A program made the translations under genes and the position numbers. This document shows, piece by piece, positions 1 to 42,714 of a stretch of 42,714 nucleotides of DNA; position 1 is the first letter of the stretch, and each line of letters starts with the position of its first letter. This DNA comes from a virus: the IMG/VR virus record IMGVR_UViG_3300027969_000175, positions 1-42,714 of that record; one strand, 5' to 3'. Below the pieces are notes generated by a model. That model did no database searches. It had not been told where the DNA came from and worked only from the letters and a program-made list of their open reading frames with translations.

Positions 1-121
1 AAATAATTCGAAATCGTTTTCTGCGCCAATGATAGGAGATTGGGTTGTTGGATTCTTTATGGATGGAGAATCAGGACAATTTCCTATAATGTTTGGTGTG
101 ATACCTGGTCTTAAACAATAG
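1..121 (+). CDS. Baseplate hub protein, gp5-type OB-fold, 3' end only
   Basis: Open from the window edge (codons from base 2) to TAG at 119-121, giving the last 39 residues of a protein. The visible part contains GDWVVGFFMDGESGQFPIM followed by FGVIPGLKQ. The G-D-W-V-x-G-F-F-x-D-G pattern ending in I-P-G is typical of the oligonucleotide/oligosaccharide-binding fold of T4 gp5 and VgrG-like hub proteins, which join the tail tube to the membrane-piercing spike. In T4 gp5 this domain is followed in the same chain by a lysozyme domain and a beta-helix. Here the chain stops straight after the OB fold, and the beta-helix is encoded two genes downstream. The identification rests on a short segment and on that downstream gene. 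The N-terminal part lies outside the window. Confidence 0.7.
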   Translation, partial: NNSKSFSAPMIGDWVVGFFMDGESGQFPIMFGVIPGLKQ

Positions 122-129
122 GAATTAAA

Positions 130-813
130 ATGACACCAAATCTTGGAACTGCTGAAAATCCTCCATATAGTCCTTATACAGGAATATTTAATGGTACTGG
201 AAACCCTACAACACCTGCTCTTGGATTAGGTCAGGTTGCCAATACTGCAATTTCATTTACAAATAGTACTTTATCACACAATTGCGATTTTGCTGTTGAT
301 ATTATCAAAAACAATCAATTGAAACGTTTTTTAAATTCTCAAGCAAATAACATTAGAGAAGCAATTCGAGATGTTATGAGAACATTAGGATTTTCTGATG
401 CAACAGGAGAAAGTCAATGGTTGGTGGATAAGCTTAAAACAATTACTAGAGCATTAAAATATATACAAAAAAATGTAATACAACCTATTCTTGATTTTGA
501 GGCTCTTGTTATTCAATATATTAAAAAAGTACAATCAATTATTGTCTATATTTTAGGTTTGCCTGCAAGATTGGCAGCTATGTTACAAGATTGTTTAAAA
601 AGGCTTTATGCAGCAGTAGGTAATGCTTTGACAGATATTGTTGGTGGTGCAAGTGGTGGATTTGGTGACGAACTTAAAGCTGCCAAAGAGGCCGCACAAA
701 CATTCAATCAAACCGTTTCTATGGCCGCTACAGCGGCTGCAGGTGCTGTGGCAGTTTCTAGTGCAGTCACTCAAGTACCTAATGTTGCAACACAGTTTAA
801 AAAAGGTATATAA
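130..813 (+). CDS. Hypothetical helical virion protein between the two gp5-like parts
   Basis: A 227-aa protein that I do not recognise. The ATG follows AGGAA at about 119-123, which also overlaps the previous stop codon. Residues 1-55 are rich in Gly, Pro, Asn and Thr. Residues 55-165 look strongly helical, with a stretch around ILGLPARLAAMLQDCLKRLY that could be an amphipathic or weakly membrane-seeking helix. The last 50 residues are Ala-rich. The stop overlaps the next ATG by one base (TAATG), so translation is probably coupled. Its position between the OB-fold hub gene and the spike beta-helix gene suggests a baseplate-hub or tape-measure-associated part, but that is inference from neighbours only. 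No lysozyme catalytic pattern was seen, so it does not simply replace the T4 gp5 lysozyme domain. Confidence 0.75.
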   Translation: MTPNLGTAENPPYSPYTGIFNGTGNPTTPALGLGQVANTAISFTNSTLSHNCDFAVDIIKNNQLKRFLNSQANNIREAIRDVMRTLGFSDATGESQWLVDKLKTITRALKYIQKNVIQPILDFEALVIQYIKKVQSIIVYILGLPARLAAMLQDCLKRLYAAVGNALTDIVGGASGGFGDELKAAKEAAQTFNQTVSMAATAAAGAVAVSSAVTQVPNVATQFKKGI

Positions 814-1583
814 TGGATAATCCGTCATCCGTTTTATGGACACAACCTGAATCGGCCGCAAACAGCGATTATCAGCCACAGTATCCATACAACAACATAC
901 AACAAAGTGAATCAGGTCATTCGTTTGAGATGGATGACACACCAACCCGTGAGAGGGTTCGTTTATCCCACCGTTCAGGTACTTTTATTGAAATGCAACC
1001 CAATGGTGATGAAGTACATAAAGTTTATGGTACTGGATATGAGATTACAGTTAAGGGAAAAAATGTGGAAATTAATGGTACTTGTAACATTACCATCAAC
1101 GGCGATTCAAACATCCATGTTTTAGGTAATAAAAATGAAAAGATTGATGGCAACTATAATCTTCAAGTGGTAGGTGACATGGTTGCCAGAGCTGCAGGAA
1201 CCAACGGTATGCAGTTAATCTCGGATAACGACATGACTATTCAATCTTCTTCAAGTTCGACTGGTGCAATGTACCTGTCTGCTGGAGACCATTTATATTT
1301 GGCTTCAGACTTGGTTGTTGGAGGTTCAATTTCGGCAGACGTTGTTTCTGCCGAATCTAGAGTTAATGCTGGTACGGGAGTTTATGCTGGTATTAATGGA
1401 ATGTATTCTCAAGGACCAATAACCTCTTTGGTTTCGGTACAGGCGCCCCTTGGCCAATTTGGTATTATGGAAGCTACTTTGATGACCGATACTATTAATA
1501 GTAACATCTATAATACTCATGTACATATTGGTAATAGAGGATTCCCAACTAGCCCACCTTTGACTGATTTCTTCGGAGTTTAA
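813..1583 (+). CDS. gp5-like C-terminal beta-helix, baseplate spike
   Basis: A 256-aa protein. After about 40 linker residues it has the segment HSFEMDDTP...RVRLSHRSGTFIEMQPNGDE (about 36-68), the usual start of the post-OB region of gp5-like proteins of aquatic T4-like phages. There follow short repeated strands of the type VxINGTCNITINGDSNIHV and KIDGNYNLQVVGD (about 85-130), the intertwined trimeric beta-helix that forms the needle. The C-terminus HVHIGNRGFPTSPP resembles the end of other spike proteins of this family. The trimer should sit below the hub and pierce the outer membrane. In T4 this region is fused to the OB fold and lysozyme; here it is a separate gene with its own TAATG-coupled start and an AAGG upstream. 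No lysozyme domain is present. Confidence 0.85.
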   Translation: MDNPSSVLWTQPESAANSDYQPQYPYNNIQQSESGHSFEMDDTPTRERVRLSHRSGTFIEMQPNGDEVHKVYGTGYEITVKGKNVEINGTCNITINGDSNIHVLGNKNEKIDGNYNLQVVGDMVARAAGTNGMQLISDNDMTIQSSSSSTGAMYLSAGDHLYLASDLVVGGSISADVVSAESRVNAGTGVYAGINGMYSQGPITSLVSVQAPLGQFGIMEATLMTDTINSNIYNTHVHIGNRGFPTSPPLTDFFGV

Positions 1584-1585
1584 TT

Positions 1586-2401
1586 ATGGCACAAGTAAAT
1601 AATGCTTCAGGTGTATACGCAACACTAGGTTATAATTTTAGTGACCCAAATGGTTATGTGGAACCTTTATCGGCAAATGGGCAGGCTCATTTAGAAAAAC
1701 AACCCGCTTTTATTAGTACCTGGCAGGCACAAGATATTGCAAATAATGCTGTAGGCGGTTATTTTAAAAATCCTGTATTAACCTATGTAAACACAATTCT
1801 TACGACTGCCAATACGATTGCGGCTAATATTGCTATAGCAAATTGTGCAGCTTTAACAGGTGCGCAAACTGCTTGTTTAGCTTTATCTGCAACTGCGGTA
1901 GCTTTTAATGCTCACACCAACAGATTATCTGGAGTAACTCCATTTTCAGGTGAAGATGTAACGAATCCTTATTATGAAACTGCAGTTTCTTATGGTAAAA
2001 CGGCATTATATATTACCAACCAAACAGATAACATAACCAATACATCACCTATTTTGGGCAGTTTTGGTAGTATTTTAATTGGACCACAGATTAGTAATCA
2101 ATCCAATACAATTTATCCATACATCACTTTAATTGGTAATAGTCTTAGTGGTGATCCTGAGGTCGGACAAAACACATCATTAACCACAGCACAAATTAAT
2201 CAAATTGTGTCGGACATATCAAATACCAACACTTTACTCTCTGGACAAAGAAGTGCGGATGTAACATTTTATGGTAAATTGAAAACATTCTCTGATAATT
2301 ATAACACAGTAAGACAATTCTCAAGCATGGGAGAAACTCAAACTTATCTGTGTGATAACTTTATTGGCACAGACAAGTTAATTACACGAATTAATTCATA
2401 G
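1586..2401 (+). CDS. Hypothetical baseplate-region structural protein
   Basis: A 271-aa protein I cannot assign to a family. The ATG lies 2 bases after the previous stop, with GGAG at 1575-1578. The N-terminus is followed by an Ala/Thr/Asn-rich helical stretch at about 65-115 (repeated Ala-Asn and Ala-Leu steps), then Asn/Ser-rich sequence and a second helical stretch near 195-250. There are three cysteines, two in the first helical stretch and one near the C-terminus. It sits between the spike gene and gp25, so it is probably a virion protein of the baseplate, but no motif proves that. Composition matches its neighbours, so there is no sign of recent transfer. Confidence 0.7.
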   Translation: MAQVNNASGVYATLGYNFSDPNGYVEPLSANGQAHLEKQPAFISTWQAQDIANNAVGGYFKNPVLTYVNTILTTANTIAANIAIANCAALTGAQTACLALSATAVAFNAHTNRLSGVTPFSGEDVTNPYYETAVSYGKTALYITNQTDNITNTSPILGSFGSILIGPQISNQSNTIYPYITLIGNSLSGDPEVGQNTSLTTAQINQIVSDISNTNTLLSGQRSADVTFYGKLKTFSDNYNTVRQFSSMGETQTYLCDNFIGTDKLITRINS

Positions 2402-2408
2402 GAAGCGT

Positions 2409-2416
2409 CATAAATA
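2409..2416 (+). promoter_or_regulatory. Late-type promoter core CATAAATA before gp25
   Basis: CATAAATA lies in the 19-base gap between two genes and matches the T4 late promoter core (TATAAATA) except at the first base. By T4 spacing, transcription would begin 6-7 bases downstream, at or near the ATG at 2421, giving an mRNA with almost no leader. The only purine-rich stretch upstream (AGGAAG at 2400-2405) is about 15 bases from the ATG. A chance match is possible in AT-rich DNA, but all six gaps of 10 bases or more in this window carry the same core. Confidence 0.45.
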
Positions 2417-2420
2417 ATAA

Positions 2421-2813
2421 ATGGCAACACTAACCAATCTTTATTCCGATTTAGACCTTACATTTAACCTTGTTCCTGGTTCCAGAGATGTTGCTCGGAG
2501 TTTTGATGACCAAGCGGTTATTCGTTCGGTTCGTAATCTTTTATTGACAAATTTCTATGAAAGACCGTTTCAACCAAATCTTGGTGGAAACATTGACAAG
2601 CTTTTATTTGAACCGGCCACCAATTTGACAGCCAGTTTAATTAAAACTGAAATTCAAAATGTTATAACAAATTATGAACCTAGAGCACAAATTGAAGATA
2701 TTACGGTTACTGGTAATATTGATGGAAACTCATTTACGGTCAATCTAACATTTTACATAGGAAATAATACCTTGCCAACATCGGTAAATCTACTTCTTGA
2801 AAGGTCCAGATAA
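2421..2813 (+). CDS. 25: Baseplate wedge protein gp25
   Basis: A 130-aa protein, close to the 132 residues of T4 gp25. It carries the gpW/gp25 family signature: AVIRSVRNLLLTNFYERPF, then QPNLGGNIDKLLFEP (about 32-66), followed by helix-strand segments ending in a conserved I-E-D-I-x-V strand (about 92-97). gp25 binds gp6 in the core of the wedge and belongs to the sheath-initiator family that starts polymerisation of the contractile sheath. The start lies 19 bases after the previous stop, just behind a late-promoter-like core. Its stop overlaps the ATG of the gp6 gene by one base, matching a gp25-gp6 pair made together. Confidence 0.95.
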   Translation: MATLTNLYSDLDLTFNLVPGSRDVARSFDDQAVIRSVRNLLLTNFYERPFQPNLGGNIDKLLFEPATNLTASLIKTEIQNVITNYEPRAQIEDITVTGNIDGNSFTVNLTFYIGNNTLPTSVNLLLERSR

Positions 2814-4888
2814 TGGCATCTTCAAACAACAATATTCAATTAACTGAATTAGATTTCAGTAATATTAAAAACAATTTTATTGCTTATTTGCAATCTCAAG
2901 ATGCCTTTAAAGATTATAACTTTCAAGGTTCTGCCATGTCCGTTCTTTTGGATATTTTGGCATACAATACACAATACAATGCGTACTACTTAAATATGGT
3001 AGCCAATGAGATGTTTTTGGATTCTGCTTTACAAAGAGGTTCGGTTGTTTCTCATGCAAAACTATTAAACTATACACCAAAGTCTGCTATTGCTCCAACG
3101 GCATACATTAATGTTGCATTTACTGGTGTTACCTCCAGTTCTTTTACTTTGCCACGTTATAGTAATTTTATATCGGAATCAGTACAAGGTGTAAATTATA
3201 ATTTTGTTTCTACTGATGCAATAACTGTTGCAAGTGCCAATAATACTGCTAATTTTACAAATTTACAAATTAAACAAGGTATTCCGGCAGTATACACCTA
3301 CACAGTTAATTCCACCACCAATCCAAAATATGTTTTTGAAATTCCTGATTCAAAGATTGATACTACGTCAATTCAAGTTACTGTACAAGAAAATTCATCA
3401 AACACCTCTTATACAACTTATCAACCGGCCGGCAGTTTTTTAACTTTAACACCAACTGACCAAGTATACTTCTTACAAGAATCATTGAATGGCAATTATC
3501 AAATTAGTTTTGGTGATGGCGTATTAGGTTATCAATTACAAGACGGAAATATTGTTGTTGTTTCTTATATTTCAACTGATGGTACCATGGCTTCAGGTGC
3601 AAATAGTTTTGTTTTAATGGATAATATTGGAGGATTTACAAGTTCTTCTGTAACCGGAGTTATCCCTGCATCACAAGGTGGTGACAAAGAATCTATCGAT
3701 TCAATTAAATTTCAAGCACCTAAAGCTTATGCAGCACAAAATCGTGCAGTAACTAAAGAAGATTACATTACTGCTATTCAACAAAACAATTTAGGTTTTG
3801 CTTTTGATTCGGTTTCTGTATGGGGTGGACAAGAAAATGAATCACCAGTTTTTGGTCAAGTGTTTATTTCTATGAAGCCAGAAGGTTCTTATCTTTTAAA
3901 TGATGCACAAAAACAAAGCATCATTAATAATATTATAAACCCAATTAGTGTATTAACAGTAACTCCTACTATTGTAGATCCAGATTTTACTTACATAAAT
4001 GTTTCTGTTAATGTTGTTTATAATCCAAATAAAACAACAAAAACAGCATTGCAAATAGAAACTGGTGTAAAAGCAGCAATTGCAGCATTTGCAAATACTT
4101 CTTTAAATACTTTTAATTCAACATTTAATGGATACGATTTATTAAATACTGTTCAAAGTTATGATTCTTCAATTGTTAATAGTGAATATTCTTTAAAATT
4201 ACAAAAAAGAGTATTTCCAAGTTTAACTAGTTCTTCAACATATAATTTATATTATAATACTCCATTACAAAAAGGTGTATTATTAAGTGGGGTTTCTAGT
4301 TCTCCTGCTTTACAATTTACCAATCCAGCAAACACAGAAAGTATTATTGATGGGGTATTTTACGAAGAAGTTCCAGCAACAACTTATGGTGTTGATACTA
4401 TATCTGTATTAAATCCTGGTTTTGGTTATCAATCTGCCCCAATTATTACTATTTTGGGTGACGGACAAGGTGCGACCGCTCATGCAGAGATTGCTGGTGG
4501 AACAATACAAAACATTGTTGTAGATACTGCAGGTAACAATTATACTACTGCTATTGCGACAATTACTCCAGTCAACGGCGATACAACAGGTCAATTAGGT
4601 GCGGTTGTTGTTAATCTACAAGGTCGTTATGGTACATTAAGAACCTATTATAATAATGCCACGAATGTTAAGACAATACTTGACAATAATGCAGGAACAA
4701 TTGATTATTCTAAAGGTATTATTTCATTGGTATCTCTTTCGCCGGTTAATGTTGATAATGATTTAGGTCAACTTTCTGTTGATGCGACACCAGTATCTTC
4801 TTTAATATCTTCTTCATACAATACTATTTTAACCTTGGACAGCAGCAATCCTACAGCAATCACCGTAAATGTTATTGCTCAAAGTTAA
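2813..4888 (+). CDS. 6: Baseplate wedge protein gp6
   Basis: A 691-aa protein (T4 gp6: 660 aa). The N-terminus has LTELDFSNIKNNFIAYLQ and then FQGSAMSVLLDILAYNTQYN (about 42-61), the hallmark of gp6/J-like wedge proteins. The region around 290-345 (GGDKESIDSIKFQAPKAYAA, AVTKEDY) matches the conserved core of baseplate J-like proteins. Two gp6 copies per wedge form the inner ring that links gp25, gp7 and gp53-type partners. Residues about 527-600 carry a beta-type module (NPGFGYQSAPIITI ... NNYTTAIATITP) that is not part of the family core and recurs in three other proteins here. The start is TAATG-coupled to gp25. Confidence 0.93.
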   Translation: MASSNNNIQLTELDFSNIKNNFIAYLQSQDAFKDYNFQGSAMSVLLDILAYNTQYNAYYLNMVANEMFLDSALQRGSVVSHAKLLNYTPKSAIAPTAYINVAFTGVTSSSFTLPRYSNFISESVQGVNYNFVSTDAITVASANNTANFTNLQIKQGIPAVYTYTVNSTTNPKYVFEIPDSKIDTTSIQVTVQENSSNTSYTTYQPAGSFLTLTPTDQVYFLQESLNGNYQISFGDGVLGYQLQDGNIVVVSYISTDGTMASGANSFVLMDNIGGFTSSSVTGVIPASQGGDKESIDSIKFQAPKAYAAQNRAVTKEDYITAIQQNNLGFAFDSVSVWGGQENESPVFGQVFISMKPEGSYLLNDAQKQSIINNIINPISVLTVTPTIVDPDFTYINVSVNVVYNPNKTTKTALQIETGVKAAIAAFANTSLNTFNSTFNGYDLLNTVQSYDSSIVNSEYSLKLQKRVFPSLTSSSTYNLYYNTPLQKGVLLSGVSSSPALQFTNPANTESIIDGVFYEEVPATTYGVDTISVLNPGFGYQSAPIITILGDGQGATAHAEIAGGTIQNIVVDTAGNNYTTAIATITPVNGDTTGQLGAVVVNLQGRYGTLRTYYNNATNVKTILDNNAGTIDYSKGIISLVSLSPVNVDNDLGQLSVDATPVSSLISSSYNTILTLDSSNPTAITVNVIAQS

Positions 4889-4891
4889 TAA

Positions 4892-7768
4892 ATGATTCCA
4901 GATAATCAAAAAACATCGTTATTAATACCACAACAATTACCCGCATTTATTCGGGATGATTCGTCATACGCCACTTTTCTTGCTTTCTTAGAAGCATACT
5001 ATGAATGGTTGGAACAAACTAACAATGTCACAGACCGTTCAAAAAATATATTAAATTATGCTGACATTGATAATACAACAGAAGAATTTATTAATTATTT
5101 TACTGAAGAATATCTTTCATATTTTCCTCAAGAAATACTTGCAAATAAACCTGAAGTTGTTAAAATAGCAAAACAACTATATCAGTCAAAAGGAACTACT
5201 GCATCATATAAATTTCTTTTTAGAATTCTTTTTAATTCTAATGTTGATTTTTTCTTAACTAAAGATGCTGTATTAAAAGCATCTTCTGGTGTTTGGTATG
5301 TTGCCAAAAACCTCAATGTAAACACCACAGACCAAAGATGGTTGTTAATTAATAATTTACCATTAGGTAGCTTAAGAGTATTTGGGGAAACAACTAAATC
5401 ATTTGCAACAATTGAAAATGTAATATTTACTGGCACAAAAATGCAAGTTTATATTTCTAATCCTGTAAGACAATTTAATTCTGGTGAATATGTTCGTGTT
5501 GTAGATTCCAATAATAAAGATTATATTATTGATATAGACGGAGCAGAATATATACTCCGAGCTAAAATTGTTGGTCAAATTAATCAAATAACAATTGATC
5601 CAAAAAATCAAGGACTATTGTATCAGCCTGGTGACCCTTTAGTTTTTTATGGTGGTTTGAACGATGGTGCAAATACTAGTGCTGCGGCAACAGTTACCAC
5701 TACAACAAAAGGTTCCTTATCTTCTATTCGCCTTGTTACTGGAGGATATGGTTACAGATTTAGTCCCAATACAATAATTGATATAAGTGCAACTGCTTTA
5801 GTATTACCTACTGCGCAAGTTTCTACGGTTGACGCTTCTCCAAATAATACTGCAAACGTATTTTTTGTTCCAACAGACGTTATTGCTACCGTTGCTAACT
5901 CTTACATTGGTAATACTGCAGCAGGTTTTGGACCTCCTCCATTAGGCAATAGTCGTTATACTTTTGCAAACAATTCAAGTGCAAATGCAAATACAACATT
6001 GGCCAATGCGTTTAGTTATATCGAGTTTACAACTTATCCAATTTCTTCAATTTTATTAACATCTTCTGGTACAGGTATTGCAACAACCCCACAAGTAAGT
6101 GCTGTATCATATTATCCAACATTAAGTGGTGGTCAAGGCAATTTGGCCAACTTAGGTATTCTTGCACCAATTCAAATTCAAAGTGGCGGTAAAGGTTATC
6201 GTGTAAACGACACAATTGTATTTACTGGTGGTTCAGGTTACGGAGCAGTTGCAAATGTAGCTTCTGTTAATATTGCAAACGGAAATACAATCACATCAGT
6301 AGTTTATGTTAGAACTAATCCACAATTATTTGCTTTAGGTGGAATGGGTTATCAATATAGTTTACCATCATTATCAGTCAATTCTGCAAACGGTAGTGCT
6401 AGCGGTGCTGTATTGTATGTTCCTGGTGTATTGGGTGACGGTGCAACATTTGCAGCTCAGGCTGACCGAGTTGGTGCAATTACTTCAGTTACCATCACAG
6501 ATGCTGGACAAGATTATAGTTCAGCACCAAATATATCTTTGGCAATACAAGACCTTTCAATAATTACAACATCGACATTAAATTTACCACAAAAAGGTGA
6601 TATTTTATTCCAAGGGTCTAGTTATGCTAGTGCAACATATTCAGCAATAGTTGATTCAACATCAATTTTAAGTTACAATAGTAATTCTTCTCAAATTATT
6701 TACAATGTTCGAGTTTACAATTACACAGCTCGTCCATCTTATAGTTTACCTTTAAAATTAAATTCAAACAATCAACAGTATATAACACTAACAAATTCTT
6801 ACAATGCAATTAATCTTGCAAGTAGATATGATTCTACTGGTGTTTTGACTTACGGTGATGGTAGTGCTTTGGCCACGGCTTCGTTCATTAATGGATTAAA
6901 TAGTAGTTCAGGTCAATATTTAAATACTCAAGGTCAACCAAGCGGATTCTCAGTCTTACAAAACCAAGAATACAATAATTTTACTTACGAACTTACGGCC
7001 GGCATAGAGATTGCAAAATATCGTAAAGTATTATTAGATTTATTACATCCAACAGGTTTAAAAGTTCTTGGAAGATATACAATTGAATCGTTGGCCGAAA
7101 ACGATTTTACAACCTCTACTGGTTATCATTCTGGATTCCCATTAAGTCACTATACTGGCGCACCATCATTTGCCACTATGGTTGCAAACACAAGTTATCC
7201 AAGTACCAATACGGTATCTTTTACCTTTTTATATGGTGCCAATTTACAACAAGTTTTGGTGGTAGGTAACGAACTTTTAATGACTACCGCCAACGGTTTT
7301 GCAGTTCAGTCTGAAATTGCTTCCGTCAATGTAAGTTCAAACACCGTTACTCTATTGGATACTCCTTGGTTATCCTTTGCAAATGTTGCCTATGTAACAG
7401 CAAATGCTGGAAGTAATCGAATAAATATAACATCATTGACTGATTATTATAATATTGTAAATAATGGTAATTATCGTGATCCGTCAAATCCGTTAAAGGA
7501 TATTGTATTTTCTGGTGACACGGTTGTTATTTCAAATAATACAGTAAGGACTGTATCCAATGTAGATTATCAGAACAATGTTGTTTACTTGACCAGTAAT
7601 TTGACGGCATACGCCAATTCTGGTTCATTAATGACAGTTAATCGAACATTTGTTACAAGCAATGTTTACACATACGGTGCAGTAGGAGTTCAATATTTCC
7701 CTGTAATCACTACTGAAGATGGAAATATAATTATAACGGAGAATGGTCTAGAAATTCTATTAGGTTAA
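4892..7768 (+). CDS. Baseplate wedge protein, gp7-like by position
   Basis: A 958-aa protein, comparable in size to T4 gp7 (1032 aa) and in the gp6-gp7-gp8 position. Residues 10-125 form a helical domain (LPAFIRDDSSYATFLAFLEA, YYEWLEQ, then FLFRILFNSNVDFF) seen at the start of large wedge-region proteins of aquatic T4-like phages. Residues about 250-560 contain at least three GxGY-type beta modules (VTGGYGYRF, SGGKGYRVNDTIVFTG, DAGQDYSSAPNISL). The region near 690-760 (IEIAKYRKVLLDLLHPTG, LSHYTGAPSF) looks like a second conserved core. The C-terminus TTEDGNIIITENGLEI is a short repeat-like tail common in phage structural proteins. I saw no cysteine. The gp7 assignment is from order and size, not a diagnostic motif. 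Confidence 0.65.
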   Translation: MIPDNQKTSLLIPQQLPAFIRDDSSYATFLAFLEAYYEWLEQTNNVTDRSKNILNYADIDNTTEEFINYFTEEYLSYFPQEILANKPEVVKIAKQLYQSKGTTASYKFLFRILFNSNVDFFLTKDAVLKASSGVWYVAKNLNVNTTDQRWLLINNLPLGSLRVFGETTKSFATIENVIFTGTKMQVYISNPVRQFNSGEYVRVVDSNNKDYIIDIDGAEYILRAKIVGQINQITIDPKNQGLLYQPGDPLVFYGGLNDGANTSAAATVTTTTKGSLSSIRLVTGGYGYRFSPNTIIDISATALVLPTAQVSTVDASPNNTANVFFVPTDVIATVANSYIGNTAAGFGPPPLGNSRYTFANNSSANANTTLANAFSYIEFTTYPISSILLTSSGTGIATTPQVSAVSYYPTLSGGQGNLANLGILAPIQIQSGGKGYRVNDTIVFTGGSGYGAVANVASVNIANGNTITSVVYVRTNPQLFALGGMGYQYSLPSLSVNSANGSASGAVLYVPGVLGDGATFAAQADRVGAITSVTITDAGQDYSSAPNISLAIQDLSIITTSTLNLPQKGDILFQGSSYASATYSAIVDSTSILSYNSNSSQIIYNVRVYNYTARPSYSLPLKLNSNNQQYITLTNSYNAINLASRYDSTGVLTYGDGSALATASFINGLNSSSGQYLNTQGQPSGFSVLQNQEYNNFTYELTAGIEIAKYRKVLLDLLHPTGLKVLGRYTIESLAENDFTTSTGYHSGFPLSHYTGAPSFATMVANTSYPSTNTVSFTFLYGANLQQVLVVGNELLMTTANGFAVQSEIASVNVSSNTVTLLDTPWLSFANVAYVTANAGSNRINITSLTDYYNIVNNGNYRDPSNPLKDIVFSGDTVVISNNTVRTVSNVDYQNNVVYLTSNLTAYANSGSLMTVNRTFVTSNVYTYGAVGVQYFPVITTEDGNIIITENGLEILLG

Positions 7769-7772
7769 AAAA

Positions 7773-9860
7773 ATGTCAACAATAAAAATATCGCAATTAC
7801 CTCTGGTAACAACTTTTACCGCAAATACTCAAAATACAGTTTTTGTGGGTGTAGATTTGGACGCAGACTTGACAGGTCAATTTACTGCTCAATCAATTGC
7901 TAGAAATTTATTTTTAAATGAAACTCTTATTGTTGGTAATAATATTGTACAATTTGCTAATGTTATAGGTCAATTTTCAGGTAGTAGTCCAACGTATTTA
8001 CAAATCAATAATCAAAACTTTAATGCCAATGGATCAGCAGACTATGTAGCGTCAACCAGTGATTCCGATAATTCTTTTGGATTTATTGACATGGGTATTG
8101 AAGGTGCAAGTTATAATGGTGTTGTCGCTGGTTATCCAGCATTTAAACCATATGATGGTTACCTTTACATGGTGGGCAAGTCAGTTAATAGTCCAACAGG
8201 TAATTTGGTTATTGGTACACAAAACGCAAGTAATACTGTATTCATTAATGGTGGTGTTAACAATAATAATATTGTTGCTTTAATGACCGCCAATGGATTG
8301 GTACTCAACACACAATCTTATATTACTTTTGCTGATAACACAAGACAAATTACTAGCGCAGCAAGTCTTGACTATACAACCAAAGCGTCAGCAGTAGCAA
8401 ACAATGCTTCAGCTAATTCAATATTGTTACAAGCAGGATTAAATGCAGCTAATGCAAATATAGCAATTGCTTTGTCCAGTACTTCTGCAGCCAATTCAAA
8501 TATTGCCATATTACAGGCTGTTAATTTAACTCAGAACGATAATATTCAAACAGCAACAACTTTATCGCAATACGCACTTGGTGTACAAACAACTCAAAAT
8601 ACTCGAATTCAAACTGCTCAAAACCAAGCTAACGTTGCTGGTATTGTTGCTAATACTACTGCTGTGGTTGCTAACTCAGCAGTTCAAAATACTGCTCTTA
8701 TTGTTGTCAATTCTTTGTCAATAACAGGCAATTTAATTGCCAATACATTAAATCAAACTGCTTCGATTGATAATATTATATCAAACAATTTAACTCTTAA
8801 TAAAAACCTTACTGTTAATGGTTCTATTACTGCTAATACAGTACGAGGTAATGTGTTCTTCTCTAACATTACTACTGTTTATACTCAAGCAAATGCAATT
8901 CAATGGTTTGCACAATATGTGTCACCAGCACAATTTGATGGCCAAGTGTGGTATTCTGGAAATACTATTTCTTTGATACAAGATACGGATATTCCTGGTG
9001 ATAGACCTGCAATCTCTAAAGTATTATTTGAGCGGGTATATAATAATACCGGTTCAGCAATCCCAAATTCTTCGTGGGTTCGTCTTGCTGGCGGAGTTAC
9101 TAGCAATTCAGTACCTTTTGTTACTCTAGCAGATGCCACCAATGCAGCTAATTCACAAGTAGAAGGTTTTGTTAAAGTAGGAATTGCTGCAGGTGGTTAT
9201 GGATTTGTATACACCAGAGGTATTGTTGATGGCATGGACGCTTCTGCATTTGGTCAGAATGGTCAATTATTATTCCTATCAACTACTCCAGGACAAGCAA
9301 CTAATGCAGCACCAACAGGTGCTAACTCTGTTGTTTCTGTTGCTAAGATACTTTCAAACGGAACCGCCAACGGCAAACTACAAGTTGCAATTCAATCATT
9401 ACAAGCTTATGGTAAACCAAACGGTGCCATTTTATTTGCTAACAACAACTTAATTCAAGCAAGTAATACATTATTCATCAATGAACCTGCTGGTCGATTA
9501 AATGTGTCTAGTAGCATTTATGCTGCCAACGGCATTATTAATAAAACATCTGAATTTCCAAGTACTCAGACAGCAATCACTATTAATATGACTACTGATA
9601 CATGGGTAAAATGTAACGTAGGAGCATCACTTGCAATTACACCAACAGCCTTTAGTCCTGGTACTGAAGTGATTGTAATTGTAACTAATCCTAATACTGG
9701 CGGCGGCGCAAACAGAACAATTACTCATGGTGGTATAGCTTACAATTCATCGGTTGGTGCAACAAGTTTTGTTTTGGGTGGCACAACAACTGCTTTCATT
9801 AAGTACTATTCGCTTGATGGTGATTTAGCAAACACTTATGTTCAAGTAACCTATAGCTAA
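7773..9860 (+). CDS. Fibre-like virion protein embedded among wedge genes
   Basis: A 695-aa protein. The N-terminus MSTIKISQLPLVTTFTANTQ, followed by FVGVDLDADLTGQFTA, resembles fibre anchor domains of aquatic T4-like phages. Residues about 70-180 form a globular module (GSADYVAST ... FIDMGIEGASYNG ... YDGYLYMVGK ... LVIGTQNASNTVFINGG) that is clearly related to one inside the 2910-aa fibre at about bases 25110-25580. Residues about 205-310 are an Ala/Asn-rich helical stretch of the same style as the long fibre repeats. Residues about 375-550 and 590-695 look like C-terminal beta domains. It lies between the gp7-like gene and gp8, so it may attach to the wedge periphery. Its exact role is unknown. 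Confidence 0.7.
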   Translation: MSTIKISQLPLVTTFTANTQNTVFVGVDLDADLTGQFTAQSIARNLFLNETLIVGNNIVQFANVIGQFSGSSPTYLQINNQNFNANGSADYVASTSDSDNSFGFIDMGIEGASYNGVVAGYPAFKPYDGYLYMVGKSVNSPTGNLVIGTQNASNTVFINGGVNNNNIVALMTANGLVLNTQSYITFADNTRQITSAASLDYTTKASAVANNASANSILLQAGLNAANANIAIALSSTSAANSNIAILQAVNLTQNDNIQTATTLSQYALGVQTTQNTRIQTAQNQANVAGIVANTTAVVANSAVQNTALIVVNSLSITGNLIANTLNQTASIDNIISNNLTLNKNLTVNGSITANTVRGNVFFSNITTVYTQANAIQWFAQYVSPAQFDGQVWYSGNTISLIQDTDIPGDRPAISKVLFERVYNNTGSAIPNSSWVRLAGGVTSNSVPFVTLADATNAANSQVEGFVKVGIAAGGYGFVYTRGIVDGMDASAFGQNGQLLFLSTTPGQATNAAPTGANSVVSVAKILSNGTANGKLQVAIQSLQAYGKPNGAILFANNNLIQASNTLFINEPAGRLNVSSSIYAANGIINKTSEFPSTQTAITINMTTDTWVKCNVGASLAITPTAFSPGTEVIVIVTNPNTGGGANRTITHGGIAYNSSVGATSFVLGGTTTAFIKYYSLDGDLANTYVQVTYS

Positions 9861-9866
9861 TAAATA
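9859..9866 (+). promoter_or_regulatory. Late-type promoter core AATAAATA before gp8
   Basis: AATAAATA overlaps the stop codon of the preceding gene and ends 4 bases before the gp8 ATG, the same spacing as at gp25. The T4-type start site would fall on or next to the ATG, so the transcript would be leaderless. Consistent with that, no purine-rich ribosome site is visible in the 20 bases before the ATG. This is inference from a 7-base core. Confidence 0.4.
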
Positions 9867-9870
9867 AACC

Positions 9871-11235
9871 ATGGCATATAAAAATATATTAACTTACGCA
9901 GCAAAAGTTTCTCAAGTAGAGCAAACTTACTATTCACCTACTTCGGTATTGCCTATTACTGGTCTGCCAATAAGTTCAATTTATATTTTTCTTTCTCGTA
10001 TTGATCCATGGTTAAATGATTTAAATCCTGATACACCACAACAAACTCAACAATACATTAAAAGTGTTTTTAAAAGTATGTTTGTTGCAAAATTAGTTAA
10101 TCAAAATAATATTTCACCTGTGATAGAAAGACACGATTGGTTATCAGGCACAACATATAATTATTACCAAGATGATATTGATATGTTTCAAGTGGATCAA
10201 AATGGTTTTAATGTTATAAATTATTATATTCGTAATAGTTATGACCAAGTATTTAAATGTTTGTGGAATAATCTTGGCGCACCATCAACAGTAGAACCTT
10301 ATTTTCAACCAGGAAACTATGGAGTAAATAATATATTCAAAGGTTCTGATGGTTACAAATGGAAATATATGTACACCATTGATGTAGGTACCAAAAAAAC
10401 ATTTATGGATGCAACTTGGATACCTGTGCCAGTAGGAGAAAATACCCCAAACCCATTACAAAGTGCAGCCGGATCTGGTGACATTGAAGTAATTAATGTT
10501 ACCAATGGAGGTTCTGGTTATGATTCAGCAAACGGTGCAATTACGGTAACTATTGCTGGTGATGGTACAGGTGCTGAGGGATTGGCAGTAGCAAATGCAT
10601 CCGGATCAATTACCGATATTATTGTAACAAACGCAGGAACAAATTATAGTTATGCGACAGTAACTATTACATCAAGTCTTGGTTCGGGCGCAACGGCCAT
10701 AGCTCCAGTAAGTCCAATCGGTGGCCATGGTTTTGATCCTGTATCAGAATTGGGTGTCAAAGCCGCAATGATTACTGCCGAATTTAATGGTTCTGAAGGT
10801 GGATATATTCCAACTGATGTAAATTATCGTCAAAGTGGTATTTTAATTAATCCAACATCTTTGCAAAATTATCCATATCCGGCTAATGGCCAAATTTATT
10901 CTACCAGTACGGATTTGGTTGTTTCGACAGGCTTTGGTGCATATGTGAGTGACGAAATTGTTTATCAAGGTAGCATAGCTAATCCAACATTTAAGGCAAC
11001 TATGTTGAGTTTTAATTCAACAACCAATGTGGTTAAGTTGATAAATATAACGGGAACACCTCTTGTTAATCAACCAATTTTTGGTGTCACATCACAAACA
11101 GCTCGAACTATTTTAACTTACAATACTCCAAATTTTGTACCATTTTCTGGTTATTTGTCACAAATACAAAACCGAAGTGGTGTTGAAAGAAGTCCGGATG
11201 GAATAGAACAATTTAGATTTGTATTAGGATACTAA
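9871..11235 (+). CDS. 8: Baseplate wedge protein gp8
   Basis: A 454-aa protein beginning MAYKNILTYAAKVSQVE. It contains IYIFLSRIDPWLNDLNPDTP, then a helical segment and ERHDWLSGTTYNYYQDD, and further on YKWKYMYTIDVG with a WIPVP strand, all typical of gp8 of aquatic T4-like phages. It ends in RSGVERSPDGIEQFRFVLGY, also conserved. gp8 is a dimer on the outer wedge that contacts gp7 and gp10 in T4. T4 gp8 is 334 aa; most of the extra length here is an inserted beta module at about 204-277 (VTNGGSGYDSANGAITVTI ... VTNAGTNYSYATVTI). The stop is followed 9 bases later by the next ATG. No clear ribosome site precedes it. Confidence 0.92.
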   Translation: MAYKNILTYAAKVSQVEQTYYSPTSVLPITGLPISSIYIFLSRIDPWLNDLNPDTPQQTQQYIKSVFKSMFVAKLVNQNNISPVIERHDWLSGTTYNYYQDDIDMFQVDQNGFNVINYYIRNSYDQVFKCLWNNLGAPSTVEPYFQPGNYGVNNIFKGSDGYKWKYMYTIDVGTKKTFMDATWIPVPVGENTPNPLQSAAGSGDIEVINVTNGGSGYDSANGAITVTIAGDGTGAEGLAVANASGSITDIIVTNAGTNYSYATVTITSSLGSGATAIAPVSPIGGHGFDPVSELGVKAAMITAEFNGSEGGYIPTDVNYRQSGILINPTSLQNYPYPANGQIYSTSTDLVVSTGFGAYVSDEIVYQGSIANPTFKATMLSFNSTTNVVKLINITGTPLVNQPIFGVTSQTARTILTYNTPNFVPFSGYLSQIQNRSGVERSPDGIEQFRFVLGY

Positions 11236-11244
11236 GGGAATAAA

Positions 11245-14200
11245 ATGTCTTTAAATTTTAACGTTGATCCGTATTATGATGATTTTGATCCTGCAAAAAA
11301 TTACCATCGTATTCTTTTTAAGCCTGGTTACGCTGTTCAAGCTCGTGAATTAACACAAACTCAATCCATTCTGCAAAATCAAATCTCTAATTTTGCCGAT
11401 AACATTTTTAAACAAAATACTCCCATTACTGGTGGCCAAATAACCACCAATTTAAATTGTTTTTATGTTAAATTACAAACAACTTTTAATAATGTAACTA
11501 TTAATCCTACAACTTTTGTTGAAAAATCAATTCAAGATATCACGGGTACTGTTAAAGCTCGTATTATTGCTGCAGCTTCTAGTAGTGGTATTGCTGGAGA
11601 TCCTCCTACAATTATTGTAACATATACATCTGGTGTACAATTTACTAATGGTGATGTAATCTATGATGCAATTTCTTTACAGCCTATAGCGCAAGCAATT
11701 ACTTCTGCTGCTGTTGGTTCAAGTTCTGTTGCTTCTGTTTCTCAAGGTGTATTTTATATTTCTTCTAATTACACCACACCATCCGGTGAAGTAATTACTA
11801 AAGGCACATTTGTACAAGTAAACCCACAGACTGCTATTTTGGACAAATATGATAGTATTCCAAATTTAAGAGTTGGTTTAAATATTGTAGAATCAATTAC
11901 AACATATTTAAATGATTCTTCTTTATTGGATCCTGCTATTGGTGCTTCAAATTATCAAGCTCCTGGTGCAGACCGTTATAAAATTGATTTAGTATTAGAA
12001 ACAAGACCATTATTATTAGGTAATGATGATTCATTTATTGAATTAATTCGTGTAATTAATGGTGAAGTTCAAACAATTGTAAACGGAACAGTATATAACG
12101 TTATTGATGATTATTTTGCAAAACGTGATTATGAAACCAATGGTGATTACATTGTTAATGATTTTAGATTAACTCCAAAAGCAAATACGGCAGACAGTTC
12201 AAATAATACTTACATCATGAGTGTTGGTAAAGGTATTGCATATGTTCACGGTTATCGTATTGAAAATCAAGCGCCAATTGATTTAACAACAAATCGCTCT
12301 AGAGTTACCGTATCACAAAATAATAATCCAACATATATGTCTTATGGTAATTATTTTTATGTTGACACAGTTCGTGGTGCAAATGGACAATTCTTTGACA
12401 CAACCACATATTCAAATGTAGACTTTCATTGTGTAACTGTGGCAAACGTAAGTGTTGCAAGTTCTAGTTCTTATTCTTCAACTGTTGTCGCAACAGGTTA
12501 TATTCGTGGATTAGAATTTGACCACTCTACTGGTACAACTGCAAATTCTTATGTGTATCGTATGTATGTTGATGGTCTACAAGCAAATAGTATTAGCGCC
12601 AATGTAACAGCGGCAACACCTAATACTGTAACGTTTCCAGCTTACTTCTCTGCATCAAACACTGCATATCCAGGCATGACCATTACCATCTACAATGGTA
12701 CAGACGCCGGTGATAGCCGCACAATTGTTGCTTACAATGGTGTTTCTAAAGTAGCAACAATCAATCAAAATTGGACAACAACTCCCGATACAACATCACA
12801 GTATACATTAAATTTTGATATTAAATATGCAAATACTGTGGTGTTTGCAAATAAATCTTCTTTCCCAGCACAAATATATTCTACCGCTCTTATTGATGAA
12901 TCAAGCAAAGCGAATGGTGTTCCATTAGGTTTAACAACATTACAGAACCCAACATATCCAGAATTAATTTTCCCTGTTGGAAATCCTTATGTTGCCAACT
13001 TAACAAATACAACTTACACCACACAACAATTGTGGAGAAATGTTGGTTTTACTTCTACTGGTGTTGGTTCTACGGTTTCAACAGCACTACAATATACTGG
13101 CGACTATTCAAATGTTATTCGTCATATTGGTACCGGCGGTTCAACCCTTTCATCTTCATTAGTTAAACAAAATTTTGTTATTGTTGTTACTGCTGTTGGT
13201 GGAGGATGTACATTAAATGTGGGTGAAGTTGTTCCTTGGACAACAACAGGAAGAACAGTAGTTTTAAGTTCAGATGCTTCAACAGCAACATTACAAGCAT
13301 CAGATGTTGGTGGTACATTTACAGCAACTATTCTTGTTACTGTTTACGCAGTTAATGCTGATAATACTACTCACTTGTTGAGAAATAAAACATTAATAAC
13401 AGGAAATACAACAGTTATTAATTCCAGTAATACTCAAGTTGCAACATACACTTATGTAGATAATACAGCAACAACATCAAAAGGTCAAGTTTATATACAA
13501 AATGCTGGAATAGTAAATCCAGGAAAACCACAAAGTTTATACTTATCAGATGTTAAAAATATTGTTCGTGTTATTGATACCGGCAGTTCAGGCACTTTAC
13601 CAACTGCGGCTATGTTGGTTTCAGGTTCCTCATACGATATAACCAATAGATTTAGTTTTGATAATGGCCAAAGAGATGGATTTTATGACCATGCTTCGAT
13701 TACATTAAAACCTGGATATCCTAAACCTTCTGGCAATATGTTGGTTGTTTTAAATTATTATCAACATACTGGTGGAGATGGATATTTTAGTGTACAATCT
13801 TATTTGAATGAAGCTTATCAACAAATTCCACAATATACTAGTAAAGCTGGTATAGTATATGCACTTAGAGATTGTTTAGATTTTAGACCAGCAAGATTGA
13901 ATGCTCAAACATTAATGACATTCCGTTATTCAAATAGTGGAGATACAACAAAGTATGGAGTATTTCTACCAATAGATATGTCCACATTTACAGGATATTA
14001 TAATTATTATTTGGGTAGAAGGGATAAATTAGTTTTAACAAAAGATAAGAGTTTTAAAGTTATTGAAGGTACTCCTTCGATTACTCCTTTATTCCCCGCT
14101 CAGCCAGATGGTGCACTTGTAATAGCAAATTTAACTTTGGATCCTTATACTGGTTATTTACCAACAGAAGCACCTTCTGGTTCCGTGCCAAATCTATCGA

Positions 14201-17200
14201 TTGAAAAAGTTAAACACAAGCGTTATACAATGGAAGATATTGCAGGATTAGAAAAACGTATTAACAATGTTGAGTATTACGCATCTTTGAGCCAATTAGA
14301 GCAGACTGCAACTTCTCAACAAATTTCTGATGCTTATGGATTAAATCGATTTAAAAACGGTATTATTGTTGATGACTTTTCTAGTTATGCAACTGCCGAT
14401 ACTTTAAGTCAAGATTATTCTGCTACAATTAATCGCCGTGAAAGAAGAATGACGGCATCACAAAATGTTAAAAATTATCCACTAAAAGCTTCAGCTTTAG
14501 CTTACAACATGGGATTGCCTTCTTCAACAACCTCAAGTGCATTAGGTTACAATATTAGTTATGATGGTTATATAAATTATTTTACTTTGCCTTATACAAC
14601 AGCAAATGTGTTTACTCAAAAATTGGCTTCTAGAACAACCAATGTTAATCCTTTTGCTTATGTAACTAGAGAAGGAACACTATCTTTATCTCCAAATATG
14701 GATAATTGGGTAGACACAAATTGGTCTCCATCATTATTAATTACTGATCCAAATTTACAAGTATTCCAAGCTAGTGAAAATATTAGCGTACTATCTTCTG
14801 GTGATTGGAAAACAGTTTCGGGAACAACAACTAGTGATACAACTTTCACAGAAGGACATGGAATTAATCCAAGTCCATTTGGTTTTGTTGGTTTTTCAAC
14901 TTCAACAAGTGTAACAACTACACAACAAGTAAAAACAGACATTCTTGGACCATACGATAAAATTGGTAGCACATATTCATTGAATAATGGTTACATTACT
15001 GACATTTCTATTTTACCATATATTAGACCACAACAAGTTGTTGTTCGTGCTCAGAGTTTGTTAACAAATTCTCCAGTTACAGCATATTTTGACAACGCAA
15101 GTATTACAAATTATATTCGTAAAACAAACGTTATTGAATTAACAAATGTTACAGGTGCATTTAAACAAGATGATGTATTAGGTTATTATTCAAGTGGTAT
15201 ATTTACTCCGACTGCGAGAGTTGTTGGAGTATACAATTATGCAAATACAAATAGTACAAGACTATATGTTGCTGCCGATCCTTCTTCCACAACATATAAT
15301 AATTCTTTATCTTTGGTAAATGGTTTCTTTGATGTTAACGGAATTTATCAAGGTAACACTGCAAGAGGTACAATAGCCTCGACCAAACATTATGGTGGCA
15401 GAATTAGAAACGCCAATACAACAACCTCGGTTCAATTGTCTGTATTGGCATCAACAACAGATGATTATTATACTGGTAACACAATTTATATTTGTGCCGG
15501 TACAGGTAAAAATCAATCTGCAACGATTTCTAATTATTATGGTGCAAACCAAGTTGCGATGTTATCTTCTTCTATTACTAGTGCTAATGGTGATGTTTAT
15601 TCTATTGGAAGTTTCTCAACTGATGAAACTGGTGCTTTCTATGGTATCTTTAATTTACCAGATAATACTTTCCATACTGGCGAAAGAGTATTACGAGTAG
15701 ATAATAGCACAGGAGGAAACCAAACTTCAGCAACAACATATGCAGAAGCAACCTATTATGCTGAAGGTTTACAAACAACTCAACAGCGTGTAGATTTTGG
15801 TGCTTCTCCTGCTGGCGCCAAAGGTACATTTACTCAAACGTCACAACAACAAGTAACATCGGTTTCTGTATCTCAAAGTCCTTGGGATCCAGTTGCACAA
15901 GGATTTATTGTATCTAAGAAAAATTATCCAAATGGTATTTTCTTAAATTCTATTAAATTATTCTTTAGGACTAAACCCACCACAGAAAATGTTCCTGTAA
16001 CATTATCGATTGTTGGCACATTAAATGGTTATCCTAATGGTGATACATTGGATCATTCTGTTGTTACTTTAACACCAGATATGGTTAACACATCTGAAAC
16101 TCCACAATATTTGGATAACACAACTTCAACAACATTCCAATTTTCTGTGCCGGTCTATATTCAATCTGATGTATTATATACATTTATTGTAAAGACTGAT
16201 AGTAATCAATACACATTATGGACTGCCGCTAACGGAGATACGGCTGTAGGTTCTTCTGCCAAGAATTTGCCAACGGATAGTACACCTTCTGTTGTTACTA
16301 AAATTGGTGGTGCACCTTATGTTGGAGGTTTGTTTATATCTCAAAATTCTCAAACATGGTCAGCTGACCAAAACCAAGCATTAATGATGGTTGCAGACCA
16401 ATGTGTATTTACAACTAGTGCAACACCACAGATTCCTTATCTAATACCAAAATTAAATCCACAAAGAGAGTTAATTGAACAGTCTGTTGATTATTATACA
16501 AATGCAAACAATGTTTCAAATACTTTGAATTCAATTTCAAATACACCAACATATGTTGACGCATTTAACATTACAACAACAGATTTTGTTCCCACAACAA
16601 CACAAGTTTCTTACAATTATGTTGCTACTTTAGCTAGTGGTTCAAGTGCTGGTTATAAAAATATTACACCTGGAAAATATGGTACTGCAACTGCAGATGA
16701 CATTTATTTGGATGATGGCAATGGCGAGCGAGTAATTTTACCATATTCAAATAATTCATTTATATTAAATGCAACATTATCATCTACTGATCCTTATGTT
16801 ACTCCAGTAATTTCTGATGCCGGTTTAAGTGCTTATGCAATTAATTGGAACATCAATAATTGTTCATTATCAAATAGTTTGATTCAGTTAGCTTCTGGTG
16901 GAACAGGTTACAGCAATAATGCAAATCTTTCAGTAACAATATCTGCTCCAACAGGATATGGTGGTTCTTCTGCTATTGCTGCAGCCAATGTACAAAATGG
17001 AGTTATTAAATCAATCTATATTGTTGATGGTGGTTCAGGTTATTTGACAACACCAACAATTACAATTACTGATGCCAATACTACTCCAGGTACTGGTGCT
17101 TCTGCCAATGTAATTGGTGAAACTTCTCAAGTTGGCGGTCCTGCTCTTACAAAATATGTAACAAGACCAATTCAATTAGCACAAGGTAACGATTCTGGTG

Positions 17201-17571
17201 ATTTGAATGTTTATTTAACTGCTTATAGACCACCAAATACAGATATCAATGTTTATTATAAAATATTGAATCGTAATGACACTCAAGGTCTTAATAATAG
17301 TTCTTGGCAGTTAATGACAAAAATTAATAACAGTAATACACAATTTTCATTAACTAGAACAGATACTTATGAATACGCTTTTGCTCCTGGTACAGCAGGT
17401 GTTGACCAAGGTTATGTAAGTTATGTAAGTTCAACAACTGGTCAAACATATACAACATTTAGTCAATTTGCAATTAAGATTGTTTTAACAACAACCGACA
17501 GTACTTTTGTTCCATATGTAACTGATATGCGAGCTCTTGCTTTACCGTCTAACGTAAATACAACATTCTAA
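11245..17571 (+). CDS. Giant DUF4815-type baseplate/fibre structural protein
   Basis: A 2108-aa protein with AAGGGA just before the ATG. The N-terminus has VDPYYDDFDPAKNYHRILFK, then PGYAVQARELTQTQSILQNQ, the usual opening of DUF4815 virion proteins of aquatic T4-like phages. Residues about 462-525 hold a small module ending VAYNGVSKVATINQNW and TPDTTSQYTL that recurs in the beta-helix fibre. Around 988-1020 is KHKRYTMEDIAGLEKRINNV, then EYYASLSQLEQ, a conserved helical segment of the family. SPWDPVAQGFIVSKKNYPNG at about 1546 begins a conserved C-terminal region. A GxGY module (ASGGTGYSN ... DGGSGYLTTPTITI) sits at about 1877-1960. A role as a gp9/gp10-like peripheral baseplate part that holds fibres is plausible from position. 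Unlike the other large fibres it has several scattered cysteines. Confidence 0.8.
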   Translation: MSLNFNVDPYYDDFDPAKNYHRILFKPGYAVQARELTQTQSILQNQISNFADNIFKQNTPITGGQITTNLNCFYVKLQTTFNNVTINPTTFVEKSIQDITGTVKARIIAAASSSGIAGDPPTIIVTYTSGVQFTNGDVIYDAISLQPIAQAITSAAVGSSSVASVSQGVFYISSNYTTPSGEVITKGTFVQVNPQTAILDKYDSIPNLRVGLNIVESITTYLNDSSLLDPAIGASNYQAPGADRYKIDLVLETRPLLLGNDDSFIELIRVINGEVQTIVNGTVYNVIDDYFAKRDYETNGDYIVNDFRLTPKANTADSSNNTYIMSVGKGIAYVHGYRIENQAPIDLTTNRSRVTVSQNNNPTYMSYGNYFYVDTVRGANGQFFDTTTYSNVDFHCVTVANVSVASSSSYSSTVVATGYIRGLEFDHSTGTTANSYVYRMYVDGLQANSISANVTAATPNTVTFPAYFSASNTAYPGMTITIYNGTDAGDSRTIVAYNGVSKVATINQNWTTTPDTTSQYTLNFDIKYANTVVFANKSSFPAQIYSTALIDESSKANGVPLGLTTLQNPTYPELIFPVGNPYVANLTNTTYTTQQLWRNVGFTSTGVGSTVSTALQYTGDYSNVIRHIGTGGSTLSSSLVKQNFVIVVTAVGGGCTLNVGEVVPWTTTGRTVVLSSDASTATLQASDVGGTFTATILVTVYAVNADNTTHLLRNKTLITGNTTVINSSNTQVATYTYVDNTATTSKGQVYIQNAGIVNPGKPQSLYLSDVKNIVRVIDTGSSGTLPTAAMLVSGSSYDITNRFSFDNGQRDGFYDHASITLKPGYPKPSGNMLVVLNYYQHTGGDGYFSVQSYLNEAYQQIPQYTSKAGIVYALRDCLDFRPARLNAQTLMTFRYSNSGDTTKYGVFLPIDMSTFTGYYNYYLGRRDKLVLTKDKSFKVIEGTPSITPLFPAQPDGALVIANLTLDPYTGYLPTEAPSGSVPNLSIEKVKHKRYTMEDIAGLEKRINNVEYYASLSQLEQTATSQQISDAYGLNRFKNGIIVDDFSSYATADTLSQDYSATINRRERRMTASQNVKNYPLKASALAYNMGLPSSTTSSALGYNISYDGYINYFTLPYTTANVFTQKLASRTTNVNPFAYVTREGTLSLSPNMDNWVDTNWSPSLLITDPNLQVFQASENISVLSSGDWKTVSGTTTSDTTFTEGHGINPSPFGFVGFSTSTSVTTTQQVKTDILGPYDKIGSTYSLNNGYITDISILPYIRPQQVVVRAQSLLTNSPVTAYFDNASITNYIRKTNVIELTNVTGAFKQDDVLGYYSSGIFTPTARVVGVYNYANTNSTRLYVAADPSSTTYNNSLSLVNGFFDVNGIYQGNTARGTIASTKHYGGRIRNANTTTSVQLSVLASTTDDYYTGNTIYICAGTGKNQSATISNYYGANQVAMLSSSITSANGDVYSIGSFSTDETGAFYGIFNLPDNTFHTGERVLRVDNSTGGNQTSATTYAEATYYAEGLQTTQQRVDFGASPAGAKGTFTQTSQQQVTSVSVSQSPWDPVAQGFIVSKKNYPNGIFLNSIKLFFRTKPTTENVPVTLSIVGTLNGYPNGDTLDHSVVTLTPDMVNTSETPQYLDNTTSTTFQFSVPVYIQSDVLYTFIVKTDSNQYTLWTAANGDTAVGSSAKNLPTDSTPSVVTKIGGAPYVGGLFISQNSQTWSADQNQALMMVADQCVFTTSATPQIPYLIPKLNPQRELIEQSVDYYTNANNVSNTLNSISNTPTYVDAFNITTTDFVPTTTQVSYNYVATLASGSSAGYKNITPGKYGTATADDIYLDDGNGERVILPYSNNSFILNATLSSTDPYVTPVISDAGLSAYAINWNINNCSLSNSLIQLASGGTGYSNNANLSVTISAPTGYGGSSAIAAANVQNGVIKSIYIVDGGSGYLTTPTITITDANTTPGTGASANVIGETSQVGGPALTKYVTRPIQLAQGNDSGDLNVYLTAYRPPNTDINVYYKILNRNDTQGLNNSSWQLMTKINNSNTQFSLTRTDTYEYAFAPGTAGVDQGYVSYVSSTTGQTYTTFSQFAIKIVLTTTDSTFVPYVTDMRALALPSNVNTTF

Positions 17572-17572
17572 T

Positions 17573-17797
17573 ATGATAGTTCAAATACCTGGCACCAGTT
17601 TAGTTCGTGATACAACCTCTATGGCTTTGATTAATCAAGACCAAAATGGTTTAAATGAATACATGAAAAAAAGAAAGCTTTTGGAAAGTCAAAAAAACGA
17701 AATAAATAATATGAAATCAGATATTTCTGAGCTTAAAGGTGATATGCAAGAAATCAAACAATTAATTTTAAAATTAGTGGAAAAGTCAAATGGCTAA
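17573..17797 (+). CDS. Small coiled-coil protein, 74 aa
   Basis: A short gene that starts 1 base after the giant protein's stop and overlaps the next gene by 8 bases. Residues 1-30 contain VQIPGTSLVRDTTSMALINQ, a segment resembling small proteins found beside baseplate genes in aquatic T4-like phages. Residues about 30-72 are Lys/Glu-rich with heptad spacing of hydrophobics (MKSDISELKGDMQEIKQLIL), a strong coiled-coil prediction by eye. It could be a chaperone or linker for the neighbouring fibre. The function is not known to me. Confidence 0.8.
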   Translation: MIVQIPGTSLVRDTTSMALINQDQNGLNEYMKKRKLLESQKNEINNMKSDISELKGDMQEIKQLILKLVEKSNG

Positions 17798-18938
17798 TAC
17801 AATATCAACTCTTAGTTACGCCAATACTTTTGGAGATTGGGTAGTTGCAACAAATTTTTTAATTAATCAAAATAACCAAGCTTCAACTAATAGTTTTACA
17901 AAAGCAGCGGGTACATACTACTTCAATGATCCATCATTAGGACTGTCTGTTGCAAATAATGCAATTATTGGTGGTGGACTTCAAGTTGTCGGTACAGGTT
18001 CTTTTGCAACAATTCAAAATGGACTTACTGCTGGACAAGGTACTTTTACAAATACAGGAACAAGTTTAACTGTAACTGGTTCTTCGGTATTTTCAAATAC
18101 CATGTTTGCAAATGGAAATACTGGACTTGCTGTAGCCAATAGTGCTACGGTAGGAACTAATTTTACAGTAGGTGGCGCAACTTCTTTAAATACTTTAACT
18201 GTTTCAAATGGTGCATCGTTTTTAGGAACAACAACCTATAATGGTAGTTTGATTGTTGGTGGTGCTACCGCTTACAATTATAATACTGGCCAATGGAATA
18301 TTAGTATTACAGGAACCTCAGGTAACGCAAATACTGTAACCAATGGTATTTACAGTAATTTATTCTATTCCGATCCAACTTGGTTGACAGGTATTGCAAA
18401 TACTAAGATTATTGGTACAATTCAACCAAGTCAAATTGCTGGTGGTAGCGGTAGTGGTTTAGTTAATACTATTACAGGAACCACTAATCAAATTGTTGCA
18501 AATACCGGTAGTGGTAACATACTATTATCTACTCCACAGAATTTGGACACGGCCGCCAACTTTAGGATTGGTTCTCTTGGTGTTGGTACTGCGGCTTCAG
18601 GTACTTCTGGTGAAATCCGTGCTGTTAATAACATTACCGCATATTATTCTGATGACAGACTAAAAACTCGTTTAGGAAATATTGATGGTGCTTTAGCCAA
18701 AGTAATGAGTTTAAATGGATTTCATTATGAAGCTAACGAAACCGCACAAGCATTAGGTTATACTGTTAAACCAGAAGTTGGTCTTTCTGCACAAGAAGTG
18801 CAGGCAGTATTACCTGAGGTTGTGGTGCCCGCTCCAATTGATGAGAAATATTTGACAATTCATTATGAAAGAATTATACCACTTTTAGTTGAAGCCATCA
18901 AAGAACTTCAAGCGGAAGTGGAAAGTCTTAAAAAGTAA
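17790..18938 (+). CDS. Tail fibre with C-terminal S74 intramolecular chaperone
   Basis: A 382-aa fibre. The N-terminus TISTLSYANTFGDWVVATNF, then LINQNN, is a fibre anchor also seen in aquatic T4-like phages, followed by Gly/Thr/Asn-rich beta repeats (SVANNAIIGGGLQVVGTGSF). The C-terminal 105 residues are a peptidase S74/endosialidase-type chaperone domain: YYSDDRLKTRLGNIDGAL, then VGLSAQEVQAVLPE, then LTIHYERIIPLLVEAIKELQ. The domain trimerises the fibre and then cuts itself off. Ser287 and Lys292 fit the Ser-Lys pair, so cleavage just before Ser287 is likely, leaving a mature fibre of about 286 residues. The start overlaps the previous gene. Confidence 0.9.
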   Translation: MANTISTLSYANTFGDWVVATNFLINQNNQASTNSFTKAAGTYYFNDPSLGLSVANNAIIGGGLQVVGTGSFATIQNGLTAGQGTFTNTGTSLTVTGSSVFSNTMFANGNTGLAVANSATVGTNFTVGGATSLNTLTVSNGASFLGTTTYNGSLIVGGATAYNYNTGQWNISITGTSGNANTVTNGIYSNLFYSDPTWLTGIANTKIIGTIQPSQIAGGSGSGLVNTITGTTNQIVANTGSGNILLSTPQNLDTAANFRIGSLGVGTAASGTSGEIRAVNNITAYYSDDRLKTRLGNIDGALAKVMSLNGFHYEANETAQALGYTVKPEVGLSAQEVQAVLPEVVVPAPIDEKYLTIHYERIIPLLVEAIKELQAEVESLKK

Positions 18939-19007
18939 AAATTCGATTTTTTGCGTTCCGGCCCCAGAATTCTCCGGACGCTATCCTAGAGTTGGAAAAG
19001 CGAATTT
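18939..19007 (+). terminator. Structured intergenic element, possible terminator or RNA
   Basis: A roughly 70-base fold starts right after the S74 fibre stop codon. An outer stem pairs AAATTCG (18939-18945) with CGAATTT (19001-19007) and extends, after one A-G mismatch, with TTTT (18947-18950) to AAAA (18996-18999). Inside is a strong hairpin, GCGT+CCGG (18953-18961, one bulged T at 18957) with CCGGACGC (18974-18981) and a 12-base loop. A weak third stem, TCC/GGA, is possible at 18984-18996. TTTT follows at 19010-19013. The hairpin is much richer in G+C than its surroundings. It may end the upstream transcript, protect its 3' end, or be an independent RNA. No energy calculation was done. Confidence 0.55.
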
Positions 19008-19032
19008 ACTTTTAAGCTGAGGTAGGTATTGA

Positions 19033-19040
19033 CATAAATA
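19033..19040 (+). promoter_or_regulatory. Late-type promoter core CATAAATA for the adhesin block
   Basis: CATAAATA lies in the 133-base gap between the structured element and the 111-aa protein gene. T4 spacing predicts a start near 19046 and a leader of about 26 bases containing AGGA (19061-19064), 7 bases before the ATG at 19072. Leader, ribosome site and a preceding stem-loop together make this one of the better supported late promoters in the window. A partial TTGACA-like stretch just upstream (TTGACATA) overlaps it and is not needed for a late promoter. Confidence 0.6.
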
Positions 19041-19071
19041 TCCAATAGAATAATGACTTCAGGAATTTTAA

Positions 19072-19407
19072 ATGCCAGCCGCCTATCAAAATCTCTACAT
19101 AGAACAAGGAACTTCATTCAGTACGACCATCACTTTAGATGACGTATATGGTGACATCTATGACTTGACTGGATATACAGCAAATAGTCAAATTCGTAAA
19201 TCTTATTATTCAGCCAATGCTACAGCAGCATTTCTTGCAATTGTTAATGCCAATACAGGCACAGTTTCATTGTCCATGAGTACTCCTACAACAGCCAACA
19301 TAGCAGCTGGACGTTATGTTTATGATACAATCATTAAGACGCCAGGTGGTGATGCCACCAGAATTTTAGAAGGTGTCATTGATGTATCTCCATCAGTTAC
19401 GAGGTAA
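19072..19407 (+). CDS. Small beta-sandwich virion protein, 111 aa
   Basis: Begins MPAAYQNLYIEQGTSFSTTI and continues TLDDVYGDIYDLTGYTANSQ. This E-Q-G-x-S-F-x-x-x-I-x-L ... D-L-T-G-Y pattern resembles small Ig-like proteins and the N-terminal part of baseplate upper (BppU-type) proteins in other phages. The rest alternates short beta strands (VSLSMSTPTTANIAAGRYVY, then DTIIKT). It has a good AGGA site, is the first gene after the likely late promoter, and is followed 2 bases later by a 79-aa gene. It is probably an adaptor at the base of the fibres that follow. Confidence 0.75.
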   Translation: MPAAYQNLYIEQGTSFSTTITLDDVYGDIYDLTGYTANSQIRKSYYSANATAAFLAIVNANTGTVSLSMSTPTTANIAAGRYVYDTIIKTPGGDATRILEGVIDVSPSVTR

Positions 19408-19409
19408 GA

Positions 19410-19649
19410 ATGGCAATCGGTAATATAAAAGTTACAGTAGGAACTCCTACAAATCCGAGAGCAACCTCTATTACCTATGGAAGTAGAACTTTAAAAAGTG
19501 CTACTGATTTAAATTTAGCGGGTGTGGGTGATGGTTTTGCAATTACCTATGAAGCTAACACAAATAGTTTTGTAACATCAAATACTATTGCTATTGCTGA
19601 AAATGCTATTGTTAATCGATTACAAAATGTTGATGGAGGTTCATACTAA
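19410..19649 (+). CDS. Small hypothetical fibre-associated protein, 79 aa
   Basis: A 79-aa protein starting MAIGNIKVTVGTPTNPRATS and ending VNRLQNVDGGSY. The AGGT/GAGG site of this gene overlaps the end of the preceding one, and its own stop forms a TAATG overlap with the next ATG. The opening I-K-V-T-V-G-x-P-T-N and the closing V-D-G-G are seen in small proteins ahead of fibre genes in aquatic T4-like phages, as I recall them. It may be an attachment or fibre-connector piece. No catalytic motif or membrane segment is visible. Confidence 0.7.
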   Translation: MAIGNIKVTVGTPTNPRATSITYGSRTLKSATDLNLAGVGDGFAITYEANTNSFVTSNTIAIAENAIVNRLQNVDGGSY

Positions 19650-21250
19650 TGGCAAATACCTCAATTATACAATTAAAAAGAAGTAATACGGCATTTTCTG
19701 TACCAGAAGCCAATACTTTGGCTCCTGGTGAATTAGCAGTTAATTTAACCGATGGTCGTTTATTTTTACAGTTACAAAATGGTCATGTAGTCGATATTTC
19801 TTCTACACCAGCTGGCAACACTTATTATGTTTCATCAACTGGCAACGACATATATGATGGTAAAACTCCAGGTGCATCAAAAGCAACCATTCGTGCAGCA
19901 GTAGCTGCAGCAGTACCGGGAGATACAGTCTTTATTCATAGTGGTACATACACAGAAATTACTCCTATTATTGTTCCACAACAAGTACAAATTTGTGGCG
20001 CAGGAGAAAGAAATACAATTATACAACCTGTTGATCCAACAAAAGATATTTTTTGGATGAACAACAATGGTTATGTTACTGCTGTAAAATTTATAAATTA
20101 TTCTGGCAATGCAATTTCATTTCCAGCACCAGTAGTTGAGAGTGGTATAGCACAAAGTGGTGGCGCAAATTTTGTTCAATTGGATTCAACTGCAGCTCCT
20201 TATGATGATTATTATACTAGTATGAATATTACTATTACAGCAGGTGCTGGAATAAATCAAACTAGAACAATTAGTGCATATAACGGTAACACAAAAATTG
20301 CTACTGTAAGTACTAATTTTATTACCTATCCTGATAATACTTCTTCTTATAATCTTTTTATTCCGTTAAGAAATTCACCTGCTTCATCTACAACAAGATA
20401 TACAACATATATTACTGGTAGTCCATACATTTATAATAGTTCTTCTATTACTAGTCTTGGTGGAACAGGATTAAAAGTTGATGGATCGAGAGCTACTGGT
20501 AATAAGAGTATGATTTCTTCTCAATTTACTCAAGTAAATAATGGTGGTAAAGGTGTACATATTTTAAATGATGGTTACTCACAATTAGTTTCTATCTATG
20601 GCATTTTCTGTGACACTGCTTTCTTGGCCGAAACTGGTGGTTCTGCTTCAATGGGTAACTGTAACGTAAACTTTGGTAATCGTGGTCTTGTTGCTAATGG
20701 TAAAGGTGCTCTTGCAATGACTGCGGTCTTAAATGGTACACAAGCAGCAAATAACAATACTTTAGATATTAAAAATATAGTTGCAAATTCGGCTTTTGTA
20801 ACATCAACAGTACCATTTTCTAGTATGGTTATGAAAATTGTTGGAGATGATCCATCAACATTTTATAGTGTTACTGCTGCAACTCCATTAGGTGCTAATG
20901 GAAATAGTTCGGTTACATTTGCACTAAGTAATACAACGGTGTTTGCTGATGGTACAGCACTTAATTTTTACCAACAAAGTCAATTAAGAGCATCAGGACA
21001 AACTTTTGAATTTGTTGGTGCAGGAACAACAATTGCAGCCATACCTAGATTAGGTGGTGTTGCAAATTCAGCAAATCAAATTATTTCAATTGCAGAAGGT
21101 TCTGTTTATGCAACTGCAACAGATGAATCTGGTAATTTTATTGTGGGTGATTTAGTACTTAATCAATCTACTGCAACTATTGCTGGTAGAACATTTACAA
21201 AAAGTTTATTTGCAGAAATGACACCTTACATTTTAGCGCTCGAAGGATAA
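19649..21250 (+). CDS. Tail fibre/adhesin with pectin-lyase-like beta-helix
   Basis: A 533-aa protein, TAATG-coupled, with GGAGG at 19636-19640. Residues 1-50 (IIQLKRSNTAFSVPEANTLA, then PGELAVNLTDGRLFLQ) match the fibre N-terminal domain of the major-tropism-determinant/hyaluronidase-like type. Residues about 57-170 (TYYVSSTGNDIYDGKTPGAS, then AVPGDTVFIHSGTY, then ICGAGERNTII) are a DUF1565/pectin-lyase-like right-handed beta-helix, the usual fold of polysaccharide-binding or depolymerising tailspikes. Residues about 170-232 insert the module ISAYNGNTKIATVSTNF...YPDNTSSYNL shared with the 2108-aa protein. The remaining beta-helix runs to about 400. I cannot point to catalytic residues, so binding rather than cleavage is equally likely. 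Confidence 0.8.
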   Translation: MANTSIIQLKRSNTAFSVPEANTLAPGELAVNLTDGRLFLQLQNGHVVDISSTPAGNTYYVSSTGNDIYDGKTPGASKATIRAAVAAAVPGDTVFIHSGTYTEITPIIVPQQVQICGAGERNTIIQPVDPTKDIFWMNNNGYVTAVKFINYSGNAISFPAPVVESGIAQSGGANFVQLDSTAAPYDDYYTSMNITITAGAGINQTRTISAYNGNTKIATVSTNFITYPDNTSSYNLFIPLRNSPASSTTRYTTYITGSPYIYNSSSITSLGGTGLKVDGSRATGNKSMISSQFTQVNNGGKGVHILNDGYSQLVSIYGIFCDTAFLAETGGSASMGNCNVNFGNRGLVANGKGALAMTAVLNGTQAANNNTLDIKNIVANSAFVTSTVPFSSMVMKIVGDDPSTFYSVTAATPLGANGNSSVTFALSNTTVFADGTALNFYQQSQLRASGQTFEFVGAGTTIAAIPRLGGVANSANQIISIAEGSVYATATDESGNFIVGDLVLNQSTATIAGRTFTKSLFAEMTPYILALEG

Positions 21251-21253
21251 AAA

Positions 21254-21592
21254 ATGCCAGCTATTCCATTAAATACGTTTAAAACAACAACTTTAGATTT
21301 AACGACTACACCACAAACTGTATACACTTGTCCAGTTAGTGTAACCACCGTGGTTTTATTGGCTCAAGTATCAAATATTAATACTACAAGTTCAATCACA
21401 GTTTCGGCAAATTTTCTTAGAACTACAAACGTAACATCAATTATTAAAAATACCATTATACCAATTAATGATGCAAGTACTTTATTATCAGGAAAATTAA
21501 TATTACAAACTGGAGATTCATTTTCAGCCAGTTGTAGCACAAATAATTCAGGACAATTAATTTTGTCATATTTAGAAACAGCAAACCAATAA
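21254..21592 (+). CDS. Small beta virion protein, type-1 fibre companion
   Basis: A 112-aa protein with AAGGA before the ATG. It is mostly beta: TTPQTVYTCPVSVTTVVLLA, then NTIIPINDASTLLSGKLILQ, then TGDSFSASC. The layout (V-Y-x-x-P ... I-P ... L ... L-x-x-G-D-x-x) is shared with the 121-aa protein at 30333 and the 109-aa protein at 32443, so the three look like diverged copies of one family. Each sits immediately before a large fibre or adhesin gene. The role may be a collar, adaptor or tip subunit; none of this is proven. Confidence 0.75.
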   Translation: MPAIPLNTFKTTTLDLTTTPQTVYTCPVSVTTVVLLAQVSNINTTSSITVSANFLRTTNVTSIIKNTIIPINDASTLLSGKLILQTGDSFSASCSTNNSGQLILSYLETANQ

Positions 21593-21598
21593 TAAAAT

Positions 21599-24500
21599 AT
21601 GACCAATAGATCCAGACTGGTTAGCGGTCGTGTACCCACAAGTAACTCCGCTAATGTCACATCAGACCGATATCAATTTTTAGATTTAAGTTCAGCAGAA
21701 CCAAATCTAGGCGCAGCCAATACTGGAGATATATTAAGTTATAACTCCAATTATCCTGGTGGCCGCCAATGGATATCTGCCAATACATTAGTAGCTGGCA
21801 ACACTCAACAAATTTTTGACAAAGCCAATTCTGCTAACGTATTGGCTCAAGCGGCTTATAATCAAGCAAATAGTGCGTCTGCTAATACAATAGTTTTGGC
21901 TGCTGTGGATGTGGCACAAAATGTTAATATATCAATTGCTTTAGCTGGTGTAGAAGCAGCCAATAGTAATATTAGTTTCTTAACTGGTTTCAGCCAAGGC
22001 GCTTACAATAAAGCCAATGCGGCCAATGTACTGGCACAAGCCGCTTTTGATAAAGCCAATTTGGCTGCAAGTTCTACATATACTCAAGCGGCTTACGATA
22101 AAGCCAATTCTGCCAATGTATTAGCACAGTCTGCATACGATAATTCCAATACTAAATTCAGTTCTACTGGTGGCAATATCACTGGTGATGTCACCATCAT
22201 CAACAATAAAAACTTAACTGTTACTGGAAACTTGACAGTTCAAGGCAATTTAATTAGTACAAATACTCAATCATTCACGGTTGCCGATCCATTAATTCTT
22301 TTAGGTTTAGGTAACTACACTAGTGATTTAAAAGATATTGGTTTTGTTTCTCACTATAATGATGGTGTCAATGCTCATGCTGGTTTCTTCCGTGATTCCA
22401 CCACAAAAGACTGGTATTTGTTTAAAGGTTATGTGCCAGAAGTTGATGCCAATAACAATATTATTATTACAGACCCAACATTTAGAACAGACAATTTAGT
22501 TGCTAGTATTGTTAAAGCAAATTTAGTTGGTACTACTGCTGTTGTTAATAATATTGAATTAGGTGGATTTACTCAGGCAGCATATAACTTTGCTAACTCA
22601 GCCAACTCTTTAGCACAAGCCGCATACAATGCCGCTAATGCAGCAGGTTCTTCAACTTATGTACAAGGTGCTTATAACCAAGCAAACTCAGCCAATGTAT
22701 TGGCTCAAGCGGCTTATAATCAAGCAAATACGGCTGGCGCCAATACAATAGTATTAGCCGCTGGTAATGTGGCACAAAATGCCAATATAGCAATTGCTTT
22801 GGCTGGACTAACAGCAGCTAATGCTAACATTGCAATTGCTCAAGCAGGTGTTGTCGCAGCCAATTCAAACATTAGTTATCTAATAAACACATTTGTACCT
22901 GCAGCATACAATGCAGCCAATACGGCACAACTACAAGCACTTGGCGCTTTTGGTTTTGCTCAAGCATCTTACAATCAAGCAAACTCTGCTCTTGGTATTG
23001 CTTTATCTGCTGGCATACAAGCAAACGTAGCCAACTCAATTGCAAATACAGCATTACAAAATACAGCAAGTATTGTTACTGCTGGTAATTTAACTGTATC
23101 TAATAACTTAACTGTAACAAATAATGTAACCGCAGCATATATTACCACTACTGGTATTGGTGGTAGCATTAGTGGTGCCAATACAATAAGTGCAAACACA
23201 CTAAATGTACTTAATGCAATCGTCACGTCCAATACAGCATCAACATCAAATACTACTGGTGCCTTATTAGTTACAGGTGGTGTAGGAGTACAAGGCAATT
23301 TATATGCTACTGCTGTATATTCAAACAATCAAATAGTTCTTACATCAGAACCAATTGGTCAAAATGCTTTCAACAAAGCCAATGCGGCCAATGTACTGGC
23401 ACAAGCCGCTTTTGATTATGCAAATTCAGCCTCTGGTGGTGCTTTAGCTGCAGCTGCATTTAACAAAGCCAATTCAGCTAACGTACTGGCACAAGCAGCC
23501 TTTAATGCAGCTAATGCAGCAGTACAGACTACAGGCGGTACAATTACAGGCACATTGAATGTTGCCAATATTATTGAGACCGGCAAAACAATAACTGTTG
23601 CAGCAAACACTTCATGGAATACAAATTCACAACTTGCTAATAGTGGTATTGTAGTTGGTAATTTAACTTATAAGTCCAATAGTGTTTACTTTGATGGTAC
23701 AGAGGATTCTTTAACACTAAGTCCTGGTGTTACAGTAGGTGCAAATGAATACACCATTGAATTTTGGATGTATTTGTTGGATGCCAACATTAATACTCCT
23801 TTAGGTATTGTAGGAACAAATACAACTAACGCTTTCAATTTAAGATTAAACAGTAATACACAAATTCAAATTGATAAATCGTTTGCTGGTTCTCAATTAT
23901 TTACTGTACCAACAATTCAATCAGGTACTTGGTATCACATTGCGGCCGTTCGTGACGTTTCAAGTCGTGCAACCGTTTTCATAAATGGTGTTCGTTCTTC
24001 TACTGGATATGTAACAGATAGTTTAAATTATAGTGGTCCAACAAATTCAATTGCATCCACTATTTCTACTGCAAATTATAGTCCGTATTTGAGTAACATT
24101 CGAATTGTTACCAATAATACTCTTTATGATCCTACCCAATCAAGTATAACTGTTCCAACTAGTATTTTAGGAACTGTTACTGGTACTCAATATTTGGGCG
24201 CTCAATACGCTGCAACTTATGATGCTTCAGGTAATCAAACAGTTACAGTAAATGCTGATGCAAGAACAGAAGGTTTCTCCCCATTCTATAATCAACCAGC
24301 AATTAGTTTGTTGTATGATGGTGCCAATAATTGGTTAACTTATGGTGGTATAACTGCTGCAGCTTTCAATTCAAATGGAATTAATGTTTTAAATTTTGCT
24401 AAAGCAGCGTTTGATTTTGCTAACTCAGCCGCTGGTGGCAGTTCAGTAGATTCTTATGCTAGAATAGTTGCCAACAGTACTGCTATTGTTGCTAACATTG

Positions 24501-27500
24501 TTGGTGCCGGCCTTGTAGCAACTAATACTAATACTGCTATAGCATTAGCTGGTGTTCAAGCAGCCAATTCTAATATTAGTTTCTTAACTGGATTTAGCCA
24601 GTCAGCATACACTACTGCCAATACAACTGCTACGGTAGCCAACAGTACTGCCGTGGTGGCCAACATAGTAGCCGCTGGACTAGTAGCAACTAATACCAAT
24701 ACAGCGATAGCTCTCGCTGGTGTTGTTGCGGCAAACTCTAATATCTCATTCTTAACTGGATTCAGCCAAGGTGCCTATGACAAGGCAAACACCACAGCAA
24801 CAGTAGCTAACAGTACTGCTGTGGTGGCCAATATTGTTGCAGCTGGTCTTGTGGCAACCAATACAAACACAGCAATAGCTTTAGCTGGTGTAGAAGCAGC
24901 CAATTCTAATATCAGTTTCTTAACTGGTTTTAGTCAAGGTGCCTATGACAAAGCTAATTCAGCTAATGTGTTGGCACAATATGCAGCCAATAAAGCAAAC
25001 ACTTCATTACAACTTAGTGGTTCAAGTCAAACTGTAAGCAGTAATGTTACTATTCAAGGTGATTTAAGCGTTACAGGAAATGTTGTTTATACAGGTAATG
25101 TAACTTCAATTAGTGTTACTGGTAATACTGGTCAATTCTTTGGTTATGCTAGCAATGGTTTCAATGCTTTGTATGCTGGTATTCCAACTGGTTATCGTAT
25201 TGAACCACAATCAACTTTCCAAGTTACTGGTAACTTTGATGGTTACTCCGGTATTAATATGCAAAATATTAATTCTGGTCAAAATGCTTCTGCTGATTTA
25301 TTCATTACAGCAGACAATGGAACAACTCTTGATAGCTTCTTAGATTTAGGTTTAGCTTCAAGTAATTATGACTACACTGGTTATTCATTAATTGGTAGAA
25401 ATGATGGTTACTTATTTGTAACCGGCAACACCACGACCGGCGGTGGTAGTATGGTTATTGGTACTGGCGGACCAAACGATGTAATCTTTGCTACTGGAGG
25501 TCTTGAATCTCAACATGAAGTAATGCGTATTACTTCAAATAATAATGTAATAATTAAAAATGCCAATTTAATTGTACATGGTACCAATGTAACTTCTGTA
25601 CTACAAGATTCATACAACAAAGCAAATAGTGCTTCTGCTAACACCATTGTAACTCAGGCAATTGATGTATCACAAAATGCTAATATTGCCATTGCTTTAG
25701 CTGGTGTTCAAGCAGCTAATAGTAACATTAGTTTCTTAACTGGTTTCAGCCAAGGTGCCTTTAATACTGCTAATACAACTGCAACAGTAGCCAATAGTAC
25801 GGCCGCAGTTGCTAATATTGTGGCTGCTGGACTGGTAGCAACTAATACCAATACTGCCATAGCACTTGCTGGTGTTGCTGCGGCAAACTCCAATATCTCA
25901 TTCTTGACTGGATTCAGCCAAGGTGCCTATAACAAAGCTAATGCAGCATTACCAAATACTGGCAGTTTAATTACTGTAAATTCAGTATCACAAGTTTATA
26001 TTTCAAATACATCACCAACAGCTTTGACTGTTGCTGGTGGTGCAAACATTGTTGGTAATTTAATTACCTCTCACGTTACATCTTCAGGTAATCTTTTACC
26101 GAGTATTAATAACACCTATTTCTTAGGTAACCCTAGTCAACGTTGGCACTCTTTATATGTTGGTCCAGGTTCTGTTGACATTGGTGGAATTGTTTTAGGT
26201 AATACCGGTGGAGCATTATCAATTAGTGCTTCAGATATTCAAATAATACCTCCAGCAGGCCAAGCACCTTTACCTTCTTTCAGTTACACAGCCAATGTGG
26301 CCAATTCGGCACAAGCAAATACTATTGTAACTCAGGCAGTAGACGTATCTCAAAATGCTAACATAGCAATTGCTTTGGCTGGAGTTGCGGCAGCTAATGC
26401 CAATATTATTGCTTTGTATGCTGGTAATGTGTCACAAAATGCTAACATAGCAATTGCTTTGGCTGGAGTTGCAGCAGCTAACTCCAATATTTCATTCTTA
26501 ACTGGCTTTAGCCAAGGTGCTTATGACAAAGCCAATGCGGCTTATAATTATGCTAATTCAATATCAACAGTTTCAACTTTCACTCAAGGTGCTTACGATA
26601 AAGCCAATGGTGCCTACGACAAAGCTAATTCAGCTAATGTATTAGCACAATCTGCGTTTGATAATTCCAATACCAAGTTTAGTTCTTCTGGTGGTAATAT
26701 TACCGGTGATGTAAGTATTATTAACAATAAAAATTTACTTGTTACAGGAAACTTAACTGTTCTAGGAAATTTAGTCACCACAAATACACAACAGTTTACA
26801 GTAGCAGACCCATTAATTCTTTTAGGTACAGGAAATTATTATACCGATGTATTAGATATTGGTTTTGCTTCACATTATAATGATGGTGTCAATGCTCATG
26901 CCGGTTTAGTTCGTGATTATGGTACAAAAGAGTGGTATCTGTTTAAAGGATATACTCCAGAGCTTGATGGCGTTAATCAACTTGACATTACAGACCCATC
27001 GTTTAGAACAGCAAATCTAAATGCTGATATTGTTCGTGGTAATTTAATTGGTACAACAGCAGTAGTTAATAATATTGAATTGGGTGGATTTACACAAGCT
27101 GTATATCGTGCATCAAACGTAGTTGCATCTGGTTTGGTGGCAACTAATTCAAATGTTTATATTGCTCTTGCTGGTGTTCAAGCTGCAAACTCCAATATCT
27201 CATTCTTAACTGGATTTAGTCAAGGCGCCTTTAATACTGCTAATACAACTGCTACGGTAGCCAATAGTACCGCAGTAGTCGCTAACATTGTTGCAGCTGG
27301 TCTTGTAGCAACTAATACCAACGTAGCAATTGCTTTAGCTGGTGTTGCGGCAGCTAACTCTAATATTAGTTTCTTGACTGGATTTAGCCAAGGTGCCTAC
27401 GACAAGGCAAATACCACAGCAACAGTAGCCAATAGTACCGCTATTGTTGCTAATATTGTGGCGGCTGGACTTGTAGCAACTAATACCAATACTGCCATAG

Positions 27501-30331
27501 CTCTTGCTGGTGTACAAGCAGCCAATGCCAATATTAATATAGCACTTGCTGGTGTTGCAGCAGCTAACTCCAATATTTCATTCTTAACTGGCTTTAGCCA
27601 AGGTGCTTATGATAAGGCAAATACAACTGCTACGGTAGCCAACAGTACTGCCGTAGTAGCCAATATTGTTGCCGCTGGACTAGTAGCAACTAATACCAAT
27701 ACAGCGATAGCTCTGGCAGGTGTTACCGCTGCAAATAGCAATATCAGTTTCTTAACTGGCTTTAGCCAAAGTGCTTACGATAGAGCTAACATTGTTGCTG
27801 CTGGATTGGTGGCAACTAATACTAATACTGCTATAGCATTAGCTGGTGTTCAAGCAGCTAACAGTAACATTTCATTCTTAACTGGCTTTAGCCAAAGTGC
27901 TTACGATACAGCCAATATTGTGGCTGCTGGATTAGTTGCTACCAATACTAATACTGCTATAGCACTTGCTGGTGTTCAAGCAGCCAATTCTAATATTAGT
28001 TTCTTAACTGGATTTAGCCAAGGCGCTTACGACAAAGCCAATGCGTCTTATAATTATGCCAATTCATTAGCTAGTGGTATTACATCATTCACTCAAGGTG
28101 CTTACGATAAGGCAAACTCAGCAAATGTACTGGCACAGGCATCATATAACCAAGCAAATATTGCTAGTATTGTAGCGAACAGTACATCAGTAGTAGCCAA
28201 TATTGTTGCCGCTGGATTGGTGGCAACCAACACTAATACAGCAATTGCTCTTGCTGGTGTGGTTGCAGCCAATGCCAATATCAGTTTCTTAACTGGCTTT
28301 AGCCAAGGTGCTTTCAATACTGCCAACACAACTGCAACAGTAGCTAACAGTACAGCAGTAGTAGCAAACATTGTTGTTGCTGGATTAGTGGCCACCAATA
28401 CTAATACCGCTATTGCTCTGGCAGGTCTATCAGCAGCCAATGCTAATATTAATTTCTTAACAGGATTTAGCCAAGGCGCATACGATAAAGCAAATACCAC
28501 AGCAACAGTAGCTAATAGTACATCAGTAGTAGCCAACATTGTGGCTGCTGGGTTAGTAGCAACCAATACTAACACTGCTATAGCATTAGCCGGTGTACAG
28601 GCAGCAAATTCTAATATTGGTTTCTTAACTGCCTTCAGTCAAGGTGCTTATGACAAGGCGAACACTACTGCTACCGTTGCTAACAGTACCGCTTTTGTGG
28701 CCAATACTAAAGTAACATATAATGGTTGGACACCAAACACATTAGTATTTGCCAATGCAGCTGGTTATTTAAGTAATGTAAGTAATTTACAATTCAATAG
28801 TTCGAACAGTTCATTGTATGTAAACGGATTAACAAATTTAAATTACACAGGCTTTGCTGGTTCTCAAAATGCCGCTTTAGTTGTTTCTGGTTCCAATACT
28901 AAAGGTGGTATTGGTTATGTAGATTTCTTACAAGTAACCAATCAAAGCGGTAATGGTGTTACAAATCCAAGTAAATATTTCCGTTTAGATAACTCTGGTA
29001 CATTACAGATTATCAATTCAGATTATACTGATAATATTTTCCAAGTAACTAATTCTGGTGATTTAACTGTACCACAAAAGATTCAAGGTAATTACATTCA
29101 ATTTGGTGATGGTTCAAAACAATATACTGCCAATGCAGGTTCAGGTGGCGGTGGTGTTTCATCACAAGATGCTTTCAACAAAGCCAATTCAGCCAATGTT
29201 TTAGCACAAGCAGCTTACAATTGGGCTAATGCGGCTTATGATTATGCCAATACAATTATTAGTGGTGGCGGTTCTGATACTTATGCCAGAGATAAAGCCA
29301 ATTCAGCAAACGTACTTGCTCAATACGCAGCAGATAAAGCAAACGCAGCATTTAACTATGCTAATACAATTTCTGGTGGTAATTCAGTAGATTCTTATGC
29401 TAGAATAGTTGCTAACAGTACTGCTATTGTTGCTAACATTGTGGCTGCCGGGTTGGTATCTACCAATACTAATACTGCCATAGCTTTTGCTGGTGTTGCA
29501 GCTGCCAATTCTAATATCAGTTTCTTAACTGGCTTTAGCCAAAGTGCTTACGACAAAGCCAACTCAGCGTCTGGTGGAAATTTAGCACAAGCTGCATTTG
29601 ATAAAGCAAACGTAGTAGCAGCTGGCCTTGTATCAACCAATACCAATACCGCTATTGCTTTAGCTGGCGTTGAGGCAGCTAATAGTAACATTAATTTCTT
29701 AACTGCCTTTAGCCAAGGTGCCTACGACAAGGCAAATACAACCGCTACCGTAGCCAACAGTACTGCTGTGGTAGCCAATGTTGTGGTCGCTGGACTTGTA
29801 GCAACTAATACCAATGTAGCAATTGCTCTTGCTGGTGTACAAGCAGCCAATGCCAATATTAATATAGCACTTGCTGGTGTACAAGCAGCCAACGCCAATC
29901 TTGTTATTTTACAATCTGGTCTTGATACAGCCAATGCTAATATTTCATTCTTAATTGGATTTAGCCAAGGCGCATACGATAAGGCAAATACCGGTGGCGG
30001 TGGTAGTAGTCAAGCGGCTTTTGATAAGGCCAATGGTGCTTATGACAAAGCCAATTCTGCCAATGTATTAGCACAAGCTGCATTTGATAAAGCAAATACT
30101 GGTTCAGGACTTTCAGTAACAACAGCACCAACACCACCATCATCAGGCAACGTTGCTGGTGCTCAATGGTATAATACAGACAATGATACTCTTTATGAAT
30201 ACACAACTTCAGATGGAGTATATTACTATTGGATAGATATAGTATCACCTGCTTATTCTAGTAATGCAATTACAATTACGGGTGTATCATCAGGCAAAGC
30301 AATTGCCTACGCATTAATTTTTGGAGGTTAA
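21599..30331 (+). CDS. Giant repeat tail fibre, 2910 aa
   Basis: The largest gene here. The N-terminal anchor (MTNRSRLVSGRVPTSNSANV, then SDRYQFLDLSSAEPNLG) is of a type seen in aquatic T4-like phages. Most of the chain is Ala/Asn-rich repeats of NIVAAGLVATNTNTAIALAG, then AANSNISFLTGFSQGAYDKA; I count about 19 copies of the FLTGFSQ core. Globular modules interrupt them: two related 145-aa modules (aa 182-326 and 1689-1833), a LamG-like jelly roll (about 695-885, YTIEFWMYLL ... WYHIAAVRDVSSRATVFING), a module shared with the 695-aa fibre (about 1171-1330), and others near 1482-1568 and 2368-2520. The C-terminus has GAQWYNTDNDTLYEYTTSDG. I saw no cysteine. It is likely a long trimeric coiled-coil fibre with knobs. 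The start is the ATG 6 bases after the previous stop, with a weak ribosome site. Confidence 0.88.
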   Translation: MTNRSRLVSGRVPTSNSANVTSDRYQFLDLSSAEPNLGAANTGDILSYNSNYPGGRQWISANTLVAGNTQQIFDKANSANVLAQAAYNQANSASANTIVLAAVDVAQNVNISIALAGVEAANSNISFLTGFSQGAYNKANAANVLAQAAFDKANLAASSTYTQAAYDKANSANVLAQSAYDNSNTKFSSTGGNITGDVTIINNKNLTVTGNLTVQGNLISTNTQSFTVADPLILLGLGNYTSDLKDIGFVSHYNDGVNAHAGFFRDSTTKDWYLFKGYVPEVDANNNIIITDPTFRTDNLVASIVKANLVGTTAVVNNIELGGFTQAAYNFANSANSLAQAAYNAANAAGSSTYVQGAYNQANSANVLAQAAYNQANTAGANTIVLAAGNVAQNANIAIALAGLTAANANIAIAQAGVVAANSNISYLINTFVPAAYNAANTAQLQALGAFGFAQASYNQANSALGIALSAGIQANVANSIANTALQNTASIVTAGNLTVSNNLTVTNNVTAAYITTTGIGGSISGANTISANTLNVLNAIVTSNTASTSNTTGALLVTGGVGVQGNLYATAVYSNNQIVLTSEPIGQNAFNKANAANVLAQAAFDYANSASGGALAAAAFNKANSANVLAQAAFNAANAAVQTTGGTITGTLNVANIIETGKTITVAANTSWNTNSQLANSGIVVGNLTYKSNSVYFDGTEDSLTLSPGVTVGANEYTIEFWMYLLDANINTPLGIVGTNTTNAFNLRLNSNTQIQIDKSFAGSQLFTVPTIQSGTWYHIAAVRDVSSRATVFINGVRSSTGYVTDSLNYSGPTNSIASTISTANYSPYLSNIRIVTNNTLYDPTQSSITVPTSILGTVTGTQYLGAQYAATYDASGNQTVTVNADARTEGFSPFYNQPAISLLYDGANNWLTYGGITAAAFNSNGINVLNFAKAAFDFANSAAGGSSVDSYARIVANSTAIVANIVGAGLVATNTNTAIALAGVQAANSNISFLTGFSQSAYTTANTTATVANSTAVVANIVAAGLVATNTNTAIALAGVVAANSNISFLTGFSQGAYDKANTTATVANSTAVVANIVAAGLVATNTNTAIALAGVEAANSNISFLTGFSQGAYDKANSANVLAQYAANKANTSLQLSGSSQTVSSNVTIQGDLSVTGNVVYTGNVTSISVTGNTGQFFGYASNGFNALYAGIPTGYRIEPQSTFQVTGNFDGYSGINMQNINSGQNASADLFITADNGTTLDSFLDLGLASSNYDYTGYSLIGRNDGYLFVTGNTTTGGGSMVIGTGGPNDVIFATGGLESQHEVMRITSNNNVIIKNANLIVHGTNVTSVLQDSYNKANSASANTIVTQAIDVSQNANIAIALAGVQAANSNISFLTGFSQGAFNTANTTATVANSTAAVANIVAAGLVATNTNTAIALAGVAAANSNISFLTGFSQGAYNKANAALPNTGSLITVNSVSQVYISNTSPTALTVAGGANIVGNLITSHVTSSGNLLPSINNTYFLGNPSQRWHSLYVGPGSVDIGGIVLGNTGGALSISASDIQIIPPAGQAPLPSFSYTANVANSAQANTIVTQAVDVSQNANIAIALAGVAAANANIIALYAGNVSQNANIAIALAGVAAANSNISFLTGFSQGAYDKANAAYNYANSISTVSTFTQGAYDKANGAYDKANSANVLAQSAFDNSNTKFSSSGGNITGDVSIINNKNLLVTGNLTVLGNLVTTNTQQFTVADPLILLGTGNYYTDVLDIGFASHYNDGVNAHAGLVRDYGTKEWYLFKGYTPELDGVNQLDITDPSFRTANLNADIVRGNLIGTTAVVNNIELGGFTQAVYRASNVVASGLVATNSNVYIALAGVQAANSNISFLTGFSQGAFNTANTTATVANSTAVVANIVAAGLVATNTNVAIALAGVAAANSNISFLTGFSQGAYDKANTTATVANSTAIVANIVAAGLVATNTNTAIALAGVQAANANINIALAGVAAANSNISFLTGFSQGAYDKANTTATVANSTAVVANIVAAGLVATNTNTAIALAGVTAANSNISFLTGFSQSAYDRANIVAAGLVATNTNTAIALAGVQAANSNISFLTGFSQSAYDTANIVAAGLVATNTNTAIALAGVQAANSNISFLTGFSQGAYDKANASYNYANSLASGITSFTQGAYDKANSANVLAQASYNQANIASIVANSTSVVANIVAAGLVATNTNTAIALAGVVAANANISFLTGFSQGAFNTANTTATVANSTAVVANIVVAGLVATNTNTAIALAGLSAANANINFLTGFSQGAYDKANTTATVANSTSVVANIVAAGLVATNTNTAIALAGVQAANSNIGFLTAFSQGAYDKANTTATVANSTAFVANTKVTYNGWTPNTLVFANAAGYLSNVSNLQFNSSNSSLYVNGLTNLNYTGFAGSQNAALVVSGSNTKGGIGYVDFLQVTNQSGNGVTNPSKYFRLDNSGTLQIINSDYTDNIFQVTNSGDLTVPQKIQGNYIQFGDGSKQYTANAGSGGGGVSSQDAFNKANSANVLAQAAYNWANAAYDYANTIISGGGSDTYARDKANSANVLAQYAADKANAAFNYANTISGGNSVDSYARIVANSTAIVANIVAAGLVSTNTNTAIAFAGVAAANSNISFLTGFSQSAYDKANSASGGNLAQAAFDKANVVAAGLVSTNTNTAIALAGVEAANSNINFLTAFSQGAYDKANTTATVANSTAVVANVVVAGLVATNTNVAIALAGVQAANANINIALAGVQAANANLVILQSGLDTANANISFLIGFSQGAYDKANTGGGGSSQAAFDKANGAYDKANSANVLAQAAFDKANTGSGLSVTTAPTPPSSGNVAGAQWYNTDNDTLYEYTTSDGVYYYWIDIVSPAYSSNAITITGVSSGKAIAYALIFGG
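22142..22576 (+). repeat. 145-residue globular module, copy A
   Basis: First copy of a module from NSNTKF to ELGGFTQ in the giant fibre, containing TVADPLILLGLGNYTSDLKD, then HYNDGVNAHAG, then WYLFKGY and TDPTFRTDNL. It is exactly as long (435 bases) as copy B at 26663-27097, without any net indel, but many residues and most third positions differ. Confidence 0.9.
26663..27097 (+). repeat. 145-residue globular module, copy B
   Basis: Second copy of the module at 22142-22576. It keeps TVADPLILLGTGNY, SHYNDGVNAHAG, WYLFKGYTPELDG and TDPSFRTANL. The 435-base length is identical, while sequence has drifted at both protein and DNA level, so this is an older internal duplication within the fibre gene. 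Confidence 0.9.
27110..28690 (+). repeat. Densest array of fibre repeats
   Basis: About nine consecutive repeat units of the giant fibre with spacings of 42, 56 or 70 residues, interrupted once near 28050-28150 by a linker (ANASYNYANSLASGITSFTQ) that breaks the regular period. Two short 42-residue units near 27750-28010 are very alike in DNA and may be the most recent duplication. Confidence 0.85.
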
Positions 30332-30332
30332 A

Positions 30333-30686
30333 ATGGCAGCACCAAACATTGCACAATTAAATAACATTTATGGAAATACGGCGGTGTATTTGGCTAACAC
30401 AGTTGCAACGGCATTTCTTACAAATGGAACAAATAGTGGCTCAGTCATTAAAGTAAATTCTGTTGTTGTTGCAAACTATTCTGCAAATACAGCCAACGCA
30501 TATATTGATATGGTTCGTGGTGGAATTAGTTACCCACTACTTGGAAATGCACAAGTTCCTCCTAACTCAACGATGGTTGTAATAGGTAGAGATGTCATGA
30601 TGTATTTGGTGGAAGGTGATTCATTAAGAGCAAATTCTAATGTAAATAGTCTTTCAGTTACATCTTCATACGAAACAATAAGCTAA
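30333..30686 (+). CDS. Small beta virion protein, type-1 fibre companion
   Basis: I place the start at the ATG at 30333 because GGAGG (30323-30327) is 5 bases upstream; the in-frame TTG at 30321 would overlap the giant fibre and lie before that site. The 117-aa product begins MAAPNIAQLNNIYGNTAVYL and is beta-rich: VIKVNSVVVANYSANTANAY, then VPPNSTMVVIGRDVMMYLVE, then GDSLRANS. Its layout matches the 112-aa protein at 21254 and the 109-aa protein at 32443. The stop overlaps the next ATG (TAATG), so it is probably produced with the Gly-rich adhesin. Confidence 0.78.
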   Translation: MAAPNIAQLNNIYGNTAVYLANTVATAFLTNGTNSGSVIKVNSVVVANYSANTANAYIDMVRGGISYPLLGNAQVPPNSTMVVIGRDVMMYLVEGDSLRANSNVNSLSVTSSYETIS

Positions 30687-32074
30687 TGCCAAGAACTAGA
30701 GGAAACAACGGGGTTATAGGCCAAGCATTAAAGCCAGGAAGTGGCGGCGGTGGAATTATTGTAATTCAAGACGCAGCAACAGCCTCATTAGCCGGTGCTT
30801 GGCCAGGTTCACAATCAAATAATCCTATTTACACTGGAGGAGGAGGATATACAGTATCAGCAGTTCTCTCAAGTGTAGTGGTAACCAGTAATACTTTTGC
30901 CAATACTGGAGGATTAATTGGTTATAGCAATTCTTTTGTAAAAGTATTTGGTACAGGATTTATAGCCAATACCGTGGTGGTAGTCAATGCAAATAATGTG
31001 CCCCAAACAAATGTTACTTATGTGAGTTCATCAGAACTTAGAGTTGCTTTACCTATAATAGCAAATGTTGCAACTGTAACATTTAATGTACTTAATCCTT
31101 CTGAAAATAATATTGGTGTTACCGCACCTTCCTATCAAGGAGCTTATCTGGTTGTTGGTGGAGGAGGCGCAGGAGGATACCAAGCAGCTGGCGGCGGTGG
31201 CGCAGGAGGATTTTTAAGTGGTAATACTACTTTTGTAAAAGGATTAAGTTATCCCATTACTGTTGGTAAAGGTGGTTATTCAACATCAATTTCACCAATT
31301 TACCAACGACAAGGATCAAGTGGGAACAATTCTACTTTTTCTGTTTTTACGGCTTATGGTGGTGGCGGAGGTGGTGCCAGCAATCAACAATCAAGTTGTA
31401 ATCCGTGTGGTGCATATGGTTTAGCTCAATGGACAGGTATTCCTGGTTCCAGCTGTATTTCCAAAACGGCCGCAGTTGGCTCGGGTGGAGGCGGATCAAC
31501 ACAGAGTTCGGGTAATCCTGCTGCTTTTGGTGGTTTAGCAGTAGGAAGTCCTGCAGTAGGTAATGCTGGTTCACAAGGATATCCTGGTGGCAAAGGAACT
31601 GTCGGACCAATAAATCGAGGTGGTGGCGGTGGCGGAGCTGCAGCAGTAGGCGCAACAAGCACAGTAGGTGCGGGTGGAAATGGTAAATTATTTCCATATA
31701 CCGGATTGTTTTATGCTGGAGGTGGTGGCGGTGGCTCTGGCGGTAATGATCCTTCCTCTTGCGGCGGTCAAGGTGGTGGCGGATCAGGCGGCTCAAATTC
31801 ATTCGCCGGCACTGCTGGCCAATGTGGCAGAGGTGGAGGTGGAGGAGGTGGAGGCGCTACAGCAAGCTTGCCTCAGAGAGGCTATGGATTATCCGGAGGA
31901 CCAGGTGTAGTTATTTTAGTAGTTCCAAATTCAGCTTATCCCGGCACAACACCTGGTGGTGCTACCGTGACAACTCCAGTTTGTGCTCCAGGAATGACGG
32001 TATTAACTTATCCTGGACCAACAGCGTGTGCTTTTTCTCCCACAAATACAACTTCTTATATTTTTAGAGCTTAA
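30686..32074 (+). CDS. Gly-rich adhesin with TIG domain, 462 aa
   Basis: Residues 1-30 contain a short Gly-rich opening (KPGSGGGGIIVIQ). Residues about 79-137 are an IPT/TIG-like beta domain (YSNSFVKVFGTGFIANTVVV, then SSSELRVALPII), homologous to one in the 1085-aa protein. Residues about 154-406 form a Gly-rich domain (LVVGGGGAGGYQAAGGGGAG and later runs) of the kind seen in phage receptor-binding tips, where such segments can fold as polyglycine-II bundles. It closes with ATVTTPVCAPGMTVLTYPG, a cap motif also found in the 964-aa protein. There are seven cysteines, unusual for this window. It is likely a distal receptor-binding protein. The start is TAATG-coupled. Confidence 0.82.
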   Translation: MPRTRGNNGVIGQALKPGSGGGGIIVIQDAATASLAGAWPGSQSNNPIYTGGGGYTVSAVLSSVVVTSNTFANTGGLIGYSNSFVKVFGTGFIANTVVVVNANNVPQTNVTYVSSSELRVALPIIANVATVTFNVLNPSENNIGVTAPSYQGAYLVVGGGGAGGYQAAGGGGAGGFLSGNTTFVKGLSYPITVGKGGYSTSISPIYQRQGSSGNNSTFSVFTAYGGGGGGASNQQSSCNPCGAYGLAQWTGIPGSSCISKTAAVGSGGGGSTQSSGNPAAFGGLAVGSPAVGNAGSQGYPGGKGTVGPINRGGGGGGAAAVGATSTVGAGGNGKLFPYTGLFYAGGGGGGSGGNDPSSCGGQGGGGSGGSNSFAGTAGQCGRGGGGGGGGATASLPQRGYGLSGGPGVVILVVPNSAYPGTTPGGATVTTPVCAPGMTVLTYPGPTACAFSPTNTTSYIFRA

Positions 32075-32080
32075 TAAATA
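32073..32080 (+). promoter_or_regulatory. Late-type promoter core AATAAATA, leader copy 1
   Basis: AATAAATA overlaps the stop codon of the Gly-rich adhesin. The T4-type start would be near 32086, giving a leader of about 15 bases with ACGGATAA before the ATG at 32101. The promoter, the leader and the first codons are closely matched by those before the gene at 36052. Confidence 0.6.
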
Positions 32081-32100
32081 TTTAAATAAACGGATAACAA

Positions 32101-32433
32101 ATGTCTTTTCCAACTAATCCAACAAACAACTCGACTACTATTGTTAATGGTATAGTATATACCTATAACTCTGCGACTAGTTCTTGGACAAGAAGAGCAT
32201 CAGCTAATACTGTTGGATTAACTTATACCGCATCTAACGGTATTGTTCCTATTTCTCCAAGAACTGGTGACCAATGGTACAATATTTCAGAAGATATTAT
32301 CTACGAATACATAACAGATGGCACAGGATTTTATTGGGTCGACCAATCATCATCAGCAGTATCAACAACTACATCTTTAAATACTGCATTACAAAATAAT
32401 CAATTAAGTCCATTTTTATTAATGGGCTCATAA
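32101..32433 (+). CDS. Small type-2 fibre companion, 110 aa
   Basis: Starts MSFPTNPTNNSTTIVNGIVY and continues TYNSATSSWTRRA. The F-P-x-x-P ... V-N-G-I-x-Y-x-Y-N ... W pattern is shared with the 168-aa protein at 36052 and is common at the start of phage fibre parts. The second half has the motif GDQWYNISEDIIYEYITDG, then FYWVDQ, also present at the C-terminus of the giant fibre and near residue 82 of the 964-aa adhesin. It follows a late-type promoter with an ACGGATAA leader and precedes a type-1 companion by 9 bases. The exact function is unknown. Confidence 0.75.
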   Translation: MSFPTNPTNNSTTIVNGIVYTYNSATSSWTRRASANTVGLTYTASNGIVPISPRTGDQWYNISEDIIYEYITDGTGFYWVDQSSSAVSTTTSLNTALQNNQLSPFLLMGS

Positions 32434-32442
32434 GGAAAAAAA

Positions 32443-32772
32443 ATGGCAATCTCATATAAAGTTTTAGGACAAAGTAACCCAACTGCTAATACATTAGTAA
32501 CTTTATATACTGTTCCGCAATTTACTAATACTGTAATTAGTACTGTTACTGTTTGCAATCAATCAAATACTGTGGCTGCATTTAGTATTGCTGTGCGTCC
32601 AGCAGGAGCTTCAATATTAAATCAACATTACATTAACTATAACACTCCTGTTCCTGGTAATGATACAGTTGCTTTAACTCTTGGTATGACATTAGCTGCA
32701 ACAGATGTTTTATCTTGTAATGCAAATACAAGCACAATAAGTTTTAATGCTTTTGGTAGTGAGTTAAGTTAA
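32443..32772 (+). CDS. Small beta virion protein, type-1 fibre companion
   Basis: A 109-aa protein with AAGGA before the ATG. Sequence: TLVTLYTVPQFTNTVISTVT, then VCNQSNTVAAFSIAVRP, then VALTLGMTLAATDVLSCNAN. It shares the layout of the small proteins at 21254 and 30333 (V-x-L-Y-x-V-P, a central I-x-x-x-x-P, a late L-x-A-x-D-x-L) and is again directly before a large adhesin gene, which it overlaps by one base (TAATG). Coupled production with the LamG protein fits a structural partner. Confidence 0.75.
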   Translation: MAISYKVLGQSNPTANTLVTLYTVPQFTNTVISTVTVCNQSNTVAAFSIAVRPAGASILNQHYINYNTPVPGNDTVALTLGMTLAATDVLSCNANTSTISFNAFGSELS

Positions 32773-35700
32773 TGAGTTTTTCAACCATTAGCCAATCTCA
32801 GCTAGGCCAAGAAACTGCTAGAAATAGTGAGATTGTTACATCTTCGGTTAAAATAATTAATTCTGGTGGCACAGGTCCGACTATCACATCTGTTATAATA
32901 ACAGATAGTAATTATAATAATTTAGATGACACCGCAGTTGGTACAAGTAATTCATTTATTAAAATTATTGGTTCTGGATTTTCAACTAATGCCAATGTAT
33001 TTGTTGGTGGAACACAAGTGCCAACCGCTAACGTAATCTTTACAGATTCAGGTGAACTTAGAGTTAGATTGCCATTTCTTACCGTAGGTACAAATAATTC
33101 CGTTTCACTATTTAATACTACTGGTTCTGGCGTTGTATGGAGTTCAAGTTTATTTTGTAGTGGATTTCCTGTATTTACAACTACTTCTTATAGTTCAAAT
33201 AGTTTAACTGTTAGTGTACAATTATTAGCAACAGGAGATGGTACATTAACATACACTTTAAAATCCGGTAGTTCATTACCAGAAGGACTAACATTATCTT
33301 CAACAGGTTTAATTTCTGGTACGGCAACTGTTGATAGTACTACAACATTTACCGTATTGTTAAATGATTCTCAAAACCAAACCACACAGCAAGATATTAC
33401 TTTAACAATTAGTTCAACTGATTTATATTTTAAATATACCACCTTATTATTACAAGCAGATAATACAGCCAATGGCGCACAAAACGGAACTTTTTTAGAT
33501 TCATCAAATAATCGTTATATTGTAACTCCATCAGGAACTAAACAATCCGGAACTATAAATCCTTTTGGTACAGGAAATTGGAGTAATTATTTTGATGGCA
33601 CTGGAGATTATTTAACTGTTGCTGCAAACACAGGCATAAATTTATCTTCAGATTTTACTGTTGAATGCTGGGCTTACGCCACTACAACAACAAATGGAGT
33701 TGACCAAGTTTTTAACTATGGTAATTTTACATTTATGTTGTATCATAATGGCACCGATTGGACAGTTGAAGTTGGTAATGGATCAAGCAATCTTTTTACT
33801 CTAGCTGGCACGGCATCATTAAATAATTGGCATCATTTTGCAATTACAAGAAATACAAATACATATACATTTTGGATAGATGGTGTGTCTGCTTCAACGG
33901 CAACTAATAGCAATCAACCTGCTACATCAGGAGCCACATTGAGTATTGGTAGAAGTCAAGGATCTTCAACTCAATGGTTTACTGGTTATATTTCTAATTT
34001 CCGTATAGTTAAAGGTACTTCACTTTATACCACTACATTTACTCCTAGTACCACACCATTAACAGCAGTTGTTAATACACAACTATTGACTTGTCAATCA
34101 AATTTTTTTAAAGATTCTTCCACAAATGTATTTACAGTAACAACTGCTGGCAATTTAACTGTTGACCGATTTAATCCATTTGGTGTTAATGGTACAAGTT
34201 ATGATGTATCAGCAAATACCTTTAATATAGGATCAACATATTTTGATGGTTCATCTTATTTACAAACACCAGCTTCGTCTGATTTTGCCTTTGGTACTGG
34301 AGACTTTACCGTAGAAGGCTGGGTGTATTCAACTGCAGCAACTAGTGGTAACTTTGGATTTTTTGATTTAGGTACAGCCAATGCTGGAGGCAGTCTTGCA
34401 TTATTTCACAATAGTGGAAGTTTTTTTATAAGAATAGATACTACCGCTAACGATTTGAGTTATACTGTTCCTGCAGGATTTCCAAATGCTTGGCACCATC
34501 TAGCTTTGGTTAGAAATGGTGTAACACTTACATTTTATATTGATGGTGTAAGTGTTGTTTCAGGAACTAGAGGACAAAACGTAACACAAAATCAACCAGT
34601 AATAGGTTCTATTAATCCTAGTTATGGCATTAAAACAACTGGTTACATTTCTAATTTTAGAATGGTTAAAGGTACAGCAGTTTATACAGGAAATTTTACT
34701 CCAAGTGGCTCACCACTAACAGCAATAACTAATACAAAATTATTAACTTGTCAAAGTTCACAATCGATTGAAAGTGATATTTCAATTAATAATTTTCAAA
34801 TTACATATACCGGTACTCCTACTGCATCAGGTAAAGTTCCATTTGGTTTATCAGATATAACTGATTCATCTACCGCCAATACAACATATAGTGGTTCAAT
34901 ATTTTTTAATGGATCAACAGATTATTTAAGTTTGCCAACTTCAACAGCCAATTTAAATCCCGGCAGCAGTGATTTTACCGTAGATGGTTGGTTATACCCA
35001 ACCGTTGGTAGTAGCCAACAGAACATTGTTTATTTGGGAGGCAATACTGGATCATATGCTGGTATACGATGGGAAATGAACGGTGGTGGAACAGGATTGC
35101 AGATTTTAGCGAGTACGGATGGTTCTAGTTGGGGTCTTAATTATACTGCCGGCAGTTTAACGTTAAATGCTTGGAATCATGTTGCTCTTTGTAGAAGTGG
35201 AAGTAGTTGGTATATGTTTATAAATGGTGTACAAGCAGGTTCCACACAAACACTTGCGGGTACAATGTATAGTGGAACACTCAATCAAATAGGTGCTCAA
35301 AACTCTGGCGGTACTTTACAATTTTTTAATGGATATATGAGTAACATGAGATTTATTAAAGGCACAGCACTTTATACTGCAGCGTTTACTCCACCAACTT
35401 CACCATCACAACCAGTAACCAATACACAAATGTTGATATCAGGTAAAAATTCTGCTATATTTGATGGTACACTCCAAAATAACTGGCAAACATATGGTGA
35501 TGCAAAAGTAAGTAAATCAACATACAAATACGGTACGGGCAGCATATATCTTCCAAGTTTATCTGCATTAATCAAACCACTTGGTCAAAATAATAAAATT
35601 CTTGCGAATGAAGATTTTACAATTGAATGTTGGTTTAATGTGGCCGCATTTAATGTTAACGTAGGAACAATTTACAGTTGTCAAAATACTGAATATTTAG

Positions 35701-36029
35701 CAATAAGAAATGCACAAATAGAATGGCAATCACCTACAGCATCATTGGCTTATAATATTCCTTCAGCAACGGCTGGACAATGGTACCATTTAGCAATTTC
35801 CAGAAGCGGAAGTTCAATTAAAATGTTTTTAAATGGAACACAGGTTACATCAACAACCAGTACAGCTGCTGTAATTAGTGTAGGATCTACATTCTATATT
35901 GGTGCTTATGCGGGTAACTATGCTGGTGGTTATACCTTTAATGGTTACTTAGATGATTTCCGTATTACCAAAGGTTACGCAAGATATACTGCCAACTTTA
36001 CTGTACCTCCTCTTTTATTAGCAAGATAA
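32772..36029 (+). CDS. Adhesin with TIG, Ig-like and four LamG-like domains
   Basis: A 1085-aa protein. Residues about 35-120 are an IPT/TIG-like domain (TSNSFIKIIGSGFSTNANVF, then SGELRVRLPFL) paralogous to that in the 462-aa adhesin. Residues about 130-215 resemble a putative-Ig (He_PIG) domain (GTLTYTLKSGSSLPEGLTLS, then GLISGTA). Four tandem LamG/concanavalin-like jelly rolls follow, at about 220-440, 440-660, 665-895 and 895-1085. Each has YFDGT/S..YL, F-T-V/I-E-x-W, W-x-H-x-A-x-x-R and an I-D-G/L-N-G strand. The first three end in a variant of P-L-T ... N-T-Q-L-L-T-C-Q-S. LamG folds commonly bind glycans, so the protein is a good candidate for binding host surface polysaccharide. No enzymatic residues are evident. 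Confidence 0.85.
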   Translation: MSFSTISQSQLGQETARNSEIVTSSVKIINSGGTGPTITSVIITDSNYNNLDDTAVGTSNSFIKIIGSGFSTNANVFVGGTQVPTANVIFTDSGELRVRLPFLTVGTNNSVSLFNTTGSGVVWSSSLFCSGFPVFTTTSYSSNSLTVSVQLLATGDGTLTYTLKSGSSLPEGLTLSSTGLISGTATVDSTTTFTVLLNDSQNQTTQQDITLTISSTDLYFKYTTLLLQADNTANGAQNGTFLDSSNNRYIVTPSGTKQSGTINPFGTGNWSNYFDGTGDYLTVAANTGINLSSDFTVECWAYATTTTNGVDQVFNYGNFTFMLYHNGTDWTVEVGNGSSNLFTLAGTASLNNWHHFAITRNTNTYTFWIDGVSASTATNSNQPATSGATLSIGRSQGSSTQWFTGYISNFRIVKGTSLYTTTFTPSTTPLTAVVNTQLLTCQSNFFKDSSTNVFTVTTAGNLTVDRFNPFGVNGTSYDVSANTFNIGSTYFDGSSYLQTPASSDFAFGTGDFTVEGWVYSTAATSGNFGFFDLGTANAGGSLALFHNSGSFFIRIDTTANDLSYTVPAGFPNAWHHLALVRNGVTLTFYIDGVSVVSGTRGQNVTQNQPVIGSINPSYGIKTTGYISNFRMVKGTAVYTGNFTPSGSPLTAITNTKLLTCQSSQSIESDISINNFQITYTGTPTASGKVPFGLSDITDSSTANTTYSGSIFFNGSTDYLSLPTSTANLNPGSSDFTVDGWLYPTVGSSQQNIVYLGGNTGSYAGIRWEMNGGGTGLQILASTDGSSWGLNYTAGSLTLNAWNHVALCRSGSSWYMFINGVQAGSTQTLAGTMYSGTLNQIGAQNSGGTLQFFNGYMSNMRFIKGTALYTAAFTPPTSPSQPVTNTQMLISGKNSAIFDGTLQNNWQTYGDAKVSKSTYKYGTGSIYLPSLSALIKPLGQNNKILANEDFTIECWFNVAAFNVNVGTIYSCQNTEYLAIRNAQIEWQSPTASLAYNIPSATAGQWYHLAISRSGSSIKMFLNGTQVTSTTSTAAVISVGSTFYIGAYAGNYAGGYTFNGYLDDFRITKGYARYTANFTVPPLLLAR

Positions 36030-36032
36030 ATA
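36025..36032 (+). promoter_or_regulatory. Late-type promoter core GATAAATA, leader copy 2
   Basis: GATAAATA overlaps the stop codon of the LamG protein. A start near 36038 would give a leader of about 14 bases containing ACGGATAA before the ATG at 36052, almost the same as the arrangement at 32073-32100. Confidence 0.6.
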
Positions 36033-36051
36033 TTAAACAAACGGATAAAAA

Positions 36052-36558
36052 ATGGCATTTCCATCATCAGCAAATACAGGTCAATCTGCCGTTGTTAATG
36101 GCATAACCTATGTTTATAATGCTCAGCTAAATACTTGGAAAGTATCGTCAAACGTTGCGAATATCTATTCATCCACGCAATTAACTCCAATTGCCAATGT
36201 ATTTGAATTTGATGATATTTCCAATGCCACAGACGGATACAGAAATACCTTTGCCTTAACTTATAACCAAGTTCAAATGGGTGTGTACAGTCCATTTAAT
36301 TTAATGGTATCGGTAAATGGTATTTTACAGAATGGATTTGATCCTAAATATGATACGGTATGGTTGAGTAATGTATTAACCGCATCCAGGGGTTACACAA
36401 TTGACGCTTCAGGTAATCCGACATCAAACGGTTACATTAAGTTTGCGGACAGTCTTCCACCAAACTCCCAAGTACTAATTAGAAGTCAATTTGGTGCGCC
36501 TATGAACACATCAAAGGTCTATCCATTCAAACCACTTGACATTTTTATGGGCATATAA
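36052..36558 (+). CDS. Type-2 fibre companion, 168 aa
   Basis: Starts MAFPSSANTGQSAVVNGITY and continues VYNAQLNTWKVSS, closely like the 110-aa protein at 32101. The remainder contains YSPFNLMVSVNGILQNGFDP, then YIKFADSLPPNSQVLIRSQF, segments I associate with small fibre or neck-like parts in aquatic T4-like phages. It is preceded by the second copy of the promoter/leader cassette, and a consensus late promoter overlaps its stop codon. The function is unknown; a fibre attachment or structural role is inferred from context. Confidence 0.75.
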   Translation: MAFPSSANTGQSAVVNGITYVYNAQLNTWKVSSNVANIYSSTQLTPIANVFEFDDISNATDGYRNTFALTYNQVQMGVYSPFNLMVSVNGILQNGFDPKYDTVWLSNVLTASRGYTIDASGNPTSNGYIKFADSLPPNSQVLIRSQFGAPMNTSKVYPFKPLDIFMGI

Positions 36559-36561
36559 ATA
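36554..36561 (+). promoter_or_regulatory. Perfect late promoter TATAAATA for the 1018-aa gene
   Basis: TATAAATA is the exact T4 late promoter consensus. It overlaps the stop codon at 36556-36558 and lies in a 37-base gap. A start near 36567 gives a leader of about 29 bases with GGAG (36586-36589), 6 bases before the ATG at 36596. This is the strongest promoter candidate in the window. Confidence 0.75.
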
Positions 36562-36595
36562 GATAATAACCAATTCCTAATTTAATGGAGCTACC

Positions 36596-39500
36596 ATGGC
36601 ACGCAAAGCAATACTTGATACTTACTACACATTTACACCATCGACAAGAACAATTGTTATTCCTAGGCCTATTCCAAAAGAGCGCTTGGTATTAATTACT
36701 GATGTTACCACAAATCAAGTAATTTACAATTTTTCGGATCCTAATTTAACAACTACTTCTTATGTAATTGCTACCGATCCAACAACTGGTGTAGTTACTA
36801 CAACTATTGCATTGGCATATAATACTTCTGCATTAGCTGCTACAGATAAATTACAAATTACTATTGATGAATATGATGAGAAATTTACTCCTTCTGAATC
36901 ATATTTGGATCCAATTAACAAGCTTCGTGTTTCTACTCCACAATCATTAATTGATACCGACTATGAGTACTCAATCCAAACTACCAAATGGGAACAATTA
37001 GCATTATTAAATAATCGGCCGTTTGCTTATTACGATACTGCTACTGGTGCTATTTCTGTTGCTGATATTCGTGCGAATACAGGTTCTAGGACTTTTACAG
37101 CTTACACCACAACTCCTCCTGCTGTAGGTTCCGCAGTGTTTATTGGCGATTCAACTTATGCTGGTGCTGATGGTGTTTATATTGTTGATTCAAATACTGC
37201 AACAACATTTAATTATACAGGTAAATATTACTACACAGGATTGGCTAATCAATCAATTTACAATACCGGTGTAACCAACGTTTATCGTGGTGGTATTTTT
37301 AGTAACTCTGCTATTACAATATCAAACATAACTGTTACTGCTCAAACTTCTGGTGCATTAGGTAATACTGTTACTGTAACGACACCACAACCACATGGTT
37401 TAACAATTGGTAATGAAGTTGCTCTTACTGGTGTAACTGCGGCTACATCAGGAGCACCAAATGGTTCTTATACCGTTTCTTCAATTGTTTCACAAAATAC
37501 ATTTAACTTTATTCAGCAAACAGGTGGCCCTTCTGTTGGTGCTTTAACAGGCGGCACATTGTATGTTCGACCACAAGGTCAAGCATTACACAGACCATTT
37601 GACGGTGGTGTTCGATTCTCTACTAATGCTGCTTCACATAATCAAGCATACATTCGTCAAACTCGTAGATATTTCCGTTACCAATCTGGTAAAGGTATTC
37701 AGATGTCTACTGGTACTACATTGAAACCACAGTTTAACTTAGACGGTATTACATATTCATCTGCTAACGGTGTTGTTTATGTTACGACAAAAGATCCACA
37801 CAACATTCAACCAGGCGTTGGTATTTTTATTTCTGGCGTTCAAGAAAGTGGTTACAATGGAACATACACAATTAAAGATGTAGTTACACCATACACATTT
37901 AGCTATATTCCTTTATCAGTACCATCAGCTACTGTAGCTAGCGGAAATTATTATGGTTCTGCCTACTCTTGGAATGGTTCTCAAAATCGTATTGGTATTT
38001 TTGATTCGCAAAACGGACTATTTTGGGAATATGATGGTCAAACATTGTCTGCTGTAAAACGCAATGCAACATTCCAAATTGCTGGTATTATTTCAGCAAC
38101 TCCAGGTTCTTCTTATATTACAGGAACAGGTACAGTATTTAATAGACAGTTAAGTGTTGGAGATTTTATTGTTATTAAAGGTATGACATATCGTGTACAA
38201 ACAATTCTTTCTGATACCAATTTAACTGTTTCTCCACAATTCCGTGGTTTAAGTGCCATCTCAAATGCTCAATGTTCCAAAGTAATTGATACAGTAATTA
38301 AACAATCTGCATTTAACATTGACCGTTTAGACGGAACAGGTCCATCAGGTTACAATATTGATTTGACCAAAATGCAAATGTTCTATATTGACTATTCTTG
38401 GTACGGTGCTGGATTTGTTCGTTGGGGTGTTCGTGGTCCAACAGGCGATGTTATCTATTGCCACAAAATGATTAATAACAACGTCAACTATCTTGCTTAT
38501 ATGCGTTCAGGTAACTTACCTGGTCGTTATGAAACCAGTACATATGGTAAAGTAACTTACATGACAGGTGGTGCATCTGGTGTGGGCACAAGTTTAAACC
38601 CTACCGACACAACAGTTAACGTGGCTAACACAGCAGGCTTTGCAAATGCAGGTATTCTTATAATTAAAGGAACAGATAAAGTTGAATTTGCAAATTATAC
38701 TGGTCTAACTCCTACATCGTTTACAGGATTGACAAGAGGTCAAGCAGGTAACACTAATATTTCATTTACAACAGTTTCAGGTAATAATATATTAACACTT
38801 TCTGCTTCACAAGGTACTGGTGGTGTTCAAGTTGGCCAATATGTTGTTGGACAAAATATTCCTCCACAATCTTATGTAACTGGAATTGTTCCAAACACAT
38901 CAATTACAATAAGTTATGCTGCTACTGCTGCAGGTACATCTAATGCGGCGTTCTACCCAATGGCAAACATAGCGCAAACGCATACATTCTCTACAACGGC
39001 ACAGACAGCAATTGAACAACATTCAATTCAATTTGGTCCTGAAGTAAACCATTGGGGTACTTCTGCAATTATGGATGGTGGTTTCACAAACGATAAGTCA
39101 TTCATTTTTACCAAAGGTATGCAAATTGCACAACTTGTACAACCTGGTGCTAACGTAGCATTGATGAGTTTCCGTATTGCACCTTCTGCCAGCGGTGGTA
39201 TTCCTGGTCAAGCTTTAGGTGTTCGTGAAGTTATTAATCGTATGCAATTGTTACCATATCAGTTAGACGTTTATGCTAACCAAGGTATGTTGATGACTAT
39301 TTTCCTTAATTCTACGGCAAACAACTCAACTAATACTTGGATCAACGTAGGTGGTTCAAGCCTGACACAATATGTTTTCCATTCTAATGGTACTTTTGTT
39401 CTACAAAATACTGGTGAACCTGTATTCGGTTTCTATTTGAATTCTCAAGGTAGTAACGTCTATTCATCTACTCAACAGGACTTAACACAGTTACTTGCTT

Positions 39501-39652
39501 TAGGTCATAGTATTAATGGTGGCGGTACGGCAAATACCAATAACGGTATTTACCCCGATGGACCTGACGTATTAACTATTGTAGCTCAAAACATTAGTCC
39601 ACAGGCAGGCTTCATTCAAACACGCATGTCATGGAACGAAGCTCAGGCGTAA
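36596..39652 (+). CDS. Large conserved tail structural protein, 1018 aa
   Basis: Begins MARKAILDTYYTFTPSTRTI, then VIPRPIPKERLVLITDV. There are at least three related beta repeats of the form PH-x-(L/I)-x-x-G-x-x-V/I ... G-x-Y-x-(V/I) ... F-x-(Y/F) at about 160-205, 250-305 and 385-440 (for example DPHNIQPGVGIFISGVQESG). Residues about 575-650 contain DLTKMQMFYIDYSWYGAGFV, then RWGVRGPTGDVIYCHK, the best conserved part, known to me from virion proteins of aquatic T4-like phages. Residues near 665-720 (VANTAGFANAGILIIKGTDK) start a further beta module. Its own consensus promoter and good ribosome site suggest high expression. The precise location in the tail is unknown. Confidence 0.8.
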   Translation: MARKAILDTYYTFTPSTRTIVIPRPIPKERLVLITDVTTNQVIYNFSDPNLTTTSYVIATDPTTGVVTTTIALAYNTSALAATDKLQITIDEYDEKFTPSESYLDPINKLRVSTPQSLIDTDYEYSIQTTKWEQLALLNNRPFAYYDTATGAISVADIRANTGSRTFTAYTTTPPAVGSAVFIGDSTYAGADGVYIVDSNTATTFNYTGKYYYTGLANQSIYNTGVTNVYRGGIFSNSAITISNITVTAQTSGALGNTVTVTTPQPHGLTIGNEVALTGVTAATSGAPNGSYTVSSIVSQNTFNFIQQTGGPSVGALTGGTLYVRPQGQALHRPFDGGVRFSTNAASHNQAYIRQTRRYFRYQSGKGIQMSTGTTLKPQFNLDGITYSSANGVVYVTTKDPHNIQPGVGIFISGVQESGYNGTYTIKDVVTPYTFSYIPLSVPSATVASGNYYGSAYSWNGSQNRIGIFDSQNGLFWEYDGQTLSAVKRNATFQIAGIISATPGSSYITGTGTVFNRQLSVGDFIVIKGMTYRVQTILSDTNLTVSPQFRGLSAISNAQCSKVIDTVIKQSAFNIDRLDGTGPSGYNIDLTKMQMFYIDYSWYGAGFVRWGVRGPTGDVIYCHKMINNNVNYLAYMRSGNLPGRYETSTYGKVTYMTGGASGVGTSLNPTDTTVNVANTAGFANAGILIIKGTDKVEFANYTGLTPTSFTGLTRGQAGNTNISFTTVSGNNILTLSASQGTGGVQVGQYVVGQNIPPQSYVTGIVPNTSITISYAATAAGTSNAAFYPMANIAQTHTFSTTAQTAIEQHSIQFGPEVNHWGTSAIMDGGFTNDKSFIFTKGMQIAQLVQPGANVALMSFRIAPSASGGIPGQALGVREVINRMQLLPYQLDVYANQGMLMTIFLNSTANNSTNTWINVGGSSLTQYVFHSNGTFVLQNTGEPVFGFYLNSQGSNVYSSTQQDLTQLLALGHSINGGGTANTNNGIYPDGPDVLTIVAQNISPQAGFIQTRMSWNEAQA

Positions 39653-39661
39653 GGTTTTCTT

Positions 39662-42556
39662 ATGTCTTTGAATACTTCATTTCGTTCTGTTATACCGGTT
39701 GCAAATGACGACACATCAACATACTTTGTGTCGTTGCAACCGGTCACTTGCGGAAAAACGGATGCCAAATTTGTAAGTGCAAACCTTACATTTCAACCTT
39801 CAACACAAACTCTATCAGTTAATAAATCTCCAGTTGTATACAGTAATACCAGAAGTATATTTAATTTGACCACACAGCCAACACCACCTACAAATCCTGG
39901 TGTTGGTGATTTATGGTATGATACTTCAACTGATATTCAATTTGAATATGTTTTTGATGGAGTAAATTATCAATGGGTGGATGTTACCAGTCCAGTTATT
40001 CCTGGTAAAGTTGAATTTGTTTACAAAAGTGCCATTGCATTGGCAAATGCAAACATTGTTTATGCGCAAGCCGATACTGTAAATAATTATTCTAATATTG
40101 TTCAAATTACAGTAAATACAACTAATTATACTGATGGAACCACAATATATTGGAGAGATATTGGTACGGCAAACAATATCACACGACAATTCCCTAGATT
40201 TTTAGATAATGCAAATAGTGGTAATGCAACAATTTACAACAATACAAATACGGTAACTAGAATTGCAATTGATGATTCTAGTAAATTTAAAAATATAAAC
40301 ACATATCTTCAATTAGGATTTTATTCTTGCGCATCGTTTAACAATCTTTTAACAGTTAGTAATTCTGTTTCCATGATTGATAATTCTTATAACTATACAA
40401 TAGAATATTTAATTGTTGGTGGAGGCGGTGGAGGAGGCACAAACGGTGGAGGCGGTGGTGGTGCAGGAGGTGTATTAACTGGTGCCGTGTGTGTTGATAG
40501 TAGAACAGCAAATGCAACAATGAATGTTATTGTTGGAGTTGGAGGTAGTGGTAAACCAGCTGGTCCTGCTTGTGCAAACTTCAATTCAACTGCGGGTGGT
40601 AATTCGGCTTTTATTGGTTCTGGAACTTTGGCTCCTATAAACCTTGTAGCTATAGGTGGTGGTTACGGAGGAAATTTCTTAAATTGTAATCCTGGAAAAC
40701 CTGGAGGTTTTGGTGGTTCAGGTGGAGGTGGTGCAGGATGGAACACAAATGGTGTAACAATTACCAATTTTGGATTAGGTCAACCTGGCCAAGGATTTCC
40801 TGGAGGTCAACTTGTTACTGGAACTTGTGGAAGCTCCGGTGGTGGAGGCGGTGGTGCTGGTGGTACCGGTACTGGTATGCCGCCGACACCAAATTTTGGA
40901 GGAGGCGCTGGTGGTGTAGGTTACACTTGGCCTTTAAATGGAGTAAGTTATGGCGGTGGTGGAGGCGGAGGTGCTTCTAGGCAACCAGCACAAACAAGTG
41001 CAGTTGGAGGAAATTCACCAACTAGTGTTTTTGGACTTGGTGGCGCACCGTTTGGAGGCGGAGTTGGTGGAGGTAGCCGAGTTTTACCTGCACCTTTAAT
41101 ACCTACTAATCCAGTAAACGGCACACCAGGAACTGACTACCGAGGCGGAGGCGGAGGAGGCTCGGCAATTGCTCCTAGTCCTTTAATCAATGCTGCAGCT
41201 TCAGGAAATGGTGGTAAAGGAGTTGTTATACTTGCAATTCCTAATGGATATTATACTCCTGAAATGAGTGCAGGAGCCAACTCAACATCGACATCAACTT
41301 GTGGTTCAAAAACACTTTTAACATATCTAGCAAACAACACTTTTTACGGAACAAGAGCAGGTTACACAGCACAATTCTTAGCCGTTGGTGGCGGAGGCGG
41401 TGGTGGTGGCGGTAACGTAAACGCTGGCGGTGGCGGAGGCGGTGGTGCAGGAGGATTAATTTCTGGCCAAGTAAAATTATGGCCAGGTACAACTTATACC
41501 ATTAGTGTAGGAACTGGTGGATATGGAGGAAACGGAGCCAACACTCCTGGAGACGGATCAAGTTCATCGGTAGGTCTCTCAGGAAATAATTCAACAATTT
41601 CTGTTTTAGGAACAACAATATATACCGCTTTAGGTGGTGGTGGCGGTGGAGCTCTTACTAAACCTGGAATCAATATAACACCAACCGTTCGTTCAGTTAC
41701 GGCTCCCGAATTATCTGGTGTTGGAGGTGGTTCAGGCGGTGGAGGCATTAGCTGGAATGATTGTACACTCAGATACAAATATGGTGCCGGAGGTATTGCC
41801 ACAGGAAGTCCAGGTGTAGGTGTAGCAGGAACTCAAGGATATCCTGGTGCTCCAGGAGCTCAAATAGGTTATGGTCCATCTTTCGCAATCGACTATGGTG
41901 CAGGTGGAGGAGGTGGTGCTGGAGGTAAAGCCAACACATATGCGGATTATGGAGCAATTACAGAATGTTACAATTTCCCTGTAAATTGGAGTGCTGGATT
42001 ACCTGGAGGTGTTGGTTATACTTGGCCAATTACAGAATTAACTTATGCTGGAGGCGGTGGTGGTGCAGCAGGATTATTTTATTCTACCGCTGGAATGCCT
42101 ACGGTACCTGGGCCCACATTTCCTACAGCACTTGGCCAATTTGCTGGCGGAAATTGGCCAAATCCAGGCCCAAATAGTTTTGGTGTTGGTGGAGCTCCAG
42201 GTGGCGGAGGCCTTGGTGCAAGAACTGGAGTAAAACGTTGTGGCTTGGCTCAATATGGCGGAGGACCATTCCAAGGAACTCCAGGAACTCACGGTCGTGG
42301 AGGTGGAGGAGGAGGATCTTCAGCTGCACCAACCAATGGAGTTTGTAGCGGACCTTCTGCACCAATTGCAGCATCCACATCTTTTGTAGGGGGTAGTGGA
42401 GGACCAGGCACCGTTATCTTTGCTATACCCACTCCAAATTATCCTGGTACTGCACCAGGAGCAACAGTCACAACTCCACCTGCAGCACCTGGTATGACTG
42501 TATTGACTTATGTTGGAAGTTTTGGAAGTCCAAACACATTTACCTACATAGCATAA
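39662..42556 (+). CDS. Double Gly-rich adhesin, 964 aa
   Basis: The N-terminus MSLNTSFRSVIPVANDDTST, then YFVSLQPVTCGKTDAKFVSA, is shared with the next gene. Residues about 76-110 carry the GDLWYDTSTDIQFEY ... YQWVDV motif. Gly-rich domain 1 spans about 250-520 and ends with GKGVVILAIPNGYY, then STCGSKTLLTYLANNTF. Domain 2 spans about 570-920 and ends with GPGTVIFAIPTPNYPG, then TTPPAAPGMTVLTYVG. The two halves therefore look like duplicates with the same cap. I count about eleven cysteines, spread over both halves. By analogy with Gly-rich phage tip adhesins it is probably a receptor-binding protein. AAGG is about 7 bases before the ATG. Confidence 0.83.
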   Translation: MSLNTSFRSVIPVANDDTSTYFVSLQPVTCGKTDAKFVSANLTFQPSTQTLSVNKSPVVYSNTRSIFNLTTQPTPPTNPGVGDLWYDTSTDIQFEYVFDGVNYQWVDVTSPVIPGKVEFVYKSAIALANANIVYAQADTVNNYSNIVQITVNTTNYTDGTTIYWRDIGTANNITRQFPRFLDNANSGNATIYNNTNTVTRIAIDDSSKFKNINTYLQLGFYSCASFNNLLTVSNSVSMIDNSYNYTIEYLIVGGGGGGGTNGGGGGGAGGVLTGAVCVDSRTANATMNVIVGVGGSGKPAGPACANFNSTAGGNSAFIGSGTLAPINLVAIGGGYGGNFLNCNPGKPGGFGGSGGGGAGWNTNGVTITNFGLGQPGQGFPGGQLVTGTCGSSGGGGGGAGGTGTGMPPTPNFGGGAGGVGYTWPLNGVSYGGGGGGGASRQPAQTSAVGGNSPTSVFGLGGAPFGGGVGGGSRVLPAPLIPTNPVNGTPGTDYRGGGGGGSAIAPSPLINAAASGNGGKGVVILAIPNGYYTPEMSAGANSTSTSTCGSKTLLTYLANNTFYGTRAGYTAQFLAVGGGGGGGGGNVNAGGGGGGGAGGLISGQVKLWPGTTYTISVGTGGYGGNGANTPGDGSSSSVGLSGNNSTISVLGTTIYTALGGGGGGALTKPGINITPTVRSVTAPELSGVGGGSGGGGISWNDCTLRYKYGAGGIATGSPGVGVAGTQGYPGAPGAQIGYGPSFAIDYGAGGGGGAGGKANTYADYGAITECYNFPVNWSAGLPGGVGYTWPITELTYAGGGGGAAGLFYSTAGMPTVPGPTFPTALGQFAGGNWPNPGPNSFGVGGAPGGGGLGARTGVKRCGLAQYGGGPFQGTPGTHGRGGGGGGSSAAPTNGVCSGPSAPIAASTSFVGGSGGPGTVIFAIPTPNYPGTAPGATVTTPPAAPGMTVLTYVGSFGSPNTFTYIA

Positions 42557-42563
42557 TTAAAAT

Positions 42564-42714
42564 ATGTCATTAACTAATTCTAAACTTTCTGTTGAACAAA
42601 TTACACCTGATAGTAATGTAACTTATTTTGTTACTTTGCAAGCTGCAACTACTGGAAAAAGTGCGGTTGATTATGTTAGTCCTTTATTAACATATAACAC
42701 AGGTTTAGGTAAAT
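42564..42714 (+). CDS. Start of a further adhesin, paralogue of the 964-aa protein
   Basis: An ATG at 42564, 7 bases after the previous stop, opens a frame that is still open at the window end (50 codons). It reads MSLTNSKLSVEQITPDSNVT, then YFVTLQAATTGKSAVDYVSP. This matches the N-terminus of the preceding 964-aa protein in spacing and key residues (M-S-L ... D-x-x-x-x-Y-F-V-x-L-Q ... T-x-G-K ... V-S). It is therefore probably the next member of a tandem adhesin family. No strong ribosome site is visible, so translation may depend on the upstream gene. Confidence 0.8.
   Translation, partial: MSLTNSKLSVEQITPDSNVTYFVTLQAATTGKSAVDYVSPLLTYNTGLGK

Follow-up and report, generated by a model that had tools for sequence, protein, structure and literature searches.

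A fixed-length, sequence-conserved intergenic element at the borders of the baseplate module in uncultured T4-like phages

Results

The window, that is, the whole stretch of 42,714 nucleotides analyzed here (IMG/VR record IMGVR_UViG_3300027969_000175), is a piece of the structural region of a T4-like phage. Its baseplate genes comprise a gp25-like gene (2421-2813), a gp6-like gene (2813-4888), a wedge protein gene (4892-7768), a baseplate wedge subunit gene (9871-11235), and a gene for a DUF4815 protein of 2108 amino acids (11245-17571), which occupies the place of VrlC in related phages. A gene for a 74-amino-acid protein lies between the DUF4815 gene and the plus-strand gene upstream of the locus under study (17790..18938), which encodes a tail-fibre-type protein with a C-terminal Peptidase_S74 (endosialidase chaperone) domain. 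Downstream, also on the plus strand, a gene of the LtfC-like, L-shaped tail fibre assembly family (19072..19407; PHROG 1084 and 3304, with Pfam LtfC below cut-off) opens the adhesin block, and the adhesin genes come after it. A search of the window for tRNA and tmRNA genes found none.

The open reading frames at 17790-18938 and 19072-19407 are separated by 133 bases (18939-19071), and this is, as an earlier note on the sequence had stated, the only long gap in the window, all other gaps between called genes being 37 nt or shorter. The note had described positions 18939-19020 as GC-rich, a description that fits the hairpin core of approximately 31 nt (61% GC, 98th percentile) but not the interval as a whole (42.7% GC, 80th percentile). 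It had also placed a late promoter just downstream, where we find the late-promoter-like sequence CATAAATA, a T4-type late promoter core (19033..19040, plus strand). ATAAATA motifs at 2411, 9861, 32075, 36027, and 36556, probable late promoters directly 5' of structural genes, are not accompanied by the element described below.

We searched IMG/VR with both flanking proteins and then read the same junction in the relatives, most of which carried a near-identical block there. Further copies were collected with three location-blind pattern scans, a gp25-protein search, and a profile, giving 152 distinct element sequences from IMG/VR contigs, with more than 100 contigs of uncultured T4-like phages as carriers. 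Alignment of the relatives defined the natural unit as positions 18938..19013 on the plus strand, 76 nt whose first base is also the last of the upstream TAA stop codon and which end 19 nt before the late promoter core (profile match to the IMG/VR relatives, E 4.5e-22; alignment A1). The claim that a nonrandom, distinct element lies at the border of baseplate and adhesin genes ahead of a late promoter thus held.

All parts of the element are given here on the plus strand. The left arm (18938..18963) has the consensus AAAWTTCGAWWTTTTGCGTTCCGGCC, derived by counting alignment columns in 60 and 77 sequences, and its first 15 nt form a near-palindrome centered on CG. The right arm (18996..19013) has the consensus AAAAAGCGAWTTTACTYYT and reads AAAAGCGAATTTACTTTT in the window. 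Between them lies a middle (18964..18995) that is variable in sequence and fixed in length, so that the consensus of the element can be written as AAAWTTCGAWWTTTTGCGTTCCGGCC, about 31 variable nt, and AAAAAGCGAWTTTACTYYT. An internal hairpin (18953..18981) spans left arm and middle, its 5' arm GCGTTCCGG (18953-18961) being near-invariant in the relatives and its 3' arm CCGGACGC (18974-18981), which lies in the middle, being variable. At element positions 74-75, within the right arm, the first 60 distinct copies are split between CC (ACTCCT, 33 copies) and TT (ACTTTT, 27 copies), with no mixed forms.

The length of the element hardly varies: 136 of the 152 distinct sequences measure 76 nt, 8 measure 77 nt, and 6 measure 75 nt. 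Two of the pattern scans, both of which permitted the inner gap to vary by 26 to 28 bases, gave the same picture, the span between the pattern ends being 61 nt in 55/55 matches of the first scan and 54 nt in every match listed for the second, bar one of 55 nt. The second scan is the cleaner test of length, because the shortest gap allowed in the first equals the observed gap.

Between phages, the arms are 85 to 88% identical and the middle 54 to 58%, where fourfold-degenerate sites of gp25 reach only 44 to 46%. Because a pattern search in part selects for the very arms that it retrieves, we repeated the comparison on the subset fetched by gp25 protein alone, in which the arms are 74 to 81% identical compared with 46 to 48% at the fourfold sites. 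That the arms are far more alike than the fourfold sites of gp25 indicates purifying selection on the element.

The position of the element is nearly as constant as its length. In 129 of 132 cases, the upstream stop codon ends between -10 and +2 nt from where the element starts, most commonly overlapping the first one or two A residues, and the genes to which these stop codons belong are unrelated to each other (S74 fibres, hub/lysozyme-type proteins, and others). Of 138 cases, 136 have a TAAATA motif in the 100 nt downstream (3 have one upstream), usually 2 to 21 nt from the element end; two loci (L159 and L162) have the element without TAAATA. The place behind a stop codon and before a promoter could partly be a product of compact genomes. 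The copies share a length of 75 to 77 nt, nearly always 76, as well as their arms, their place behind a stop codon, and their place before a late promoter, and these are the properties that selection has kept.

The downstream gene is gp25-like in 105 cases, LtfC-like in 32, and unassigned in 4, numbers that mix pattern-fetched and protein-anchored loci, so that the ratio of 105 to 32 is not a census. Three records (G003, G007, and G013) hold two copies about 18 to 22 kb apart, one at each junction, with the gp25-site copy before the baseplate genes and the LtfC-site copy behind them; in these records, the copies therefore bracket the baseplate module. Two partial copies lie elsewhere. On the minus strand of L237 (about 1500-1575), a divergent partial copy sits directly 5' of a phage tRNA-Met gene, and its altered left-arm bases are able to pair with its own right arm. 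In G003 (IMGVR_UViG_3300027747_002198), a half copy consisting of the left arm only (136210; E 3.3e-5) lies behind a gene end, where, within 136120-136330, it has a CCTGGA...TCCAGG hairpin on one side and, following it, a long, strong GGCCCAAA/TTTGGGCC hairpin with a T-run, so that this gene-end region combines the left arm with a terminator-like structure.

The element is absent from 23 of 75 gp25 junctions and from several LtfC junctions, and at most junctions without it the stop codon directly abuts or overlaps TAAATA. Together with the five window ATAAATA sites that lack it, the empty gp25 junctions mean that the element is dispensable. A comparison of L006 with L029 (around 2300-2945) is a clean case of fibre-module exchange: the flanks are 97.5% and 96.3% identical, the exchanged block comprises the element, present in one phage and absent from the other, together with a swapped S74 domain, and homology resumes within a few bases of the element end. 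Upstream of gp25 in L241, the right arm alone is left, as if the remainder had been deleted between two similar arms. On a tree of the element, which is noisy, being built on 76 nt, at least 10 switches between sites are needed, where shuffled labels require 29 and the minimum would be 1, and we read this as inheritance mostly by site with some transfer.

Searches beyond IMG/VR returned no copy. No relevant match was found among the 4227 covariance models of Rfam, also at permissive thresholds; none when two element variants were compared by BLAST with 50,697 annotated phage records; none when a profile was run over the complete genomes of Melnitz, HTVC008M, Mosig, DLP6, and pf16, five cultured T4-like phages that include the relatives nearest in gp25 and LtfC; and none by an exact-pattern scan of GTDB genomes. 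A BLAST search of plasmids gave two matches of 24 to 26 nt, which we attribute to chance. At the orthologous gp25 and LtfC junctions of Melnitz, TATAAATA is present and the element is absent. As far as sequence comparison goes, the patch in the gap represents a noncoding, lineage-specific 76-nt element of T4-like phages that had not been recorded before.

The earlier note had suggested that the patch folds into a structured RNA, with a closing stem AAATTCG/CGAATTT around the internal hairpin. The inverted repeat of this stem does exist in the window, but it is missing from the minimum free energy structure, and its pairing is not kept in the relatives: positions 4 and 67 of the stem, both A/T-variable, combine freely (TT 28, AT 26, AA 12, TA 11), which means that the stem is not maintained. 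The interval 18939-19020 folds at -17.2 kcal/mol, compared with -15.9 +/- 3.1 for shuffled controls (z -0.43; minus strand, z -0.10), and 77 nonredundant copies average z +0.13 (plus strand) and +0.11 (minus strand). For compensatory changes, whose absence the note had listed, along with a fold no better than shuffles, as refuting its reading, the outcome was also largely negative: no pair in a 150-sequence alignment covaried beyond a tree-simulated null (a home-made, R-scape-like test). High MI/APC scores were confined to neighboring or same-side columns, and none cleared that null. A long-range GCG...GCG covariation seen in L233 and L270 is anecdotal.

The internal hairpin, by contrast with the closing stem, is real, a 36-nt hairpin here ranking among the strongest 2% of all 36-mers of the window. 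It is not followed directly by a T-run and is omitted by a scan for terminator-like sites, in agreement with the earlier view that this is not a plain terminator. With the 5' arm fixed, the 3' arm is more complementary to it than its own shuffles are (mean z -0.59, t -4.4), and CCGG occurs in the 3' arm of 25 of 77 copies, compared with 3% expected. Complementarity is greater at the adhesin junction (z -1.07; CCGG in 13/20) than at the gp25 junction (z -0.46; 11/54), where many copies have a weak hairpin or none. Perfect stems have been re-formed with other bases or in another register in L107, L110, and L309. The small hairpin thus appears to be favored yet optional, being partly kept, mainly at the adhesin junction, and the element is conserved as sequence and length, not as an RNA fold.

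Discussion

Our data establish that the junction between baseplate and adhesin genes carries an element with conserved arms, length, and position. We tentatively favor the interpretation, at somewhat less than even confidence, that it serves as a transcription-unit boundary signal at both ends of the baseplate module and is read mainly through its sequence. In this scenario, the element would end or process the upstream transcripts, or else insulate the late promoter behind it, and its reader would be a protein or the phage-modified transcription machinery acting mainly via sequence, while the small hairpin may be an auxiliary feature of the adhesin junction. A role at RNA 3' ends or as an insulator is suggested by the position of the element, and recognition by a protein, possibly as DNA, by the A/T-only variation of the arms together with the absence of covariation; the two are compatible with each other. 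The lack of a U-tract at the right end, and a hairpin that many gp25-site copies have lost or keep in weak form only, do not fit an ordinary intrinsic terminator.

More speculatively, the element may represent an undescribed class of phage boundary element, a fixed-length, sequence-recognized 76-nt site that ends or insulates late units without the hairpin of an intrinsic terminator. If so, an undescribed factor that recognizes the site, encoded by phage or host, would have to exist in this widespread lineage of uncultured T4-like phages.

Another hypothesis, which we regard as rather unlikely, is that the element is in essence a protein-binding DNA site, in which the AT-rich near-palindromic half-sites AAAWTTCGAWWTTT and AAAAGCGAWTTT, with centers 57 bp apart, are the target of a phage- or host-encoded protein controlling the adjoining late promoter. 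Arm positions 4, 11, and 67 vary only between A and T without complementary change, a pattern typical of the recognition of DNA and not of an RNA stem; the spacing of the half-sites is fixed, and the late promoter lies within about 20 nt. However, the distance to TAAATA, at 2 to 21 nt, shows no helical phasing, and many late-promoter-like sites have no element.

Exchange of gene modules raises the question of whether the element itself gives rise to such exchange, as a recombination site or mobile cassette bordering the hypervariable cluster of host-recognition genes, a scenario that we consider quite improbable. The swap between L006 and L029, the empty sites at both junctions, the lone right arm of L241, and the site switches on the element tree would all fit with it. 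Yet the location-blind scans found the element almost only at two orthologous junctions, which is unlike a freely moving element, and no transposase or recombinase is linked to it; furthermore, a target-site duplication would be indistinguishable from the TAA common to stop codon and promoter, and the tree has only those 76 nt to draw on.

Still less probable, in our judgment, is a structured noncoding RNA, a small RNA derived from a 3' untranslated region, or a transcript stabilizer, a reading close to what the earlier note had considered possible. What survives of it is the small hairpin, which is above chance mostly at the adhesin junction, with perfect stems re-formed in L107 and L014 and a one-base loss that closes a bulge in L309 and L313. 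The near-zero folding scores on both strands, the lack of pairs exceeding the tree-based null, the unkept closing stem, and the Rfam result all argue against a distinct structured RNA. Finally, we reject with near certainty that the -1 frame (KIRNFAFRPKN...SKKRIYS) is translated, be it as a short extension or as a small gene. Roughly 50 of 60 copies leave this frame open, and a slippery-looking AAAAAAG stands at the end of the S74 gene in the window. However, stops in the frame are no rarer than in column-shuffled alignments (10 versus 10.9), in the arms the first codon positions vary and the third positions do not, showing no synonymous bias, and the slippery run is absent from the end of many upstream genes.

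The element is of interest because it lies where T4-like phages swap host-range genes; in related pelagimyophages, a hypervariable host-recognition cluster is located directly behind the VrlC baseplate gene (PMC7029224). The element is widespread, strongly selected, and under an extreme length constraint, and it has been missed by gene callers, Rfam, and terminator scans alike. Identifying its reader would show how these phages separate the expression of baseplate and adhesin genes, and the element may provide a simple marker of module borders in viral metagenomes.

In comparison with known systems, the element is nearly always found 5' of a late promoter of the T4 type, which has the form TATAAATA in Melnitz and in cyanomyophages (PMC9004378, PMC3037559), whereas most late promoter-like sites carry no element. 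It resembles the intrinsic (Rho-independent) terminators of T4-like phages in lying directly behind stop codons and before the next promoter, with a GC hairpin in a subset of copies, but it differs from them in that its hairpin has no T-run and its arms are conserved as sequence, and a scan for a hairpin plus T-run passes it over. The PeSLs of T4-type phages, mobile regulatory cassettes, reportedly pair a terminator-like stem-loop with an early promoter and vary in sequence. Like them, the element belongs to a short intergenic unit of stem-loop and promoter at T4-type module borders and may be tied to module shuffling; in contrast to PeSLs, its promoter is of the late type (TAAATA) and separable, its length is fixed at 76 nt, its sequence is strongly conserved, and its hairpin is optional.
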